A stretch of DNA of 64,000 bases, taken from NCBI RefSeq assembly GCF_000227465.1, contig NC_016047.1, positions 697,001-761,000 of the forward strand, read 5' to 3'. A program made the translations under genes and the position numbers. Within the stretch, counting starts at the first letter, position 1. The number at the start of each line of letters is the position of its first letter. Below, piece after piece: positions 1-64,000 of the stretch. The notes beneath the pieces were generated by a model that saw nothing but the letters and a program-made list of their open reading frames with translations, did not search any database and had not been told where the DNA came from. The DNA comes from Bacillus spizizenii TU-B-10 (GTDB taxonomy: Bacteria; Bacillota; Bacilli; Bacillales; Bacillaceae).

Positions 1-286
1 AGGGAAGACGCTGAAGATGATGCGCTTCACGTTCAGTTGAGTCATTTCCTTTGAAAAAACCAACTATAGCGTTCGATGAAGACCATCCAAGCAACTGGTC
101 AGCTTTGGGGAGGCGATATATCTTCTTCACTTGAAAGGAGCCGGACTTCTGATCATCCTCACTCTGATTTTCTTCCTTGTTTGGAATGATAATGGTTTCC
201 GATCTTTTTCCCATATTATAACTGGATACAAAAATCACGAAAATCAGTAGAATTCCTAATAAAATAATAAACTGTTTGTTCTTCAT
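1..286 (-). CDS. Membrane-anchored protein of unknown function, N-terminal part only
   Basis: An open frame runs leftward from an ATG at 286-284 off the window edge, giving 95 readable residues. It starts MKNKQFIILLGILLIFVIFV, a single N-terminal membrane segment or uncleaved signal anchor, followed by a polar stretch rich in E, D, K and Q that would lie outside the cell. The start lies two bases after the stop of the sensor kinase gene, so the regulator, kinase and this gene form one operon read leftward. By position it may be an accessory or target protein of the two-component system. I do not recognise the family. The remainder lies outside the window. Confidence 0.75.
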   Translation of the reverse strand, partial: MKNKQFIILLGILLIFVIFVSSYNMGKRSETIIIPNKEENQSEDDQKSGSFQVKKIYRLPKADQLLGWSSSNAIVGFFKGNDSTEREAHHLQRLP

Positions 287-288
287 GA

Positions 289-1740
289 TCATTTCTCAAC
301 CTTCATGTAAGCTAGTTCAATCGTGATTATAGTGTGGTTTTCTTTGTAGAACATCTTGATTGTTCCCTGATGTTCCTCAACAATTGTTTTCACTATGCTT
401 AAACCCAAGCCTAAACTTCCTTCTTCCGTGACCTTTTGGTTAATCGAATAAAAAGGCTGAAACACTTTAGTGTATTGGGTGTCATCATATGGATCACTTG
501 GATTCTTGAATATAAAAAGAACCTGATCTCCAACAGCTTTAGCCTTAATCATGATTTTTGAATTCGATAAACTGTATTTGATTGCATTGTCCAGAAGATT
601 AATAAAAAGTTGGCGCAGTCTATTCGTTTGGCCATACACATAGAGGTCTTCGTCCATTTCACAGATGATCTTTTTGTTATATCGTTCTGCACGAAATTTC
701 ATAGATTCGCATACATCTTTCAAAATTGTTCCTGCATCGATCCTATCGGAATGACGATTTTTAGATGTTTCTCGAGATACCTCAAGAAGTTTTATGACCA
801 AATTGTGCAGACGCCGGCTTTCTTCAACAATATGATTCATTCCTTTATTAAAAAACTTCGGATCTGATTCCCCTTTTTCTTTTATGATTTCCGCATAGCC
901 TTGAATAGAAGTCAAAGGTGTTTTCAGCTCATGGGTCATATTGTCAAAAAAACGTTTTTCCTGCTCGTTAAGTTCCTTCAACCGATCCCGATCTTTTTCG
1001 ATGGTTGAAATTTGATCTCGAATTCTGGTAATCATATCATTGAAATTAATAGTAAGCTGGCCAATTTCATCTTTTCTAGGAAAGTGGATATCCACATCCA
1101 GCTTTCCTTTTTTGACTTCTGAGGTAGCCTCTGTCAGCTTGACGATTGGTATCGTGATATGTCTGGAAAGTATATAAGAGAAAAGGAACGCCGCCACAAA
1201 TATCGCAAGGGCGATATAAAAAATAATATTTAAAATCTCTCCACTTTGTTTGTAAAGCAGATTAAAATCTTTAGAAAAGCGTAATATGCCAACTTTTGCA
1301 CCATCAATGACAACTGGATAAGAGAAAAATACCTGTGCTTTATTTCGATCATAGGTGATGTGATAAGCATTTTTTCCGTTAATCGCTTTTTCTAGGTCCT
1401 CATCAATACCTTGCGAAAACACCGTTTTATTAGAAGAAGACAACAAATTGCCATCCACGCTATAAACACCTACATTGCTTCCGGTTGAATGAGTTAAACT
1501 TTCCACTATTTCATCAGCCATATCGTCGAAGTATAGTTCATTGTTTTTATAATGATTGATTAAAAACGCTTGGTTGATATACACAATACTGTTTTTTTTC
1601 AACTCTATTAAATCTGAGGTCACAATTTTTTCATTACTTGACCTAATGACGCTCTTGACCGTTTGATTGAGCACAAGGAAAGAGAGAGAGAAAATCAGAA
1701 AAAACCCAATAATGAATTTACCCTTGATGGTCCGTAACAC
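289..1740 (-). CDS. Two-component sensor histidine kinase (HAMP, HisKA, HATPase_c)
   Basis: A 483-residue membrane kinase. A first membrane helix spans about residues 8-24 and a second about 171-191, enclosing an external sensor region of about 145 residues. A HAMP linker follows (192-245), then the HisKA H-box with phospho-accepting His270 in FFDNMTHELKTPLTS. The ATPase domain shows the N box (NLLDNAIKYS) and a GLGLSIVK G box. It would autophosphorylate and pass phosphate to the regulator encoded just upstream, with three bases between the two genes. The ligand is unknown, and I could not assign a named B. subtilis orthologue. Confidence 0.9.
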   Translation of the reverse strand: MLRTIKGKFIIGFFLIFSLSFLVLNQTVKSVIRSSNEKIVTSDLIELKKNSIVYINQAFLINHYKNNELYFDDMADEIVESLTHSTGSNVGVYSVDGNLLSSSNKTVFSQGIDEDLEKAINGKNAYHITYDRNKAQVFFSYPVVIDGAKVGILRFSKDFNLLYKQSGEILNIIFYIALAIFVAAFLFSYILSRHITIPIVKLTEATSEVKKGKLDVDIHFPRKDEIGQLTINFNDMITRIRDQISTIEKDRDRLKELNEQEKRFFDNMTHELKTPLTSIQGYAEIIKEKGESDPKFFNKGMNHIVEESRRLHNLVIKLLEVSRETSKNRHSDRIDAGTILKDVCESMKFRAERYNKKIICEMDEDLYVYGQTNRLRQLFINLLDNAIKYSLSNSKIMIKAKAVGDQVLFIFKNPSDPYDDTQYTKVFQPFYSINQKVTEEGSLGLGLSIVKTIVEEHQGTIKMFYKENHTIITIELAYMKVEK

Positions 1741-1743
1741 TCT

Positions 1744-2448
1744 CTACTCCTCCTGCTTCTCACATTTATATCCGATGCCAAATACTGTTTTAATCAAGTC
1801 ACTTGCATTCAGTTTTTTACGGAGTCTTTGAATATGAGTATCTACCGTACGTGTATCCCCGGCAAAATCATATCCCCAGATAAATTCCAACAGCTCTGAA
1901 CGTGTGAAAATTTTCCCCCGATGGTCAATCAACGTCTTAAGCAGATCGAATTCTTTAGGAGTCAAATCAACAATGATCCCGTCTTTTTTTACTATTCTTT
2001 CGTCTGGGATGATCACAATATTTTTAAACTGAATAGGTTCCTCATTAGACGTTCCTCGATCATGAACGTGGTTAGCTTGTTCAAGACGCCTAAGTATCGT
2101 ACGAATTCTAGCAATAACCTCGCGTAAGTCAAATGGCTTTGTAATATAATCATCGGCCCCAAATTCCAACCCAAGTACTTTATCGGTGATGTCTGACTTT
2201 GCGGTGATCATAAGGATAGGGATATTATAGCGATGGGTCACTATTTTACAGATATCCAATCCGCTGCAATCTGGCAGCATCCAATCGAGCAGCAGAAGAT
2301 CGGGTTTGAATTGATCTAGCTGTTTCAATCCTAAAGCGCCGTTAGCCTCAGTACACGTTTGAAAACCTTCCTGCGCAAGCCCGTATGAAAGTAGATCAGC
2401 TATTGCTTCGTCATCTTCAATAATAAGTATTTTAGTTTTATCCATCAT
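1744..2448 (-). CDS. OmpR/PhoB-family response regulator
   Basis: The receiver domain has the acidic pair in IIEDDEAIAD and the phospho-acceptor Asp in LLLLDWMLPD (about residue 55). It is followed by a winged-helix Trans_reg_C domain with RSELLEFIWGYDFAGDTRTV and a final IKTVFGIGYKCE. It would be phosphorylated by the kinase encoded next to it and act as a DNA-binding regulator, probably of its own operon. An ATG at 2457 is also in frame, but it touches the AGGG Shine-Dalgarno; the ATG at 2448 has about 10 bases of spacing and is preferred. The 2458-2640 region upstream must hold the promoter; it contains an eight-G run at 2593-2600 and nothing else clear. Confidence 0.9.
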   Translation of the reverse strand: MMDKTKILIIEDDEAIADLLSYGLAQEGFQTCTEANGALGLKQLDQFKPDLLLLDWMLPDCSGLDICKIVTHRYNIPILMITAKSDITDKVLGLEFGADDYITKPFDLREVIARIRTILRRLEQANHVHDRGTSNEEPIQFKNIVIIPDERIVKKDGIIVDLTPKEFDLLKTLIDHRGKIFTRSELLEFIWGYDFAGDTRTVDTHIQRLRKKLNASDLIKTVFGIGYKCEKQEE

Positions 2449-2646
2449 TTCATTCATTCCCTATTTCATGATTATATTGAATATATCTATCCTGGAGTGT
2501 ACATTATCAATTCATTATAGCATCCTTTAATATAGATTATTAATAACTTCAGATCATACTATAATTGGATATTTTCACCATATTCGCATAATGGGGGGGG
2601 TTGGATTAGAGCATTAGGGAGATACAATTCTATTTGATACTTAAGA

Positions 2647-2676
2647 AGAAGATACCAAACCATATTGGTATCTTCT
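2647..2676 (-). terminator. Hairpin terminator after ydeK
   Basis: A perfect 12-bp inverted repeat, AGAAGATACCAA / TTGGTATCTTCT, with a 6-base loop lies immediately beyond the ydeK stop. Flanks are only moderately U-rich on either strand. Confidence 0.6.
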
Positions 2677-2678
2677 CT

Positions 2679-3581
2679 TTATTTGTGTCTAAGAGCGTTT
2701 CCATACCAATTCATTTTGTTTTGTCTTAAATAGGTGAAACACACCCCGCCGACTGTCACCACTCCGCCTAGCAGAGAAATGAATGCGGGTATTTCACCTA
2801 TCCACAACCAAGAAATAAGCAAGGCTAAAGCTGGTGTTGCATAAAGCGAAAGGGTTGCTTCTGATGAGCCGACGAGTGAAGTGACATATGCAAGGGCAAA
2901 GTAAGGCACGATTGTTGGCAGCAAACCTAAATAAACAATAGACAATGTTGAGTTCATGGAAGCGTTCATCATCTCTCCGCCTAAGCCTGGCAGAAATATA
3001 AGCATAGGTATTGTTCCACCCCAAATTGAAAATGTAACGAATCGGATAAAGCCATATTTTTTTATATAGCGGGGTTGAAAAACGAAATAAATACTCTCCG
3101 AAAAAGCGGCCAGCAGGATGAACAAAATACCTTTCATTGAATAGGTATAGTCTCCAGACCCAAATGCAATCAATGACACACCCAATAAACTGATCATAGA
3201 GCCAATCCATTTCGTAAATCCAAAACGCTCTCTAAAAAACAGGCGGGATAACATGGCAGAAAAGATCGGTGCTGTGGTGACGAGTAAGCTTGCAACTCCA
3301 GCACTAACTGTTTTTTCACCGATATTCAGCAAAATGTGATAGAGTGCAAAACCTAAAAACCCTAACAGAAAAATGGCAGGAATGTCTTTCATGTCAGGCA
3401 ATCGCATCTGAGTCAAAACAGCAAAAAGCAATAATGCCATAGAGCCGATTAACAAACGAAATAAAGCAAGGTGTTCTGGTGTGTACCCTTCCAGACCTGC
3501 GCGAATTCCCGGAAAAGCTGATGCCCACAAACCGATCATCAGACTGTTAGATATGATCATTTGAACTGTTTTCTTTCGCAT
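2679..3581 (-). CDS. ydeK: EamA-family (drug/metabolite) transporter YdeK
   Basis: A 300-residue integral membrane protein with about ten hydrophobic helices arranged as two EamA repeats, each beginning with small-residue-rich helices (SLMIGLWASAFPGIRAGL; LLAAFSESIYFVFQP). Members export amino acids or other small metabolites; the substrate here is unknown. A GTG at 3590 is in frame but abuts the Shine-Dalgarno AGAGGAG, so the ATG at 3581, eight to nine bases away, is chosen. It is divergent from the MocR regulator ydeL across a 130-bp region with repeated motifs, the usual arrangement for a MocR target. Confidence 0.8.
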   Translation of the reverse strand: MRKKTVQMIISNSLMIGLWASAFPGIRAGLEGYTPEHLALFRLLIGSMALLLFAVLTQMRLPDMKDIPAIFLLGFLGFALYHILLNIGEKTVSAGVASLLVTTAPIFSAMLSRLFFRERFGFTKWIGSMISLLGVSLIAFGSGDYTYSMKGILFILLAAFSESIYFVFQPRYIKKYGFIRFVTFSIWGGTIPMLIFLPGLGGEMMNASMNSTLSIVYLGLLPTIVPYFALAYVTSLVGSSEATLSLYATPALALLISWLWIGEIPAFISLLGGVVTVGGVCFTYLRQNKMNWYGNALRHK

Positions 3582-3607
3582 ATTTCTCACTCCTCTTTAC
3601 AAAAACC

Positions 3608-3698
3608 AACCAGTTATTTAATGTGTTTCTATACTAATAAAGATTTGGTGATATGACTTCAACCAGTTAAACGAATTTTGACCCAACCAATTTAGTTG
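3608..3698. promoter_or_regulatory. Repeated motifs in the ydeK-ydeL divergent region
   Basis: Two direct copies of AACCAGTTA (3608-3616 and 3661-3669) and a related AACCAATTTAGTTG (3685-3698) lie between the divergent starts. MocR regulators typically bind two direct repeats in such regions, so these are candidate YdeL sites. This is inference from layout. Confidence 0.45.
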
Positions 3699-3714
3699 TA
3701 AGGAGACTGCTTTC

Positions 3715-5163
3715 ATGAGCTTTCCAGAAGAAAAAAAGACGAAAAAGCTTCCTAAGTACAGACAAATCGTTCATTTTATTAAGGAGAAAATAGGAAATGG
3801 AGAGTGGCCGATTGGAAGCCAGATTCCAAGCCAGCGCACGCTTGCAAAAGACTTTCAGGTAAATCGAAGCACAGTGATTACGGCCTTAGAGGAATTAATG
3901 GCAGATGGGTTAATAGAAGGCAGAATGGGGAAAGGCACAGTTGTTATCAACAATACATGGACACTATTAGCTAAGAATTCTGCTCCTAATTGGGATCAAT
4001 ATGTAACCTCTGGAATTCAGCAGCCTAGCCAAAAAATCGTACAGGAGATAAACCAATCAGAATCAAATATGGATCTTATACAGCTCAGTAAAGGCGAACT
4101 TTCAACTGAGATTTTTCCTTTAACTGCTATGAAAGAGATGATGGGCAAGGTATCTCAAAACATGGAAGCATTCGGATATGAGGAACCAAAAGGATATTTT
4201 CCGTTGAGAGAGGCATTAAGCAACTATTTAAGAACCTTTGGCATCAATGCCTCATCTTCTTCCATTCTAATTGTTTCGGGAGCATTGCAAGCCCTGCAGC
4301 TGATATCGATGGGGCTTTTGCAAAGAGGATCAACCGTTTATCTTGATCAGCCATCTTACCTTTATTCATTACACGTATTTCAATCAGCTGGCATGAAACT
4401 GACCGGGCTTCCTATGGATAATGAGGGACTTTTGCCGGGAAATCTTCATATCACAAGAGGGGAACGGGGAAGGGCTATATTATATACAAATCCTTGTTTT
4501 CATAATCCGACCGGTATTTTAATGTCGCAAAAGCGGCGGGAAGAAATCATTGCAGCTAGTGAGAATACACAGCTTCCCATTATTGAAGATGACATTTATC
4601 GCGAGTTATGGATAGATGAAATTCCGCCCTATCCTATTAAAACAATAGATAAAAATGGGCATGTGCTATACATAGGCAGTTTATCGAAAACATTGAGTCC
4701 GGGCTTGAGGATTGGATGGATAGTCGGACCAGAACCGGTGATTGAACGTTTATCTGACATTAAAATGCAAACAGATTACGGATCCAGTTCATTATCCCAG
4801 AGAGTAGCGGCGGAGTGGTTTACATCCGGCCAATACCAGCAGCATTTAGAAAAGGTTAGACAGCAATTAAAGGTGAGAAGAGAATTGGCCTTGAGTGCAT
4901 TAGAAACCCATTTGAAGGATGTTGCGACATGGAACATGCCAAAGGGAGGGTTCTTTGTCTGGATAAAAATATTGCCTTCAATATCAATGAAATTACTTTA
5001 TACTAAAGCTTTATCAAAAGGGATTCTTCTCAATCTCGGCAGTATCTATGCTCAGGAAAAAGGGAATTATGTTCGCTTATCATATGCTTATGCATCCCTT
5101 GAAGACCTTCAAAAGGGGATTTATGAGTTGGGTTTAATGATAAAAGAATTGGCAAGTAAGTAA
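3715..5163 (+). CDS. ydeL: MocR-type regulator: GntR HTH fused to aminotransferase domain
   Basis: A 482-residue fusion. Residues 1-75 are a GntR winged helix (YRQIVHFIKEKIGNGEWPIG, then SQRTLAKDFQVNRSTV). After a linker of about 40 residues comes a fold-type I aminotransferase-like domain with a PLP lysine at Lys325 in SLSKTLSPGLRIGW. MocR proteins use PLP to sense amino acids or amines and regulate a neighbouring, usually divergent gene, here most likely ydeK. The ATG at 3715 has AAGGAGA eight bases upstream. The length is normal for the family. Confidence 0.9.
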   Translation: MSFPEEKKTKKLPKYRQIVHFIKEKIGNGEWPIGSQIPSQRTLAKDFQVNRSTVITALEELMADGLIEGRMGKGTVVINNTWTLLAKNSAPNWDQYVTSGIQQPSQKIVQEINQSESNMDLIQLSKGELSTEIFPLTAMKEMMGKVSQNMEAFGYEEPKGYFPLREALSNYLRTFGINASSSSILIVSGALQALQLISMGLLQRGSTVYLDQPSYLYSLHVFQSAGMKLTGLPMDNEGLLPGNLHITRGERGRAILYTNPCFHNPTGILMSQKRREEIIAASENTQLPIIEDDIYRELWIDEIPPYPIKTIDKNGHVLYIGSLSKTLSPGLRIGWIVGPEPVIERLSDIKMQTDYGSSSLSQRVAAEWFTSGQYQQHLEKVRQQLKVRRELALSALETHLKDVATWNMPKGGFFVWIKILPSISMKLLYTKALSKGILLNLGSIYAQEKGNYVRLSYAYASLEDLQKGIYELGLMIKELASK

Positions 5164-5199
5164 CTTTTATATCCTTAAATGGATGTTTCACTAAAAAAG

Positions 5200-5272
5200 A
5201 GACCAAGCCTAATGATCGCTTGATCTGATAATAACAAGGGTTACTAGAATAGATCAAATCATGGCTCGGTCT
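5200..5272. repeat. Long imperfect inverted repeat between ydeL and ydfE
   Basis: The arms AGACCAAGCC (5200-5209) and GGCTCGGTCT (5263-5272) pair with one mismatch. Inside them a second pair, TTGATCT / AGATCAA, nests. The element is preceded by A6 and followed by AAAAAG, so it could act as a bidirectional terminator of the converging ydeL and ydfE genes. It is much longer than an ordinary terminator and may be a decayed insertion inside one. Confidence 0.45.
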
Positions 5273-5281
5273 TAAAAAGGA

Positions 5282-5905
5282 TCATGTTTCTGAACGAAAG
5301 GTCTTTCCTATTTCTCTGCCTAAACCAAAATAATGTCTAAAATTATAGATCAGCGGACTCCATTTTGAAGGATTGATATGGTTTTCGTTCAATATGATAC
5401 TCTCCTCGGCGTGAAAATGTAGTGCCTGTGTCTCTACAATCGCAAATGATGGCTCATATTCTGGGAACCGAATATGTTTGACTTCGGCTTCAATGTGAAT
5501 AGGGCATTCTTTAATGCGTGTTGGTGAAACTGTTTTTGATTGTAAAGGTGTTAAGCCTGCTGACTCGTATTTTTCTTTTTTATATGTAAACCCGAGCTCT
5601 TTCTTCAAAGGGGGTATATTCTTTTTTCCGCTATAAGACGAAATTCTTTCAACGTTTTCCCATAATTCCGGGCCAGGCAAGTTTATGACACATTCTTTGT
5701 GTCTTTCCAAATTTTCAATGGCTTTTCCTCCTAGTCCAACTCCAAGGACAATATAGTTTCCGAGAGCCCAAGAAGAAGACATAGGACTGATATTAGTGGT
5801 TCCATCTTCATTCAATGTGGTAAGAAGAAATGTAGAGGTACCATAATACATGATGTTTGGTTTGATTTCTTTAAAATGAAGAGTATCTTGTTTTTCAATG
5901 TCCAA
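5282..5905 (-). CDS. ydfE: Flavin reductase-like (FMN-binding split-barrel) protein YdfE
   Basis: A 207-residue cytoplasmic protein of the flavin reductase-like domain family. It shows the N-terminal NIMYYGTSTFLLTTLNEDGT and SPMSSSWALGNYIVLGVG strands that line the FMN site in this family. Members reduce flavins or act as flavoprotein components of oxygenases; the substrate is unknown. The start is a TTG with AAGGAGG eight bases upstream. It is divergent from the ArsR-type regulator ydfF; the intergenic region carries two perfect 16-bp inverted arms, which suggests YdfF control. Confidence 0.8.
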   Translation of the reverse strand: MDIEKQDTLHFKEIKPNIMYYGTSTFLLTTLNEDGTTNISPMSSSWALGNYIVLGVGLGGKAIENLERHKECVINLPGPELWENVERISSYSGKKNIPPLKKELGFTYKKEKYESAGLTPLQSKTVSPTRIKECPIHIEAEVKHIRFPEYEPSFAIVETQALHFHAEESIILNENHINPSKWSPLIYNFRHYFGLGREIGKTFRSET

Positions 5906-5924
5906 CGTTTATTCCTCCTTGTCA

Positions 5925-5986
5925 TCCTTACATTCATATTGTAAAGGTTTAACATTTCAACTATCATCGAAATATGAATGTAAGGA
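5925..5986. promoter_or_regulatory. Perfect 16-bp inverted repeat between ydfE and ydfF
   Basis: TCCTTACATTCATATT (5925-5940) and its exact complement AATATGAATGTAAGGA (5971-5986) flank 30 bases. The outer ends form the start of each gene's Shine-Dalgarno. The arms are candidate operators for the ArsR-like YdfF, placed to silence both divergent genes. Confidence 0.6.
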
Positions 5987-5994
5987 GGAAAATC

Positions 5995-6675
5995 ATGAAT
6001 CCTAATATCGCAAAAATCTCATCGTTGCTATCTGATCCCTCGCGTTCTTCCATTCTTCTCACCCTAATGGATGGAAGGATACACCCTGCGGGAGAGCTTG
6101 CATATCTCGCGAACATTAAACCTCAAACCGCAAGTTTTCACCTGAAAAAATTGCTTGAAGAAAAGCTGATCAGTGTAGAGAAGCATGGAAGACATCGGTA
6201 TTACAGATTGTCTAACTCTGATACTGCAAACATGATTGAGCAATTGCTTCGTATGGCGCCTAAAGCCAAAGTCACATCTTTAAAAGATTCAAAAGAGAAA
6301 AGTGACTTGCATTTCGCCCGAACCTGTTATGATCATCTGGCAGGTTATGTGGGTGTGCAAATGACACATTCACTAGTTGAGCAGGGAATATTAAAAAAAG
6401 TCGATTTAAACTTTGAGGTGACTTCAGAGGGTTCTTTGTTCTTTTCGAAGTTAGGCATCAATGAAGAGCACCAACGACATAAGAGGAGAGCATTTGCCCG
6501 CTGCTGTTTGGATTGGAGTGAGCGGCAGCATCATATTGCAGGGGCGTTAGGAAACGCCTTATTGGTGCGCATGTTAGAAGAAGAATGGATCGTTCGTATG
6601 CCGAAAACGAGAGCGGTTAGGATGACACAAAGCGGGAAAACCGCATTTGAGAAATACTTCAAAGTGAATATTTAG
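5995..6675 (+). CDS. ydfF: ArsR-family winged-helix regulator YdfF
   Basis: A 226-residue protein. The N-terminal 90 residues form an ArsR winged helix (LSDPSRSSILLTLMDGRIHPAGEL, PQTASFHLKKLLEEKLISVEKHGRHRYYRL). A C-terminal part of about 120 residues, with conserved HFARTCYDHLAG and RCCLDWSERQHHIAG motifs, is typical of the longer YdfF/YceG-type regulators and may bind a ligand or metal; Cys and His are plentiful. An in-frame upstream ATG exists at 5974, but the ATG at 5995 has AAGGAGG six bases before it. It probably represses the divergent ydfE and itself. Confidence 0.85.
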   Translation: MNPNIAKISSLLSDPSRSSILLTLMDGRIHPAGELAYLANIKPQTASFHLKKLLEEKLISVEKHGRHRYYRLSNSDTANMIEQLLRMAPKAKVTSLKDSKEKSDLHFARTCYDHLAGYVGVQMTHSLVEQGILKKVDLNFEVTSEGSLFFSKLGINEEHQRHKRRAFARCCLDWSERQHHIAGALGNALLVRMLEEEWIVRMPKTRAVRMTQSGKTAFEKYFKVNI

Positions 6676-6701
6676 GGAACTTTTTAATAAGAGAATGAGA
6701 A

Positions 6702-6737
6702 AGAAGGAGTAAGATTCGTTAAAATCTTACTCCTTCT
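6702..6737. terminator. Bidirectional terminator between ydfF and ydfG
   Basis: A perfect 15-bp stem, AGAAGGAGTAAGATT / AATCTTACTCCTTCT, with a 6-base loop lies between converging genes. Confidence 0.7.
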
Positions 6738-6739
6738 CA

Positions 6740-7183
6740 TTATCTCGAAGTTGCTTGATTACCCATTGCAATAGAGATGCGATTCCAACTGTTTATTTGA
6801 TTGATGATGAGAACAAGGTCAACATATTGTTTTTCATCGTAATGTTCTCGCACTCGATGATACAGCTCATCAGGAACCCTTTTAGAGGGAATGAGCGTGA
6901 TGTGTTCAGATAGTTCGAGCGCTGCTTTCTCTTCAGGTGAATAAAAATCACATTCATTCCAAGCATGTAAACAGTAAATTCGCTGTTCAGTTTCGCCCAT
7001 TTTGCGGGCATCAGAAGTATGCATATCTAAGCAGAAAGCACAGCCGTTTATTTGAGAAACTCTGATTTTAATTAGCTCTCTCGTCGTTCGGTTAATTGAA
7101 GATTGTTTCGTGTATTTCTCCATATCCATCATCATCTTCATACCTTCAGGTGCAACATCATAGTAGGACACTCTTTGACTCAT
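6740..7183 (-). CDS. ydfG: AhpD-like alkylhydroperoxidase / carboxymuconolactone decarboxylase protein YdfG
   Basis: A 147-residue CMD-domain protein with the AhpD signature QINGCAFCLDMHTSDARKMGE. Redox cysteines Cys48 and Cys51 are followed by His55. AhpD-type proteins reduce peroxides or act as thiol reductants; an exact role for YdfG is not established. Nearby ydfE and ydfF suggest a redox theme, but it is transcribed alone toward the shared hairpin. The ATG at 7183 has AAGGAAAGG upstream. Confidence 0.85.
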   Translation of the reverse strand: MSQRVSYYDVAPEGMKMMMDMEKYTKQSSINRTTRELIKIRVSQINGCAFCLDMHTSDARKMGETEQRIYCLHAWNECDFYSPEEKAALELSEHITLIPSKRVPDELYHRVREHYDEKQYVDLVLIINQINSWNRISIAMGNQATSR

Positions 7184-7271
7184 AAGGCAAGACTCCTTTC
7201 CTTAAGATACATAAATTGTATCCCGACATTGACCATTTTACCAATGTGCAGTTTGTATGGCGTCTATTTCA

Positions 7272-7442
7272 TTATCTTTTGGCAAGAAGCTGCTTTGAAT
7301 AAAAGTAAGGATAGCCCACAATGATGAGTGGAGCTGCTAATGCAAGGAGTATCCATGAGCCTGAGTGACTGTCTCTAATGACTCCAATGAATATACAAGT
7401 ACCGATGAGAAAATATAATAAAGCGCCTAAAAACCAATACAT
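7272..7442 (-). CDS. Small two-helix membrane protein (56 aa), unknown
   Basis: A short minus-strand frame encodes 56 residues starting MYWFLGALLYFLIGTCIFIG, with a charged turn (VIRDSHSGS) and a second hydrophobic helix (WILLALAAPLIIVGYPYFY), ending in KQLLAKR. The ATG at 7442-7440 has AGAGGA six bases upstream; an ATG two codons earlier touches the Shine-Dalgarno. Two membrane helices with a basic C-terminus and a good ribosome site make it a credible gene rather than noise. I do not recognise a family. It follows no other gene in its direction. Confidence 0.6.
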   Translation of the reverse strand: MYWFLGALLYFLIGTCIFIGVIRDSHSGSWILLALAAPLIIVGYPYFYSKQLLAKR

Positions 7443-7683
7443 ATTCATTCCTCTTTTTCTTTACACGTGTTCTTTGATTGAGCATTTTTGTTTCTATGCT
7501 TGTCTGTTTTTTGGTTCACATTGCTTAATCGATCAGGGCACTGATTTTTTAACACTTTCTCAGTTCGGATTCCTTTTCTTTTTAATGATAAAATTGTGAG
7601 ATCAATCGATTTCAATGATGATCATTCCTTCAATGAATAGTGAGTTCCTCATTATTTTAACTGTAAATTTGGAAAGATAAAAC

Positions 7684-7718
7684 GTACATAAAGGCAGAAC
7701 GCTTATGTACGTTTGGGC
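7684..7718. promoter_or_regulatory. Second YdfI-type site upstream of ydfH
   Basis: On the minus strand GCCCAAACGTAC (7718-7707) exactly fits the 12-mer GCCCRAAYGTAC known as the YdfI recognition unit. A weaker copy GCCTTTATGTAC follows at 7695-7684. This would allow autoregulation of ydfHI. The rest of 7443-7886 shows no gene. Confidence 0.6.
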
Positions 7719-7886
7719 AATGGTCACATGTCAGGAACTCTAGTTATTCACTGTATCTTGGTATTGTTGTGTTCCTGCTCTTCCTATAAAATGAGTGGAT
7801 AAAAGTATGAGTTGCACGTTCAAATAAATGGTGTGCCGCTGTCATTAGGATCGGTTCGGTAAACAGTTAAAGGAAGTGGATGAGGT

Positions 7887-9110
7887 TTGTTTAGAAGGAA
7901 TCCTTTCAAAGAAAAATACCACTCACATGATAGGCGGGCATTAAATATGCTTGCACTCAGAGTTCCAGGACTGGCTTTTATTCTCATGATCTATATAGCC
8001 TCTATCGTGCTGCAATTTATTATTGGGAGCTGGTCCATTTTATTGCTTCATGTGTTTACAGTATTGACCGCCATTTTTGCTTTGCTGCATTGGCATTCAT
8101 ATCGCTGGGTTAAAAAAAGGGTCATTCTATATTTTGTGCTGCAAGGTTTGATCACTTTTACACTGGCTAATGTCATGACTGGCTTCTTAGTGCTGATCAT
8201 CATTGGCCTTTATGCATTTTTGATTGGACAGATTGCAGGAATGGCAGACAGAAGAAAGACGTTCCTCATCCTTTATTTATTGCTTCTGCTGTCAATCAAT
8301 GTACCACATCAGATTCACAAAGGTGAATATTTGCATTTTCTTGTCATTGCCGTACCTATTATGAGCGTGATTATTACTTATGCCGCTACATTATTTGCCC
8401 AAGTCGATGAAAAGATAAAAGCGCAGCTGACTCTTGAAAGGCTGGAGCTTGCCCATCAGCAGGTAGAACAGCTGACACTGCAAAACGAGAGACAGCGTAT
8501 GGCCCGGGACTTACATGATACGCTTGCTCAAGGGCTGGTTAGTTTAAACATGCAGCTGGATGCGATTCATGTTCATCTCGCCAAAGACAACACAGAGAGA
8601 GCAAAAGAAATCGTTCAACAATCTATGAATAGAGTGAAAAGCACATTAGCTGATGCACGTTCAGCGATTGACGATCTGCGCAGCAAATCAGAAGAAATCG
8701 GTTTTTTAAAAGAAAGAATTACCTCTTTAATGGATCATTTTCAGGAGTCAACAGGCACGGCTTGTTTTGTAGACTACAGGTTACATCAGGTGTTAGACGT
8801 TCGTACAGCTGAAAACTGCTATTACATCATTGGAGAATGCATAACGAATGCAGCAAAGCATGCCGAAGCAGAAACGATCTGGGTATCCATTTGGGATGAT
8901 GAAAAAGGGAGACTGCATCTAACTGTCAAGGACAATGGCAAAGGATTTAATGTTGAGAAGGGAAAGAAAAAGAGAGGACATTATGGGCTTCTTGGTATAC
9001 AAGAACGCGTCAGAGCAATGAATGGCCAATTCAATATAAAGAGTACAAAATCTATAGGAACACACATCGAGATTAACGTACCAATTCAGGGAGAGATGCA
9101 GGATGAATAA
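7887..9110 (+). CDS. ydfH: NarL-type sensor kinase YdfH
   Basis: A 407-residue kinase. Residues 25-170 carry about six membrane helices with short loops, so it has little external domain and may sense within the membrane. A HisKA_3 dimerisation domain follows, with phospho-accepting His210 in RQRMARDLHDTLAQGLVSL. The HATPase domain shows GECITNAAKHA and DNGKGF. It partners YdfI; the two genes overlap by eight bases. The TTG at 7887 is the only start near AAGGAAG...GAGG; an ATG at 7880 reads into a stop. In B. subtilis the pair switches on ydfJ. Confidence 0.9.
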   Translation: MFRRNPFKEKYHSHDRRALNMLALRVPGLAFILMIYIASIVLQFIIGSWSILLLHVFTVLTAIFALLHWHSYRWVKKRVILYFVLQGLITFTLANVMTGFLVLIIIGLYAFLIGQIAGMADRRKTFLILYLLLLLSINVPHQIHKGEYLHFLVIAVPIMSVIITYAATLFAQVDEKIKAQLTLERLELAHQQVEQLTLQNERQRMARDLHDTLAQGLVSLNMQLDAIHVHLAKDNTERAKEIVQQSMNRVKSTLADARSAIDDLRSKSEEIGFLKERITSLMDHFQESTGTACFVDYRLHQVLDVRTAENCYYIIGECITNAAKHAEAETIWVSIWDDEKGRLHLTVKDNGKGFNVEKGKKKRGHYGLLGIQERVRAMNGQFNIKSTKSIGTHIEINVPIQGEMQDE

Positions 9111-9744
9111 GGTTTTAGTCGTTGATGACCATCTTGTCGTGAGGGAAGGTCTGAAGCTTTTAATTGAAACGAATGATCACTACACCATCATAGGAGAGGC
9201 GGAAAATGGCAAAGCAGCAGTCCGCCTTGCAGATGAATTAAAACCGGATATCATTCTCATGGATTTGTATATGCCTGAGATGAGCGGGTTAGAAGCCATT
9301 AAACAAATAAAAGAAAAACACGACATCCCCATCATTATTTTGACTACGTATAATGAAGATCACTTAATGATCGAAGGAATTGAATTAGGGGCGAAAGGAT
9401 ATCTATTGAAGGATACGAGTTCAGAAACCCTCTTTCATACAATGGATGCAGCAATAAGAGGAAACGTGCTATTGCAGCCTGATATCTTAAAACGTCTGCA
9501 AGAAGTCCAATTGGAGCGGATGAAGAAGCAGAGCAGTGATACGCAGCTGACAGAAAAGGAAGTCATTGTTCTAAAAGCCATTGCTAAAGGTCTTAAAAGC
9601 AAAGCGATTGCCTTTGATTTGGGTGTCTCTGAGAGAACTGTAAAGTCTAGATTAACGTCCATTTACAATAAATTAGGCGCGAATTCAAGAACTGAGGCAG
9701 TGACGATTGCCATGCAAAGAGGCATTCTGACATTAGACGAATAA
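9103..9744 (+). CDS. ydfI: NarL-family response regulator YdfI
   Basis: A 213-residue regulator. The receiver domain has the DD pair in VVDDHLVV and phospho-acceptor Asp54 in ILMDLYMPEMSG. A LuxR-type helix-turn-helix is at about residues 146-205 (LTEKEVIVLKAIAKGLKSKAIA, VSERTVKSRLTSIYNKLGA). It overlaps the ydfH end and is phosphorylated by YdfH. The known target is ydfJ, and the tandem 12-mers it recognises lie 35 bp downstream of this gene. Confidence 0.92.
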   Translation: MNKVLVVDDHLVVREGLKLLIETNDHYTIIGEAENGKAAVRLADELKPDIILMDLYMPEMSGLEAIKQIKEKHDIPIIILTTYNEDHLMIEGIELGAKGYLLKDTSSETLFHTMDAAIRGNVLLQPDILKRLQEVQLERMKKQSSDTQLTEKEVIVLKAIAKGLKSKAIAFDLGVSERTVKSRLTSIYNKLGANSRTEAVTIAMQRGILTLDE

Positions 9745-9763
9745 CATCATATATTTGAAATTT

Positions 9764-9789
9764 GCCCAAACGTACATGCCCGAATGTAC
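9764..9789 (+). promoter_or_regulatory. Tandem YdfI binding 12-mers before ydfJ
   Basis: GCCCAAACGTAC (9764-9775) and GCCCGAATGTAC (9778-9789) are two direct copies, two bases apart, of GCCCRAAYGTAC, the reported YdfI site for ydfJ activation. They end about 75 bp before the ydfJ start. Confidence 0.88.
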
Positions 9790-9865
9790 GTTTTTTTTAT
9801 TTCAATGTCAACTACAATGAGAAAGCAAAGAATGTTATCAAGCAATGTGCTGAAAGGAGATTATC

Positions 9866-12037
9866 ATGTCTAGAATGTTATATAAATTAGGAGGATGGGT
9901 TGCTCGCAATCGCATAAAAGTAATATGTGCGTGGATCGTTGTGTTAGTTGCTTCGGTAGGCCTTGCAATCACGTTAAAACCAAGTTTTTCTGAGGATATG
10001 TCCATACCTGACACACCTTCGGAAAAAGCGATGGATATCATTCAAAAAGAATTTCCTCACGGTCCTGATAAAGGGAGCATACGGGTGATTTTCGGAGCTG
10101 AAGATGGAGAGAAACTTACTGCAGAGTCAGCCAAAAAAGCAATCGAAAATACGTTCAAGGAAATCAATAAAGATGATTCTGTTGACTCGATTGCAAGTCC
10201 TTTTGTTACAGGAACAATCGCGAAAGATGGCACCGTTGCCTATGCTGATATCAAGTATAAATCTTCAGCAGATGATATAAAAGATTACTCTATCAAACAC
10301 TTAAAAGACAGTTTGAAATTGGCTGATGACGAGGGATTACAAACTGAGCTAAGCGGAGATGTACCAGGAGCCGAGATGGAGATAGGTGGAGTGTCTGAAA
10401 TTGTCGGCATTATTTTGGCCTTTGTCGTTTTAGCCATTACATTCGGCTCCTTATTAATAGCAGGTTTGCCGATTTTAACTGCACTGATTGGATTAGGTGT
10501 AAGTATTGGACTTGTTTTGATTGGGACACAAGTATTTGATATTGCTTCCGTTAGTCTTTCATTAGCCGGAATGATTGGCCTTGCTGTTGGGATTGATTAT
10601 GCTTTATTTATTTTTACGAAGCACCGCCAGTTTTTAGGCGAAGGTATACAAAAAAATGAATCAATCGCGAGAGCTACAGGAACAGCTGCGAGTGCAGTTG
10701 TTTTTGCCGGACTTACTGTTATCGTCGCACTTTGCGGATTGACTGTCGTTGACATTCCTTTTATGTCTGCAATGGGGCTGACAGCAGGGCTTAGTGTATT
10801 GTTAGCTGTCCTCGCTTCAATCACGCTTGTGCCTGCCGTCTTGTCGATAGCGGGGAAACGGATGGTTCCGAAATCAAACAAGAAAAAAGAAAAACAAAGC
10901 GCTGAAACAAATGTCTGGGGACGCTTTGTCACAAAAAATCCTATCATGCTAAGTGTATGCAGCATTCTCATTTTGCTTGTTATTAGTATCCCATCTATGC
11001 ATTTGGAGCTGGGCTTGCCTGATGCAGGGATGAAAGCGAAGGATAATCCAGATCGTCGGGCTTATGACTTGCTTGCCGACGGTTTTGGAGAAGGATTTAA
11101 TGGTCAATTAACAATCGTAGCGGATGCCACAAGTGTAACAGAAAATAAGGCGGAAGCCTTCGCAGATGCAGTGAAAGAAATAAAGGAACTAGACCATGTA
11201 GCGAGTGTCACGCCTGCAATGCCTAATAAAGAAGGGAACTTTGCCATCATTACGGTAGTTCCTACAACAGGTCCAAATGATGCAGCAACGAAGGATTTGG
11301 TAAAGGATGTACGCAGCTTATCAGATAAAAATAGGGTAGATTTGCTCGTTACTGGATCGACTGCAGTGAATATTGATATTTCAGATCGCCTTAATGATGC
11401 GATACCGGTGTTTGCTGTACTCATTGTTGGTTTTGCGTTTGTATTGCTGACAATCGTATTCCGTTCGTTGCTTGTGCCTCTTGTTGCTGTTGCGGGTTTC
11501 ATATTGACGATGACAGCCACTCTTGGAATCTGTGTATTTGTTTTACAAGACGGGAATCTCATCGACTTTTTCAAAATACCTGAAAAAGGGCCGATACTCG
11601 CGTTCTTGCCGATTTTATCTATTGGGATACTGTTTGGATTAGCCATGGATTATCAAGTATTCCTTGTAAGCAGAATGCGTGAAGAATATGTGAAAACAAA
11701 GAATCCAGTACAAGCGATTCAAGCTGGATTAAAACACAGCGGTCCTGTTGTCACCGCAGCCGGCCTGATCATGATATTCGTTTTTGCTGGATTTATCTTT
11801 GCTGGTGAAGCTTCTATTAAAGCCAACGGATTGGCTCTTTCCTTTGGTGTGCTCTTTGATGCATTTATTGTACGAATGACACTGATTCCAAGTGTCATGA
11901 AGCTGATGGGGAATGCAGCCTGGTATTTGCCAAAATGGCTAGACAAGATTATTCCGAATGTGGACATAGAAGGGCATCAACTCACGAAGGAAATACAGCC
12001 AGAAATAGATCATGAACAAAAGAAACAAATCATGTAA
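9866..12037 (+). CDS. ydfJ: MMPL/RND-family membrane transporter YdfJ
   Basis: A 723-residue polytopic protein of the MMPL (RND superfamily) type. It has two repeats of one helix, a large outside loop and five or six helices, with GLAVGIDYALFIFTKHRQ in the first half and FGLAMDYQVFLVSRMREEY in the second, the conserved D-Y pairs of MMPL pumps. It probably exports lipids or a drug-like compound; the substrate is not known. Expression is driven by YdfHI through the tandem 12-mers upstream. The ATG at 9866 has AAAGGAG nine bases before it. Confidence 0.92.
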   Translation: MSRMLYKLGGWVARNRIKVICAWIVVLVASVGLAITLKPSFSEDMSIPDTPSEKAMDIIQKEFPHGPDKGSIRVIFGAEDGEKLTAESAKKAIENTFKEINKDDSVDSIASPFVTGTIAKDGTVAYADIKYKSSADDIKDYSIKHLKDSLKLADDEGLQTELSGDVPGAEMEIGGVSEIVGIILAFVVLAITFGSLLIAGLPILTALIGLGVSIGLVLIGTQVFDIASVSLSLAGMIGLAVGIDYALFIFTKHRQFLGEGIQKNESIARATGTAASAVVFAGLTVIVALCGLTVVDIPFMSAMGLTAGLSVLLAVLASITLVPAVLSIAGKRMVPKSNKKKEKQSAETNVWGRFVTKNPIMLSVCSILILLVISIPSMHLELGLPDAGMKAKDNPDRRAYDLLADGFGEGFNGQLTIVADATSVTENKAEAFADAVKEIKELDHVASVTPAMPNKEGNFAIITVVPTTGPNDAATKDLVKDVRSLSDKNRVDLLVTGSTAVNIDISDRLNDAIPVFAVLIVGFAFVLLTIVFRSLLVPLVAVAGFILTMTATLGICVFVLQDGNLIDFFKIPEKGPILAFLPILSIGILFGLAMDYQVFLVSRMREEYVKTKNPVQAIQAGLKHSGPVVTAAGLIMIFVFAGFIFAGEASIKANGLALSFGVLFDAFIVRMTLIPSVMKLMGNAAWYLPKWLDKIIPNVDIEGHQLTKEIQPEIDHEQKKQIM

Positions 12038-12041
12038 TAGA

Positions 12042-12073
12042 AAAAGCAGATCTTTTATGATCTGCTTTTTTTG
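12042..12073 (+). terminator. Terminator of ydfJ
   Basis: An 11-bp stem, AAAAGCAGATC / GATCTGCTTTT, with a 6-base loop is followed by T residues. Confidence 0.85.
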
Positions 12074-12141
12074 CTTAACATTTATTCCCTGATCATGCTG
12101 TAGGCGATTTTATAGCCTTTCAATGTGGTAGTATTTAGAAG

Positions 12142-12519
12142 ATGAAGCCGGCAGTTAAAAAGATGTTCAGATATTTTAAAAACAACAATTATTCAATTTT
12201 TATAGCGAGTAATGGCTTAATAGAGTATCAAAAAGCAATTGCGAGTTTTTATCAATGGACAGGTGGGTAAATGAAACATTTAGTATTCAACAAATACATA
12301 TTCTTAATAAAAGTGATTTCGTTAATACTATTCTGCAAAAATACGTCATTCAACATGCAGCAGTTGTCGGAGACCGTCTATCTGACATATAAATGCGGCT
12401 AAAGATAATGGTTTGCTGGCAATCGGATGCCATTTTGATTTTGCAAAGGAAGAGGCCCAAGCTGACTTTGTCATACATGATTAATTGAGCTGGAAACATT
12501 ATTGCCTGAGCTGAAATAG
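12142..12519 (+). pseudogene. Decayed HAD-superfamily phosphatase
   Basis: Pieces of a HAD hydrolase appear in successive frames: FKNNNYSIFIASNGLIEY (motif II region), then WVNETFSIQQI..LNKSDFV, then HAAVVGDRLSDI (motif IV GDRxxDI), then AAKDNGLLAIGCHFDFAKEEAQADFVIHD, then LIELETLLPELK. At least three frameshifts separate them. The N-terminal catalytic DxD half is not visible. It resembles phosphoglycolate phosphatase-like proteins. It lies in a decayed patch together with an azlC remnant. Confidence 0.75.
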
Positions 12520-12600
12520 AGGATGCTAAGCGATAAGGCACCAGTGAATTTGCTGGTTTTGGAAAATAATCATTTATAGCCATTCATAGGGATTACAAAC

Positions 12601-12630
12601 AAACATACCAAACGGTTTGATATGTTTTTG
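12601..12630. terminator. Terminator-like hairpin after the HAD remnant
   Basis: AAACATACCAAA / TTTGATATGTTT pairs with one mismatch around a 3-base loop. The following bases (TTGGG) are only weakly U-rich. The rest of 12520-12840 shows no gene. Confidence 0.45.
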
Positions 12631-12843
12631 GGTTACAGCATTCATTTTAATAACTAATTACACTTACCGGTCCAAACTAGCCTAGATAATGTTATTCTTA
12701 ACTATCTAATGATTCTGTTGAAGAAAGCATAACACTCATATATGGTTCTCTATTTTAATATACAAAGAATCATTGTCATCCTTACAATGATCTTGTTTTT
12801 TGTATGGATTTTGTATGGTACATTAAATATGTTGCTCAAAGGT

Positions 12844-13104
12844 GTGAATCAAAAAGGAGATCAAAAATGGGCTGTATTTCGTTCGGCCTTCCGATATACG
12901 ATTCCGATTTAGGCAGGATTTTTATTTTTGGGGATTGCTTATGGAATCTTTATGCATTACTTAGGAATTCATGCAATCTATCCGAGCATCATGAGTTTCA
13001 TCATTTTTACGGGATCAATGGAGTTTGTAGCCGCTCATTTTTTGCGAGGCGGTTTTGCAGAATTAAAGCTTGGGAGTCTAATTCATATGGTTCATGCACA
13101 TGAA
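12844..13104 (+). pseudogene. azlC remnant (branched-chain amino acid export subunit)
   Basis: From a GTG at 12844 the frame reads KWAVFRSAFRYTIPI, a stop, then AGFLFLGIAYGIFMHYLGIH and MSFIIFTGSMEFVAAHFLRGG, the well-conserved N-terminal half of AzlC. The in-frame TAG stands where Met is usual (IMAGF). Homology fades after HMVHA, where the family has MVNARH, and no C-terminal half was found. A related BrnQ carrier follows at 13421, recalling the azlBCD-brnQ operon, so this seems to be the ruin of such an operon. Confidence 0.75.
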
Positions 13105-13420
13105 AAAAATCCTGTCTCGGCGACAATCCAGTTTTTTAACCGGCTAAACCAGTTGATCAGAACATCGCCCATGCGACAGAGATCAAACGCAGCAATCGCC
13201 CTGGATTCTATTGAATCGACATCTTACATGGCCAAAGTGAGATAACAGCCATGGATGCAATGTCTAATCGAAAGGATTATTATGTTATTTGAACTTGATA
13301 AAAATATGTAAGACTGACACAAGCTTATTATTTTAGAATCAACGCCGTGCCAATGCAAATAGCAGCTGCAATGTTTGCTGGTCATTTAAAAAAGTATTTA
13401 CGGTAATCGGAGGATTTATC
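13105..13420. other. Non-coding or decayed stretch before brnQ
   Basis: No intact gene is visible. A short frame ending AAAMFAGHLKKYLR at about 13330-13405 could be the tail of a lost gene. The ribosome site for the BrnQ gene (CGGAGG) is at 13407-13412. Confidence 0.4.
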
Positions 13421-14743
13421 ATGTCAAAGAAAGTTTCTTCTTCCTATATCATCATTATAGGATTAATGCTATTTGCATTGTTTTTTGGAGCAGGAAATCT
13501 CATTTTCCCGCCTATGCTTGGTCAAATGGCTGGAACAAATGTATGGATCGCCAATGCTGGCTTCTTAGTGACAGGAGTTGGCTTGCCATTGCTGGCAATG
13601 ACAGCATTTGTTTTTTCAGGTAAACATAATCTACAATCGTTAGCCAGCCGTGTGCATCCAGTGTTTGGAATTGTGTTTACGACGATTCTCTATCTGGCAA
13701 TCGGGCCTTTTTTCGCAATCCCGAGATCCGGGAACGTATCGTTTGAAATTGGAGTAAAACCTTTTTTATCAGATGATGCAGGCCCTGTTTCATTGATCAT
13801 ATTTACAATATTATTTTTCACAGTTGCATGTCTGTTATCACTCAACCCTACAAAAATTATTGATGTAGTCGGAAAATTTTTAACGCCAATTAAATTGACA
13901 TTTATCGGATTGCTTGTAGTGGTAGCTGTTGTCCATCCAATCGGAACAATTCAAGCACCATCAAAAGGGTATACATCACATGTGTTTTTTAAAGGCTTTC
14001 AGGAAGGGTACCTGACTCTGGATGCCCTTGTAGCGTTTGTTTTTGGAATCATCATCGTGAATGCAATTAAAGAACAAGGTGCTGCCACCAAAAAACAGCT
14101 GGTGATCATTTGTGCAAAAGCAACTGCGATTGCTGCGACACTCCTAGCCCTTATCTATACGGCCCTTTCATATATGGGAGCCTCCAGCGTTGAAAAGCTG
14201 GGGCTTTTAGAAAATGGAGCCGAGGTTTTGGCTAAGGTTTCATCCTATTATTTTGGATCCTATGGTTCCATCATATTGGGCTTAATGATTACAGTAGCAT
14301 GTCTGACAACAAGTGTCGGACTGATCACAGCGTGCTCTTCCTTTTTTCATGAATTATTTCCGAACATTTCGTATAAAAAAATAGCTGTAATGTTAGCAGT
14401 GTTTAGTACGCTTGTCTCAAATATAGGGTTAACTCAGCTCATTAAGGTGTCCATGCCTGTCTTAATGACGATGTATCCAATCGCGATTTCCTTAATCTTT
14501 TTAACGTTTTTGCATTCTGTATTTAAAGGGAAGGCTGAAGTGTATCAGGGCAGTTTACTGTTCACGTTTATCATTAGCCTATTTGACGGTTTGAATGAAG
14601 CTGGGATAAAAATTGAAGTCGTAAATCGCATTTTCACTCAGATTCTTCCTATGTACAGCATAGGGCTGGGATGGCTCATTCCAGCTATTATAGGGGGAAT
14701 AGGCGGCTATATACTGAGTATGTTTCGAACAAAAAGATCATGA
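13421..14743 (+). CDS. BrnQ-family branched-chain amino acid carrier
   Basis: A 440-residue polytopic protein with about twelve helices and the LIVCS family signature LFALFFGAGNLIFPPMLGQMAG near the start, plus GPFFAIPRSGNVSFEIG. Members import Leu, Ile and Val using a sodium or proton gradient. It is similar along its length to B. subtilis BrnQ but sits in a different neighbourhood from the azl-brnQ locus, so it is probably a paralogue. The azlC ruin just upstream suggests an old azl-type operon of which only this gene survives. The ATG has CGGAGG eight bases before it. Confidence 0.88.
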   Translation: MSKKVSSSYIIIIGLMLFALFFGAGNLIFPPMLGQMAGTNVWIANAGFLVTGVGLPLLAMTAFVFSGKHNLQSLASRVHPVFGIVFTTILYLAIGPFFAIPRSGNVSFEIGVKPFLSDDAGPVSLIIFTILFFTVACLLSLNPTKIIDVVGKFLTPIKLTFIGLLVVVAVVHPIGTIQAPSKGYTSHVFFKGFQEGYLTLDALVAFVFGIIIVNAIKEQGAATKKQLVIICAKATAIAATLLALIYTALSYMGASSVEKLGLLENGAEVLAKVSSYYFGSYGSIILGLMITVACLTTSVGLITACSSFFHELFPNISYKKIAVMLAVFSTLVSNIGLTQLIKVSMPVLMTMYPIAISLIFLTFLHSVFKGKAEVYQGSLLFTFIISLFDGLNEAGIKIEVVNRIFTQILPMYSIGLGWLIPAIIGGIGGYILSMFRTKRS

Positions 14744-14850
14744 TAAGCGCATTTATAAAACGAATAAAGGATTAATAGCGCTACTCATCTTCATAAATAT
14801 TTTGATTTCCCTGGTCAGGGTACTAAAGAGTTGAACAATTACTCAGATCT

Positions 14851-14880
14851 GCAGGTGGAATAAAGCTCTTGTCCGCCTGC
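14851..14880 (+). promoter_or_regulatory. Hairpin in the leader of the Rok-like gene
   Basis: GCAGGTGGA / TCCGCCTGC forms a 9-bp stem (one G-T pair) about 20 bases before the Rok-like start. It may be a terminator of the upstream gene or a leader structure. It covers the alternative TTG start at 14869. Confidence 0.4.
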
Positions 14881-14898
14881 TTAATTGGGGGGAAGAAG

Positions 14899-15342
14899 AT
14901 GGCTGATCAAAGAGAAGCTTTGTGTATGAGATTAGCAGAAATAGATAAACATGAAATATCGATACTTCGTGAGTTCCAGTTAGAACGGGAGAAGATCTTT
15001 TCAAGCTTAAGAGCATTAGAACGGTCTAGTAAAGAAAAGAAGCTCCCATCTCAAGTCGCGCTCGAACAAACAGCAAATGATGTAAAGACATATCGTGTAA
15101 CATCAAAACCAATCCAACAGAAAAAAAGAAGACAGGGCAGAGCTGAATCAAAAGCCTCTCGTGAAGCAGCATTACACATATTAAAGCAGCAGGATAAGCC
15201 AATGAGCAGTATTGAGCTGAAAAGAAAGATTGAAAAGGAAACCGGTGTGCACATCTCTAATATGACATCATTTATGAATACTTTAATGAAAATGCACCCA
15301 GAGGTGAAAAAACCTTATAGAGGACAATATAGAATGATTTAA
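14899..15342 (+). CDS. Rok-like nucleoid-associated repressor (short Rok paralogue)
   Basis: A 147-residue protein clearly related to B. subtilis Rok (about 190 aa). The N-terminal part, EALCMRLAEIDKHEISILREFQLEREKIFSSLRALE, matches the Rok coiled coil that mediates oligomerisation. A basic linker (KKRRQGRAESKASREAA) follows, then the C-terminal winged helix SSIELKRKIEKETGVHISNM..PEVKKPYRGQY, where Rok has nearly the same PEVKKPYRGQY. Rok silences AT-rich foreign DNA and comK. The linker is shorter than in Rok, as in the sRok proteins of Bacillus plasmids. An in-frame TTG at 14869 sits in a hairpin; the ATG at 14899 follows a G-rich ribosome site. It could be a xenogeneic silencer or a Rok antagonist. 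Confidence 0.85.
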   Translation: MADQREALCMRLAEIDKHEISILREFQLEREKIFSSLRALERSSKEKKLPSQVALEQTANDVKTYRVTSKPIQQKKRRQGRAESKASREAALHILKQQDKPMSSIELKRKIEKETGVHISNMTSFMNTLMKMHPEVKKPYRGQYRMI

Positions 15343-15474
15343 TTCTTGCGTGGTATTCGGTTTCTGATTTCCAAAGGCTGAGCTTCATATTGTCTGATGC
15401 ATAACAAGGTATCCTTGCTATTACGAATGTAGAACGGGGACTAAGGTAGTGGCAGGGAATGTCATTTTCACATG

Positions 15475-15510
15475 ATACCAAGGGTTGTGAATACCTTGGT
15501 ATTTTTTTTG
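15475..15510 (+). terminator. Strong terminator downstream of the Rok-like gene
   Basis: ATACCAAGG / CCTTGGTAT with a 10-base loop and a run of eight T. It lies 130 bases after the Rok-like stop, giving that mRNA a long 3' end. From 15511 to 15758 no gene is evident. Confidence 0.8.
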
Positions 15511-15758
15511 TGCGTGTGTTGTGAAGTGAGCTGAGCTGCTGTCCGAAAACTGCCGCCTAGTCATTAGGGTTGGTTCATGTAGAAAAATAGAGCCCGATTA
15601 GAGAGACTTTATTATTGGAAAATATCCATACGGATACAATTCACTTCCTTATGAACCACTCACCATCTGTTTCACTGATAAAACATGGCGGCATTAGTGA
15701 ATTCCGCTTTACTATCTGGAACACCCCCTTCCTTGAAGCCTGTGTTTGAAGCTCGACA

Positions 15759-16448
15759 CTAAAAACGCAATCCAAATACATGAATCACGTAAATGACAAT
15801 AGGCGGGATCAACAGGGACGGGAGCAGATTCAGCGTTTTAAACTTCTTAATTCCCAGAATGCTTAACCCTGAGCTGAGGATGAGTATGCCTCCTACAATT
15901 GTGATTTCGTTGATAAGGTCTGTATTGATTGCGCTCTCCATTACTTTAGCAAATAAATAGATGGAGCCCTGCCAGACAAATAATACAATGGCAGCCGCTG
16001 CGATTCCAAAACCAAAAGTCGAAGCAAGCACAATGGAGGTAATGCCATCTAACATCCCGTTTGTCAGGAGATACGTATAATTTTTATTTAGAGCCGCTTC
16101 AACAGGGCCCAATATTGACAGAGAACCTATACAAAATAATAAGATCGCAGTTGATAAACCCTCCGCTAAATTGCTTTTAGAGAATTTATTCACCAGCTTG
16201 TTGAATCGTAATTCCAGATTGATGCTTTGGCCAAGCAAACCTCCAAGGGCCAAACTCACGATAAAAAGAATGGGGTATTTACTATCAGGCAAATGCTGTG
16301 TAATCGCGTTGATCCCCAGCGCGACTGCAGCGAATCCCATTGCCTGCATCAGGATATCCTGGTATTCATCTTTAATGCCTTTTTTGAATAACCCGCCAAT
16401 TATACTTCCTGCAATGATCATCACTGTGTTAAAAATGGTCCCAAACAT
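15759..16448 (-). CDS. ydfK: DUF554 membrane protein YdfK
   Basis: A 229-residue membrane protein of the DUF554 family with about seven hydrophobic helices, starting MFGTIFNTVMIIAGSIIGGL and containing QAMGFAAVALGINAI and GMLDGITSIVLASTFGFG. The function is not known; the fold suggests a transporter. The ATG at 16448 has GGAGGAG eight bases upstream; an in-frame upstream extension has no ribosome site. It follows the MerR regulator ydfL in the same direction, 90 bp away, and could share its promoter. Confidence 0.82.
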   Translation of the reverse strand: MFGTIFNTVMIIAGSIIGGLFKKGIKDEYQDILMQAMGFAAVALGINAITQHLPDSKYPILFIVSLALGGLLGQSINLELRFNKLVNKFSKSNLAEGLSTAILLFCIGSLSILGPVEAALNKNYTYLLTNGMLDGITSIVLASTFGFGIAAAAIVLFVWQGSIYLFAKVMESAINTDLINEITIVGGILILSSGLSILGIKKFKTLNLLPSLLIPPIVIYVIHVFGLRF

Positions 16449-16539
16449 AAGCTTTCTCCTCCAATAATGATTCCTGCATAAAAAATAAACCCTCAAGTTA
16501 GTAGAGAGTCAAGGGAGATTAAAAACATATTCATGAAAT

Positions 16540-17352
16540 TTATTTGATGGGCAGCAGGATTTCAGTCACATAATTGTCTAGATTATTTGTAATCCCATAA
16601 TCAATGAGTGTGATTTCGATTGAGTCTCCCGCTATCTCATAATGATGTTCGTTCATATATGCCAGTAACTGTTTGTAATATGGTTCGGCTTCTGGATGTG
16701 ACCCTTTAAACCTGATTTGCAGATAGTCTCTTGGAGGAAAAATGATTTCGGATGAAGTTTCTTCATTTTCATCTTCAAGAATCATGAATATGCTGGAATA
16801 TTTGTCGAACTGATTTGCTATTACATTTGCTGCTGAAATAGATAAACCGATCTTGCCTATAAATATATCCTCGTTCACATTCAGATGAGTTCTCAATTTG
16901 GCTAATGAATGTTCGATATCATGGCCGAGAATATACTCATGCTGTAAATAAGCCACACGTAATGCGGGAAGTTTGATTTTTGTAATGTGATGTAACGGCG
17001 TGTGGACGGCATCTTCTATTTGCATGATGCGGCGGGAGATCTTTTTTTCTATGCGTTCCAATTCTCTTTTTTTGCGATCAATTTCAGTTTGCTGGCTTTT
17101 CAGTAAATGAATCAGAGTGTTTGTATTTTGAGAATTATAAAAATCAAGAAGTTTATTGATTGGCAGGCCTAAAGCTCTCAAATACTTGATGGTATCCAAC
17201 CGCTCGAACTGTTGGGTAGAATAAAATCTATAGTTCGTATGCTCGTCTTTATATTCCGGTTTCAAAAGACCAATTTCATCATAGTACCTAAGCGCAGAGA
17301 CTTTCACATTGAATAGCTTTGAAACTTCTCCAATCGAAAAAAATTCCTTCAT
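16540..17352 (-). CDS. ydfL: MerR-family regulator with GyrI-like effector domain, YdfL
   Basis: A 270-residue regulator. The N-terminal MerR helix-turn-helix ([30 protein letters not shown]) is followed by a dimerising coiled coil (about 75-115). A C-terminal domain of about 150 residues resembles the BmrR/GyrI ligand-binding fold, which binds hydrophobic cations. The start is taken as the ATG at 17352, preceded by GAAAGG; an ATG at 17373 has no ribosome site. A perfect 10-bp palindrome lies about 55 bp upstream. Probable targets are its own gene and ydfK. Confidence 0.85.
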
Positions 17353-17406
17353 TTTAACAACCTTTCTGTTCATATGATTTATACATTCACATTATATAGT
17401 AAGGCG

Positions 17407-17436
17407 CGATAATGTCCGAACAAATTGACATTATCG
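17407..17436 (-). promoter_or_regulatory. Palindromic operator upstream of ydfL
   Basis: CGATAATGTC and GACATTATCG are exact inverted repeats with a 10-base spacer. A TATAAT -10 for the minus strand lies at about 17395, so the palindrome overlaps the -35 and spacer zone, the normal place for a MerR operator. Confidence 0.65.
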
Positions 17437-17471
17437 AGGATAAAAAACATTTTTGAACAAACGGCATAAAG

Positions 17472-17500
17472 AAAAAGCTCCTTTTAAAAAGGAGCTTTTT
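17472..17500 (-). terminator. Terminator of ydfM
   Basis: A 13-bp stem, AAAAAGCTCCTTT / AAAGGAGCTTTTT, directly after the ydfM stop. Confidence 0.8.
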
Positions 17501-18393
17501 CATTCTTCAAAATAAGGATTCACATGGATGAGCACTTCTTCAACATCTGGAAACTGTCTTTTGATTTCATTTCGGATTTCGCGGGCAATATCGTGTCCCT
17601 GTTTAATCGTCAAATCATGATCCAAAGATAGACGGACATCAAGCAATTTATAGTGGCCATGTTCTCTCGCGCGGATTCTATCGATTCGCTTTACTTGATC
17701 ACATTGAAAAATAACAGCTTTATATTCCTCTATCAGCTCGGGAGCAACACTTTTCTCCATAAGAACATCAACAGACGGCCTGATTAATTCCATTGAAATC
17801 TTAAAAATAAGGTAAGCCACGATTGCACTGGCAATTGCATCGGCGTACAACAGATAGGACCATCCGCGGGTGTTTCCGACAATCGCCAATAGGACGCCGA
17901 TAAAAGCGGCAAGAGAGGCAACGATATCGCCTTTATGATCGTATGCAATCGCTATAATCGCTTTGCTGTTCCATTTTTCCCCCTGCTTTATGGAATAACG
18001 ATATAGGATCTCCTTAGCCACGTACGAAATCAGAGCTGCAAACAATGCGCTGTATTGTGGAACGCTTGGCCCTTCAACAAAGGACAGAATCGCTTCTATT
18101 AGGATATAAACGGATACGACCACTAAGATAATTCCTACAATCGCCTCACTAATGACTTCAGCTTTTCCATGCCCAAAAGGATGGTCTTGATCAGGCGGTT
18201 TATTGGAAATGCCGATCACTGCCAGGACAGCAATCGAAGCAACGACATCCGCTGCGGAATGGATTCCGTCTGCAAAAACAGCTTCACTATCGCCTATCAG
18301 CCCAAAAAAGACCTTTCCTGCCATTAAGATCAGATTGGCTATCAATGCAATCAAAGCAACCTTTTTGCTTATTTGTTCTCTTTCACTTGCCAT
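17500..18393 (-). CDS. ydfM: Cation diffusion facilitator YdfM
   Basis: A 297-residue CDF transporter with six membrane helices. The metal-site motif HSAADV (FADGIHSAADVVAS) is in helix 2 and DHKGD (AYDHKGDIVASLAAF) in helix 5. A cytoplasmic C-terminal domain of about 85 residues ends ...PDVEEVLIHVNPYFEE. Members exchange Zn, Fe, Mn or Co ions for protons; the metal here is unknown. The ATG has AGGAGG six bases upstream. It is monocistronic, ended by the hairpin at 17472. Confidence 0.9.
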   Translation of the reverse strand: MASEREQISKKVALIALIANLILMAGKVFFGLIGDSEAVFADGIHSAADVVASIAVLAVIGISNKPPDQDHPFGHGKAEVISEAIVGIILVVVSVYILIEAILSFVEGPSVPQYSALFAALISYVAKEILYRYSIKQGEKWNSKAIIAIAYDHKGDIVASLAAFIGVLLAIVGNTRGWSYLLYADAIASAIVAYLIFKISMELIRPSVDVLMEKSVAPELIEEYKAVIFQCDQVKRIDRIRAREHGHYKLLDVRLSLDHDLTIKQGHDIAREIRNEIKRQFPDVEEVLIHVNPYFEE

Positions 18394-18672
18394 TTTTTCC
18401 TCCTATAAAACTGCACAAAAAAATAGGAGTGCTTTTTATTCGCTCTCCGTATCCTTTCTTGTGTAATCACTTTGCTTATCATACCAATTCCATTTCGAGT
18501 GGGTCTATAGCAACGTTGTTTCCTGTTTACTAATAAATAAGGTGAAAGAAAAAAAGTTGGAGCCGGGCTAAAAGATCACACAGCAAACAAATAGGTTCTT
18601 ATGTAACAAGCGGTGATGGTCAACTAAAATTCTGCTTCAGTGAAAAATTTCCACTTCATTTTTAAAAACCTG

Positions 18673-18719
18673 TTGACATTAGAATATCCGTGTTTTATTA
18701 TTATCTCATATTCAAGATA
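18673..18719 (+). promoter_or_regulatory. mhqNOP promoter with MhqR-like operator at the start point
   Basis: TTGACA (18673-18678), 17 bases, then TATTAT (18696-18701) form a strong sigma-A promoter. Immediately downstream TATCTCATATTCAAGATA (18702-18719) is an imperfect copy of the MhqR palindrome and would cover the transcription start. Confidence 0.75.
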
Positions 18720-18840
18720 TTTTAATTCAAGATAAATTGCCAACGATCAAGCGTAAACCTGCGTGTTGCTGAATAATGTAGAGAATCTCAATCATTGTAA
18801 GTTCTTTTGAATTTCTGCAAGGTGATTTTTTATAAAGTAA

Positions 18841-18858
18841 TATCTCGAATTCGAGATA
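18841..18858 (+). promoter_or_regulatory. Perfect MhqR operator before mhqN
   Basis: TATCTCGAATTCGAGATA is a perfect 18-bp palindrome matching the MhqR box known for mhqNOP, mhqED and mhqA. It lies 18 bp before the mhqN ATG, inside the transcribed leader. Confidence 0.88.
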
Positions 18859-18875
18859 AAAGGGGTGTATCGTAA

Positions 18876-19496
18876 ATGACTGAATTTTCACAGCTAGTCA
18901 AAGAAAGAAGATCTGCAAGCAACTTCCTTCCAGATCATCCAATCACGAAAGATGAACTTAATGAGATGTTTGAATTGGTTGCATTGGCTCCATCGGCTTT
19001 TAATTTGCAGCATACAAAATATGTGACGGTTCTAGACCCGGATGTAAAAGAAAAGCTGAAACAGGCCGCAAACGGACAATATAAAGTGTTTAGCTCATCT
19101 GCGGTTCTTTTGGTATTAGGGGATAAGCAGGCATATCAGCAAGCGGCTGACATCTATGAAGGATTAAAGGTGTTAGGGATATTAAATAAGCAAGAGTATG
19201 ATTACATGGTTCAAGACACCGTTTCGTTTTATGAAAACAGGGGAGAACAATTTAAGAGAGATGAGGCGATAAGGAATGCTTCACTTTCAGCGATGATGTT
19301 TATGCTGAGCGCTAAGGAAAAAGGCTGGGATACCTGCCCTATGATCGGCTTTGATGCGGAAGCCGTGAAACAGATTTTGAATATAGATGATCAATTTGAG
19401 GTTGTCATGATGATTACAATTGGGAAAGAAAAAACAGAGAGCAGAAGGCCGCGCGGCTATCGGAAGCCTGTAAATGAGTTTGTCGAGTATATCTAA
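18876..19496 (+). CDS. mhqN: Nitroreductase-family protein MhqN
   Basis: A 206-residue FMN-dependent nitroreductase-fold enzyme: VKERRSASNFLPDHPI at the N-terminus, ALAPSAFNLQHTKYVTV for the flavin site, and a C-terminal GKEKTESRRPRGYRKP. In B. subtilis it belongs to the mhqNOP (ydfNOP) operon, induced by quinones, catechol and diamide through MhqR. It probably reduces quinones or nitroaromatics. The ATG at 18876 has AAAAGGGG upstream. mhqO follows after 26 bases. Confidence 0.9.
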   Translation: MTEFSQLVKERRSASNFLPDHPITKDELNEMFELVALAPSAFNLQHTKYVTVLDPDVKEKLKQAANGQYKVFSSSAVLLVLGDKQAYQQAADIYEGLKVLGILNKQEYDYMVQDTVSFYENRGEQFKRDEAIRNASLSAMMFMLSAKEKGWDTCPMIGFDAEAVKQILNIDDQFEVVMMITIGKEKTESRRPRGYRKPVNEFVEYI

Positions 19497-19522
19497 ATGA
19501 ACGTTTAAAGGAGCGGATAAAA

Positions 19523-20467
19523 ATGGCTAAAAAAACGATGGGAATCCATCATATTACAGCAATTGTCGGTCACCCTCAAGAAAACGCAGATTTCTACGCA
19601 GGAGTCCTGGGGCTTCGATTGGTCAAGCAAACGGTCAATTTTGATGATCCAGGCACGTATCATCTTTATTTTGGAAATGAAGGCGGGAAGCCGGGAACAA
19701 TCATCACCTTCTTTCCGTGGGCGGGAGCCCGCCGAGGCATCATTGGAGATGGGCAAGTTGGCGTGACTTCTTATGTGGTGCCGAAGGGAGCTTTGGCTTT
19801 TTGGGAAAAGAGACTTGAAAAGTTCAACGTTCCATACACCAAAATCGAGCGTTTTGGAGAACAATATGTAGAATTTGATGATCCGCACGGCCTGCATGTA
19901 GAAATCGTGGAAAGAGAAGAAGGAGAAGCCAATACGTGGACGTTCGGAGATGTAACACCTGATGTTGCCATTAAAGGCTTTGGCGGTGCAACCCTGTTAT
20001 CAGCGCAGCCTGATAAAACCGCTGAGCTATTAGAAAACATCATGGGGCTGGAACGAGTCGGCATGGAAGGAGACTTCGTTCGTTATCGTTCTGCCGGTGA
20101 TATCGGAAATGTGATTGACCTTAAATTAACGCCTATTGGCCGCGGGCAAATGGGAGTCGGCACGGTGCATCACATCGCTTGGCGTGCTAGCGATGACGAA
20201 GATCAATTAGATTGGCAAAGATATATTGCTTCTCACGGATACGGTGTGACTCCTGTTCGGGATAGAAACTATTTTAATGCGATTTACTTCAGAGAACATG
20301 GGGAAATTCTGTTTGAAATCGCAACTGATCCGCCGGGCTTTGCACATGATGAATCACCAGAAACAATGGGTGGGAAATTGATGCTGCCTGTGCAGTATGA
20401 ACCGCATCGAACACAAATTGAACAAGGGCTGCTGCCGTTTGAAGTGAGAGAGTTGGATGGATTTTAA
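19523..20467 (+). CDS. mhqO: Glyoxalase-fold ring-cleavage dioxygenase MhqO
   Basis: A 314-residue protein of two vicinal oxygen chelate domains. The first starts GIHHITAIVGHPQENADFYAG; the second has GVGTVHHIAWRASDDEDQLDW. Metal ligands are probably His in HHITA, His in VHHIAW and the Glu in GEILFEIATDPPGF. Related MhqA/E/O enzymes open hydroquinone rings or remove thiol adducts. It sits second in the operon and is expressed from the MhqR-controlled promoter. The ATG has AAAGGAG ten bases upstream. Confidence 0.9.
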   Translation: MAKKTMGIHHITAIVGHPQENADFYAGVLGLRLVKQTVNFDDPGTYHLYFGNEGGKPGTIITFFPWAGARRGIIGDGQVGVTSYVVPKGALAFWEKRLEKFNVPYTKIERFGEQYVEFDDPHGLHVEIVEREEGEANTWTFGDVTPDVAIKGFGGATLLSAQPDKTAELLENIMGLERVGMEGDFVRYRSAGDIGNVIDLKLTPIGRGQMGVGTVHHIAWRASDDEDQLDWQRYIASHGYGVTPVRDRNYFNAIYFREHGEILFEIATDPPGFAHDESPETMGGKLMLPVQYEPHRTQIEQGLLPFEVRELDGF

Positions 20468-20597
20468 TGAATGCTGACGCATGATGAAAATAAAAGGCAT
20501 ATATTCAACAGATGATTGCTGGACGGTACTGGCGGCAAAGAATCAGACTGGTGCCTTTCAGCATATCATGTTACATGAAAAATAAGGAGAGATAAAA

Positions 20598-20987
20598 ATG
20601 GAAGATGCAGGACTATTGCTTATTCGTATTATGATTGGTGTGGTGTTTCTGTTTTATGGATCACAAAAATTATTCGGCTGGTTTGGCGGATACGGGATTA
20701 AAGGAACCGGACAATGGTTCGAGTCAATTGGGGTTAAACCAGGTAACGTCGCGGCCGCTTTATCAGGTCTTGGGGAATTAGTAAGCGGAATTCTATTTAT
20801 TTTAGGTGTGTTCCTCCCGCTTGGAGCTGCTATCATCACGATCATTATGTTAGGTGCTATCGTAAAAGTCCATGGAGCGAAAGGATTTGCGAATGGCGCC
20901 GGCGGTTTTGAATATAACGTGGTGCTGATTGCAGTCTCCATCGGGGTTGCACTCATCGGTTCAGGGGCTTACGCTTTGCATTTTTAA
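20598..20987 (+). CDS. mhqP: DoxX-family membrane protein MhqP
   Basis: A 129-residue protein with four membrane helices of the DoxX family ([32 protein letters not shown]-type C-terminal helix [16 protein letters not shown]). It is the third gene of mhqNOP; a link to membrane quinone reduction has been proposed for DoxX proteins. It begins 130 bp after mhqO with AAGGAGAG before the ATG. That gap holds no gene I can support. Confidence 0.88.
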
Positions 20988-21000
20988 TACGAAAGTATCT

Positions 21001-21040
21001 AAGAACAGTTACCGGCATGCGGTAACTGTTCTTTTGTTTT
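21001..21040 (+). terminator. Terminator of mhqNOP
   Basis: A 14-bp perfect stem, AAGAACAGTTACCG / CGGTAACTGTTCTT, with a 5-base loop, then TTGTTTT. Confidence 0.9.
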
Positions 21041-21057
21041 GCGATTTTCGGGCAAAC

Positions 21058-21094
21058 TTGCAGGTACCCTGCAAAGCAAAAAAGCGGATATAAT
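21058..21094 (+). promoter_or_regulatory. Near-perfect palindrome and -10 element upstream of ydfQ
   Basis: TTGCAGGTACCCTGCAA is palindromic apart from the centre, and a TATAAT follows at 21089-21094. It is a possible operator-promoter for ydfQ; no consensus -35 at ideal spacing was found. Confidence 0.4.
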
Positions 21095-21173
21095 AAATAT
21101 AAATGTGTATAGTGAATGATACGTATCGATGAGCTTGGTCATGAAAGACAGACCAATTTGAAGGAGTAAATGG

Positions 21174-21512
21174 ATGAAAGAGATGACAGAATTACATTCA
21201 TTAGATGCTATAGAGAATTTTATTAAACAGCATCAATTCAGTTTTATCTATATATCAAGGCCCGGCTGTACAGTATGTCACGCTGTTCTGCCGCAGCTCA
21301 GAATAGTCTTGGATCAGTTTCCAAATATCACATTGGGGCATATCAATGCTGACGATGTAGAAGAGGTCGCCGGCAGATTTTCAGTCTTCACCGTCCCTGT
21401 GCTTCTTTTGTTCATCGATGGGACTGAGTTTCTGAGAGAAGCCCGTTTTGTTCATTTTGAACAGCTCGAAGAAAGGCTGAAAAGGGTTTATCGGTTATAT
21501 GAAGATGAATAA
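21174..21512 (+). CDS. ydfQ: Thioredoxin-like protein YdfQ
   Basis: A 112-residue thioredoxin-fold protein with active-site pair Cys32-Thr-Val-Cys35 (SRPGCTVCHAVLP), a cis-proline loop (FSVFTVPVLLLF) and typical helices. No signal peptide is present, so it is cytoplasmic. It is likely a thiol-disulfide oxidoreductase of unknown partner. The ATG at 21174 has GAAGGAGT nine bases before it. Confidence 0.88.
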   Translation: MKEMTELHSLDAIENFIKQHQFSFIYISRPGCTVCHAVLPQLRIVLDQFPNITLGHINADDVEEVAGRFSVFTVPVLLLFIDGTEFLREARFVHFEQLEERLKRVYRLYEDE

Positions 21513-21615
21513 AGCTTTACGCTTTCCAAATGAAAAGGAGCTTTCTGAAATTGGGCTGGAGCAAATGAATCAATATGTTCTGCATTATAGAATGAGGATC
21601 AATCATGGGATATAA
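21499..21615 (+). CDS. Short overlapping frame after ydfQ (38 aa), doubtful
   Basis: An ATG inside the ydfQ end opens a 38-residue frame beginning MKMNKALRFPNEKELSEIGL and ending HYRMRINHGI, overlapping the ydfQ stop by 14 bases. The composition is protein-like (amphipathic helix). The same frame continues past the stop with VIDPSAYQYSSLHHIFSSHPVEYLGLA, so this may be the start of a decayed gene. Coupling to ydfQ is possible. I cannot name a family. Confidence 0.3.
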   Translation: MKMNKALRFPNEKELSEIGLEQMNQYVLHYRMRINHGI

Positions 21616-21755
21616 GTGATTGATCCATCAGCATATCAGTATTCCTCACTTCATCATATTTTCAGCAGCCATCCTGTGGAATATCTTGGGCTTGCATAGA
21701 AACATCACATCAAATCCAGCAAAATCATTTCTAAACAAACCAATAAGTGAAGCAA

Positions 21756-21798
21756 AAAAAGGGTGTTACAAGGTGTAGCATCCTTTTTGATTTTTTAG
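21756..21798 (+). terminator. Terminator upstream of the 21.9-kb gene pair
   Basis: AAAAAGGGTGTTAC / GTAGCATCCTTTTT forms a 14-bp stem with two G-T pairs, then GATTTTTT. It closes the ydfQ transcript. Confidence 0.75.
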
Positions 21799-21874
21799 AA
21801 ACAGTAATATTCAAATGACCATTCGACACTTTGTATACAATTAGCATCCATAGTGTAGGAAAGGGGCTTTATGA

Positions 21875-22243
21875 ATGAAGAGCAAAGATGTTAAGAAAGA
21901 AGGGCATCATCGTGGGGATCGTCACAGGGGCAGAGGCGGTTCACAGCATCATGGACCAAAAACTTTTCGCCGCGGCAGGGCCATTGCCTTTTTAGAGATG
22001 ATGCATTTGAAGCGCGCGACTATTAAGCAGCAGTTAGAACAGCCGGAATTCCAATCTATCCAGCAAATGCTTGTCGGCGAATTAAAAGCCATTGATATGG
22101 TGATCAACGAATTTATCCAGTTATTTGAAATACATGAAAGTGAAGCAAAGGATGTATCCGGAAAAGGTGAAGATACAGAGGCATCTTCAGAAAATGGAGA
22201 GAAAGGAAAGGAACCGAATGAAACAAATGAACAGTTATATTGA
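21875..22243 (+). CDS. Conserved small charged protein upstream of an O-methyltransferase
   Basis: A 122-residue soluble protein. The first 35 residues are rich in His, Arg, Lys and Gly (HHRGDRHRGRGGSQHHGP). The middle, RRGRAIAFLEMMHLKRATIKQQLEQPEFQSIQQMLVGELKAIDMVINEFIQLFEIHE, is a predicted long helix, and the tail is acidic. I do not know the function; the helix could mediate protein contact. Its end overlaps the start of the broken O-methyltransferase, so they were one operon. Ribosome site GGAAAGGGG precedes the ATG. Confidence 0.7.
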   Translation: MKSKDVKKEGHHRGDRHRGRGGSQHHGPKTFRRGRAIAFLEMMHLKRATIKQQLEQPEFQSIQQMLVGELKAIDMVINEFIQLFEIHESEAKDVSGKGEDTEASSENGEKGKEPNETNEQLY

Positions 22244-22857
22244 TTCGTGTTTTCTAATGAAGATGATCTTTTGGAAGAAGTGGTTTCGTCCATCAAAGAA
22301 AATGGTATGCCTTCTATATCTGTATCTCCTTCTGCTGGAAAGCTGCACACCATGCTTGTGTCCATTTCAGGCGCCAAACATGTTCTGGAGATTGGGGCAC
22401 TCGGGGGGGGGATAGCGGAATTTGCCTTGCCAGAGGATTCGGGAAAGAAGGAACCTTAACCTCTCTTGAATTAAAGAAGGAATATGCCGAGTTAGCGCAC
22501 AGCAATCTAACAAAAGCCGCCTTTGGCGGTCAAGTCACATATATGACAGGTGCTGCGTTGCAAAGCCTTGAACAATTGGTCAAAAGTGATAAGCGATTTG
22601 ATTTTTTCTTTATCGATGCTGACAAAGGGAATTATGAACAGTACTTGACACATTGCATTGAGCTTGCAAAGCCAGGTGCTGTCATTGTTGCAGATAATGT
22701 GCTTGCAGGTGGCAGTGTGGCAGATCAAAAAGGCTGCACCCCGGCGCCATACAGAAGTCATGAGGACATTCAATAAAACAGTGGCTCAGCATCCTCAGCT
22801 GGAATCCCTGCTGATCCCAATCGGCGACGGAATGACTGTTTCAAAAGTAAAGAAATA
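22218..22857 (+). pseudogene. O-methyltransferase family 3 gene with three frameshifts
   Basis: The reading passes through several frames: MNSYIDS, then VFSNEDDLLEEVVSSIKENG..AGKLHTMLVSISGAKHVLEIGAL, then TSLELKKEYAELAHSNLTKAAFGGQ..DFFFIDADKGNYEQYLTHCIELAKPGAVIVADNVLAGG, then HTEVMRTFNKTVAQHPQLESLLIPIGDGMTVSKVKK. Motifs VLEIG (SAM binding) and FIDADK are those of class I O-methyltransferases related to YrrM and CCoAOMT. Shifts lie near 22245, at a nine-G run (22403-22411), and near 22725. All pieces survive, so decay is recent, or the G-run is unstable. Confidence 0.85.
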
Positions 22858-22931
22858 AACGAAAAACACCTGAGTGATTTCCTGACAAAAGGTGAGATAC
22901 AAAAGCTGGAGAGGCACTTTCATCAAAATGT

Positions 22932-23174
22932 TTAAGAATTGGCTAAAAGCTTTTGGATAAGCTCTTGAAGTGAGTTTATCACTTGTTGACTCGAATATTG
23001 ACTATTGGTGGAGCTTGTTTGACTAAAAAGGTTATATTGAAAAACAATTCCCTTATTCGATCCACCAACACCGGATTCTGATTTAGACATCGTTAGCGGA
23101 CTGATAGAAAATGCGCCGCCAGTATTCGAGACGCTGTTTCCAGAAATCGAATGAATATTTGGATGTTTGTCCAT
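22932..23174 (-). CDS. Small Gly/Ser/Asn-rich protein, possibly spore GerPF-like
   Basis: An 80-residue protein, MDKHPNIHSISGNSVSNTGG then AFSISPLTMSKSESGVGGSNKG. The pattern of short repeated strand-like segments with SNTG is reminiscent of the GerPA/GerPF and YdgA/YdgB spore proteins encoded 1.2 kb away, but similarity is weak. A short amphipathic helix ends it. AGAGGAGA stands nine bases before the ATG. It reads in the same direction as the spore cluster. Confidence 0.55.
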   Translation of the reverse strand: MDKHPNIHSISGNSVSNTGGAFSISPLTMSKSESGVGGSNKGIVFQYNLFSQTSSTNSQYSSQQVINSLQELIQKLLANS

Positions 23175-23261
23175 TATATTTCTCCTCTCTCTGTATGAAC
23201 TGCTTATTAGTTTACTCAGCGTGAGGATCGATTGGTTAAACGAAACGGTAAAAAATAACGT

Positions 23262-23298
23262 GAAAAAATCGAAAAGACGTCCAAAACAGGCGTCTTTT
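23262..23298 (-). terminator. Terminator after the DUF421 remnant
   Basis: AAAAGACG / CGTCTTTT with an additional CC/GG pair and a short loop; on the minus strand it is followed by CGATTTTTT. Confidence 0.7.
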
Positions 23299-23299
23299 A

Positions 23300-23694
23300 A
23301 TGCGGCTTATGAGGACTTGGTTTTACATTCTCATTGATTTTATCTATTCTAACCCTAACTGGCCGTTTGCTTCTAATGTCGCTTTTTTGACATCCGGTAG
23401 GTACTCTCTGAAGTCTCAGTTGCATTTCAAGCTGATCAGCTGTAAGCCTCATTTTTTTAAGTTTTCTGTATGTACATGTCTATTATCAATAACGATTCTC
23501 GCTTTTCCAGTTAGCCTTCACTTGAAGCCATTACATAAAGAGAGCAATCGTAAAGATTGCAGCTGCGATCAGTGTTTTGATGAGGTTGTGTTCGATGATG
23601 GGCTGAACGATAATCGTTCCGATAGAAATCCCGACATTCTCAGCAAGATGACATCAGATATAATGAGAACAAAATCTTCCCAAGTAAAGTTCAT
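23300..23694 (-). pseudogene. DUF421 (YdfS/YdfR-type) membrane protein remnant
   Basis: On the minus strand an ATG at 23694 opens [22 protein letters not shown]. After a frame change [28 protein letters not shown] follows, then an in-frame stop before WLQVKANW, and later KKMRLTADQLEMQLRLQ and a SKRPVR/LEANGQLG tail in other frames. This order is that of UPF0702/DUF421 membrane proteins. About half of the full length survives. Position between ydfQ and cotP fits ydfR/ydfS of B. subtilis. Confidence 0.75.
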
Positions 23695-23847
23695 ACTACC
23701 ACTTGACCAGTTTAATTTAGATTTCTTTGAAATCCGAAAGGGTGGTCATTCATTCGTATAAGAATACCGGGCGGGTTCATTTGAGGATCATATTCACAGT
23801 CTCTCAACCATGACTGATTGTTGATTAGATGGTATAAATGTATCTTA

Positions 23848-24279
23848 TTAAAGCCCTTTATCAAACGCGATGGTTTCGACTTGTCTTGGGTACGAAATGT
23901 GAAGAAGCCCGTTTAACAGCTGAAGCTGCAATAAATGGGATTCGGTGGCTTCAGGAAGATGAATCGTGCGCTCAATTTCGCCGTAATACCGTTCACGCAG
24001 CACCTCCATTTCGGCGGGAAAAACAGGCGTGATCGTTCCTTTGATCAGCAGCTGGGTTTTAGATATTAAGCGGATCGTTAATTCCTCTTCATACACACCG
24101 GGCATTTCCACAATGATAAAATTATTCTCTTCATCTTGATAAAAGTCATAAACGAACGTATAAGTATCGGAATCAAAAAATTGTTCTGGGGCTTTATGCT
24201 TGAGCACATTTGTCCAAAAATCACTTTGCTTATATTCATTCGTAATCTCAAGCCATTTTCGTATTTTTTCGATATCCAT
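23848..24279 (-). CDS. cotP: Spore coat protein CotP (Hsp20/alpha-crystallin family)
   Basis: A 143-residue protein with a C-terminal HSP20-like beta sandwich: NNFIIVEMPGVYEEELTIRLISKTQLLIKGTI and ERTIHLPEATESHLLQLQLLNGLLHISYP. The short C-terminal tail lacks the usual IXI motif. CotP is a spore coat component in B. subtilis. It is the last gene of a minus-strand set with ydgB and ydgA, 12 bases after ydgA. AAGGAG lies nine bases before the ATG. Confidence 0.9.
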   Translation of the reverse strand: MDIEKIRKWLEITNEYKQSDFWTNVLKHKAPEQFFDSDTYTFVYDFYQDEENNFIIVEMPGVYEEELTIRLISKTQLLIKGTITPVFPAEMEVLRERYYGEIERTIHLPEATESHLLQLQLLNGLLHISYPRQVETIAFDKGL

Positions 24280-24291
24280 ATGACGTTCTCC

Positions 24292-24534
24292 TTATATTTG
24301 ATTTGCAATTGGTGCAGAAAAATTTCCGATTTTGTCTTGGTCACTGACGTCAGTATCAAGATTTCCAGTGTTTAAAAGCGAAGAAGAAGGCGAAAAATCC
24401 CCTAAAGAAAAGTTTGCTCCAAAATACTTGCTGTTCGCTGTATGACTGTTATGCAAAGTTGGACCGATATCCACATTCCCGTTTTGCGTAACTCCATTAA
24501 CCTTAATATTCGCGATATTAATTTGATATGGCAT
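24292..24534 (-). CDS. ydgA: Spore GerPF-like protein YdgA
   Basis: An 80-residue protein of the GerPA/GerPF family: INIANIKVNGVTQNGNVDIGPTLHNSHTANSKYFGANFSLGD, then DTDVSDQDKIGN, which parallels the GerPF end (DSDVADQDQIG). GerP proteins sit in the spore coat and help germinants reach their receptors. It lies 13 bases after ydgB and before cotP, so a sporulation-specific operon (sigma-E/K, GerE) is likely. AAGGGG precedes the ATG. Confidence 0.82.
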   Translation of the reverse strand: MPYQINIANIKVNGVTQNGNVDIGPTLHNSHTANSKYFGANFSLGDFSPSSSLLNTGNLDTDVSDQDKIGNFSAPIANQI

Positions 24535-24547
24535 AAACGATACCCCT

Positions 24548-24820
24548 TTAATCTAAGATTGGCGGCGGTACAATCGGAGGTGTATTAACATTGGATGTAG
24601 CAGAGCTGCCGATAGATGTCTGGTCATTAACATCAGGATCATTTAAGAAGTTTTCCATTACGGATTCTGTAGGTGATGTATCACCGAAAGAAGAGTTGAT
24701 CCCTTGAGATTTATTATTGGCGGTATGGCTGTTATGCGCGGCTTCGCCTATTGTAATTGAACCATTGCCTGAAATGCTGTTGATCTTCAAATAATATAGA
24801 TTGATTACTGTAGTCGGCAT
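24548..24820 (-). CDS. ydgB: Spore GerPF-like protein YdgB
   Basis: A 90-residue relative of YdgA and GerPF: VINLYYLKINSISGNGSITIGEAAHNSHTANNKSQGINSSFGD, then DPDVNDQTSIGSSA and a Pro-rich tail (PPIVPPPILD). It shares with YdgA the segment AHNSHTANNK / LHNSHTANSK. The ATG at 24820 has GGAAGGGTG upstream; a longer frame to 24898 has no ribosome site. First gene of the ydgB-ydgA-cotP group. Confidence 0.8.
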   Translation of the reverse strand: MPTTVINLYYLKINSISGNGSITIGEAAHNSHTANNKSQGINSSFGDTSPTESVMENFLNDPDVNDQTSIGSSATSNVNTPPIVPPPILD

Positions 24821-24979
24821 CCCATCACACCCTTCCATCATTCTGTACAGTACAGTATGCGCCGCTGCATCCAATTGTTCCTTGTATTGGGGATTCAATA
24901 AGCAGAAGAGAATGAGGCGGCCTGTATTAATGATATGAGGATAAAACGGGCGGCCAAGTCTGGATAAAAATGAAATTTA

Positions 24980-25037
24980 TTGACATAAAATCCAATGGCA
25001 TGAAATAATACTCACAAATAACATTACTTTTGAGTAT
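24980..25037 (+). promoter_or_regulatory. ydgC promoter and inverted repeat
   Basis: TTGACA at 24980-24985 is followed by an AATAAT-like -10 near 25004. The arms ATACTCA (25008-25014) and TGAGTAT (25031-25037) flank 16 bases, a plausible TetR operator for YdgC at the transcription start. Confidence 0.55.
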
Positions 25038-25060
25038 CTTTTTGTGGAGGATGATCCTAG

Positions 25061-25660
25061 TTGAAAAGCAAAAAAGGACGTAAAGGGGAAGAAAGCCGGA
25101 AACGATTACTTAACGCTGCTGCTAATGAATTTGCGATTTGGGGATTTCATGAAACGAAAGTAAGTGAAATTGTGAAAAGAGCGGGACTGACGCAGCCTTC
25201 CTTTTATCTGTACTTTCAAAGCAAAGAAGCGATCTTTGAGGAGTTAATCAACGATTTTCACTCTCGTGTCAGAAAGCTGACAGAGTCACTCCTCCTAGAA
25301 AACGGATTACACACGGAGGATGTGTCAAAACGGGTGCTGTCTGCTGTGGAAACTGTTTTTCAATGTCTGGCTGAGGACAAGGATGTAACCAAGATCGGCT
25401 TTTTTCTCAACCCAGAGGCGAAACAAATGAAAAAAGACTTGGCGATGGCTTTGAAAGAAAACCTAGAAGCAGAACAGCGGCTTGGCTATTTTCACTCCGA
25501 GCTGGACATGGAAACGGTCGCTGAGTGTTTGATCGGCATGATCGAACATTTAACGGATTCCTTTTTGTTAACCGGAATAAAAGATCCGGCAAGCCTCGCC
25601 GCAGAGGTTGTAAATCTTTTAATATACGGGATGCTCCCAAAAGGGAGTGACGTAAGGTGA
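25061..25660 (+). CDS. ydgC: TetR-family regulator YdgC
   Basis: A 199-residue TetR regulator. The helix-turn-helix is at about residues 10-55 (SRKRLLNAAANEFAIWGFHETKVSEIV, GLTQPSFYLYFQSKEAIFEELI); the C-terminal ligand domain has no recognised ligand. The start is TTG with TGGAGG ten bases upstream. It is cotranscribed with the DoxX-like ydgD, and the inverted repeat upstream suggests autoregulation. Confidence 0.87.
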   Translation: MKSKKGRKGEESRKRLLNAAANEFAIWGFHETKVSEIVKRAGLTQPSFYLYFQSKEAIFEELINDFHSRVRKLTESLLLENGLHTEDVSKRVLSAVETVFQCLAEDKDVTKIGFFLNPEAKQMKKDLAMALKENLEAEQRLGYFHSELDMETVAECLIGMIEHLTDSFLLTGIKDPASLAAEVVNLLIYGMLPKGSDVR

Positions 25661-25665
25661 TATCT

Positions 25666-26001
25666 ATGATTATGAAAGTCAGTTTGGCAGCTTTTATGCT
25701 CGCGGGAGGCATCATAAAGGTGTTCCGCGTTCCCTTTCAAGTTGAGCATTGGCGGCATTATCAATATCCATTATGGTTTCTGACTGTTACTGGTATTCTT
25801 GAAATAGCCGGGGCACTTGCTATGACAGCGGGAATTTGGAATCGGTATGCAGCATTTGGAGCAGGCGTCCTGTTTGTCGTTCTCATGGCGGGAGCGGTTC
25901 ATGCGCACATTGTTCGAGCGCATCAATCGCTTCTCATGACGATACCCGCAGCGATCTGTTTGATTATTTCGATCATGATCATTATTAGAGAGTTCACGTA
26001 A
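25666..26001 (+). CDS. ydgD: DoxX-like membrane protein YdgD
   Basis: A 111-residue four-helix membrane protein of the DoxX-like family: MKVSLAAFMLAGGIIKVFRVPFQVEHWRHYQYPLWFL, then GILEIAGALAMTAGIWNRYAAFGAGVLFVVLMAGAVHAH. The N-terminal GTG at 25657 overlaps the ydgC stop; the ATG at 25666 with AAGGTG six bases before it is preferred. It is probably controlled by YdgC. The reaction is unknown. Confidence 0.8.
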   Translation: MIMKVSLAAFMLAGGIIKVFRVPFQVEHWRHYQYPLWFLTVTGILEIAGALAMTAGIWNRYAAFGAGVLFVVLMAGAVHAHIVRAHQSLLMTIPAAICLIISIMIIIREFT

Positions 26002-26120
26002 GCTTTTCTCTTATATTTCCACAGTCTTTTATTTTGGTTTGCAGGAAATCTATTTCTCTTATCGAATGATAGAGAGTCAGAGGCTTAAACCAGCTTATTT
26101 TTTATTTGTACGCAGTGATT

Positions 26121-26144
26121 GTCCGGCATTGGCTGGACTTTTTT
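26121..26144 (+). terminator. Short terminator or attenuator before ydgE
   Basis: GTCCGGC / GCTGGAC (one G-T pair) with loop ATTG and six T, ending 17 bases before the ydgE ATG and next to its ribosome site. Confidence 0.6.
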
Positions 26145-26161
26145 CATAAGGAGGAAACAGG

Positions 26162-26635
26162 ATGACGTTAACCTTGGAAGAGATGACTGTAGAAGAGTTC
26201 GAAGCATTTCGCGGGATGTCCGTGCAAAATTATGCGAAACAAAACATAAAATCGGGAACTTGGACAGAAAAGGAGGCGTTCGAAAAATCGGAGCAGGCAT
26301 ATGAAAACATGATTCCGGAGGGACGAAACAGCAGCAATCATTATTTTTGGAACATCACAAATGAACAAGGAGAAAGGATGGGGTGGCTCTGGCTGTATGC
26401 TGATCCGTTTCATCCGCAAAAGGAAGCGTTTATCTATTCCTTTGGATTGTATGAAGCCTTTCGCGGAAAAGGGCTGGCTCAATTGGCGCTTCAAACGCTG
26501 GATGAAAGAGCAAGAGAGCTTGGTGCGGAAAGACTTGCTCTTCATGTGTTTGCGCACAACGAGACAGCCGTCTATCTTTATCAGAAGATGGGATATGCCA
26601 TGACCAATATACGTATGCGGAAACCGCTGTGCTGA
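26162..26635 (+). CDS. ydgE: GNAT-family N-acetyltransferase YdgE
   Basis: A 157-residue GNAT enzyme: the acetyl-CoA motif A FEAFRGKGLAQLALQTLDERARELGAERLALHVFAHNETAVYLYQKMGY carries the pyrophosphate loop (R-G-K-G-L-A). The acceptor substrate is unknown. The ATG has AAGGAGG ten bases before it. It stands alone, preceded by a small terminator-like hairpin. Confidence 0.82.
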   Translation: MTLTLEEMTVEEFEAFRGMSVQNYAKQNIKSGTWTEKEAFEKSEQAYENMIPEGRNSSNHYFWNITNEQGERMGWLWLYADPFHPQKEAFIYSFGLYEAFRGKGLAQLALQTLDERARELGAERLALHVFAHNETAVYLYQKMGYAMTNIRMRKPLC

Positions 26636-26645
26636 TAAAAGCTGC

Positions 26646-26946
26646 TTACTTAAGCGGTTTACCAAACACAATATGCCAATGTAGATGTTTAGAGTCCTGG
26701 TAAGCTCCTAAGTTGGTGATCACACGGCATGCGCCTTTTTCTTCCGTCACCATGGAAGCGACCTTTTGAATGACTCCCATTAATTCAAGAAGCAAGCCAT
26801 GGTCGTGCTCTTCCAGGGTGATCAATGAGGAGATAAGGCTTTGTATGATAGTATGCCAATACGTTATCTGTCTCTAGTACCTTATTCACTTTCGTTTTGC
26901 CGCTAAAAACCTCATCACAGTAAAAGTCTTCAGTCATATGATCCAT
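26646..26946 (-). pseudogene. HIT-family hydrolase with internal deletion
   Basis: On the minus strand, from an ATG at 26946 (or 26939), the frame reads MDHMTEDFYCDEVFSGKTKVNKVLETDNVLAYYHTKPY. It then jumps frame to SLITLEEHDHGLLLELMGVIQKVASMVTEEKGACRVITNLGAYQDSKHLHWHIVFGKPLK, the C-terminal part of a histidine triad protein (HLHWHI). About 40 bases that should encode the conserved WPVHIVVIPKKHI-type strand are missing at the junction. Confidence 0.8.
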
Positions 26947-27028
26947 CCTCACTTTGTTTGTTTCATTTAATAATCTTCTGCATTTCTTCATCACCTCCCT
27001 TCTATTGTGGGAAATTTCCATTTGAATG

Positions 27029-27060
27029 ATCAAGGGCCGCACACCCTTGATATTTTTTTG
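27029..27060 (+). terminator. Terminator upstream of the sugar cassette
   Basis: ATCAAGGG / CCCTTGAT with a 7-base loop followed by seven T. It insulates the cassette from ydgE. Confidence 0.8.
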
Positions 27061-27148
27061 CCTATGAACATGAATTATCGCAGGCTTGATCGACGGCTAA
27101 AGGAGAGGCCTGCTGTTAAAAACAGCAAAAAAAGATTGACCTGTAAAA

Positions 27149-27265
27149 TGTAAGGGGTTACAATTGAAAACAATTAGGAAAGACTTTCCCTGTTTTTAAA
27201 TTAGTATTATAAATATTTTAGGAATTACTTTTATTTTCTAATGATATATAGGGAAAGACTTTCTT
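27149..27265 (+). promoter_or_regulatory. Control region of the sugar cassette: two LacI-like operators and a cre-like site
   Basis: AGGAAAGACTTTCCCT (27176-27191) and AGGGAAAGACTTTCTT (27250-27265) are two copies of a GGAAAG-A-CTTTCC palindrome, 74 bp apart. This is suited to looping by the LacI-type regulator encoded second in the cassette. TGTAAGGGGTTACA (27149-27162) resembles a CcpA cre with two mismatches. An AT-rich TATTATAAAT stands between the operators as a probable -10. Confidence 0.65.
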
Positions 27266-27292
27266 TATTTTCGCAGAATGGGAGTGGTAATC

Positions 27293-28318
27293 ATGGGAAA
27301 TGTACAGGTTGGGCTACTAGGTGCGGGACGGATGGGAGCTTTTCATGGAGAAAGTATTGCGTTCCGCGTGAAAGGGGCAGATTTGTATGCGGTTGCAGAT
27401 CCGGTTCCGGGTAATGCAGAAGCACTAGCAAAAAAGCTCGGCTCAAATATTAAAGCGTTTACAGATCCGTTAGACATGCTGGAGCACCCGGATATTGATG
27501 CGGTCATTATTGCTTCGCCGGCAAGGACGCATGCCGCAAACATTATTGCAGCGGCAAAGAAGGGGAAAGCTGTATTTTGTGAGAAACCGATGGCTGTCAC
27601 GCTGGAAGAAGCGGATGAAGTCATCAGGGTAGTGAATGAAGAGTCTGTTCCGCTTCAGATCGGTTTTAACAGACGTTTCGCTAAAGGCTTTCGCAGTGCG
27701 TATGAGGAAATCCGCGCAGGAAAAATCGGCACGCCTCAGTTAATGCGTTCCATCACAAGAGACCCGGCACTCGGTGATCCGACACCAATTCCTCAATGGA
27801 CGATCTTCTTAGAGACGCTGATTCATGACTTTGATACGTTACTCTACCTCAATCCAAATGCGAAGCCGATTGAAGTCTATGCCGCTGCTGATGCGCTAGT
27901 CAGACCTGATTTTAAAGACAAAGGTTTTTTGGATACTGCAGTTGTCACGATCAAATTTGATAACGGAGCGATCGCAACGGCGGAAGCGAACTTCCAAGCC
28001 GTTTATGGATATGATGTCCGCGGAGAAGTGTTCGGTTCTGAAGGCATGCTGACCATCGGAGATATCCGCCATACAAACATGACAAGGTATAACAAAGACG
28101 GAGTCAGCTACAACACAATTCGCTACGACCAGGATTTATTATTTGATGCTTATGTTGATGAATTGCAATCGTTTGTTGATGCCGTTCGAAATAATAATCC
28201 AACCTCAGTAACAGGTGAAGATGCGCGTGCAGCACTTGCCATTGCCGCAGCTTGTATAGAATCTTGCAAAATGAAGCAGCCTGTCACATTAAAAGACGGA
28301 GTGCCGCAAACGGTTTGA
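27293..28318 (+). CDS. Gfo/Idh/MocA-family dehydrogenase (inositol dehydrogenase-like)
   Basis: A 341-residue NAD(P)-dependent oxidoreductase. The N-terminal Rossmann motif is GLLGAGRMGAFHG, and the catalytic-lysine motif is FCEKPMAVT. The C-terminal alpha/beta domain has GFNRRFAKGF and FLETLIHDFDTLLYLNP, with a conserved D-H-D arrangement as in myo-inositol dehydrogenases (IolG, IolX). It would oxidise an inositol or sugar to a keto compound. The ATG at 27293 follows GGGAGTGG; an ATG at 27278 precedes the ribosome site. It leads a four-gene cassette of dehydrogenase, regulator, transporter and epimerase. Confidence 0.87.
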   Translation: MGNVQVGLLGAGRMGAFHGESIAFRVKGADLYAVADPVPGNAEALAKKLGSNIKAFTDPLDMLEHPDIDAVIIASPARTHAANIIAAAKKGKAVFCEKPMAVTLEEADEVIRVVNEESVPLQIGFNRRFAKGFRSAYEEIRAGKIGTPQLMRSITRDPALGDPTPIPQWTIFLETLIHDFDTLLYLNPNAKPIEVYAAADALVRPDFKDKGFLDTAVVTIKFDNGAIATAEANFQAVYGYDVRGEVFGSEGMLTIGDIRHTNMTRYNKDGVSYNTIRYDQDLLFDAYVDELQSFVDAVRNNNPTSVTGEDARAALAIAAACIESCKMKQPVTLKDGVPQTV

Positions 28319-28411
28319 GTTTTTCATAGAAGAAGCGCCTTTTTAAAAAGAAATTCCTGTCGGCATTCGTTTATACTAGAGAGGATCTATTTTATAAAGG
28401 TGGCCTTCTTA

Positions 28412-29416
28412 ATGAAAACAACCATTTATGATGTTGCGAAGGAAGCAAACGTTTCAATCTCTACAGTTTCAAAGGTTCTTAATCATACAGGCAATATAAG
28501 TGAAAAAACGAAAAAAAGAATTTGGAAAGTGATTGAGGAGCTTCAATATCAGCCAAGTGTTGTGACTTCAACGAGAAAAATGATGAAGACCATCGGGCTG
28601 CTCATTCCTGACATCGCTAATCCATTTATGGCCGAGCTGGCCAGAGCTGTGGAGGACAGCGGCCGTAAAAAGGACTTTAGTGTCATCATATGCAGTACGG
28701 ACAACAATTCACTGAGAGAAGAAGAATATATCACCATGCTGAAGCAAAAACATGTAGACGGCATTATTGTGGCGACGGGTCTCAAGAACAGTCAGGCGAT
28801 ACGTGAACTGATTGAAAGCGACATGCCTGTTGTCATGCTATCGAGAGATATACCGCATCTGCCTGTAGACACTGTAGTGGCGGATGATTTTAAAGGGGGA
28901 TATGAGGCAGCCGTCCATTTAGCCCAATTAGGGCATACAAATATAGCTGTCATAGCAGAAAAGATTAACAATACATCAATTAAAAATCGTGTCATCGGCT
29001 TTAAAGAAGGACTGCAGGTTTCAGGAATCCAAATCGATGAATCAGCCATTCTGGACTGTCCGTATGACTTGTCAGCCAGTAAAGACATCAGTTTAAAGCT
29101 GCTTCATCAGAAACATAGGCCGACGGCTGTCTTTGTGACGACTGAGTTGCTTGGTTTAGGGGTTTTGCAGGCTGCAAGGCAGCTTCACATTTCTATTCCT
29201 TCATCTCTTTCACTGGTTGGGTTTGATAACAGCATCCTGGCAAAGATCAGTGATCCTCAGTTAACGACAATCGCACAGCCGACTGAAGAAATGGGAGAAA
29301 AGGCAATTGAACTGCTGATAGACGGCATGGCTCATTCAAAGCAAAAGAAAGCGGTACAGCGGGTGATGCTGTCTCCTTCATTAATCGTGCGGGATTCAAC
29401 GGCCTCACTGTTATAA
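28412..29416 (+). CDS. LacI-family transcriptional regulator
   Basis: A 334-residue regulator. The LacI helix-turn-helix is TTIYDVAKEANVSISTVSKVLN with the hinge helix following at about residues 45-58. A periplasmic-binding-like effector domain follows (MKTIGLLIPDIANPFMAELARAVED; SLSLVGFDN). It is read with the dehydrogenase and the transporter and probably represses the cassette through the two GGAAAG palindromes upstream. The ATG at 28412 has AAGGTGG eight bases before; a GTG at 28400 is within the ribosome site. Confidence 0.88.
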   Translation: MKTTIYDVAKEANVSISTVSKVLNHTGNISEKTKKRIWKVIEELQYQPSVVTSTRKMMKTIGLLIPDIANPFMAELARAVEDSGRKKDFSVIICSTDNNSLREEEYITMLKQKHVDGIIVATGLKNSQAIRELIESDMPVVMLSRDIPHLPVDTVVADDFKGGYEAAVHLAQLGHTNIAVIAEKINNTSIKNRVIGFKEGLQVSGIQIDESAILDCPYDLSASKDISLKLLHQKHRPTAVFVTTELLGLGVLQAARQLHISIPSSLSLVGFDNSILAKISDPQLTTIAQPTEEMGEKAIELLIDGMAHSKQKKAVQRVMLSPSLIVRDSTASLL

Positions 29417-29501
29417 CCCTTTTGGCATTGGGGGATCTTTCTCTAAAACGGAGGAATCTCCCTTGCTTAAACGTCAAATACTATAAGTTGGAGGTTTCTT
29501 G

Positions 29502-30845
29502 ATGACATCCAAAAAGGCCTATATCAGTCTTATTTACTTTTTCGGGGCATTAGGAGGTTTGCTGTTCGGGTACGATACAGGTGTAATATCCGGCGCTCTG
29601 CTGTTTATAAGGGAAGACATGGAGCTGACTCCATTTTTAGAAGGATTAGTTGTCAGTGGAGTGCTGATTGGCGCTTTAGTTGGCGCAGCCTTTTGCGGAA
29701 GATTTTCCGATCGTTATGGCAGGAAAAAAACCATCATCTGGCTGGGTGTGCTTTTTACAATTGGAGCCATTGGAACAGGCCTGGCTCATAATATCGGAAT
29801 ATTATTACTATTCAGAATAGAACTGGGCATAGCGGTTGGAGGAGCCTCGGCAATTGTTCCTTTGTATTTGTCAGAAATGGCACCTGCCGCAATCAGAGGC
29901 AGAATCGCTTCATTGAATACACTGATGAATTCTTTCGGGATTCTCATGGCTTATATTGTGAACTTTGTTTTTTCATCTTCCGGCAGGTGGGATCTGATGC
30001 TCCTATTAGCAGTGATTCCCTCCTTCATTCTCATGGCCGGCATGTTTTTTATGCCTGAAAGCCCGCGATGGGTGTTGCAGAAAAGAAGTGAGGATGAAGC
30101 ACGCCATATTTTGCTCCTGACGAGAGATCCGAAAACAATCGATGCTGAGATTCGCAGTATGAAAGAGATCAAGACGGAAGAGCGTGTTTCAATATCAATA
30201 TTATTATCGCCGGCAATCAGGCCGATCTTATTTATCGGTATTGGGGTCGCCATCTTTCAGCAAGTGATAGGCACGAATACGATTATTTATTATACACCGA
30301 CGATCTTAGAAAATGCGGGGTTCGGCGCTTCCAGTGCCATTGCAGGAACCATTGGCATCGGCATTATCAATGTCTTATTTACGATCCTCGGCTTGCTGCT
30401 GATTGATATGATAGGCCGAAGAAACCTCATGCTGATTGGCAATGTCGGAATGTCTTTGGCACTTGGTATTTTGGGGGTCAGTACGCTTTTCTTTCATGCA
30501 CCCGGGTGGCTGCTGTTATCCTGCTTATGCTTGTTTATGGTAGCGTATTCAGCGAGCTGGGGAATGGTCGTTTGGGTTGTGCTGGCTGAAATTTTCCCGT
30601 TACACATCAGGGGGACGGCATTGGGGATCGCAAGTACTTGTCTGTGGCTGGCAAATATTGCGGTGTCGCTGTCCTTCCCGCTGCTTTTAGATCTGATTGG
30701 TACAGGTATTTTATTTCTCATGTACGGTGCCATTGGCGTCCTTGCCTTTCTCTTTGTCTATAAATTTGTGCCGGAGACAAAAGGCAAATCATTGGAACAG
30801 ATTGAAGGAGAAATCATGTCAAAGAATACAGCTTCATCTTTCTAA
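29502..30845 (+). CDS. MFS sugar/inositol transporter
   Basis: A 447-residue twelve-helix transporter of the sugar porter family. Signatures seen: GALGGLLFGYDTGVISGAL at the N-terminus, GRFSDRYGRKKTII (D-R-x-G-R-K), PESPRWVLQK at the end of helix 6, QQVIGTNTIIYYTP in helix 7 and PETKGKSLEQIE at the end. Closest in style to IolT, CsbC and AraE, proton symporters. With the dehydrogenase and epimerase it points to inositol or a rare sugar as substrate. GGAGG lies nine bases before the ATG; a TTG three bases earlier is also possible. Confidence 0.88.
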   Translation: MTSKKAYISLIYFFGALGGLLFGYDTGVISGALLFIREDMELTPFLEGLVVSGVLIGALVGAAFCGRFSDRYGRKKTIIWLGVLFTIGAIGTGLAHNIGILLLFRIELGIAVGGASAIVPLYLSEMAPAAIRGRIASLNTLMNSFGILMAYIVNFVFSSSGRWDLMLLLAVIPSFILMAGMFFMPESPRWVLQKRSEDEARHILLLTRDPKTIDAEIRSMKEIKTEERVSISILLSPAIRPILFIGIGVAIFQQVIGTNTIIYYTPTILENAGFGASSAIAGTIGIGIINVLFTILGLLLIDMIGRRNLMLIGNVGMSLALGILGVSTLFFHAPGWLLLSCLCLFMVAYSASWGMVVWVVLAEIFPLHIRGTALGIASTCLWLANIAVSLSFPLLLDLIGTGILFLMYGAIGVLAFLFVYKFVPETKGKSLEQIEGEIMSKNTASSF

Positions 30846-30860
30846 AAGGGGGATTTCAAT

Positions 30861-31682
30861 ATGGGAAGAGAATATGGGTTATGCTTATGGACTTTCGGCA
30901 GCATTCCATTTGAACAAAAATGCCGGCTGGCTGCAGAAATCGGAGTAGACGGAGTTGAGGTCGAGGGGGATATTTCTCTGAATCCGAAAGAGCTTGCCGA
31001 AACACTGGCTGCTCATCATGTAAAGGTTTTATCGGTAACGCCAAGGAATGTGGATATTTCAAGCACGAATGAAGAGGTTCGGTCAAAGGCTGTACAATAT
31101 TTCTTGGACTTACTGGACTGGGCTGTGGATTTAGGCGCTCCCCGTATCTGTCTTCACGGTGATGTCGGCAAAGTGAGAGGGAGCGGTGATGATGAGAGGG
31201 ATTGGAGTTTATTGGTCGAAAGCTCTAAAAAGATTATGGCTAAAGCGGAGGAATTACAAATTCAGGTGGTATTCGAAGTATTGAACCGGTACGAAAATCA
31301 TCAAGTGGTCACTGGCGAAGAAGCTCTACAATTCATACGTGATGTCGGCAGTTCCAAACTCGATGTTCTTCTCGATGCGTATCATATGAACATAGAAGAG
31401 GCTGATCCTGTGAAGGCCATTGAAATGACAGGGCAGAAACTCGGAGTCTATCACGTGGCTGATTCAAATCGCCAGGCCATCGGAAACGGCCATGCCAATC
31501 TGAAAGAGCAAATCGAAGCACTCCATTCTATCGGTTATAAAGGCCCGATTATTATGGAGATGGTGGCAGCCGGTCCTGACCCTTTTACTCCGGTAAAAGG
31601 AAATAGCTATCTGGAAGTGGTGACGGGGTACTTTAAGTCATCTCTAGAGACATTAAGGTCATGGGAAGGTTTGAAAATATAA
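30861..31682 (+). CDS. TIM-barrel sugar epimerase/isomerase (IolI / tagatose-3-epimerase type)
   Basis: A 273-residue AP-endonuclease-2-like barrel. Likely metal ligands are Glu139 (VVFEVLNRYENH), Asp172 (VLLDAYHMN), His198 (VYHVADSNR) and Glu233 (IIMEMV); the R-Y-E-N-H stretch is usual in D-tagatose/D-allulose 3-epimerases. It could also be an inosose isomerase like IolI. Last gene of the cassette, 15 bases after the transporter, followed by a terminator. It probably interconverts the keto product of the dehydrogenase. Confidence 0.83.
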   Translation: MGREYGLCLWTFGSIPFEQKCRLAAEIGVDGVEVEGDISLNPKELAETLAAHHVKVLSVTPRNVDISSTNEEVRSKAVQYFLDLLDWAVDLGAPRICLHGDVGKVRGSGDDERDWSLLVESSKKIMAKAEELQIQVVFEVLNRYENHQVVTGEEALQFIRDVGSSKLDVLLDAYHMNIEEADPVKAIEMTGQKLGVYHVADSNRQAIGNGHANLKEQIEALHSIGYKGPIIMEMVAAGPDPFTPVKGNSYLEVVTGYFKSSLETLRSWEGLKI

Positions 31683-31686
31683 AGAA

Positions 31687-31716
31687 AAAGGACAACATGT
31701 GTTGTTCTTTTTTTTT
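31687..31716 (+). terminator. Terminator of the sugar cassette
   Basis: AAAGGACAAC / GTTGTTCTTT with a 4-base loop (one G-T pair), followed by a long T run. Confidence 0.85.
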
Positions 31717-31784
31717 GTCAATATTCTATGGAGCTCCTCGCCTGTAACGACTAACCAAACTTATTTTCCTCCATTTAAATGAAT

Positions 31785-31888
31785 CTGACTAATGTCAGTT
31801 TTTCAATTGAAAACCATTTAATAACAAATGATTATCATAAGTTTTTTATAAATTAACAGTTTACAATCTGACTAAGGTCAGGTAAAGT
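31785..31888 (+). promoter_or_regulatory. Promoter with paired CTGAC-N4-GTCAG operators (MFS-TetR operon)
   Basis: CTGACTAATGTCAG (31785-31798) and CTGACTAAGGTCAG (31868-31881) are perfect inverted repeats, 83 bp apart. The second lies in the spacer of a promoter TTTACA (31860-31865)-N17-TAAAGT (31883-31888). They are good candidates for the operator of the TetR regulator at the end of the operon. Confidence 0.7.
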
Positions 31889-31934
31889 GAGTGTGACCAA
31901 ATAAATCGATGAACAAAAAAGGAGAAGAAATCTG

Positions 31935-33137
31935 ATGGAGGTACAAGTAGAAAAAATACATACTGCAAAAATGTGGTCCTTATCATTTATTTTTGTCACA
32001 CTTTCAAATGCCTTTTTATTTATGGTGTTTGAAATGTTATTGCCGACATTGCCATTGTTTGTAACTGCTATCGGAGGAGGGGCAAAGCAAGTCGGATTGG
32101 TTACAGGTATTTTTATGATATCTGCCATTGCCATACGTCCTTTTGCAGGGGTTTTGGCAAAACGATTTAATAAAAAATATTTACTTATATTTGGAATTGT
32201 TATCAGTGCCTGCTCAACCGGTGCATATTATTTGGCGTCAGATGTGAGCGTCCTATTGCTCATTCGCTTAATACATGGTGCCGGTTTTGGATTAGCAACT
32301 ACTTATTTTGCCACGATTGCCGCGGAAATTATTCCGAAGGAGCGCCGAGGTGAGGGGATTGGATATTTTGGGGTAGGCGAAACGATTGCAGTTTCGGTTG
32401 GACCTATGATTGGTATCGCAGCACTGGAGCTTTATGATTTTGAGAGGCTTTTTCTAGGCGGGATGTCCATTCTTTTACTGGCTGTGCTTATGGCTGCACT
32501 TGTGCGGAGGCGGCCTGAAGCAAAAGATACGGCTGAAAAGGGAATGGTAAAGGTAAAGGTGTTAGAAAGACGTGTGCTGTTTCCTTCGTTTCTTATTTTA
32601 TTAGTAGGCATTGCTGCATCTGGGATCATGTCCTTCTTTTCACTCTATGCGATCGAAAAGGGTTTCCGAAGTGTCGGAATGTTCTTCTTTCTGATTGCGG
32701 CAGCCAGTTTTTTTATACGTCTTATCTCCGGGAAAGTATTTGACCGATTCGGAGCGGCAGCCATCCTTATTCCCGCATCAATATCTTCAATAGCAGGCCT
32801 TTCAATATTATATATTGCCCAAACCAATGCAATGTTTTTTACTGCGGCAATATGTTACGGTTTTGGGTTCGGCTCAATATTTCCGGCTATCCAGACATGG
32901 TGTATCAATCTTGTAGAAGAGCATGAACATGAGGATGCTATGGGGACATTCTTTAATTTTTTTGATATGGGTATTGGCGGAGGCTCGTTGTTATTAGGTG
33001 TGGTGGCAACGATCTATTCTTATCAGGAGCTTTATATCGCTTCCGTTTTGGTGTACCTGCTGTTTCTTTTATTATATATTTTATTTATCTGTTCCAAGAG
33101 AAAACGGAGAAATAATGTAGGGAGGGCAGAACAGTGA
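31935..33137 (+). CDS. MFS multidrug-type efflux transporter
   Basis: A 400-residue twelve-helix major facilitator. Motif A-like GVLAKRFNKKYLLIFG sits between helices 2 and 3, and the motif C-like GYFGVGETIAVSVGPMIG in helix 5 marks an antiporter (DHA1 style). The substrate is unknown. AAAAGGAGAAG precedes the ATG. The TetR gene starts inside its stop codon (GTGA overlap), so the pair forms a self-controlled export module. Confidence 0.87.
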   Translation: MEVQVEKIHTAKMWSLSFIFVTLSNAFLFMVFEMLLPTLPLFVTAIGGGAKQVGLVTGIFMISAIAIRPFAGVLAKRFNKKYLLIFGIVISACSTGAYYLASDVSVLLLIRLIHGAGFGLATTYFATIAAEIIPKERRGEGIGYFGVGETIAVSVGPMIGIAALELYDFERLFLGGMSILLLAVLMAALVRRRPEAKDTAEKGMVKVKVLERRVLFPSFLILLVGIAASGIMSFFSLYAIEKGFRSVGMFFFLIAAASFFIRLISGKVFDRFGAAAILIPASISSIAGLSILYIAQTNAMFFTAAICYGFGFGSIFPAIQTWCINLVEEHEHEDAMGTFFNFFDMGIGGGSLLLGVVATIYSYQELYIASVLVYLLFLLLYILFICSKRKRRNNVGRAEQ

Positions 33138-33700
33138 CCCGTGAGAATATAAAACGTACAGCCGTTCGCCAATTTAATGAACTTGGCTACGAGGGAGTCA
33201 AAATGGCACATATTGCAAAAGAATTGGGAATTCGGAAACAATCTCTGTCCTACCATTTCTCGACAAAGAAGGATCTGCTGATGGAAGTATACCCCGAGAT
33301 TGTTGAAGAAGAAGTAGCGTTTATCAATGATTTTTTTGAATCCCGAAAGCATTTGCCAGCCAAGAATCTTATATATGATTTTTTAAAAGAAACGCAGGTG
33401 CGCTTTCATGCTATGCCCAATGTAGCCTTTTTGCAGGCGATGTCGTTTAAGGCTCCTGCTGAAGTAAGTGACTTTATTTCAGCCCAGTACCTGATGTTTC
33501 TGCATGCTTTGAAAAGCCGGGTTGCACTTGTTTTTAAAGAATCGGACATCACCTGTCCGCCCGAGAAGTGTGCGATAGCCTTCATCACTCTTTTTGACGG
33601 TCTGAACATTCAGCTGGTATACGAGAATAAACAATCATTTGAGCGATCTTTAGAGATTTCCTTCGATATTTTTTGGCGAGGGCTGAAGGCGAAAACTTGA
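33134..33700 (+). CDS. TetR-family repressor of the adjacent MFS exporter
   Basis: A 188-residue TetR protein. The helix-turn-helix is NIKRTAVRQFNELGYEGVKMAHIAKELGIRKQSLSYHFSTKKDLLMEVY. The C-terminal domain has a cysteine-containing SDITCPPEKCA loop. The start is GTG overlapping the exporter's stop, with GGGAGGG nine bases before. It probably binds the two CTGAC-N4-GTCAG sites before the exporter and is released by a drug-like ligand. Confidence 0.87.
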   Translation: MTRENIKRTAVRQFNELGYEGVKMAHIAKELGIRKQSLSYHFSTKKDLLMEVYPEIVEEEVAFINDFFESRKHLPAKNLIYDFLKETQVRFHAMPNVAFLQAMSFKAPAEVSDFISAQYLMFLHALKSRVALVFKESDITCPPEKCAIAFITLFDGLNIQLVYENKQSFERSLEISFDIFWRGLKAKT

Positions 33701-33703
33701 AAA

Positions 33704-33730
33704 ATACCAAGGGCGAACAGCCCTTGGTAT
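33704..33730 (-). terminator. Terminator of vmlR, shared with the tetR end
   Basis: An 11-bp perfect stem, ATACCAAGGGC / GCCCTTGGTAT, 5-base loop. The U run (TTTTTC) is on the minus strand. Confidence 0.8.
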
Positions 33731-33740
33731 CCCTTACACG

Positions 33741-35369
33741 CTACTGATCCAGCTCTTTCATTCGTTTCGTAAGCTCATTGAAAGCCTGATCAAGCTCCTC
33801 GTACTCTTTATCATTCGGCGTCATAAAACTGAGCTTTCCCAGCACTTCTTGTCTTTCTGTTTCAAGCTTTAAACGAAGCTCTTCCCGGTCATTTCTTTCT
33901 GATGGAACGTCACTCAATTGCTTTTCGATGCCATTGTCCGAGATGACGAGTTTACTGTTTGTTGTTTTTTCGAGAAAGTATCGGTCATGTGAAACCGCCA
34001 GCAATGTGCCGCTATAGTGTGACAGTGTTTCTTCCAGTTGTTCGCGTGACGGCAGGTCGAGATGGTTTGTCGGCTCATCTAAAATCAGCACGTCTTTCTC
34101 CTCCAGAATATATGCCATCAGCTTGACCTTTACACGTTCACCCATACTCATATGCTTGATTGGCTCAGTCCATTGGGAAGCAGTAAAACCTAAGTGCCTC
34201 ATCAGACTTTGAACGTGCCCTCTTGCTTTGTATGTTTCATTCTCAAATAACTCTTCCGGTGTTTGTTCTAAAGGTAAATCAAACACCTCCTGCGTTAAAT
34301 AGCCGATATTTGCGGACGGTGACACCCACACACTTCCCTCAGCGGTTTCCTGTCCCAGAATGATTTTCAGTAATGTTGTTTTTCCGCTGCCATTGGGGCC
34401 TATGATCGCAACCTTTTCGCCGTGCTGAATTGTAAAATGTGCGTTTTTAAACAGGGTTCTTTCGCCAAAAGCCTTCGTTACATGCTGAACTTCTAAAAAA
34501 CGTTTTCCTGTTTTTTTGGTTGTATCAATTGAAAAGCGGACAGTATATTTCGGCTCAACGGGTTCCGCCTTTACTTTTTCCAGTTCTTGTTCAAGCCGCT
34601 TCTGCTTAGATTTAACCTGGGCATCCGTACGCTTCGCTTTTACACGGTGATATTCTTTAAACCCTTCCTTTTTCGTCGATTGGGCGTGGGCTTTTTCCGA
34701 CCATGAAGCAAGCTCATTCATTTGTGCTTCAATCCGTTCAACCATTTTTTGCTGCTTTTCATATTCACGCTGCTGGGCGAGTCTTTTCTTTTCTCGGTAC
34801 TTCATATACCCAGAGTAATTTCCTTTGAATTCAATCAGGGTTTGAGCTTCAAGCGACCATATTTTTGTTGCAGCTTCGTCTAAAAAATAACGATCATGGG
34901 AAACAAGAATCACAGTGCCTCTATAACTTTTCAGCTGTTGAATGAGAAATTGCAAGCTTTCTTTATCAAGGTGGTTTGTCGGTTCATCTAATAGTAAAAG
35001 ATCTGCATCCTCTGATAGTCCTTTCGCCAGCCGTGCTTTCAGTTTTTCACCGCCGCTTAACTGTTGGAAATCCCGGACGGGCACACGCCATTTCTCCAGT
35101 AATTTCTTTTCGGCAGGCGTCTGATCCGCAAAGCAATACGACGCGGTTTCCTGTTCAACCAACGTCATTTTTAACTCCTGCCGAAGGATTTGTCCCTGTG
35201 CAGGAGTTAAGTCATTGTGTATGAGGTGCAGCAGCGTAGATTTCCCAGCGCCATTTTTGCCGATAATCCCAATGATATCTCCCTGCTGAATACTGGCATT
35301 TACGTTTTTAAAAACAGTCATATCCTTCACTTCATAGCTGACATTTGTTAATGTTACGATCTCTTTCAT
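33741..35369 (-). CDS. vmlR: ABC-F ribosome protection protein VmlR
   Basis: A 542-residue ABC-F protein with two ATPase domains and no membrane part. Walker A: GIIGKNGAGKSTLL and AIIGPNGSGKTTLL. Signatures: LSGGEKLKARLA and MSMGERVKVKLM. Walker B: LLLLDEPTNHLD and VLILDEPTNHLD. The interdomain linker (about residues 185-290) is long and charged, as needed to reach the peptidyl transferase centre. VmlR (ExpZ) gives resistance to virginiamycin M, lincosamides and pleuromutilins by displacing them from the ribosome. An attenuator leader of about 200 nt precedes it. A C-terminal helical tail (490-542) is present. Confidence 0.93.
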   Translation of the reverse strand: MKEIVTLTNVSYEVKDMTVFKNVNASIQQGDIIGIIGKNGAGKSTLLHLIHNDLTPAQGQILRQELKMTLVEQETASYCFADQTPAEKKLLEKWRVPVRDFQQLSGGEKLKARLAKGLSEDADLLLLDEPTNHLDKESLQFLIQQLKSYRGTVILVSHDRYFLDEAATKIWSLEAQTLIEFKGNYSGYMKYREKKRLAQQREYEKQQKMVERIEAQMNELASWSEKAHAQSTKKEGFKEYHRVKAKRTDAQVKSKQKRLEQELEKVKAEPVEPKYTVRFSIDTTKKTGKRFLEVQHVTKAFGERTLFKNAHFTIQHGEKVAIIGPNGSGKTTLLKIILGQETAEGSVWVSPSANIGYLTQEVFDLPLEQTPEELFENETYKARGHVQSLMRHLGFTASQWTEPIKHMSMGERVKVKLMAYILEEKDVLILDEPTNHLDLPSREQLEETLSHYSGTLLAVSHDRYFLEKTTNSKLVISDNGIEKQLSDVPSERNDREELRLKLETERQEVLGKLSFMTPNDKEYEELDQAFNELTKRMKELDQ

Positions 35370-35394
35370 TCATATCCCTCGCTTTAAAGGGAGA

Positions 35395-35610
35395 ATAAAA
35401 AAATCCTCCCAAATGTGTTGGAAGGATTAGCCGCGCCGTTGCATGATCAAATAAGCTATTATTCATAAATAGCAATGTCGTATATATAGAAAATGGGCAG
35501 ACTAATCCTATTTTTTCTGATTTGAAATATTGATTTCAAACGGTAAAAATAAGATTAGTTAATCATTGTCCACCCATCATCCCTTCTTGTTTTGATTACA
35601 CGCACTATAG
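35395..35610 (-). promoter_or_regulatory. vmlR leader: promoter, tiny upstream frames and attenuator
   Basis: A TATAGT -10 lies near 35608-35613 (minus strand). The leader has two very short frames: ATG ATT AAC TAA (35566-35555) and ATG ATG GGT GGA CAA TGA (35580-35563). Four mutually exclusive segments follow: CTAATC (35558-35553), AGGATTAG (35509-35502), CTAATCCTTCC (35430-35420) and GGGAGGATT (35410-35402) with a T run. Segments 3-4 make the terminator and 2-3 the antiterminator. vmlR in B. subtilis is known to be induced by its antibiotics through leader attenuation. Confidence 0.8.
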
Positions 35611-35658
35611 CATAACTTCAAATTCAAAAGCAAAGGTCATTTGTCATTTCTTTTCATT

Positions 35659-35693
35659 AAAAAACTCCTGCTCTCATTTCTGAGGCAGGAGCT
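35659..35693 (-). terminator. Terminator of ydgF
   Basis: On the minus strand GCTCCTGCCTC / GAGAGCAGGAGT pairs with one irregularity, followed by TTTTTT, directly after the ydgF stop. Confidence 0.8.
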
Positions 35694-35700
35694 GCGAATC

Positions 35701-37077
35701 TTATTGATGCTTCGCTTTTCTCACTTTATAAATCACAATCAGCAAAATAAACCAAACCGGCGTGACAAATAAGGAAACACGAGTATCCTGAGCCAATGCC
35801 AGCACAACTAGGATAAACGCCAGGAACGCAAGAATCAGGTAATTTGTAAACGGATAAAGCGGAAGCTTAAACTTGTTTGTTTTTGCTAATTCAGGTCTTG
35901 TTTTACGGTATTTCATATGGCAGATGACCGTAATACCCCAAATATAGATAAAGCAGACGGTTGAAATGCTTGTGATCAGGGTGAATACGCCTTCTGGCAT
36001 GATGTAGTTTAACGTAACACCGATTAAAATCACGATAGCTGAAAAGAATAACGCATTTCTAGGTACTTTACGCGGAGTCAGTTTCGCCATTGATTCAGGC
36101 GCATTATGATCTTTCGCAAGGGAATAGACCATACGGCTTGTACTGAATACAGCGCTATTGCATGCTGAAGCAGCGGATGTCAATACAACAAAGTTGATAA
36201 TGCTTGCTGCCCCGACGATGCCAACCGCGACAAACACCTGTACGAATGGGCTCTCGCTGGGATTGATGACATTCCAAGGATAGATACTCATAATCACGAG
36301 AAGAGCACCGATATAGAAAAGCAACACCCGGACAGGGATATTGTTGATCGCCTTAGGGATTACTTTTTCAGGGTTTTCTGTTTCACCGGCTGTCAGTCCG
36401 ACCAGCTCAATGCCGACAAAGGCAAACACAACCATCTGGAACGATAGGATAAACCCGTGCATGCCATTCGGGAACATACCTCCGTGGCTCCAGAGATTTG
36501 TGAAACTGGAGACCCCAGTGCTTGTGGAAAAACCTTTAAATATCATCACAAGGCCAATGACGATCAGTGCCAAAATGGCAATGACTTTAATTAACGCAAA
36601 CCAAAATTCTAATTCTCCAAAAAGCTTGACGGTTGCCAGGTTCATTATCAGTAATATGATCAGAGCGATTAAGCCGGGCACCCATTGCGGCACACCCGGG
36701 AGCCAATATTGAGTGTAGAGCCCGACGGCTGTCAGATCAGCCATTGCAATCGAAATCCAGCAGAACCAATAGGTCCAGCCGGTGATAAAGGCTGCCATAT
36801 CGCCTAAATAGTCTTGTACAAAATCAACAAAAGAGTGATAGTTCAAATTCGATAACAGCAATTCACCCAGAGATCTCATAATTAAAAAGCAAATGATCCC
36901 TGTGATCATGTAAGCAAATAGAATCGACGGTCCGGCAAAATGAATCGATTTTCCTGAGCCGAGAAATAAGCCCGTTCCAATGGCCCCGCCGATGGCGATG
37001 AGCTGGATGTGCCTGTTTTTCAAGCCTCTCTCCAATTTTTGCTGATTTATATTGTCTTTCGTCATGTCGTCTGTCAC
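35701..37077 (-). CDS. ydgF: Amino acid permease YdgF (APC family)
   Basis: A 458-residue permease with twelve helices. The signature HIQLIAIGGAIGTGLFLGSGKSIHFAGPSILFAYMI and the later GIELVGLTAGETENPEKVIPKAI are those of the AAT/GABA-permease group, close to AapA, RocE and GabP. Substrate specificity is not clear. The GTG at 37077 has TGGAGG ten bases upstream; the open frame extends to 37119 without a ribosome site. Confidence 0.87.
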   Translation of the reverse strand: MTDDMTKDNINQQKLERGLKNRHIQLIAIGGAIGTGLFLGSGKSIHFAGPSILFAYMITGIICFLIMRSLGELLLSNLNYHSFVDFVQDYLGDMAAFITGWTYWFCWISIAMADLTAVGLYTQYWLPGVPQWVPGLIALIILLIMNLATVKLFGELEFWFALIKVIAILALIVIGLVMIFKGFSTSTGVSSFTNLWSHGGMFPNGMHGFILSFQMVVFAFVGIELVGLTAGETENPEKVIPKAINNIPVRVLLFYIGALLVIMSIYPWNVINPSESPFVQVFVAVGIVGAASIINFVVLTSAASACNSAVFSTSRMVYSLAKDHNAPESMAKLTPRKVPRNALFFSAIVILIGVTLNYIMPEGVFTLITSISTVCFIYIWGITVICHMKYRKTRPELAKTNKFKLPLYPFTNYLILAFLAFILVVLALAQDTRVSLFVTPVWFILLIVIYKVRKAKHQ

Positions 37078-37216
37078 TTTGTGTGTTCCTCCATTGAAAA
37101 TTGTTTGTTGAGTCAGCAATATATTTTTAATGATTATTATAACACTAAAATTTCTATCTTTTTTACTATACAGGAAATATGAATAGAAATTTTAATGTTT
37201 TTGAACGACATCATAA

Positions 37217-37242
37217 AAAGCGGCTCACTTAGGAGCCGCTTT
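37217..37242 (-). terminator. Terminator of dinB
   Basis: AAAGCGGCTC / GAGCCGCTTT with a 6-base loop, just past the dinB stop. Confidence 0.8.
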
Positions 37243-37245
37243 CTT

Positions 37246-37764
37246 TTATGCCATTTCTGTTTTTTTCATATACAGGTAGAGCCCATAATCTGTCGGAGCG
37301 GATGGGTAGCCTGTCTGCCGCAGCATTGCTGTGATATTGCCGCGGTGGTAAGTCCCGTGATTGACAACGTGGGGAACCAGCTCAGAAACAGTCGTTTTCA
37401 TGATTCCGCCTGAGGGGTTTTGAATCTGAAGGGGCTTATTGAGCTGTTCTTTTTGCTGTAAAAATAATGTATAGCGCTCGGATAACGTCAGAAACAGGGC
37501 TTCCATTTCCTCCATTTCTTTTGCCTCTGTCTGTTCTTTGAGCTGTTCAGCTAATGCCAAAGCATCGGTCATGCTTTGGCCGGAAAACACTTCAATCCAG
37601 CCGAGATCAGAAAGATAAACATGAGACAACACATGGGATATCGACGGAAACACGCTTTGAATTTCTTGGCGATATACTTCTTTTGGAAGCTCTTTTAATC
37701 GGTTGAATATTTGCTGATTGGCCCAGACGTTATATTCATACAATTGTAATGAAAAATCTGACAT
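37246..37764 (-). CDS. dinB: DNA damage-inducible protein DinB
   Basis: A 172-residue four-helix-bundle protein of the DinB/YfiT metal-binding superfamily (not the E. coli polymerase DinB). Metal-site histidines are seen in SHVLSHVYLSDLGW and VPHVVNHGTYHRGNITAMLRQTGY. Related proteins are thiol transferases such as bacillithiol S-transferases. The gene is SOS-controlled: a perfect LexA box lies 40 bp upstream. AAAGGGG precedes the ATG. Confidence 0.9.
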   Translation of the reverse strand: MSDFSLQLYEYNVWANQQIFNRLKELPKEVYRQEIQSVFPSISHVLSHVYLSDLGWIEVFSGQSMTDALALAEQLKEQTEAKEMEEMEALFLTLSERYTLFLQQKEQLNKPLQIQNPSGGIMKTTVSELVPHVVNHGTYHRGNITAMLRQTGYPSAPTDYGLYLYMKKTEMA

Positions 37765-37804
37765 GTTAAATTTCCCCTTTCGTGTTTCTAACGTCTATTA
37801 TACA

Positions 37805-37818
37805 CGAACAAGCGTTCT
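37805..37818 (-). promoter_or_regulatory. LexA (SOS) box of dinB
   Basis: CGAACAAGCGTTCT matches the Bacillus LexA consensus CGAACRNRYGTTYC except at the last position. Confidence 0.88.
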
Positions 37819-37845
37819 TGGTAAGGTGTTCGTAAATAAAATATG

Positions 37846-37910
37846 TTGACAGATATAGTTTAGGGGAATAAACTAATTGGCATTGATCATAAAGTTTAGA
37901 GGGGTAAACT
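37846..37910 (+). promoter_or_regulatory. ydgGH promoter with two AGTTTA-N6-TAAACT operators
   Basis: TTGACA (37846-37851)-N17-TAAACT (37869-37874) is the likely promoter. AGTTTA-N6-TAAACT occurs at 37857-37874, over the -10, and at 37893-37910, just after the start point. Two identical dyads around a promoter suggest MarR-type autorepression by YdgG. Confidence 0.75.
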
Positions 37911-37927
37911 ATAATGAGGAGGGGAAG

Positions 37928-38389
37928 ATGTTGAATGAACAAAAGCTATGTCAGGCCATAAACCTGTTTGTGGAAGTATTACTTGAAGGGACAGAGTTTG
38001 TGCATCATGAAATCAATCAGGATGTCTTCAAGCATATCTCAAGGGAACAGGCAGACCTGTTAAAAATTTTAAAAGTCAAGGGCCCAACCTCTCCTGGCAG
38101 CCTAGCCATGTATCAAAATGTACATAAAAGCGCGATTTCTAACAGACTGAAAAAGCTGCTCGATAAGGGATTGGTTGAATGGGATGACTGTCCAGCGAAA
38201 AGTGATAAGCGCTCTAAGCTTATTAACATCACAACCAGCGGTGAAACCATATTGGAAGAATTAGATTCTGCCATTTTTAACGCTCTCAAAGAGCTGATCG
38301 ATGATATAGATGAGAAACACTTAAATTCTATCATAGAGATATTCACCATTCTAAAGAGCAAATTTAAAGGAGGAGATTCTGCAGAATGA
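37928..38389 (+). CDS. ydgG: MarR-family regulator YdgG
   Basis: A 153-residue MarR protein: winged helix at about residues 50-110 (SPGSLAMYQNVHKSAISNRLKKLLDKGLVEWDDCPAKSDKRSKLINIT). It overlaps the start of the MMPL transporter ydgH by four bases (ATGA). The upstream dyads point to autoregulation and control of ydgH. An in-frame upstream extension lacks a ribosome site; the ATG at 37928 follows GAGGAGGGG. Confidence 0.88.
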   Translation: MLNEQKLCQAINLFVEVLLEGTEFVHHEINQDVFKHISREQADLLKILKVKGPTSPGSLAMYQNVHKSAISNRLKKLLDKGLVEWDDCPAKSDKRSKLINITTSGETILEELDSAIFNALKELIDDIDEKHLNSIIEIFTILKSKFKGGDSAE

Positions 38390-41043
38390 GAGCAATCATC
38401 AAATTCAAGTGGGCAATTGCAGCGGTTATATTAGTACTTACCGTCGTTTTGAGTTTGTTTTCTCCGAACTTAACGGAGCTGGCCAATCAAAAGGGGCAGG
38501 CCCAGCTTCCTGCAGATGCTGTTTCAGAAAGAGCAAATGCCATTTTAAAACAAGCGGGAGAAGACAATAATTCGATCAGTATAGTCTTTACATTAGACCA
38601 CGCTTTGAAGGAAGAAACAGAGGATCAGCTCCGGACAATGATCGATAAAGTCAAAAAGATCGACGGTGTAGAAGAAGTAACGTCTCCTCTGACAGCGGAA
38701 AAAGAAGTCAAAGACCAATTGATTTCAAAAGACAAGAAAACGGTTCTCATTCCTGTCACGATTACAGGTTCTGATAAAAAAGCGGAAAAAATCGCGGATG
38801 ACATTTATACAATCGTTCCTGATGATGTGACGGCATATATTACGGGAGCCTCTCTTATCAATCAGGATTTCGCTCACAGCTCAGAGGAAGGGCTCAAGAA
38901 AACGGAAGTGATCACAGTCTGCTTGATCATTGGTTTACTGCTGATCGTGTTCCGATCTGTTGTGACGCCGTTTATCCCGATTGTGGTTGTCGGTTTCTCT
39001 TATCTGATCAGTCAATCCATACTGGGCATCCTTGTGTACAATGTTGATTTTCCTATCTCGACGTTTACGCAAACCTTCTTAGTCGCCATTCTGTTCGGGA
39101 TCGGAACAGATTACTGCATTCTTCTTCTGACCCGATTCCGTGAAGAGTTAGCAAACGGGCATGACAAAAAAGAAGCGGCGCTTATCGCTTACCGTACAGG
39201 GGGAAAAACCTTATTTATCAGCGGATTTGCGGTATTGATCGGATTTTCCGCCTTAGGATTTGCGAAGTTTGCGATTTTCCAATCCGCAGTGGGAGTCGCA
39301 GTTGGAGTCGGAATTCTAATGATCATCCTCTACACATTGCTGCCATTATTTATGGTAACGCTGGGTGAAAAATTATTTTGGCCTTCTAAGAAAGTGCTGT
39401 CGCACAGTGACAACAAATTATGGGCGTTTCTCGGCAGATATTCCGTTGTGCGTCCGTTTCTGTTTATTGTCATCACGGTGATTATCACGCTTCCGTTCAT
39501 TTTGACCTATGATGACCAGATTTCATTTGATTCGACTGCGGAAATCAGCAGCGATTATAAATCAGTAAAAGCTCTCGAGGCCATCAAGGATGGATTCGGT
39601 GAAGGGAAAGCGTTCCCGATCAATGTTGTCGTGAAAGGAGACAAGGATCTCACAACAGCTGATACAATCCCTTATCTCGGAAATATCAGCAAAGCGATCG
39701 AGAAAGTCGAGCATGTTGACTCTGTCATGACCATCACGCAGCCGACTGGTGAAAAAATCAAAGATTTATATATTGATAAACAGCTAGGCACGGTTTCAGA
39801 CGGACTGGATAAGACGGTAAAAGGAATCACCGATGTCCAAAGCGGTTTAACGGATATAGAAAACGGGTTGAATCAAATGGCGGGGCAAACCGGCTCAGCC
39901 TCAAATAGCAGGTCCGGCGGTTCACTGGGTGATGCGGCAGACGGATTGGGCAAAATCAATCAGCAGCTGCAGCTCGTGAGCAAACAGATTTCCCAAACCG
40001 GCAATACTGCGCAGACCGTGCAGCAGCTTACGGCAATCAGCGGACAGCTTGGACAGATTCAAACCGGACTTGAACAAGCGAACCAGCAGCTCTCAGGCCA
40101 GCAGGCAGAAGCTGGAACGCTGACAGAAAGCCTGAAGAAGCTTGCCGGGGGCGTGAAGAGTGCTAATGATGGCCTGACGAAAATCTCTGACGGCATTACA
40201 GCTTCCAGTGATATGTTAGAGGACATGAGCAAAAGCTCAACCGTAAGGAATACAGGCATATTCATTCCTGATCAAGTAATGAAGGATAAAGACTTTAAGA
40301 AGTCAATTGACCAATATTCCTTTGCAGACGGCAAAGGCGTGCAATTAAGCGTCGTCCTGGACTCAAATCCTTATTCAGAACAAGCCATTGCAACAATAAA
40401 CCAAATCAAAAAAGCTGTAGCAAACGAAGTTGACGGCACTCCTCTCGAGGATGCACAGATCGTATACGGCGGGGTCACGAGTGTGAATGCAGACTTAAAA
40501 GAGCTGTCTACAACGGACTTCTCCAGAACAATGGTGATCATGATTATTGGCCTGTTTATCGTGTTAACGATTTTGTTCCGTTCAATGATCATGCCGATTT
40601 ATATGATCGCGTCACTGCTGCTGACGTACTATACGTCGATATCCATAACAGAATTAATTTTTGTAAACGGCTTAGGAAACGCCGGCGTCAGCTGGGCAGT
40701 ACCGTTCTTCAGCTTTGTCATCTTGATCGCGTTAGGCGTAGATTATTCGATCTTCCTGCTGGACCGATTTAAGGAAGAGGTGCACCTTGGCATTGCGCAA
40801 GGTGTCGTCAGATCAATGAGCAAAATGGGATCCGTCATTATTACAGCGGCCATTATTTTGGCCGGAACGTTCGCAGCGATGATGCCTTCAGGCGTCAATA
40901 CGCTGATGCAGGTGGCAAGTGTCATTATTATCGGGCTGCTGCTTTACGGCCTTGTCATTCTTCCGCTCTTCATTCCGGCAATCATCATGACCTTTGGCGA
41001 AGGCAACTGGTGGCCGTTTGGCAGGAAGAAAATCAAAGAATAA
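38386..41043 (+). CDS. ydgH: MMPL/RND-family transporter YdgH
   Basis: An 885-residue MMPL protein: two membrane halves (FGIGTDYCILLLTRFREE; ALGVDYSIFLLDRFKEE, with the functional Asp-Tyr pairs) and two outside domains. The second outside domain, about residues 470-620, holds a Gln/Gly/Leu-rich coiled-coil-like insertion (QSGLTDIENGLNQMAGQ), common in Gram-positive MMPL proteins related to YhgE/EsaA-type exporters. The substrate is unknown. Translationally coupled to the MarR regulator ydgG. Confidence 0.92.
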   Translation: MRAIIKFKWAIAAVILVLTVVLSLFSPNLTELANQKGQAQLPADAVSERANAILKQAGEDNNSISIVFTLDHALKEETEDQLRTMIDKVKKIDGVEEVTSPLTAEKEVKDQLISKDKKTVLIPVTITGSDKKAEKIADDIYTIVPDDVTAYITGASLINQDFAHSSEEGLKKTEVITVCLIIGLLLIVFRSVVTPFIPIVVVGFSYLISQSILGILVYNVDFPISTFTQTFLVAILFGIGTDYCILLLTRFREELANGHDKKEAALIAYRTGGKTLFISGFAVLIGFSALGFAKFAIFQSAVGVAVGVGILMIILYTLLPLFMVTLGEKLFWPSKKVLSHSDNKLWAFLGRYSVVRPFLFIVITVIITLPFILTYDDQISFDSTAEISSDYKSVKALEAIKDGFGEGKAFPINVVVKGDKDLTTADTIPYLGNISKAIEKVEHVDSVMTITQPTGEKIKDLYIDKQLGTVSDGLDKTVKGITDVQSGLTDIENGLNQMAGQTGSASNSRSGGSLGDAADGLGKINQQLQLVSKQISQTGNTAQTVQQLTAISGQLGQIQTGLEQANQQLSGQQAEAGTLTESLKKLAGGVKSANDGLTKISDGITASSDMLEDMSKSSTVRNTGIFIPDQVMKDKDFKKSIDQYSFADGKGVQLSVVLDSNPYSEQAIATINQIKKAVANEVDGTPLEDAQIVYGGVTSVNADLKELSTTDFSRTMVIMIIGLFIVLTILFRSMIMPIYMIASLLLTYYTSISITELIFVNGLGNAGVSWAVPFFSFVILIALGVDYSIFLLDRFKEEVHLGIAQGVVRSMSKMGSVIITAAIILAGTFAAMMPSGVNTLMQVASVIIIGLLLYGLVILPLFIPAIIMTFGEGNWWPFGRKKIKE

Positions 41044-41051
41044 CAGAGAGA

Positions 41052-41083
41052 AGAGTGATGAATGATCATCACTCTTTTTTTTT
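41052..41083 (+). terminator. Terminator of ydgGH
   Basis: A 10-bp perfect stem, AGAGTGATGA / TCATCACTCT, 4-base loop, then T8. Confidence 0.9.
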
Positions 41084-41176
41084 ATGACTAAACGACAAAA
41101 TAAATATCAAGGATTAACTTCAGACGTGTTAACCAAAAAATAGGTCAGACGATTGAACGGCGGCTGTATTTAAAAT

Positions 41177-41207
41177 AAAGAGCCCGGAACATATTCCTGG
41201 GCTCTTT
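41177..41207 (-). terminator. Terminator of ydgI
   Basis: AAAGAGCCC / GGGCTCTTT flanks an imperfect loop; it sits immediately past the ydgI stop. Confidence 0.8.
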
Positions 41208-41210
41208 GTT

Positions 41211-41840
41211 TTATTTCCATTCTGCAATTGTATCAATCGGCAGACGGTAGGAAGCATAGCCTTCGTCTGCTGCTTTTCCGATAGAAAGAAGCATGACCGG
41301 TACATAACGTTCTTTATCTAATCCGAACGTTTCCGCGATGTTTTCTTTATCGTATCCGCCGATCGGGTTTGTATCGTAGCCGTGTGCACGTGCAGTCAGC
41401 ATCAGCTGCATGGAAACAAGACCTCCGTCAATCAGGATCGTTTCGCGGTTCACCTGTGCCGGAAGCTTTTCAAAATGAGCGGTCAGCGCGGCGATTTGTC
41501 TGTCTTTGACCTCCTGCGGCATGTAACCGAGTTCCACGGCTTTTGAATAGATTTCTTCTAAGTAGTCTGCATTGTTCATGTCTGCAAATACAGCAATGAC
41601 GGCAGATGATGTTGTGACTTGAGTTTGGTTAAAGCTTGCAAGCGGTGCGAGCTTTTCTTTTCCTTCCGGGCTGTCAATGACGAGAAAACGCCATGGCTGC
41701 GCGTTGACAGAAGATGGAGCAGTTGTTGCTTCTTCTAAGATTTCTGTCATTTCTTCTTTGCTGATTTTCACTGTCGGATCATAGTTGCGAATAGAACGGC
41801 GGCCTTTCATAATCTCCATAAAATCGTTTGTTTTGATCAT
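41211..41840 (-). CDS. ydgI: Nitroreductase YdgI
   Basis: A 209-residue FMN nitroreductase: MKGRRSIRNYDPTVKISKEEM, then TTAPSSVNAQPWRFLVIDSPEGKEKLAP. The C-terminal GYDTNPIGGYDKENIAETFG fits the YdgI/DrgA type that reduces nitro compounds or quinones with NAD(P)H. It is cotranscribed behind the MarR regulator ydgJ with 15 bases between, so probable ligand-dependent control. AGAGGAG precedes the ATG. Confidence 0.9.
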   Translation of the reverse strand: MIKTNDFMEIMKGRRSIRNYDPTVKISKEEMTEILEEATTAPSSVNAQPWRFLVIDSPEGKEKLAPLASFNQTQVTTSSAVIAVFADMNNADYLEEIYSKAVELGYMPQEVKDRQIAALTAHFEKLPAQVNRETILIDGGLVSMQLMLTARAHGYDTNPIGGYDKENIAETFGLDKERYVPVMLLSIGKAADEGYASYRLPIDTIAEWK

Positions 41841-41855
41841 GTTGATACACTCCTC

Positions 41856-42290
41856 TTATGCTTCAATATTGTCTATGTTGTTCCGCATACGCGCCAGCAC
41901 GTCAATGAGCAGGCGGCGCTCGTCTGCACTTACATTTGCGAGCATTTCCTTCATGAAACGCTCCTTTTCTTTCTTCGAAGACTCGATTCGCTCTCTTCCT
42001 TGGTCTGTTAACCGAACAAGGGTGATGCGGTTGTCTTCAGGCTTGCGCCGTCTTGATACCATGCCTTTGGCTTCCAGCTGTTTCAGGTGTCTAGTAACGG
42101 CGGCGCTATCAATATTTACTTTCTTTTGAAGGTCGCTTTGACTGATCTCATCTGCATGATAAAGCAATGTCAGCAATTCCAAACGAGATTGGCTGATGCC
42201 CGTGCATGCCTCGAACTTCACGCCAATCACCTTGTTCACGCCTTGCAGCTGATATAAAACCTCGGCTTCCTCTGAACAAAATGACGCCAA
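41856..42290 (-). CDS. ydgJ: MarR-family regulator YdgJ
   Basis: A 144-residue MarR protein: QSRLELLTLLYHADEISQSDLQKKVNIDSAAVTRHLKQLEAKGMVSRRRKPEDNRITLVRLT is the winged helix. A Cys at the N-terminus (ASFCSEEAEVLYQ) and another at KFEACTG could sense thiol stress. I place the start at the TTG at 42290, seven bases after GAAGGG; the open frame continues to 42350 but that stretch contains a palindrome better read as operator. Cotranscribed with ydgI. Confidence 0.8.
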   Translation of the reverse strand: MASFCSEEAEVLYQLQGVNKVIGVKFEACTGISQSRLELLTLLYHADEISQSDLQKKVNIDSAAVTRHLKQLEAKGMVSRRRKPEDNRITLVRLTDQGRERIESSKKEKERFMKEMLANVSADERRLLIDVLARMRNNIDNIEA

Positions 42291-42322
42291 AACCCATCCC
42301 TTCCTTCTTGTCAAAACTATTA

Positions 42323-42336
42323 ATTGATATATCAAT
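42323..42336 (-). promoter_or_regulatory. Palindrome upstream of ydgJ
   Basis: ATTGATATATCAAT is a perfect 14-bp palindrome about 35 bp before the chosen ydgJ start, a likely YdgJ operator controlling ydgJI. Confidence 0.6.
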
Positions 42337-42399
42337 GATTGACTCGTCAACTAATATACAACGATTGATTTCATCTTGCAAGCCATTTGCATATTCGAA

Positions 42400-42430
42400 A
42401 AACCTCCCAGCGTATTTAACTGGGAGGTTG
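42400..42430 (-). terminator. Terminator of the XRE/cupin gene
   Basis: AACCTCCCAG / CTGGGAGGTT with a 9-base loop, followed on the minus strand by TTTTCG. Confidence 0.75.
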
Positions 42431-42434
42431 TTAG

Positions 42435-42992
42435 TCATCCTTGCGGCTCCGGATAGTACATCAGCAGAAAAAAACTGGCCGTTTCTTCAGATGAATTGAT
42501 GTAGCTGTGCGGGGTTGCCCCTGTAAACTGCAAGGCGTCTCCAGAGGAGAGCATATGCTCCTGACCCTGCAGAATGACTGTTAATTCGCCTTCTTTAATT
42601 AAAATATATTCTTCTCCTAAATGTGTTTTTGCTTCATGTATACATCCAGGTTTCAGATCAACAACGTAAATTTCAAACTTTGTTTCAGGATTGTAGGGGA
42701 AAAAAGGATAGACGCTGTAGTTTTCTTCATTATCTGTAACAGGTTCGATATCCTGCAGATTGATTTTTCTAACTTTCGGCTTGTCTTCTTTCAGAAATAC
42801 AGAAAAGGATACTTGAAGCCCGTTTGCGATCTTCCATAGCGTGGTGACAGTCGGGGTTGATTTCCCTTTTTCGATTTGTCCGAGCATCGCTTTACTGACA
42901 CCCGTTAATTCAGAAACTTGATCAAGAGTCAGGTTCCTATTTTTTCTAAGCTTGACTAGATTCATTGCGATAATGGCTTGGATATCATCCAT
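42435..42992 (-). CDS. XRE-family regulator with cupin domain
   Basis: A 185-residue protein: XRE helix-turn-helix at 5-60 (VKLRKNRNLTLDQVSELTGVSKAMLGQIEKGKSTPTVTTLWKIANGL) and a cupin at about 110-180 (GCIHEAKTHLGEEYILIKEGELTVILQGQEHMLSSGDALQFTGATPHSYIN). Such proteins regulate amino acid or polyamine genes. It is divergent from azlC-azlD across 118 bp with repeated TTATAACATA motifs, so it probably controls them. AAGGAGA lies seven bases before the ATG. Confidence 0.87.
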   Translation of the reverse strand: MDDIQAIIAMNLVKLRKNRNLTLDQVSELTGVSKAMLGQIEKGKSTPTVTTLWKIANGLQVSFSVFLKEDKPKVRKINLQDIEPVTDNEENYSVYPFFPYNPETKFEIYVVDLKPGCIHEAKTHLGEEYILIKEGELTVILQGQEHMLSSGDALQFTGATPHSYINSSEETASFFLLMYYPEPQG

Positions 42993-43024
42993 ACATGTAT
43001 CTCCTTACGTCAATATTCGCTTTA

Positions 43025-43092
43025 TTATAACATATGGAAGTCTGTTATCACATTTTGTTGTCAGTTATAACATACGTGTGTATAATATGTTA
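43025..43092. promoter_or_regulatory. Repeated TTATAACATA sites between XRE and azlC
   Basis: TTATAACATA occurs at 43025-43034 and 43065-43074, and TATGTTA in reverse orientation at 43086-43092. TAACATA and TATGTTA form an inverted pair near the azlC start. The sites are likely bound by the XRE regulator. Confidence 0.55.
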
Positions 43093-43110
43093 GACGAGGA
43101 GGAGAACAGA

Positions 43111-43836
43111 ATGATATCTGAAAAAGAAATGACTCATGCAAAAACTGACGAGCCAACATTCCTGCAGGGGTTTCAAGATTGTGTTCCGACGCTGGTCGGT
43201 TACATTAGTGTAGGCTTAGCTCTCGGAATCGTGGGGGTTGCGTCGCATTTAAGCGTGATGGAAATTGTGTTCATGTCAGGATTGGTTTTTGCAGGCGGCG
43301 CCCAATTCATTATGTGTGCATTGTTAGCGGCGAACAGCCCGATGTCCGCCATTATTCTGACTACGTTTATCGTGAATTTACGGAATTTTCTATTAAGTGC
43401 CGCGCTCGCTCCTCATTTTTCAAAGTATTCACTGGCGAAAAATGTAGGAATCGGCATGATGGTCACAGATGAATCGTTTGGTGTCGCTTCAAATAAGATT
43501 GTCAAAAACGAGCCGATTAACGATCGCTGGATGTTCGGTTTAAATCTTACAGCATATGCGTGCTGGGTGCTGTCTTGTGCGGCGGGTGCTGTTTTTGGCA
43601 AGTGGATTACCCATCCGGAATCGTTCGGACTAGATTTTGCGGTGACGGCTATGTTTTTAGCGCTGCTGGTTCTTCAACTAGAACATGTTGTGTCGGCGAA
43701 GCTTAAACATTATGTATCTCTCATTATCTATATGGTGATTGCCATGGTTGTGTTTTCTTTCTTTATGCCGTCTCATCTTGCGGTCATCATATCAACGTTC
43801 ATCGTAGCCACAATCGGGGTGGTGACGGATAAATGA
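43111..43836 (+). CDS. AzlC-family branched-chain amino acid exporter, large subunit
   Basis: A 241-residue membrane protein with about six helices: FLQGFQDCVPTLVGYISVGLALGIVGVASH, VFAGGAQFIMCALLA and the strongly conserved TTFIVNLRNFLLSAALAPHF. AzlC with AzlD exports branched-chain amino acids or analogues. The next gene overlaps by four bases. The ATG at 43111 has GAGGAGGAG; the frame continues upstream into the divergent gene without a ribosome site. Not the azlBCD locus: no Lrp-type azlB is adjacent. Confidence 0.87.
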   Translation: MISEKEMTHAKTDEPTFLQGFQDCVPTLVGYISVGLALGIVGVASHLSVMEIVFMSGLVFAGGAQFIMCALLAANSPMSAIILTTFIVNLRNFLLSAALAPHFSKYSLAKNVGIGMMVTDESFGVASNKIVKNEPINDRWMFGLNLTAYACWVLSCAAGAVFGKWITHPESFGLDFAVTAMFLALLVLQLEHVVSAKLKHYVSLIIYMVIAMVVFSFFMPSHLAVIISTFIVATIGVVTDK

Positions 43837-44156
43837 GTATCAATACATACATCTTGATGGTGATTATCGGCTGTGCGCTGGTCACAATGATTCCCCGCAT
43901 CATTCCCTTTTTAGTTGTTCGGAATATTACTTTGCCGGAGCCCGTGCTCAAGTGGCTTTCCTATGTGCCGGTGTGTATATTGACAGCGCTTGTCGTAAAG
44001 GATTGTATGATTCAGTCTAATGATTCTCTTCAATTGAATTGGCCCGCAGCCGTCATCTTGATCCCGACTCTCTTGATTGCGATGAAAACAAAAAGTTTAT
44101 CCATTACTGTGATCAGCGGTGTTCTTCTTATGGCGGGTTTGCGATTATGGGTATAG
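43833..44156 (+). CDS. AzlD-family small subunit
   Basis: A 107-residue protein with four hydrophobic helices: YILMVIIGCALVTMIPRIIPFLVVRNITLPEPVLKWLSYVPVCILTALVVKD, the AzlD pattern. It is required with AzlC to form the exporter. It starts within the azlC stop (ATGA), a sign of coupled translation. Confidence 0.88.
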   Translation: MSINTYILMVIIGCALVTMIPRIIPFLVVRNITLPEPVLKWLSYVPVCILTALVVKDCMIQSNDSLQLNWPAAVILIPTLLIAMKTKSLSITVISGVLLMAGLRLWV

Positions 44157-44178
44157 TACAACAGGAGCGGAACTCACT

Positions 44179-44208
44179 AGATCAGGGCAGAAGACCCTGA
44201 TCTTTTTG
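44179..44208 (+). terminator. Terminator of azlCD
   Basis: A 9-bp stem, AGATCAGGG / CCCTGATCT, 7-base loop, then TTTTTG. Confidence 0.85.
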
Positions 44209-44349
44209 TGTCTTTCGTTCAAGCTTTAAAGCTGCTTTCACAGGCTGAAAGTTATGATACAATATACAAATGTTTTACAGCTCCAATCCACCGCTGGAGT
44301 TGACATCGATTTTATATAAGGGACTAGGTTGAAGGGAAGGTTTGATAAC

Positions 44350-45558
44350 ATGCTGCACAATCCAACTGGAAAAGAACGCTTGGCATTGGCGTTTCTGCTC
44401 GGCATGCTTGCTATATTGGGCCCGCTTAATATAGATATGTATTTGCCAAGTTTTCCTGAAATCGCGGATGATTTATCAGCAAGTGCTTCACTTGTACAGT
44501 TAAGTTTAACAGCCTGTCTGGTCGGGCTTACGATCGGCCAGCTGATTGTCGGGCCGGTCAGTGACGCGCAGGGAAGACGGAAACCGCTATTAATCTGTAT
44601 TTTTTTATTTGCATTATCTTCTCTGTTTTGTGCGCTGTCGCCCAATATTACAACATTAGTGGCTGCGCGTTTTTTACAGGGATTTACCGCTTCCGCAGGG
44701 CTTGTGCTGTCTCGCGCAATTGTCCGCGATGTGTTTACCGGAAGAGAGCTTTCTAAATTTTTCTCGCTGTTAATGGTCATTACAGCCGTTGCGCCAATGG
44801 TTGCGCCAATGACAGGCGGTGCCATTTTACTTTTGCCGTTCGCAACGTGGCATACGATCTTTCACGTGCTAACGATCATCGGATTTTTACTTGTTCTTCT
44901 GATTGCATTGAGGTTAAAAGAAACGCTGCCGCCAGAAAAACGGATTCCAAGCTCAATCGGAACATCTGTTAAAACGATGGGCAGCCTGCTGAAGGATCGA
45001 TCCTTTATGGGGTACGCGTTAACGGTCGGGTTTATTCATGGGGGAAGCTTTGCATATGTGTCCGGTACGCCTTTTGTATACCAGGATATCTATGGAGTGT
45101 CGCCTCAGGTGTTTAGTATTCTTTTCGGCATTAACGGCCTGGCAATTATATCGGGCAGCTTTATTATCGGGCGCTTTGGCGGAATCATTCATGAAAAGAG
45201 CTTGCTTCGCATGGCGGTCATTACGGCTATGATTGCGACTGCTGTGCTTTTGACCATGACCATGATTCACGGCCCTCTCGCTACATTAGTCATATCTATT
45301 TTCATTTACATGATTACGATCGGCATGGTTCTGACCAGCACGTTTACGCTTGCCATGGAGAGGCAGGGGCACCGTGCCGGAAGTGCAAGTGCGCTGCTCG
45401 GAATGCTCCCGCTGCTCCTCGGTTCGATCGTGTCGCCGCTTGTAGGCATTAACGAGACGACAGCCATTCCGATGGGAGCGATCATGTTTGTGACAGCGGT
45501 CATCGGCGCACTGGCGTTTTTTGGATTAACGAAAGAACGAGCAGAGCAAAACTCATAA
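44350..45558 (+). CDS. ydgK: Bcr/CflA-type MFS drug transporter YdgK
   Basis: A 402-residue twelve-helix antiporter: MLAILGPLNIDMYLPSFPEIADDL is the Bcr/CflA start (N-D-M-Y-L-P-x-F), then GQLIVGPVSDAQGRRKPLL (motif A) and LQGFTASAGLVLSRAIVRD. Exports antibiotics such as bicyclomycin in relatives. The ATG at 44350 has GAAGGGAAGG nine bases before; a TTG at 44329 is possible. The IS element begins only 12 bases after the stop. Confidence 0.87.
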   Translation: MLHNPTGKERLALAFLLGMLAILGPLNIDMYLPSFPEIADDLSASASLVQLSLTACLVGLTIGQLIVGPVSDAQGRRKPLLICIFLFALSSLFCALSPNITTLVAARFLQGFTASAGLVLSRAIVRDVFTGRELSKFFSLLMVITAVAPMVAPMTGGAILLLPFATWHTIFHVLTIIGFLLVLLIALRLKETLPPEKRIPSSIGTSVKTMGSLLKDRSFMGYALTVGFIHGGSFAYVSGTPFVYQDIYGVSPQVFSILFGINGLAIISGSFIIGRFGGIIHEKSLLRMAVITAMIATAVLLTMTMIHGPLATLVISIFIYMITIGMVLTSTFTLAMERQGHRAGSASALLGMLPLLLGSIVSPLVGINETTAIPMGAIMFVTAVIGALAFFGLTKERAEQNS

Positions 45559-45570
45559 AAAAACCTGACA
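45555..45570. terminator. Left arm of the ydgK/ydhB terminator, separated by the IS
   Basis: AAAAAAACCTGAC lies just left of the IS. The matching GTCAGGTTT stands just right of it at 46863-46871. Together they would form an ordinary bidirectional hairpin between ydgK and ydhB. Confidence 0.65.
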
Positions 45571-45667
45571 TGAGGGACTGACCCCATAAGATGAGACAAA
45601 TAAAAACACCTTCAAGTTTGAAAACGGATGATTGTTATCCGAAATTAGACTTGGAGGTGTTTTTTCT

Positions 45668-46000
45668 ATGAGGACAAGAGTGAGTTATCCGGTTGAAGTG
45701 AAACAGCAGGCTGTAGAAATGAGATTGGCAGGCGTGCCTATGAAAGAGATCATGCAGAAATTGAATATTAAGTATAAGACACAGGTTCAGACATGGGTTA
45801 GATGGCATAAGGCTGGGGATATACATCGATTCGAACAGCCTGTTGGAAAGCAATACACTTACGGAAAAGGTCCAGAGTATTCTTCCGAATTAGAGAAACT
45901 GCTGGCAGAGAACCGTTATCTGAGACAACAGAATGAAGTTTTAAAAAAGTACAACGAATTGGAAAGGAAGTTGATAGCGAAACGTCAGTCGAACTTGTAG
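45668..46000 (+). CDS. IS3-family transposase OrfA
   Basis: A 110-residue protein with a helix-turn-helix (YPVEVKQQAVEMRLAGVPMKEIMQKLNIKYKTQVQTWVRWH) and a leucine-zipper-like coiled coil (LEKLLAENRYLRQQNEVLKKYNELERKL). It binds the ends of the element. GGAGGTG lies eight bases before the ATG. Ribosomes slipping at 45943-45949 continue into OrfB. Confidence 0.88.
   Translation: MRTRVSYPVEVKQQAVEMRLAGVPMKEIMQKLNIKYKTQVQTWVRWHKAGDIHRFEQPVGKQYTYGKGPEYSSELEKLLAENRYLRQQNEVLKKYNELERKLIAKRQSNL
45943..45949 (+). other. Programmed -1 frameshift site A-AAA-AAG
   Basis: The heptamer A AAA AAG is in phase with orfA (codons TTA AAA AAG). After a -1 slip the orfB frame is open without interruption (GTA CAA CGA ATT GGA AAG) through to the orfB end, giving an OrfAB fusion. 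Confidence 0.8.
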
Positions 46001-46005
46001 AAGTA

Positions 46006-46818
46006 TTGCACAGCACAATGACCGTGCAGGATATCTGTATTCATTTAGGTATCTCTCGAGCGTCCTATTATCGTTGGAAGAAGAATCTGACGAAAGATTA
46101 TCCCAAGCGCCATTTGGAAAAACAAATCGGCACGTTGTGCCGAGAGCACAGGTATCGATATGGATATCGAAAAATCACAGCCATACTAAAAAAGAGAATG
46201 CGTATTAACCATAAAACGGTTCAACGTATTATGCAGAAAAATCAATGGCAGTGCAAGGTTAAGGTGAAAAAGCGCAAGAAGAATGGGCAGCCATATGCCG
46301 TGGTCGATAATATATTGGATCGGAACTTTAAATCTGATCGCCCTCTTGAAAAACTAGTAACGGACATCACATATTTGCCTTATGGACAGAAACAATTGTA
46401 CCTTTCCAGTATATTAGATTTATACAATGGAGAAGTGATTGCTTTTACGATTGGCGATAAGCAGGACACAGACTTTGTCTTAGACACACTTGATCAGCTG
46501 CCAACACTGCCTGAGAACTGCGTGTTACATAGTGACCAAGGTTCTGTGTATACATCTTACGAGTATCAAAAAGCTGTTAACACAAAAGGCATTACCATGA
46601 GCATGTCCCGCAAAGGGACGCCCGCTGATAATGCCTCCATCGAATCGTTTCATTCCTCACTAAAGTCTGAAACGTTCTATCTTAACAGCATTGATCGAAC
46701 TACGACCGCCATCGTAGAACGCACTGTCATAGAATACATTCACTATTATAACAATATTCGTATTCAAACGAAACTAAACAACCAATCACCGATAAACTAT
46801 CGGCAATTGGCTGTTTAA
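46006..46818 (+). CDS. IS3-family transposase OrfB (DDE integrase domain)
   Basis: A 270-residue catalytic part. HTH_21-like start (ICIHLGISRASYYRWKK) and rve integrase core with the triad: Asp in KLVTDITYLPYG, Asp in CVLHSDQGSVYTSYEYQ and Glu in NASIESFHSSLKSETFY, spaced as in IS3. All three acids are intact. It is expressed mainly as the OrfAB fusion; the independent TTG at 46006 is a weak start. Confidence 0.88.
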   Translation: MHSTMTVQDICIHLGISRASYYRWKKNLTKDYPKRHLEKQIGTLCREHRYRYGYRKITAILKKRMRINHKTVQRIMQKNQWQCKVKVKKRKKNGQPYAVVDNILDRNFKSDRPLEKLVTDITYLPYGQKQLYLSSILDLYNGEVIAFTIGDKQDTDFVLDTLDQLPTLPENCVLHSDQGSVYTSYEYQKAVNTKGITMSMSRKGTPADNASIESFHSSLKSETFYLNSIDRTTTAIVERTVIEYIHYYNNIRIQTKLNNQSPINYRQLAV

Positions 46819-46862
46819 AAGGTGTTTTGATCCCTGTCTCAAAAACGGGGGTCAGTCCCTGA

Positions 46863-46875
46863 CGTCAGGTTTCTT
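46863..46875. terminator. Right arm of the ydgK/ydhB terminator, separated by the IS
   Basis: GTCAGGTTTCTTT complements AAAAACCTGAC at the left IS flank. With the element removed, the arms would form a hairpin with a T run. Confidence 0.65.
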
Positions 46876-46883
46876 TATTTTAT

Positions 46884-47621
46884 TTAGAATAACAACAGCA
46901 GGCCCGCAATCGCAGGAGTCAAGAAGATGGCTGATTTTAAGACCACCTTTGGCATGAGGTTGGTGAATTTCGCGCCTACATAGGCACCGCACATTGTGCC
47001 GACAAGAACCTTGATCAGCAATACATAATCGACAAATCCTTCTGTGATATATCCGATGCCTCCTCCTATAGCGAGAGGGATGATCACAAGCATAGTCGTT
47101 CCGACAGAATGGCGGATGGACAGGTTCAGCATAATCATTAAACCGATTTGAATAAAAGGCGCCGACCCGATGCCGAATGTGCCGGAAAGAACGCCTGCTA
47201 CAATTCCTAAGATGACCGCTCTCGTATACGTTGAAAGAGAGCTTTGATTCACTTGAGCCTTCTCTTTTAAAAGAAATAATCTGATTAAAATGAGAATCGC
47301 TGATAAAAATAACATTCCCGCCGTCAAATAATGAAGCAAATCAGCCGGAATGAAAGATGTCAGCTTGGCGCCGAAAAATGAGCCAACCGCAGCAAAGCAT
47401 CCGACTATTAAGCCGATTTTCATTTGAATGTTGCCCTCGCGATAATGGCTGTATGCCCCTGATAAGCTTGTAAAAGCCATGCCAGCGAGAGAAGTGCCTA
47501 AAGCCGTATGAATCGGGATATGGAAAAGAAGCGTTAAAAGAGCAATGACAAAGCCTGCTCCTCCGGCACCAATAAAGCCTAAAATAATTCCGAGAAGAAA
47601 CATAACAAGAATAATGAGCAT
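46884..47621 (-). CDS. ydhB: TSUP/TauE-SafE family membrane permease YdhB
   Basis: A 245-residue protein with eight hydrophobic helices and the twin repeat of TSUP proteins: GIILGFIGAGGAGFVIALL..HTALGTSLAGMAF and GIVAGVLSGTFGIGSAPFIQIGLMI..RHSVGTTMLV. Members move sulfite, sulfoacetate or related organic anions. Its specificity is unknown. Its downstream terminator has been disrupted by the IS. GGAGGAAAAAAT lies before the ATG. Confidence 0.85.
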   Translation of the reverse strand: MLIILVMFLLGIILGFIGAGGAGFVIALLTLLFHIPIHTALGTSLAGMAFTSLSGAYSHYREGNIQMKIGLIVGCFAAVGSFFGAKLTSFIPADLLHYLTAGMLFLSAILILIRLFLLKEKAQVNQSSLSTYTRAVILGIVAGVLSGTFGIGSAPFIQIGLMIMLNLSIRHSVGTTMLVIIPLAIGGGIGYITEGFVDYVLLIKVLVGTMCGAYVGAKFTNLMPKVVLKSAIFLTPAIAGLLLLF

Positions 47622-47869
47622 ATTTTTTCCTCCATTGAAAAGATCTAAAAAAGTAATAGTGCGCTATTCTGGCGGAGGTATAGTGTCCTATTGACGAAGA
47701 AAAACATGACAGTTTTTCGGTTGCCAGTAGTCCGTCGACCGTCGTTCAGCAAACATATCGTACCTCAAATTCTGAGATCTGACAAGGCAGTTTGTTGCTT
47801 CCCATTACCATCTGTTATATGATTTTGATAAAGAAAAGCCCCTGAATATATTCAAAAGAGGTATTATAT
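47622..47869. other. ydhB-ydhC intergenic region
   Basis: About 250 bp between divergent genes. It must hold both promoters; I see no clear dyad. AAAAGAGG precedes the ydhC start. Confidence 0.5.
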
Positions 47870-48544
47870 ATGGACGATTTTAAATTAGACAAACCGACTC
47901 CTTACTACCTGCAATTTTATAACCAGCTGAAAAAAATGATCTTCAACGGGACTTTTAAGCCGGGGGAACGGATAAATGAAACACAGCTGGCGAAAAGCTT
48001 TGGCGTCAGCCGCTCTCCGATAAGAGAGGCCATGCGGCTGCTTGAGAAAGACGGTTTGTTAAAAGCAGATGACCGAAATGGATTTTCTATCACGTCGTTA
48101 ACGGCAAAAGATGTAGATGAGATTTATAAAATCAGAATTCCGCTGGAGCAGCTGGCAGTCGAGTTAGTCATAGACGAAGCGGATGAGAAAGAGCTTGTCA
48201 TGCTTGAAAAACAGCTTGAAGAAACAGAAAAAGCCATTCACAACGGAATGGAAGATACGGAAATCATCCATTTAAACCAAAAGTTTCATGAGCTGCTTGT
48301 TGATTTTAGCCATAACAGACATTTGAAAAATTTGCTTGAGCATGTAAATGATCTGATTCACTTTTGCAGAATCCTTAATTATACTGGCGACCACCGTGCA
48401 GAAACGATACTGAGTGAGCACCGCAACATATTGGAAGAAGTGAAAAAGAAAAACAAGGAAGCAGCCAAACAGTATGTGATGGCTCATTTCAATCATGACT
48501 GTGAGCATTTGAAGCGAGTGCTTGAAGAAGGAAAAGAGAATTGA
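47870..48544 (+). CDS. ydhC: GntR-family (FadR subfamily) regulator YdhC
   Basis: A 224-residue regulator: GntR winged helix at 10-75 (YNQLKKMIFNGTFKPGERINETQLAKSFGVSRSPIREAMRLLEKDGLLKADD) and an all-helical FCD effector domain with probable metal ligands (IHLNQKFHELLVDFSHNRHLKNLL, HRNILEEV, HFNHD). It may control the divergent ydhB. The ligand is likely a small organic acid by family, but unproved. Confidence 0.88.
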   Translation: MDDFKLDKPTPYYLQFYNQLKKMIFNGTFKPGERINETQLAKSFGVSRSPIREAMRLLEKDGLLKADDRNGFSITSLTAKDVDEIYKIRIPLEQLAVELVIDEADEKELVMLEKQLEETEKAIHNGMEDTEIIHLNQKFHELLVDFSHNRHLKNLLEHVNDLIHFCRILNYTGDHRAETILSEHRNILEEVKKKNKEAAKQYVMAHFNHDCEHLKRVLEEGKEN

Positions 48545-48559
48545 TTTGCGTGATACAGT

Positions 48560-48589
48560 ACCAAGGGGAGCTGCTCCTTGGTTTTTTTG
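48560..48589 (+). terminator. Terminator of ydhC
   Basis: ACCAAGG / CCTTGGT with internal pairing and a run of seven T. Confidence 0.85.
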
Positions 48590-48665
48590 TTTTCACAAAC
48601 ATATAAAAGGGCTCCCGTTAATAACATTTTATGATGGATTTATTAACGAATAATGGGGGTTAAAC

Positions 48666-49928
48666 ATGTTTATCCATATCGTCCGGCCTGGTGATTCTTT
48701 GTTTTCCATAGGCAGAAGTTACGGTGCTTCTGTTGATCAAATCCGGGGTGTGAATGGGTTAGACGAAACGAATATCGTGCCGGGGCAGGCTCTTCTTATC
48801 CCTCTTTATGTATATACAGTCCAGCCGGGAGACACGCTGACCGCCATTGCGGCAAAAGCGTTTGTTCCCTTAGAGCGACTGCGGGCCGCAAACCCTGGCA
48901 TCAGTCCAAATGCATTACAAGCGGGAGCGAAAATAACGATTCCTTCTATCTCAAATTACATTGCGGGAACGTTAAGTTTTTACGTCCTCCGAAACCCTGA
49001 CCTCGATCGGGAATTAATCAATGATTATGCACCATACTCGTCTTCGATTTCAATTTTCGAATACCATATTGCACCTAACGGCGACATTGCAAACCAACTG
49101 AATGATGCGGCCGCTATTGAGACAACATGGCAAAGACGAGTGACGCCGCTTGCCACCATAACAAACCTTACATCAGAAGGCTTCAGTACAGAACTCGTTC
49201 ACCAAGTCTTGAACAATCCGACAGCAAGAACCAATCTAGTTAACAATATTTATTACTTAGTCTCCACAAGGGGATATGGCGGTGTCACAATCGATTTTGA
49301 ACAGGTGAGCGCCGCGGATCGTGATCTTTTCACTGGTTTTTTACGTCAGCTGAGAGATCGTCTTCAGGCGGGAGGGTATGTGCTGACGATAGCTGTTCCG
49401 GCAAAAACAAGCGATAATATCCCATGGTTGAGAGGCTACGATTACGGAGGAATAGGAGCGGTTGTCAATTATATGTTTATCATGGCTTATGATTGGCATC
49501 ATGCCGGAAGTGAGCCGGGCCCTGTAGCACCGATTACTGAGATCAGGAGAACCATTGAGTTTGCGATTGCGCAGGTGCCGAGCAGAAAAATCATTATCGG
49601 AGTTCCGCTCTACGGGTACGACTGGATCATCCCGTACCAGCCGGGTACAGTTGCTTCAGCTATTTCAAATCAAAACGCAATCAAAACAGCGATGAGGTAC
49701 CAAACCCCGATACAATATTCAGCAGAATATCAATCACCGTTTTTCCGGTACAGTGATCAGCAGGGGCGAACGCATGAGGTATGGTTTGAAGATGTCAGGA
49801 GCATGAGCCGGAAGATGCAGATCGTCCGCGAATACCGGTTGCAGGCTATAGGCGCTTGGCAGTTAACCTTGGGCTTCACGCCAGGCCCATGGCTTCTGCG
49901 GAAATTTTTTACGATCAGAAAGGTATAA
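48666..49928 (+). CDS. ydhD: LysM-GH18 spore cortex/peptidoglycan hydrolase YdhD
   Basis: A 420-residue protein. Two LysM domains (HIVRPGDSLFSIGRSYGASVDQIRGVNGLDETNIVPGQALLIP; YTVQPGDTLTAIAAKAFVPLERLRAANPG) are followed by a GH18 barrel from about 105. The catalytic acid is probably Glu212 in GGVTIDFEQVS. It is similar to SleL/YaaH and YvbX-type N-acetylglucosaminidases of spores. No classical signal peptide precedes the first LysM, as is usual for spore-targeted members. TGGGGG lies eight bases before the ATG. Confidence 0.88.
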   Translation: MFIHIVRPGDSLFSIGRSYGASVDQIRGVNGLDETNIVPGQALLIPLYVYTVQPGDTLTAIAAKAFVPLERLRAANPGISPNALQAGAKITIPSISNYIAGTLSFYVLRNPDLDRELINDYAPYSSSISIFEYHIAPNGDIANQLNDAAAIETTWQRRVTPLATITNLTSEGFSTELVHQVLNNPTARTNLVNNIYYLVSTRGYGGVTIDFEQVSAADRDLFTGFLRQLRDRLQAGGYVLTIAVPAKTSDNIPWLRGYDYGGIGAVVNYMFIMAYDWHHAGSEPGPVAPITEIRRTIEFAIAQVPSRKIIIGVPLYGYDWIIPYQPGTVASAISNQNAIKTAMRYQTPIQYSAEYQSPFFRYSDQQGRTHEVWFEDVRSMSRKMQIVREYRLQAIGAWQLTLGFTPGPWLLRKFFTIRKV

Positions 49929-49932
49929 AAAA

Positions 49933-49960
49933 AGGCACCAGGGCTCGGTGTCTTTTTTTG
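49933..49960 (+). terminator. Terminator of ydhD
   Basis: AGGCACC / GGTGTCT with a 7-base loop, followed by T7. Confidence 0.85.
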
Positions 49961-50087
49961 CTTCAGTCTAGAGGAGCAGAATAGTTCAATCATTTGTCCC
50001 TTGCGTGGGATTACGTCTCCATTTTACGATTAGTAGTAGTCTGATCAAACAAAGATTCAGAATACGATGTGAGAGGGAGTTGTCTAA

Positions 50088-51275
50088 ATGAAGACAGTAT
50101 TGATTTTAAATTTTCCTGCGGAAGGCCATGTGAATCCTACCTTAGGCATCACAAAAGCGTTTTCTGATAAGGGATATGACGTCCATTATATTTCCACTGA
50201 AAAATACAAAAAACGATTAGAAGCGGCGGGAGCAACTGTCCATCTTCACCGGGATCTGCTGCGAACAACACCTATTCATGTCGGTTCGCCCAATGGCATT
50301 CTTGAATTCTTGAAAATCCATATCAAAACCTCGCTGGATATTTTACAAATTGTGAAAGACTTATCTAAGAGCATTCAATTTGATTTTGTGTATTATGATA
50401 AATTCGGCGCGGGGGAATTGGTGAGGGATTACTTAGATATTCCAGGGGTTGCTTCATCAGCGTCCTTCCTGTTTGGCGAAGAGCATCTGAAAATCCTGCC
50501 GCTGCATCCTGACTCTGGAGCCCCGCTTGAGTTGGATCAAGAGTGCGAAGACCTTTTGGCAAAAATGAAAGAAACGTACGGTGTTGCCCCGAAAAACCTG
50601 GTTCAATTCATGAACAATAAAGGGGAATTGAATGTAGTGTATACAAGCCGTTATTTTCAGCCTGAAAGCGATCGTTTCGGGGATGAATGTCTGTTTATCG
50701 GCCCCAGCTTTCCAAAGAGAGCGGAAAAATCAGATTTCCCGATTGAACAGTTAAAAGATGAAAAGGTCATTTATATTTCAATGGGGACTGTTCTGGACAA
50801 TACGGAGGAATTTTTCAACCTTTGTATTGATGCATTTTCTGGCTTTAACGGAAAAGTCGTCATCGCTGCCGGAGAAAAAGCGGACCTGACCAAATTAAAG
50901 AAGGCGCCGGAAAACTTTATCATCGCCCCATATGTCCCTCAGCTGGAAGTGCTGGAGCATGCCGATGTGTTCATTACACACGGCGGAATGAACAGCGTAA
51001 ATGAAGGCATTCATTTCAATGTGCCTCTGGTTGTCATGCCTCATGACAAGGATCAGCCGATGGTGGCGCAGCGTCTCTCTGAACTCCATGCAGGCTATGT
51101 CATTTCTAAAGATGAAGTCGATGTACAAAAATTAAAACAGGGCGTAGATGAGGTTTTGCATCACGATCAATATACGGAAGGTATTAAAAAAATCAATCAA
51201 AGCTTCCAAGAGTCTATGAATATGGATGAAGTGATGGAGCGGATTGATGAATTCATTCGTCAAAAAAACAAATAA
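50088..51275 (+). CDS. ydhE: UDP-glycosyltransferase (macrolide glycosyltransferase type) YdhE
   Basis: A 395-residue GT-B enzyme of family GT1. The N-terminal acceptor half begins TVLILNFPAEGHVNPTLGI with His12 as probable catalytic base. The C-terminal donor half holds the UDPGT motif VPQLEVLEHADVFITHGGMNSVNEGIHFNVPLVVMPHDKDQ. Relatives YjiC, YojK and YdhE transfer glucose to flavonoids, macrolides and other phenolic or hydroxyl compounds. GAGAGGGAG precedes the ATG. Confidence 0.9.
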   Translation: MKTVLILNFPAEGHVNPTLGITKAFSDKGYDVHYISTEKYKKRLEAAGATVHLHRDLLRTTPIHVGSPNGILEFLKIHIKTSLDILQIVKDLSKSIQFDFVYYDKFGAGELVRDYLDIPGVASSASFLFGEEHLKILPLHPDSGAPLELDQECEDLLAKMKETYGVAPKNLVQFMNNKGELNVVYTSRYFQPESDRFGDECLFIGPSFPKRAEKSDFPIEQLKDEKVIYISMGTVLDNTEEFFNLCIDAFSGFNGKVVIAAGEKADLTKLKKAPENFIIAPYVPQLEVLEHADVFITHGGMNSVNEGIHFNVPLVVMPHDKDQPMVAQRLSELHAGYVISKDEVDVQKLKQGVDEVLHHDQYTEGIKKINQSFQESMNMDEVMERIDEFIRQKNK

Positions 51276-51278
51276 GCA

Positions 51279-51309
51279 AAGAACTCCCGTATCTGGTACG
51301 GGAGTTCTT
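51279..51309. terminator. Bidirectional terminator ydhE/ydhF
   Basis: A 13-bp perfect stem, AAGAACTCCCGTA / TACGGGAGTTCTT, 5-base loop, between convergent genes. Confidence 0.9.
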
Positions 51310-51312
51310 CAT

Positions 51313-52023
51313 TTAAAACTTGATTTTGATTTTTTGAGCATCACTGATTTTCTTATGGTTGTGGTCAAAGACGTCACTTGTTGTGATTTCGATCCACTTG
51401 ATCTCTTTTTCTTTCTTCTTATCATCAGCATCTTCGTCATGTGCATGGCCGCTTGATGCGTTCACAATAAAGCCGAGATTTCCGGACTTTTCGGCTCCGC
51501 CTTCCAATTCGCCATTTAACTCTTCAAGATAAATGTCTTTGTTCCAATCAAAGGTTTCCCCTGTATTTGTTTTCATCAAGGCAATCGGCGCAACATTTAC
51601 TTTCTTAGAAGATGTGTTCTTAATGTCAACGAAGACCTTAACGAAATCAAACTCTTCATCATGTGTTAACACATGAAAATAATCAATCATGCTGTAATCC
51701 GGACGCAAATGGATCAGCTTCATTTCTTTTACTGTTAACTCCACGTCGCCAATCTGATAGGTTTGATTCACTTGCTTGATATCCTTTAAAACAGCTTTTC
51801 CCTTGTCATCAGAAAACGTTTGGCCAACCTTCAGCAATGACCGGTCATCAGTTACTTGGGAATTAGGCTGATACTCATCTATACTGTCTTTTTGAGATGA
51901 TGTGCTTTGCGGTGTGGCTTTTACCGCTTGCTCTCCGCCCGCACTTTGTTTTTCTGTATTGGCGTTCGATGAGCAGCCCGCAAGCACGATGGCAAAAACA
52001 AAAATTGAAAGAATTCTTTTCAT
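51313..52023 (-). CDS. ydhF: Secreted lipoprotein YdhF
   Basis: A 236-residue lipoprotein: signal peptide MKRILSIFVFAIVLAGCSSN with lipobox LAGC (Cys17). A linker follows, then a beta-rich domain (QIGDVELTVKEMKLIHL, FDFVKVFVDIKNTSSKKVNVAPI) in the style of DUF4352/DUF5068 extracellular immunoglobulin-like domains. A His/Asp-rich stretch GHAHDEDADDKKKEK could bind metal. Role unknown. The ATG at 52023 has TGGAGGA; the longer frame has no ribosome site. It lies downstream of phoB. Confidence 0.85.
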   Translation of the reverse strand: MKRILSIFVFAIVLAGCSSNANTEKQSAGGEQAVKATPQSTSSQKDSIDEYQPNSQVTDDRSLLKVGQTFSDDKGKAVLKDIKQVNQTYQIGDVELTVKEMKLIHLRPDYSMIDYFHVLTHDEEFDFVKVFVDIKNTSSKKVNVAPIALMKTNTGETFDWNKDIYLEELNGELEGGAEKSGNLGFIVNASSGHAHDEDADDKKKEKEIKWIEITTSDVFDHNHKKISDAQKIKIKF

Positions 52024-52036
52024 GATGATTCCTCCA

Positions 52037-52073
52037 TTAAAAAGAGAGCCCGTTACTTCATACAAGCAACGGG
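52037..52073 (-). terminator. Terminator of phoB
   Basis: On the minus strand CCCGTTGCTT / AAGTAACGGG (one G-T pair) followed by CTCTCTTTTT. Confidence 0.75.
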
Positions 52074-52088
52074 ACACCTTGTATTCTT

Positions 52089-53477
52089 TTACTTATCGTT
52101 AATCTTAATGTTGTATTGTAAAGCCTTGAAGACATTTTTAGCGATTTGTGTATTATCGATTTGGCCGGCAAATGTCTCACTAGACGGTCCGTACGCATAG
52201 ACGGGAACATCTTCACCAGTATGTCCGCCTGTCGTCCATCCAGTGTGAGAGCGTTTATTGAAAATCTCCTCGATCGCATTATCGATTTCAAGCACTTCTT
52301 TCGATTTTGCGGCTTTTTTAACAGATTGGATTTCTGATTCAGTTAAAGCCAATTTCTTTTGGTCAATATACGTTTTTAATGTTTTTTCAACATCTGCGCC
52401 GTCAGCGATTTTTTCTGCCATAAAGTCAGGTGTGCGTTTTGCGGCTTTAATTGGTTCACTGAACCAGTTGTAGATGCCGTCTGCACCGATGGAGTATCCG
52501 CCGGTCGAGTGGTCAGCCGTTGCCACAACCAATGTGTGCTTGTCCTTTTTGGCGAAATCAAGAGCCGCCTTATAAGCTTGTTCGAAGTCCTCCATTTCAC
52601 TCATGGCGCCGACGATATCATTGTCATGCCCCGCCCAGTCAATCTGGCTGCCTTCCACCATGAGGAAGAATCCGTCTTTATCCCTGCTTAATTTTTTAAT
52701 CGCTGTGTTTGTCATATCTTTTAATGAAGGAATGTCCTTCGTGCGGTCAATCTTTTTAGGCAGGCCGCCGTCAGCGAATAGGCCGAGAACTTGGCTGTCT
52801 TTATTTTTCAGCATGTCCTTGCGGTTATCCACATAGCTGTATCCCGCTTTTTTGAATTCCTTGATCAAATTGCGGTCCTTCCGGTCAAAGTTGCTTTTTC
52901 CTCCGCCTAGAAGGACATCAATTTTGTGCTTGCCGTTGACCATTTCATCAAAATAATCATCGGCAATCGAGTTCATATTTTTTCGGCTGTGATCGTGTGA
53001 ACCGAAAGAGGCCGGAGTGGCGTGTGTAATTTCTGAAGTGGCCACAAGTCCTGTTGATTTTCCTTTCTCTTTCGCGGCTTCAAGTACTGTTTTGGCTTCT
53101 GAACCATCGTTATCCACAGCAATCGCATTGTTATATGTTTTGATCCCGGCTGACATAGCCGTTGCTGCAGATGCAGAATCTGTTACGTTTTGTTCTGGAT
53201 CTTCAGGATAAGTCGTCTGCTGGCCGACAAGGTATTGATCAAAAGCGGTAGGCTCTACAAACTTTGTCTTTTTATTATCTTTTAAATAGCGATGAGCAGA
53301 CGTATAGGACACACCCATACCATCACCAATCAGAACGATAACATTCTTAATTTCGTCTTGATTCCCCTTTTTCTTTTCCTGGGCGCTGGCTTCAGGCACA
53401 CTGCCGCTGGCTAAGCTGCTGAACGCAATAGATGATAAAACCGCGATAGGCAGTAATTTCTTCGGGAATTTTTTCAA
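52089..53477 (-). CDS. phoB: Alkaline phosphatase PhoB
   Basis: A 462-residue secreted alkaline phosphatase, with a signal peptide (MKKFPKKLLPIAVLSSIAFSSLASG...ASA). The metal site begins VIVLIGDGMG (Asp52), the nucleophile is Ser101 in NVTDSASAATAMSAG, and further ligands are in SQIDWAGHDND and TADHSTGG, with HTGEDVPVYAYGP near the end. It cleaves phosphate from outside monoesters under phosphate starvation. A PhoP box lies about 60 bp upstream. The length equals that of B. subtilis PhoB. AGGAGG is found nine bases before the ATG. Confidence 0.95.
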   Translation of the reverse strand: MKKFPKKLLPIAVLSSIAFSSLASGSVPEASAQEKKKGNQDEIKNVIVLIGDGMGVSYTSAHRYLKDNKKTKFVEPTAFDQYLVGQQTTYPEDPEQNVTDSASAATAMSAGIKTYNNAIAVDNDGSEAKTVLEAAKEKGKSTGLVATSEITHATPASFGSHDHSRKNMNSIADDYFDEMVNGKHKIDVLLGGGKSNFDRKDRNLIKEFKKAGYSYVDNRKDMLKNKDSQVLGLFADGGLPKKIDRTKDIPSLKDMTNTAIKKLSRDKDGFFLMVEGSQIDWAGHDNDIVGAMSEMEDFEQAYKAALDFAKKDKHTLVVATADHSTGGYSIGADGIYNWFSEPIKAAKRTPDFMAEKIADGADVEKTLKTYIDQKKLALTESEIQSVKKAAKSKEVLEIDNAIEEIFNKRSHTGWTTGGHTGEDVPVYAYGPSSETFAGQIDNTQIAKNVFKALQYNIKINDK

Positions 53478-53535
53478 CTGGATAACCTCCTAAAAATAGA
53501 TGAATCTCAATGACAACCCCATTATATTTTTAAAC

Positions 53536-53552
53536 TGTTAAGCTAGTGTTAA
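53536..53552 (-). promoter_or_regulatory. PhoP box of phoB
   Basis: On the minus strand TTAACA-N5-TTAACA (53552-53536), direct TT(A/T)ACA repeats spaced by five bases as in Pho regulon promoters, about 60 bp before the phoB ATG. Confidence 0.8.
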
Positions 53553-53621
53553 TCGATTTTAAAGATTGGATTTACAAGAATAAGAGGATGACGGAAAATT
53601 GAGGAAAAGGGAGTGGGTTAA

Positions 53622-54230
53622 GTGAAGATGATTTGTGAATCAGGCCGGCTGAGTGATTATGTTTGTGAGTCGAAAGAAGTTGATTATTCCCATCCCATGA
53701 TAAAGGAGAAGGCAGCTGAACTTTTTCATTCATCTCAAACAGAAATGGACAAAGCGAAAATTGCTTTTGAGTTCGTAAGGGATGAAATATCACATTCATG
53801 GGATATTCAAAGCAAACGAGTTACTTGTCATGCTTCAGATGTTCTGAGATTCAAAGAGGGGATTTGCTATGCCAAATCAAATCTTTTCGCTGCCTTACTG
53901 CGCGGAGAAGGAATTCCAACAGGATTCTGTTATCAAAGATTAATGCTGTTCGATACGCCGGACAAAGGTTATTGCATTCATGCTTTAAACGCTGTATATC
54001 TTTCTTCTGTTAGAAAATGGGTAAGGCTGGATGCCCGAGGGAATAAGGAGGGGGTCAATGCACAATTTTCGATTCATAAAGAGAGACTGGCTTTTCAGGT
54101 CAATGAGAGAATGGGTGAACAAGATAAGCCGATGATTTATACAAGTCCCCATTCAAAAACAGTAGCTGTATTAAATGGACATACAGATGCTTTAAAGATG
54201 TATCTATATCATTTACCGGATGATTTGTAA
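53622..54230 (+). CDS. Transglutaminase-like (papain-fold) protein
   Basis: A 202-residue cytoplasmic protein of the transglutaminase-like superfamily. Catalytic residues are visible: Cys in FKEGICYAKSNLFAALLRGEGIPTGFCYQ, His in YCIHALNAVYL and Asp in WVRLDARGNKEG. Bacterial members act as cysteine peptidases or peptide ligases. The substrate is unknown. It stands alone between phoB and ydhH. The start is GTG with AAAGGGAG eight bases before it. Confidence 0.85.
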   Translation: MKMICESGRLSDYVCESKEVDYSHPMIKEKAAELFHSSQTEMDKAKIAFEFVRDEISHSWDIQSKRVTCHASDVLRFKEGICYAKSNLFAALLRGEGIPTGFCYQRLMLFDTPDKGYCIHALNAVYLSSVRKWVRLDARGNKEGVNAQFSIHKERLAFQVNERMGEQDKPMIYTSPHSKTVAVLNGHTDALKMYLYHLPDDL

Positions 54231-54234
54231 GCAG

Positions 54235-54268
54235 AAAGCAGGGATCTCTATGAGAATCCCTGCTTTTA
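54235..54268 (+). terminator. Terminator of the transglutaminase-like gene, also facing ydhH
   Basis: AAAGCAGGGA / TCCCTGCTTT with a 12-base loop (itself partly paired) and T residues. Confidence 0.85.
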
Positions 54269-54751
54269 ATCAAATAAGGTCTTTTCATTAAGGGTAAACT
54301 GACTTGCGGAATAATGATTACCTTGCTTCCATTTCACTTCAATCGTAATATCATGGCCTTCAAGCTCATGTTCATCTATTCGCTCTAAAAAAGAAACGGA
54401 CTCCTCTTTTGCGCTTCCATCGCGAGAAGTGCCGCCGGAATAATCTCGTATGGGGATTTCTGTATCAGAGCTCAGTAGAACCTCATCATCTTTTTTTACA
54501 ATCAGTGATTCCACATAAGTGCTGTCTGCTTTATCTGTATCACCGATCCAATAAAGATTGCCGCTGTATTCATTCGGTGCATCTTCATTTTTTGTGAAAA
54601 CAGCTTCCCAATTCCGATCTTTGCTTTCTCCCTGCCAGTTCGGATACTCCAATCGCACATAATGAATCAGCTGATAGGAAAAAAAGATCAAGCAGAAAGC
54701 CAATAATAGGGAAGCCGTGAAAATAAGAGGATATTTATAATGACTGGACAT
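54266..54751 (-). CDS. ydhH: Membrane-anchored protein YdhH
   Basis: A 161-residue protein with one N-terminal membrane anchor (PLIFTASLLLAFCLIFFSYQLIHYV) and an outside domain of about 125 residues with strands (EYSGNLYWIGD; DDEVLLSSDTEIPI; HDITIEVKWKQGN). It lacks a lipobox. Function unknown. It lies 17 bases after the ydhI remnant in the same direction. The gene name is by position. Confidence 0.72.
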   Translation of the reverse strand: MSSHYKYPLIFTASLLLAFCLIFFSYQLIHYVRLEYPNWQGESKDRNWEAVFTKNEDAPNEYSGNLYWIGDTDKADSTYVESLIVKKDDEVLLSSDTEIPIRDYSGGTSRDGSAKEESVSFLERIDEHELEGHDITIEVKWKQGNHYSASQFTLNEKTLFD

Positions 54752-54768
54752 AAAAAACTCCTATTCGT

Positions 54769-55233
54769 TTAATCAATTACCTTTGAAAAAAGAATTTTAT
54801 CCCGAATCAAAATGCCGTTTTCAGCTTTCTCGGGAATCTCCGGCTTGAGTCGCCTCGCTTCTTCAACTGCATTCGGAAACAATGCGGCGAATTGATAGCC
54901 TCTCTTTTGATAAAACGCCATCGCATGTACATTATCATTCGTTGTGATAAGCCTTGCATGTTTAGCCGTCTCTTCAACCTGCTGTAGGAAAGCTGTGCCG
55001 ATTCCTTTCTTTTCAATGATACTATCTAATGAAATGATTTCACAATCTTTTCCATGTATCACGTATGTAATATAACCGATGATTTCGCCACCCTCATCTA
55101 CAGCGGCATAGCCATCTAATTCATCACATCGAAAAATGCCGCTGGAAATCACCATCTCGGGTGACTCTCAATGCTTGGCAAAAAAATCGGTTATCGTATG
55201 TTTCGACAACTCACTGCTTGAGATAATCCTCAT
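54769..55233 (-). pseudogene. ydhI: GNAT acetyltransferase ydhI with an in-frame TGA
   Basis: From an ATG at 55233 beside a GGAGG, the frame reads MRIISSSELSKHTITDFFAKH, then TGA at 55170-55168, then ESPEMVISSGIFRCDELDGYAAVDEGGEIIGYITYVI and the GNAT motif A SLDSIIEKKGIGTAFLQQVEETAK..NDNVHAMAFYQKRGY. The TGA is at a place where family members have Trp (KHWGS-type), so one base change (TGG to TGA) is the likely lesion. The downstream ATG at 55155 has no clear ribosome site; a 128-residue truncated form could be made by reinitiation. Confidence 0.8.
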
Positions 55234-55297
55234 CCTCCTTTTAGAAAATGTGTAATATCATATATAACAATAACTAAAAAGATGTTGAGGTGACGGC

Positions 55298-56275
55298 ATG
55301 GAAATCAACGATGTCATTTATGGGCAGCACCATATAGACAAGGTGCTGGAAGAGCTTATCAAGAGCGCGCCGGTACAAAGATTAAAAGGAATCTACCAAG
55401 GCGGAGCAAGCTTTTTAGTCAATCGAAAGTGGGATGTGACCCGGTATGAGCACTCTATCGGCGTGATGCTCCTCATCAAAAAGCTGGGAGGAACGATAGA
55501 AGAGCAGATAGCAGGCCTGCTTCACGACGTATCACACACGGCTTTTTCCCATGTAATCGATGTTGTCTTTGAAAATGAAGCGGAAGACTACCATGAAAAT
55601 ATCTTTCAACAAGTCATTGTTCACTCTGAGATTCCGGGAATTTTAGAAAAACACGGTTATGATGCTGAAGAACTTTTATCAGACGATACGAGATGGACAT
55701 TGCTGGAACAGCCCGCACCAGAGCTCTGTGCCGATCGGACAGACTATACGCTGCGGGACATGTACCGATATGGGCACATTAGTCTGAGCGAAGCACAAAC
55801 CTTTTTGGATCACCTCATTGTGAGAAACGGAAGGATGTTTCCGGATGGAATCGAAGCTGCCGAATGGTTTGTCCGGGTGTATTACATGGAGGTGATAGAT
55901 TTCTTTTTGAATCCCGTGAATGTATATGGGTATGAATATTTAGCACAAACGTTGAAGGCTGCGTTACAGCATAATGTCATATCCGCAGAAGATCTGCTGA
56001 AAACGGATCAAGAGGTACTCGACATCTTGCACGCATCAAAAAATAAAGAAGTACTGAGCTTGCTTAAACATATTCATCCCCGCATCCAAGTAAAAGAAGA
56101 TAACATTCAGTACGATTTCCATCAAAAGAAGAAAATGCGCCTCATCGATCCATCCATTTTTCATCATGACGAATGGGTCAAAGCATCAGCTGTATCCGAA
56201 AACGTCAGAAAAATGGGAGAGGCCGCTTATCAAAAAGCAAAAAAAGGTGTGTATATAAAAGTGTTACATCACTAA
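55298..56275 (+). CDS. ydhJ: HD-domain phosphohydrolase YdhJ
   Basis: A 325-residue HD superfamily protein. Metal motif: RYEHSIGVMLLIKKLGGTIEEQIAGLLHDVSHTAFSHVID (H...HD), with the second HD-like DRTDYTLRDM. It resembles dGTPase/SAMHD1-like and YdhJ enzymes, so a nucleotide or other phosphoester is the probable substrate. GAGGTGA precedes the ATG. Confidence 0.87.
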   Translation: MEINDVIYGQHHIDKVLEELIKSAPVQRLKGIYQGGASFLVNRKWDVTRYEHSIGVMLLIKKLGGTIEEQIAGLLHDVSHTAFSHVIDVVFENEAEDYHENIFQQVIVHSEIPGILEKHGYDAEELLSDDTRWTLLEQPAPELCADRTDYTLRDMYRYGHISLSEAQTFLDHLIVRNGRMFPDGIEAAEWFVRVYYMEVIDFFLNPVNVYGYEYLAQTLKAALQHNVISAEDLLKTDQEVLDILHASKNKEVLSLLKHIHPRIQVKEDNIQYDFHQKKKMRLIDPSIFHHDEWVKASAVSENVRKMGEAAYQKAKKGVYIKVLHH

Positions 56276-56373
56276 TTGCCGCGTAACAGCGGCTTTTTTC
56301 ATGTTTGACTATGCCAACCAAGGGGAATAGGACAAACTGTGGGAACGTTTTATGAGAATATCAGCGTATTTAC

Positions 56374-56390
56374 ATACCATTCGGGGGTAT
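56374..56390 (+). promoter_or_regulatory. CsoR-like site upstream of ydhK
   Basis: ATACCATTCGGGGGTAT has ATACC and GGTAT arms around a G-rich centre, similar in style to copper-sensing CsoR operators. It is 94 bp before the ydhK start. Confidence 0.4.
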
Positions 56391-56483
56391 AGTATTATCG
56401 AAGAGCATGTTTGCTTGCAGATATGCGATTTTATTGTCTGCGGGCAAAAATCACAGTAAAAAATGAACCAAAGGAGAATGAAC

Positions 56484-57050
56484 ATGAAAATTACTAAAAA
56501 AGCACTGGGAATTCTGATGTTATCTCTTATTTTTGTTTTATCAGCTTGCGGCAATAACAATAGCACAAAAGAAAACACTCATGAAAATCATTCAGATTCG
56601 TCATCACATGAAGAAATGGAGCATTCCGGATCAGCTGACGTACCAGAGGGATTACAGGAATCTAAACATCCGAAATATAAAGTAGGAAGCCAAGTGGTCA
56701 TCAATGCATCTCATATGAAAGGCATGAAAGGTGCCGAGGCTACAGTGACAGGAGCCTATGACACAACGGCGTATGTTGTCTCTTACACTCCGACAAACGG
56801 AGGGCAGCGCGTAGATCATCATAAATGGGTAATCCAAGAAGAAATCAAAGACGCGGGAGATAAAACATTAAACCCTGGAGATCAGGTGATTTTAGAGGCT
56901 TCTCATATGAAAGGCATGAAGGGAGCAACAGCCGAGATCGACTCCTCCGAAAAAACAACCGTATACATGGTTGACTATACATCGACAACGAGCGGTGGAA
57001 AAGTGAAAAACCACAAATGGGTGACCGAAGACGAGCTTTCAGCTAAATAA
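56484..57050 (+). CDS. ydhK: Lipoprotein YdhK with two DUF1541 repeats
   Basis: A 188-residue lipoprotein: signal MKITKKALGILMLSLIFVLS then lipobox LSACG. A His/Glu-rich linker follows (HENHSDSSSHEEMEHSG), then two copies of a 60-residue DUF1541 repeat (YKVGSQVVINASHMKGMKGAEATVTGAYDTTAYVVSYTP; LNPGDQVILEASHMKGMKGATAEIDSSEKTTVYMVDYTS). Met/His motifs (HMKGMKG) suggest copper or other soft metal binding outside the membrane. The ATG at 56484 has AAAGGAG nine bases upstream. Confidence 0.88.
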   Translation: MKITKKALGILMLSLIFVLSACGNNNSTKENTHENHSDSSSHEEMEHSGSADVPEGLQESKHPKYKVGSQVVINASHMKGMKGAEATVTGAYDTTAYVVSYTPTNGGQRVDHHKWVIQEEIKDAGDKTLNPGDQVILEASHMKGMKGATAEIDSSEKTTVYMVDYTSTTSGGKVKNHKWVTEDELSAK

Positions 57051-57051
57051 T

Positions 57052-57083
57052 AAAAAATCCTCCTTTTACAAGGAGGATTTTTT
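57052..57083. terminator. Bidirectional terminator ydhK/pbuE
   Basis: A perfect 14-bp stem, AAAAAATCCTCCTT / AAGGAGGATTTTTT, 4-base loop; its right half contains the last codons of pbuE. Confidence 0.92.
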
Positions 57084-58232
57084 AACTGTCTGAACAGGTC
57101 TTGTTAACGAAATTAAGGCAAACAGGACAGCGATAATGACAATCGATCCGCCGCACCATGCCGTTGAGACAACAGTACCCGTCTGATCCAAAACAACACC
57201 GCCAATGGCTGAGCCAAGGGCAATTCCGACTTGGAGGGCAGATGTATTAAAGCTTTGCTGAATGTCAGACGAATCTGGTGCAATTTCAATTAAATAGCTT
57301 TGTTGAGCCGGGGCGAGGCTCCAGCTCAGAAGACCCCAAATCACCATGACAGGCAAAAAGAAAATCATAGACGCTGTAGACAGCGGCAGTAAGAACATAA
57401 TGATGGCAAAGGAACCGGTCACCAGCAAAATGCTCTTAAAGGAACCAAGCCGGTCAGAAAGCGCTCCTCCGAAAGGGCCTCCGCATACAGCAGATATCCC
57501 GAAAAGGAAATAACAAATGCTGACCCAGAAAGAGCTCAGGTGAAGAGTCTCTTCTAAAAACGGCGCAAAGTAAGCGTATAGCGTGTAGTGGCCAGCTAAT
57601 GTAAACATCGTGACGAGGTGTGAACTCGCGATTTTCAGATTGCCAATCGTCTTGAGTTGTTCCCGGAAAGGAATCATTTTCTCCGCCGGTATTCGTTCAA
57701 AGAAGATTGAAATAATCAGCATGGAGACCAGTGCCAACAGGCCGATGCCAAGGAACAAAATGCGCCATCCGAAGGAGTTGCTGATTAAGATTCCGAGCGG
57801 CACGCCTAATGCGATAGCGGAGCTGAATCCCATAAAAATAATTCCGATTGCGCGGGCTCTGTATTCAGGCGCTACAATTTTCGGGGCAATCGTTAAAGAG
57901 AGCACAACAATCAGCCCTGTACTCATTGCTGCCAATACCCTAGATACCATCAGTGTTGCAAAATTAGGGCTGAAATAGGCGACAAGATTGCTTAGGAAGA
58001 AAACAAATAAGGCAATTAAATATAAACGCTTCCGCTCAATCTTCGCAGTCAATGCCAAAAGCAGCGGCCCTGACACTGCATATCCCAGCGCAAACACACT
58101 GATCAGCTGCCCGGCTGAGACAATGGAAATGTCTAAATCATTTGCGATCTGAGGAAGAATTCCTCCCACAATTAACTCAACCAATCCGACTGCAATCGTA
58201 GAAGCTGCAAGTAGGAAAACTTTAAAATTCAT
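57066..58232 (-). CDS. pbuE: Purine (hypoxanthine/adenine) efflux pump PbuE
   Basis: A 388-residue MFS protein with twelve helices: [43 protein letters not shown] and the DHA1 motif [11 protein letters not shown]. PbuE (YdhL) exports purine bases, protecting against base analogues. It is under an adenine riboswitch that raises transcription when adenine is high. AAGGAG lies eight bases before the ATG. Confidence 0.93.
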
Positions 58233-58263
58233 AACAAACTCCTTTACTTAAAAGTTTTGACAA

Positions 58264-58370
58264 ATAAAAAAATCCTGATTACAAAAAATGTCATAAACAA
58301 TTTTTGTAATCAGGATTTTACGGTTCCTGGTAGACACCCTCAAACCATATTATTGAGGTTATACAAGTGA
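58264..58370 (-). promoter_or_regulatory. Adenine riboswitch of pbuE (ON switch)
   Basis: Read on the minus strand, the aptamer P1 begins near 58366 (TTGTAT) and ends near 58304 (ATTACAA). P2 is GGTTTGAGGGTGTCTACC-like and P3 CAGGAACCGTAAAATCCTG, with the U in CTGATTAC that marks adenine specificity. Its 3' P1 strand is shared with a terminator stem, AATCCTGATTACAAAAA / TTTTTGTAATCAGGATT, plus a T run. Adenine binding prevents termination. Confidence 0.95.
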
Positions 58371-58495
58371 TAATAGCTATTTAATTGATTCGTTTCTGTT
58401 GATGAGTGTATCACATTATGAATGAATCTTCCATAGAAAAATTTACAAATCGATGAACCGGACAAGTAAATGATTATATTTATTTTTTAAAAGTA

Positions 58496-58543
58496 TAGAC
58501 ATTTAAAAAATAATGACTATAATAAAAATTGTAAGCGTTTTAA
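58496..58543 (+). promoter_or_regulatory. gmu operon promoter and cre site
   Basis: TAGACA (58496-58501)-N16-TATAAT (58518-58523) is a likely sigma-A promoter. TGTAAGCGTTTTAA (58530-58543) is a good CcpA cre placed at or just after the transcription start, giving glucose repression. Confidence 0.8.
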
Positions 58544-58562
58544 TCACAAGGGGGGATAGCAG

Positions 58563-58874
58563 TTGAAAAAAATATTACTGGCGTGCAGTTCAGGAATGTC
58601 TACCAGTTTATTGGTGACAAAAATGAAGGAATACGCACAATCCATCGGAGAGGAAGCGGAGATTTGGGCAGTCGGCCAAGATAAGGCGAAAGAAGATATG
58701 AGAAAAGCAGATGCCGTTTTGATCGGCCCGCAAATGAGCTTTCTGAAAAGCGAACTCCAAAAAGAGGCGGATCAATACAACATTCGGGTTGAAGTCATTG
58801 ACATGATGGCCTACGGAATGGCAGATGGCAAAAAAGCGTATGAGCAAGCATTGTCCTTAATGGAGAATCAATAA
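58563..58874 (+). CDS. gmuB: PTS oligo-beta-mannoside EIIB component GmuB
   Basis: A 103-residue lactose/cellobiose-type EIIB: MKKILLACSSGMSTSLLVTKM with phospho-Cys8. It receives phosphate from GmuA and gives it to the sugar carried by GmuC. The start is TTG with AAGGGGGG about eight bases before. First gene of gmuBACDREF(G); gmuA follows at once. Confidence 0.92.
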   Translation: MKKILLACSSGMSTSLLVTKMKEYAQSIGEEAEIWAVGQDKAKEDMRKADAVLIGPQMSFLKSELQKEADQYNIRVEVIDMMAYGMADGKKAYEQALSLMENQ

Positions 58875-59206
58875 TGGAACAGATGAAAATCACGAATTTA
58901 ACTGACGAACAAATCAGTTTTCAGCTTATCCTGCACAGCGGCAATGCCCGAAGCTCCATCATACAATCTCTGCGCACCTATAAGGAAGGGAACAAGGAGG
59001 AGGCGGATGCCCTCATTGCCAAGGCTGAGCAGGATTTATCCGCAGCCCATGACATTCACTTTCAAATGATACAGAAAGAATCCGGCGGGGAAGAGGCGGC
59101 TTTCTCCTTGCTGCTCATGCATGCGGAGGATCATCTGATGTCAACATTAACCATGAAAGAATTAGTGAAAGAACTGCTTGATCTCTTTAAAACAAAGAAT
59201 CTATAA
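58874..59206 (+). CDS. gmuA: PTS oligo-beta-mannoside EIIA component GmuA
   Basis: A 110-residue lactose/cellobiose-type EIIA, all helical: FQLILHSGNARSSIIQSLRTYKEGN and SLLLMHAEDHLMSTLTMKEL, where the HAEDH histidine (His83) accepts phosphate from HPr. The start overlaps the gmuB stop by one base. Confidence 0.92.
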   Translation: MEQMKITNLTDEQISFQLILHSGNARSSIIQSLRTYKEGNKEEADALIAKAEQDLSAAHDIHFQMIQKESGGEEAAFSLLLMHAEDHLMSTLTMKELVKELLDLFKTKNL

Positions 59207-59226
59207 AAAAAATCGGGGTGGATAGG

Positions 59227-60555
59227 GTGTTCGAGAAAATCAGCCAATTCCTTGTTCCAATTGCAGGGAGGTTAAACAATAACCGCTATTTGCAAGTGCT
59301 GCGTGATGCATTCATGCTGGCTTTTCCGCTTACGATATTCGGTTCCATTTTTGTGGTGTTAACGAACCTGCCGTTCTTAAACAAAATCATGAATGCTTCA
59401 ATGCTTACATCGTTTCAGTCTCATTTCGGCATTGCGTCCACAGCGACTATGGGCATTATGTCTGTCTTCGTCGTATTCGGGATAGGCTACTACCTGTCAA
59501 AAAGCTATCAGGTTGAAGCTGTATTTGGCGGCGCGATCGCTTTGGTATCCTTTTTGCTCTTAACGCCATTTATCGTTCAGCCGGAAACAGGAGATGCCAT
59601 TACAGGGGTTATCCCGGTCGACCGTCTCGGTGCAAAAGGGATGTTTCTTGGCATGATTACGGCATTTCTTTCAGGTGAAATCTACAGAAGAATTGTTCAA
59701 AAAAACCTGACGATCAAAATGCCTGCCGGTGTTCCGCCTGCTGTAGCAAAATCATTTGCCGCACTTATTCCGGCTTTTATTACATTGACAGTGTTTTTGC
59801 TGATTAACGTTCTGGTGACACAGCTTTTTAAAACAAATATGCACGACGTTATTTATCATGCGATTCAGGCGCCGCTTGTCGGACTTGGAAGCGGTATCAT
59901 CCCGACGCTGATTGCCGTGTTTTTCATTCAAATCCTTTGGTTTTTCGGACTGCACGGACAGATTATTATCAACTCCGTGATGGACCCGATTTGGAATACA
60001 CTGCAAGTAGAAAACCTTTCTGCTTACACGGCGGGAAAAGAAATCCCTCATATTATTTCAAAACCGTTTATGGAGATTTATACAGTAGGGATGGGCGGAA
60101 CCGGGATGACGCTTGCGATTGTGTTTACCATTCTCATATTCATGAAAAGCAGGCAGATGAAGCAAGTATCGAAACTCGGCCTCGCCCCCGGTATTTTTAA
60201 CGTAAACGAACCGATTATCTTCGGGCTTCCGATTGTCATGAACCCGATCATTATTGTGCCTTGGGTGTTGGCGCCGATGGTTGTTACGCTCGTCACCTAT
60301 CTGGCCATGTCAGCGGGGCTCGTTCCGCCTCCGACTGGTGTAACGGTGCCGTGGACGGTTCCATTATTCATTAATGGCATCATGGCGACGAACTCGATCA
60401 TGGGGGGCGTGATGCAGCTTGTCAATCTGCTGATTGTCTTCGTGATATGGTTTCCGTTCCTGAAAGCAATGGATAAATTAAATCTGGCAAAAGAAAAGGA
60501 ACAGGCTGTGCAGGAAACAGCTGCCCAGCAAAATGATAATAGTATCAAAATGTGA
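59227..60555 (+). CDS. gmuC: PTS oligo-beta-mannoside EIIC component GmuC
   Basis: A 442-residue membrane permease of the lactose/cellobiose EIIC family. Hydrophobic helices fill residues 25-420; IIGxxE-type region reads LAPGIFNVNEPIIFGLPIVMNP with the conserved NEP and catalytic Glu. It imports and phosphorylates glucomannan-derived oligosaccharides. The GTG at 59227 follows GGGGTGG; a GTG at 59218 is in frame but has a poorer site. Confidence 0.92.
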   Translation: MFEKISQFLVPIAGRLNNNRYLQVLRDAFMLAFPLTIFGSIFVVLTNLPFLNKIMNASMLTSFQSHFGIASTATMGIMSVFVVFGIGYYLSKSYQVEAVFGGAIALVSFLLLTPFIVQPETGDAITGVIPVDRLGAKGMFLGMITAFLSGEIYRRIVQKNLTIKMPAGVPPAVAKSFAALIPAFITLTVFLLINVLVTQLFKTNMHDVIYHAIQAPLVGLGSGIIPTLIAVFFIQILWFFGLHGQIIINSVMDPIWNTLQVENLSAYTAGKEIPHIISKPFMEIYTVGMGGTGMTLAIVFTILIFMKSRQMKQVSKLGLAPGIFNVNEPIIFGLPIVMNPIIIVPWVLAPMVVTLVTYLAMSAGLVPPPTGVTVPWTVPLFINGIMATNSIMGGVMQLVNLLIVFVIWFPFLKAMDKLNLAKEKEQAVQETAAQQNDNSIKM

Positions 60556-60572
60556 CATAAGGGGAGAGAGAC

Positions 60573-61970
60573 TTGGCACAAACAGAACAATATCGTTTTC
60601 CGAAAGATTTTTGGTGGGGCTCGTCCGCTTCAGCAACACAAACGGAGGGTGCCGCCGATAGAGACGGAAAAGGGCAGAATATATGGGATTATTGGTTTGA
60701 AAAAGAACCGCATCGTTTTTTTGATCATGTCGGGCCTGCAGCTACATCTCGATTTTACGACAACTATAAAGAAGATATCAGGCTGATGAAGGAGCTTGGC
60801 CACAACTCGTTCCGAATGTCGATTTCCTGGTCGCGTTTAATACCGGACGGAATAGGCGAGATCAATGTCAAAGCCGTGGATTTTTATAGTAGTGTCATTG
60901 ATGAGTTGATCGTGAACGGAATAGAACCTTTTGTCAATTTGTTTCATTTTGATATGCCGATGGAACTTCAAAAAAACGGCGGCTGGGTAAACAGAGAAAC
61001 GGTTGCCGCTTATGAAAACTATGCGAAAACAAGCTTTCGTTTATTTGGCGATCGGGTGAAAAAATGGTTTACGCATAATGAACCGATCGTCCCAGTAGAA
61101 GGCGGATACTTATATGATTTTCATTATCCAAACAAGGTTGATTTTAAAGAAGCCGTCCAGGTCGGATTTCACACAATGCTATCAAGTGCCCGAGCCATTC
61201 AGGCTTACAGGGAGATGAAGCAGGACGGAAAAATCGGCATCATCTTAAATTTGACCCCTTCATACCCAAGAAGCAGCCATCCGGCGGATGTAAGAGCAGG
61301 GGAAATAGCAGACGCGTTTTTTAACAGATCCTTTTTAGACCCTTCTGTCAAAGGGGAATTCCCAAAAGAGCTGGTTGAGATTTTAAAGAGCGAAGGCTTT
61401 TTGCCCTGCTATAAGAAAGAAGATCTTGAGGTCATCAAACACAATACGGTTGATCTGTTGGGTGTGAATTATTATCAGCCGAGACGTGTAAAGGCAAAAG
61501 AACATCTTCCGAATCCCGACGCTCCTTTTTTGCCCGACAGGTATTTTGATCCTTACGTCATGCCGGGCCGCAAAATGAATCCTCATCGCGGCTGGGAGAT
61601 TTACGAAAAAGGCGTTTATGATATTTTGATCAATTTAAAAGAAAACTACGGGAACATCGAGTGCTTTATTTCTGAAAACGGGATGGGAGTTGAAGGCGAG
61701 GAACGCTTCAGGGATGAACAAGGCATTATTCAAGATGATTACCGGATTGAATTTATGAAAGAGCACCTCAAATGGATTCACCGTGCCATACAGGAAGGAT
61801 CAAATGTAAAAGGCTATCACTTATGGACGTTCATGGACAACTGGTCTTGGACAAATGCCTATAAAAACCGATACGGGTTTGTGTCAGTCAACCTCGAGAA
61901 AGACGGGGAAAGGACCGTCAAAAAGAGCGGAAAATGGTTCAAAAAGGTTGCTGAGCAACACGGTTTCTAG
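60573..61970 (+). CDS. gmuD: GH1 6-phospho-beta-glycosidase (mannobiosidase) GmuD
   Basis: A 465-residue glycoside hydrolase family 1 barrel: FPKDFWWGSSASATQTEGA at the start, acid/base Glu170 in WFTHNEPIVP and nucleophile Glu368 in CFISENGMGV. It hydrolyses phosphorylated beta-mannosides or glucosides in the cytoplasm. The start is TTG with AAGGGGAGAG upstream. Confidence 0.92.
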   Translation: MAQTEQYRFPKDFWWGSSASATQTEGAADRDGKGQNIWDYWFEKEPHRFFDHVGPAATSRFYDNYKEDIRLMKELGHNSFRMSISWSRLIPDGIGEINVKAVDFYSSVIDELIVNGIEPFVNLFHFDMPMELQKNGGWVNRETVAAYENYAKTSFRLFGDRVKKWFTHNEPIVPVEGGYLYDFHYPNKVDFKEAVQVGFHTMLSSARAIQAYREMKQDGKIGIILNLTPSYPRSSHPADVRAGEIADAFFNRSFLDPSVKGEFPKELVEILKSEGFLPCYKKEDLEVIKHNTVDLLGVNYYQPRRVKAKEHLPNPDAPFLPDRYFDPYVMPGRKMNPHRGWEIYEKGVYDILINLKENYGNIECFISENGMGVEGEERFRDEQGIIQDDYRIEFMKEHLKWIHRAIQEGSNVKGYHLWTFMDNWSWTNAYKNRYGFVSVNLEKDGERTVKKSGKWFKKVAEQHGF

Positions 61971-62059
61971 ATTTCCCAAAGATCCAGATCTTCCGGCAAT
62001 CATCATGACGAATAGAGATCACGAACAGCCGCAACATTGATGAAATAGGGAAAAGAACT

Positions 62060-62092
62060 TATGATATCCGTAAAAGCTTATGTGATATCATA
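62060..62092. promoter_or_regulatory. Inverted repeat before gmuR
   Basis: TATGATATC (62060-62068) and GATATCATA (62084-62092) are exact inverted arms with a 15-base spacer in the gmuD-gmuR gap, 25 bp before the gmuR start. Possible GmuR site or mRNA hairpin. Confidence 0.5.
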
Positions 62093-62117
62093 CTCTAACA
62101 GCTGCCGGAGGATACCA

Positions 62118-62831
62118 ATGAATAAATACGAAATCATTGCAAATGAAATGAGAGATAGAATCAAAAATAACGTATATCCGATTGATCAGCCCATTCCTGA
62201 TGAAGTATCTCTTGCAAAAGAATTTAACTCAAGCCGCATGACGATGAAGAGGGCCTTGGATAATTTAGTTGCCGAGGGTCTGCTGTTTAGAAAACGGGGC
62301 CATGGCACGTTTATTATTCAATCAGCGATACAGGATGACCATGTCCATGTAGTCAGCAACGAGATTCTGGGATTGACTAACTTGTTGAAAGATAAGGAAA
62401 TTAAAAGCAAGGTCATTCAGTTTGAAGTGCAATTTCCAACAGAGGAAGTGGCTGCCCATTTGTCCATCGATCAGAAGACACCCGTTTATTATCTCGTTCG
62501 GCTTCGGATTGTAGAGGGAGAGCCCTATGTCTTGGAAAAAACATATATGCCGACTCATTTAATACCGGGCATTAATGATGATGTTCTTCATGATTCGATC
62601 TACAACCACATCACAAACGAGCTGCAGCTCAAAATCGCCGGAACGCATCGGAAAATCAGAGCTTGCAAATCTGATCATATTGACCAGCAGCATTTGGGCT
62701 GCAAACAGGATGATCCAATTCTTGAAGTTGAACATGTGGGCTTCTTAGACAACGGCATTCCATTTGAGTATTCCTTTTCACGTCATCGGCATGACAAGTT
62801 TGTTGTTACTTCTGTAAACATACGGCGCTGA
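62118..62831 (+). CDS. gmuR: GntR/HutC-family repressor GmuR
   Basis: A 237-residue regulator: GntR helix-turn-helix (YEIIANEMRDRIKNNVYPIDQPIPDEVSLAKEFNSSRMTMKRALDNLVAEGLLFRKRGHGTFII) and a UTRA ligand domain (RIVEGEPYVLEKTYMP; VGFLDNGIPFEYSFSRHRHDKF). It represses gmu in the absence of a mannan-derived signal. The ATG at 62118 has CCGGAGGA eight bases before; the frame upstream lacks a ribosome site. Length as in B. subtilis. Confidence 0.92.
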   Translation: MNKYEIIANEMRDRIKNNVYPIDQPIPDEVSLAKEFNSSRMTMKRALDNLVAEGLLFRKRGHGTFIIQSAIQDDHVHVVSNEILGLTNLLKDKEIKSKVIQFEVQFPTEEVAAHLSIDQKTPVYYLVRLRIVEGEPYVLEKTYMPTHLIPGINDDVLHDSIYNHITNELQLKIAGTHRKIRACKSDHIDQQHLGCKQDDPILEVEHVGFLDNGIPFEYSFSRHRHDKFVVTSVNIRR

Positions 62832-62859
62832 TTGCGGAGACAACAAGGAGGCCATCTGC

Positions 62860-63759
62860 ATGCTTGGCGGTATTGAAGCAGGCGGCACAAAGTTTGTTTG
62901 TGCTGTCGGTAAAGAAGATGGAACGATCATTGACCGGATAGAGTTCCCCACAACGATGCCGGATGAAACGATAGAGAAAGTGATTCGATATTTTCGCCAA
63001 TTTTCTTTACAGGCTATCGGCATCGGCTCCTTTGGTCCCGTTAATAACGATAAAACCAGTAAAACATACGGAACCATTACGGCCACACCGAAAGCGGGCT
63101 GGAGACACTATCCCTTTTTGCAAACCGTTAAGAATGAAATGAAAATCCCAGTCGGTTTTAGTACGGATGTCAATGCTGCGGCGCTGGGTGAATTCCTTTT
63201 TGGTGAAGCGAGGGATCTCAACAGCTGCCTGTATATAACGATTGGCACTGGCATTGGTGCGGGCGCAATTGTAGAGGGCCGGCTCCTTCAGGGGCTGTCA
63301 CACCCAGAGATGGGCCATATTTATATCCGGAGGCACCCGGATGATGTATACCAAGGAAAGTGCCCGTATCATAAGGATTGCTTTGAAGGTCTGGCTTCCG
63401 GTCCTGCCATAGAAGCGCGCTGGGGAAAAAAAGCTGCTGATTTATCAGAAATAACTCGAGTCTGGGAACTGGAAGGGTACTATATTGCCCAAGCGCTGGC
63501 TCAGTATATTTTGATCCTTGCACCTAAAAAAATTATTCTTGGCGGCGGCGTCATGAATCAGAAACAAGTGTTTCCTTATATTTATCAATATGTGCCGAAA
63601 ATTATGAACAGCTACCTAGATTTTTCTGAATTATCAGATAGTATAAGAGATTATATTGTACCTCCACGTTTAGGCAGTAACGCCGGAATCATCGGCACGC
63701 TTGTTTTAGCGCATCAGGCTTTACAAGCAGAGCAAGCTTCCGGGGAGGTGCGGTCATGA
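62860..63759 (+). CDS. gmuE: ROK-family mannose/fructose kinase GmuE
   Basis: A 299-residue ROK kinase: GGIEAGGTKFVCAVG (phosphate loop), ITIGTGIGAGAIVEGRLLQGLSHPEMGHI (catalytic Asp counterpart in VGFSTDVNAAALGE) and zinc ligands HKDCFEG with CPYHKDC. It phosphorylates hexose released by GmuD. It starts 28 bases after gmuR and overlaps gmuF by four bases. Confidence 0.92.
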   Translation: MLGGIEAGGTKFVCAVGKEDGTIIDRIEFPTTMPDETIEKVIRYFRQFSLQAIGIGSFGPVNNDKTSKTYGTITATPKAGWRHYPFLQTVKNEMKIPVGFSTDVNAAALGEFLFGEARDLNSCLYITIGTGIGAGAIVEGRLLQGLSHPEMGHIYIRRHPDDVYQGKCPYHKDCFEGLASGPAIEARWGKKAADLSEITRVWELEGYYIAQALAQYILILAPKKIILGGGVMNQKQVFPYIYQYVPKIMNSYLDFSELSDSIRDYIVPPRLGSNAGIIGTLVLAHQALQAEQASGEVRS

Positions 63760-64000
63760 AGCACCCTTTATTTTTGGAGCCTGTCTTTAAAAAGAGAATA
63801 TGGGGAGGAACAAAGCTTCGGGATGCCTTCGGCTACGCGATACCCTCAGAAAAAACAGGTGAGTGCTGGGCCGTTTCTGCACATGCCCATGGCTCGTCGG
63901 CTGTTCAAAACGGCCCGCTGGCAGGAAAGACACTTGATCAAGTATGGCAGGATCATCCGGAGGTTTTCGGTTTTCCAGATGGAAAGGTGTTTCCGCTGCT
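63756..64000 (+). CDS. gmuF: Mannose-6-phosphate isomerase GmuF, N-terminal part
   Basis: Eighty-one codons are present before the window edge: MKHPLFLEPVFKKRIWGGTK, LRDAFGYAIPSEKTGECWAVSAHAHGSSAV. The RIWGG and TGECWAVSAH motifs are those of class I Bacillus phosphomannose isomerases. It converts mannose-6-phosphate to fructose-6-phosphate. ATGA overlap with gmuE. GGGGAGG precedes the ATG. Confidence 0.92.
   Translation, partial: MKHPLFLEPVFKKRIWGGTKLRDAFGYAIPSEKTGECWAVSAHAHGSSAVQNGPLAGKTLDQVWQDHPEVFGFPDGKVFPL

Follow-up and report, generated by a model that had tools for sequence, protein, structure and literature searches.

Why should a Bacillus genome that already carries a normal rok gene hold a second, shorter member of the same family? 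The question is raised by the open reading frame at 14899..15342 (+) of the 64,000-nucleotide stretch of Bacillus spizizenii TU-B-10 DNA analysed here (the window), which a sequence-only reading had described as encoding a 147-aa chromosomal paralogue of the xenogeneic silencer Rok. The frame and its translation agreed with ours (ATG start, stop included). A longer ORF of the same frame opens at TTG 14869, but this start was dropped since the codon is not conserved: at the sister locus of a second genome (G005) the position reads TTA and the alignment shows a one-base gap ahead of the ATG, making ATG 14899 the likelier start. A profile search placed the protein in the Rok family, with a match to Pfam WH_Rok (PF23159; E=1.4e-25, 89.6 bits against a cut-off of 27.6), and a PDB sequence search returned the Rok DNA-binding domain of known structure (5zuz/5zux, E about 2e-18), while NCBIfam gave no match up to E 1. 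The same two structures were the top fold matches (E 2.3e-4 and 1.7e-3) of a single-sequence AlphaFold model, a monomer with mean pLDDT 74 and pTM 0.38. The window genome (G000, a single contig of 4,207,222 bases) has, in addition, a gene for a 194-aa Rok near 1,597,160 (G000:1597160), so that the description as a short chromosomal paralogue holds; the single rok ascribed to B. subtilis 168 was likewise borne out by a single WH_Rok match in G035, which we take to be that genome. The short Rok-family gene is real and probably functional.

Three parts were distinguished in the protein. The N-terminal helix region (residues 1–43; 14899..15027, +), placed by Rok similarity and the model and presumed to be a dimerisation coiled coil, overlaps a helix predicted at residues 2–46 (block pLDDT 83–94 over residues 1–40 of the single-sequence model). 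The first 44 residues were identical to the same-genome Rok at 19/44 positions and similar at 36/44, in keeping with the earlier statement that the Rok coiled coil is retained. The winged-helix part (residues 82–147, Pfam match 88–144; 15142..15339, +; Pfam and alignment) was identical to the same-genome Rok at 34/61 positions, and its end is near-identical as described, PEVKKPYRGQY being identical in Rok. N121, T123, K131, K138 and R141 align with Rok N154, T156, K164, K171 and R174; the minor-groove residues invariant in Rok (N154, K171, R174) and the highly conserved T156 are thus all kept, including the counterparts of the base-contacting N154, T156 and R174. One of the three auxiliary lysines of Rok is kept, K116, K136 and K164 being E, S and K here. 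The accessible text of Duan et al. (PMC6212790) gives N154, K171 and R174 as invariant, T156 as highly conserved and K116/K136/K164 as less conserved, and because of the latter these three lysines do not define family membership. By this layout the N-terminal helix would serve dimerisation and the winged helix would bind the minor groove of AT-rich DNA.

Between these parts lies a short basic linker (residues 44–81; 15028..15141, +; from the alignment) that ends in KKRRQGR, its KKRR kept near the position of the DNA-contacting RRRRG of Rok. The linker has 38 aa and a net charge of +8, against 69 aa and +4 in Rok and 19 aa and +2 in pLS20 sRok, so that it is indeed shortened as in plasmid sRok, although the protein belongs to a clade separate from the pLS20-type sRok. 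The charges of N-terminus, linker and winged-helix part (-1/+8/+6, against 0/+4/0 in the same-genome Rok, where the last figure includes the acidic tail) speak for an alternative in which the protein is a silencer in its own right, a homodimer acting on AT-rich DNA in parallel to Rok whose basic linker confers salt-responsive, H-NS-like bridging or filaments; H-NS-type proteins are described as combining a negative N-terminus with a basic linker (PMC6936261, accessible part), and pLS20 sRok bridges DNA alone in a salt-sensitive manner (PMC9757077). According to the accessible part of the latter paper, however, no filaments were seen after deletion of Rok's neutral linker, and its authors concluded that the linker fails to explain the weak response of Rok; together with the presence in the same genome of a Rok whose dimer helix is similar, this leaves an independent silencer distinctly improbable in our judgement. 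A natural relative with a linker both short and basic would allow linker length to be separated from linker charge, for salt response as well as for mixing with Rok.

The reading that we prefer, and to which we give about an even chance, is that of a functional short-linker Rok-family nucleoid protein acting as an sRok-like partner and modulator of the resident Rok. It is built on the WH_Rok match, the kept contacts and the canonical Rok in the genome, and on the selection and the G005-like leader considered below. Its precedent is pLS20 sRok, which, in the accessible part of Erkelens et al. (PMC9757077), co-purifies with Rok and forms heteromers, and which at 20% reduces the bridging by Rok to roughly what sRok achieves by itself; the gene sets affected differed between Rok, sRok and the two combined, and physico-chemical conditions hardly influence Rok on its own, partner proteins being the proposed modulators. 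Mixing is plausible by analogy, because the dimer helix of the window protein is about as Rok-like (19/44) as that of pLS20 sRok, which pulled down with Rok and whose first 44 residues are identical to the same-genome Rok at 20/44 positions and similar at 35/44 (winged helix, 24/61 identical). We infer that the short Rok, if expressed and bound to DNA, would form heteromers with the resident 194-aa Rok and alter its bridging and silencing as pLS20 sRok does, and could shift Rok targets, perhaps comK or bacteriocin genes among them, in one direction or the other.

The core of this idea is not new, since chromosomal short Rok genes and Rok:sRok heteromers are both in print. The survey in PMC9757077, as far as accessible, lists a chromosomal srok beside rok in B. 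licheniformis, B. sonorensis and B. subtilis subsp. spizizenii at non-conserved locations, separates sRok from Rok by length alone (189 aa or less) and leaves open whether chromosomal sRok transcription suffices to matter. The published subsp. spizizenii gene is probably the window gene or its strain equivalent. At 147 aa the window protein is an sRok by this rule, which is crude, a 186-aa protein of G008 falling in the long-Rok clade. The window gene resembles the chromosomal sRok of those three taxa as a short Rok-family gene beside rok, but the short copies defined there by length divide here into several groups, with the azl-linked one (see below) apart from the other short copies in G006, G010, G012, G017 and G030, the joins between groups being weakly placed.

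Where the protein belongs was examined in a tree of 31 rows, in line with the earlier suggestion of a comparison with Rok and plasmid sRok. It paired with the G005 protein (99/98) and stood outside the pLS20 sRok group, which paired with G003 (100/100); the long Rok proteins and two plasmid copies made up a third group (98/99). By sequence it thus represents a small lineage of its own that belongs to neither the long-Rok clade nor that of pLS20 sRok. The AU test retained the window protein joined to the long-Rok clade (p 0.47), and a looser grouping of the window pair with the pLS20 pair received 47/35 only. The protein does not appear to be an orthologue of chromosomal Rok, the long-linker clade (98/99) being formed without it, its linker having 38 aa and the genome encoding a separate Rok. 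With B. subtilis Rok it shares the N-terminal helix, the WH_Rok winged helix and the same contact residues (59% identity over residues 76–145), whereas the linker of Rok runs to 69 aa and includes a neutral Q-rich stretch, and Rok belongs to its own clade and is nearly invariant between G000 and G005; the window protein has neither the Q stretch nor equivalents of K116 and K136. With pLS20 sRok (RokLS20) it shares a short linker, the replacement of K116 by E and of K136 by S, and a similar match of the dimer helix to Rok, but pLS20 sRok is plasmid-borne, has a 19-aa, weakly charged linker and is 40% identical. An origin in the pLS20 sRok lineage is unsupported at this identity and with separate clades; the best identity among 54 plasmid records was 45%. 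A phage origin was dropped, as no match was found at E 0.01 in 50,697 phage records and none was confirmed in viral contigs.

A Rok-family match was present in all 44 Bacillus genomes (one genome per species), but among the other Bacillus genomes of these 44 an intact close relative was found only in G005 (71–72% identical), where it ends an intact azlC-azlD-brnQ operon about 46 kb from that genome's ydfJ. Broken copies lie directly behind azlC-azlD in G028 and G037, adjoining a sigma-70-region-4 ORF; the former groups with the window and G005 proteins in the tree (97/96) and the latter was assigned by its best tblastn match (47% to the G005 protein, 32% to Rok). The lineage therefore counts four copies in 44 genomes, two intact (G000, G005) and two decayed, and each of the four directly follows azlC/azlD or brnQ. 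Three different surroundings are represented; G028 and G037 share theirs and so are not independent. A link of Rok genes to azl was not found in print by a literature search that covered few subscription journals; this link and the small lineage of its own are among what the analysis adds. Such consistent placement would fit a regulator local to its operon, with the short Rok mainly controlling its own azlCD-brnQ. Yet when all ten azlC loci (one in each of 10 genomes with a match at E 1e-20) were examined, a Rok gene was found at four and not within the 9–16 kb examined in G007, G010, G017, G022, G027 and G035; azlB (G028, G037) or a GntR/aminotransferase-type regulator (G005) at the Rok-bearing loci could do the job; azlCD is largely gone from the window while the short Rok gene is intact; and WACTA, the preferred motif of Rok, was not enriched around the gene (5 in 3,099 bases, 10.2 expected). 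We regard a mainly local control as quite unlikely.

In the window, brnQ, a branched-chain amino-acid transporter gene, is intact (13421..14743, +; Pfam PF05525, E=1.1e-165; NCBIfam livcs), and the brnQ-srok gene order is common to the window and G005. Upstream lie a truncated azlC (12844..13101, +; tblastn, one stop) and a remnant of a HAD-hydrolase gene that in relatives is found between ydfJ and ydfK (12148..12516, +; tblastn, broken frames). No tblastn match to azlD was obtained in the window at E 0.01, and blastn showed that the window jumps from the start of azlC to a region past azlD of the G005 operon (L033:7430 to L033:8434). The HAD and azlC remnants, brnQ and the short Rok gene all lie between homologues of what we take to be ydfJ and ydfK. 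This site is variable: it spans about 60 bp only in G011 and G033, and holds an alpha/beta hydrolase in G035, a HAD gene in G005, a HAD gene, an acetyltransferase-like ORF and an alpha/beta hydrolase in G038, and a metal-transporting ATPase with a HAD remnant in G036 (Pfam for the G038 HAD gene, an intact copy matching HAD_2, the G038 hydrolase and the G036 ATPase, the others by similarity or eye; the G039 and G009 stretches by blastn comparison only). The neighbours had been called decayed and foreign-looking. Decayed they are, and GC is low (0.366 over 12700–13420 and 0.372 in the short Rok gene, against 0.417 in the window), but 'foreign-looking' fits only in part: by sequence similarity both are Bacillus genes, one of them from an operon for branched-chain amino-acid transport and the other from a HAD gene that belongs to this site. 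The short Rok gene would have arrived with an azlCD-brnQ operon placed between ydfJ and ydfK, or been inherited as its last gene. In passing, the ydfJ-like genes of G040 and G026 each contain one internal TAA, and azlC of G022 contains five stops.

How the gene might be expressed was considered from its flanks. The leader (14840..14898, +; alignment and fold) has a G-rich ribosome-binding region, resembles that of G005 and contains a hairpin at about 14851–14880. The hairpin noticed earlier is convincing in the window alone (z -2.68, 3/200 shuffles as good), the similar G005 sequence folding weakly (z -1.29, 19/200). Searched against 44 genomes, the 99 bases ahead of the gene gave no matches beyond G005 except over 28 bases in G008 (E 0.001), at a place some 16 kb from the brnQ of that genome. 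Rfam assigned the leader to no known RNA family, the only match up to E 0.1 in 12000–17500 being one below the cut-off at 17420–17498 (RefA9, 31.4 bits against 49), probably by chance. No promoter just upstream of the short Rok gene was listed by a consensus scan, and the spacing from brnQ is short (about 90 bp in G005, 155 bp in the window), for which reasons we take transcription running on from brnQ to be the most probable origin of its expression. A CodY box linking the gene to amino-acid supply was also sought; the only match to the consensus in the window, with up to 3 mismatches, lies far off at 22182, and the candidate was rejected. Downstream, the 3' end of about 130 nt noted before closes in a terminator-like hairpin with a T run (15474..15508, +; z -3.87, 0/200 shuffles as good) that was unlisted by the consensus scan. 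This hairpin was apparently part of the insertion site, an equivalent sequence being found in G005 behind the HAD gene that adjoins ydfK. Hairpins of a closely similar type (ATACCAAGGG...CCTTGGTAT) occur at 15475 and 33704 of the window, at L033:5110, 10816 and 18600 and at L058:3123; T runs mostly follow them, they flank the G005 azl module on both sides, and they might act as common terminators or offer short stretches of homology for recombination.

Between the window and G005 the short Rok gene gave dN 0.157, dS 0.547 and dN/dS 0.29 (bootstrap 0.18–0.48), against dN/dS of 0.12 for brnQ, 0.07 for ydfJ, 0.07 for ydfK and 0.012 for rok, which points to purifying but relaxed selection on a gene that is kept and fast-evolving. 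The high dS was dropped as proof of recent transfer, the value for srok (0.55, 0.36–0.83) overlapping that for ydfK (0.46, 0.34–0.62). Evolution so much faster than that of Rok, the decay of the adjoining azlCD and the broken copies in G028 and G037 would also fit a passenger that moved with the transport operon, now does little and is heading for loss. We think this unlikely: the ORF is intact in both G000 and G005, dN/dS is clearly below 1, the N, T, K and R contacts are kept and the leader is similar in G005. Against our preferred reading, that of a partner and modulator of Rok, we count the selection relaxed relative to Rok, the decay of two of the four copies and the change of K116 and K136 to E and S, as well as the lack of a promoter listed just upstream, the unenriched WACTA and the low pTM (0.38) of the monomer model.

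The origin of the short linker was viewed against the breadth of the family. In accessible part, one review treats sRok as a derivative that arose by internal truncation (PMC11841835), another proposes transfer from pLS20 to chromosomes (PMC6936261), and a third found Rok homologues to be absent from an island database and gives Bacillus as the sole genus possessing Rok (PMC7074111), while Duan et al. list a few homologues from other genera (PMC6212790). Of 80 genomes of the family, 53 contained WH_Rok; of 14 named controls, B. subtilis alone did. A two-row profile detected Rok-family genes in 61/397 sampled genomes of the order, spread over 16/135 genera, and the genus of the window accounted for 11 of the 61. 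Twenty rows from profile-positive genomes outside that genus were fetched, and length was taken from the ORF start to the NMT motif. This distance was 150–159 residues in 11 long Rok rows and 103–138 in the others, apart from G168 (154), pBS72 (147) and G078 (179), each with an upstream ORF extension, G291 (143), two plasmid copies inside the long-Rok clade (147–148) and low values in G028, namely 70 for a short copy where the search matched another place and 66 for the decayed fragment; no NMT motif was found in G079 or in a group of 125–132 aa. Short linkers thus predominate in the sampled rows, which makes the long Q-linker probably the derived form, in trees that are unrooted. Such breadth of short-linker Rok genes argues against sRok as a truncated Rok. 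Placement in an amino-acid transport operon would, given co-expression, tie nutrient transport to silencing. A bolder proposal, in which a silencer lineage dedicated to azlCD(-brnQ) as its last gene links transport to local or Rok-wide silencing, with short-linker Rok ancestral and the long Q-linker derived, we hold to be doubtful.

Several other Rok-family genes were encountered. A contig of 65,122 bp (G304:C1), from one of the 20 rows fetched outside the genus, carries an sRok identical to that of pLS20; by equal size it was matched to plasmid NZ_CP041370.1 (65,122 bp), which is assigned to Paenalkalicoccus suaedae, outside Bacillus, and reflects either real transfer or sample mixing. On the B. 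licheniformis plasmid pSCDB14 (L062:1339-3867) a short rok gene stands behind genes annotated as an LXG-type polymorphic toxin and its immunity protein. A second WH_Rok gene (frames of 125–141 aa) lies 4.8–5.8 kb from rok in 26/44 Bacillus genomes, for example at L102:495-893 (-) and L098:455-832 (-) with equivalents in other genomes; in the two that were aligned, R and S replace N154 and T156, which are given as invariant and highly conserved, respectively, in Rok, so that their DNA binding may differ.
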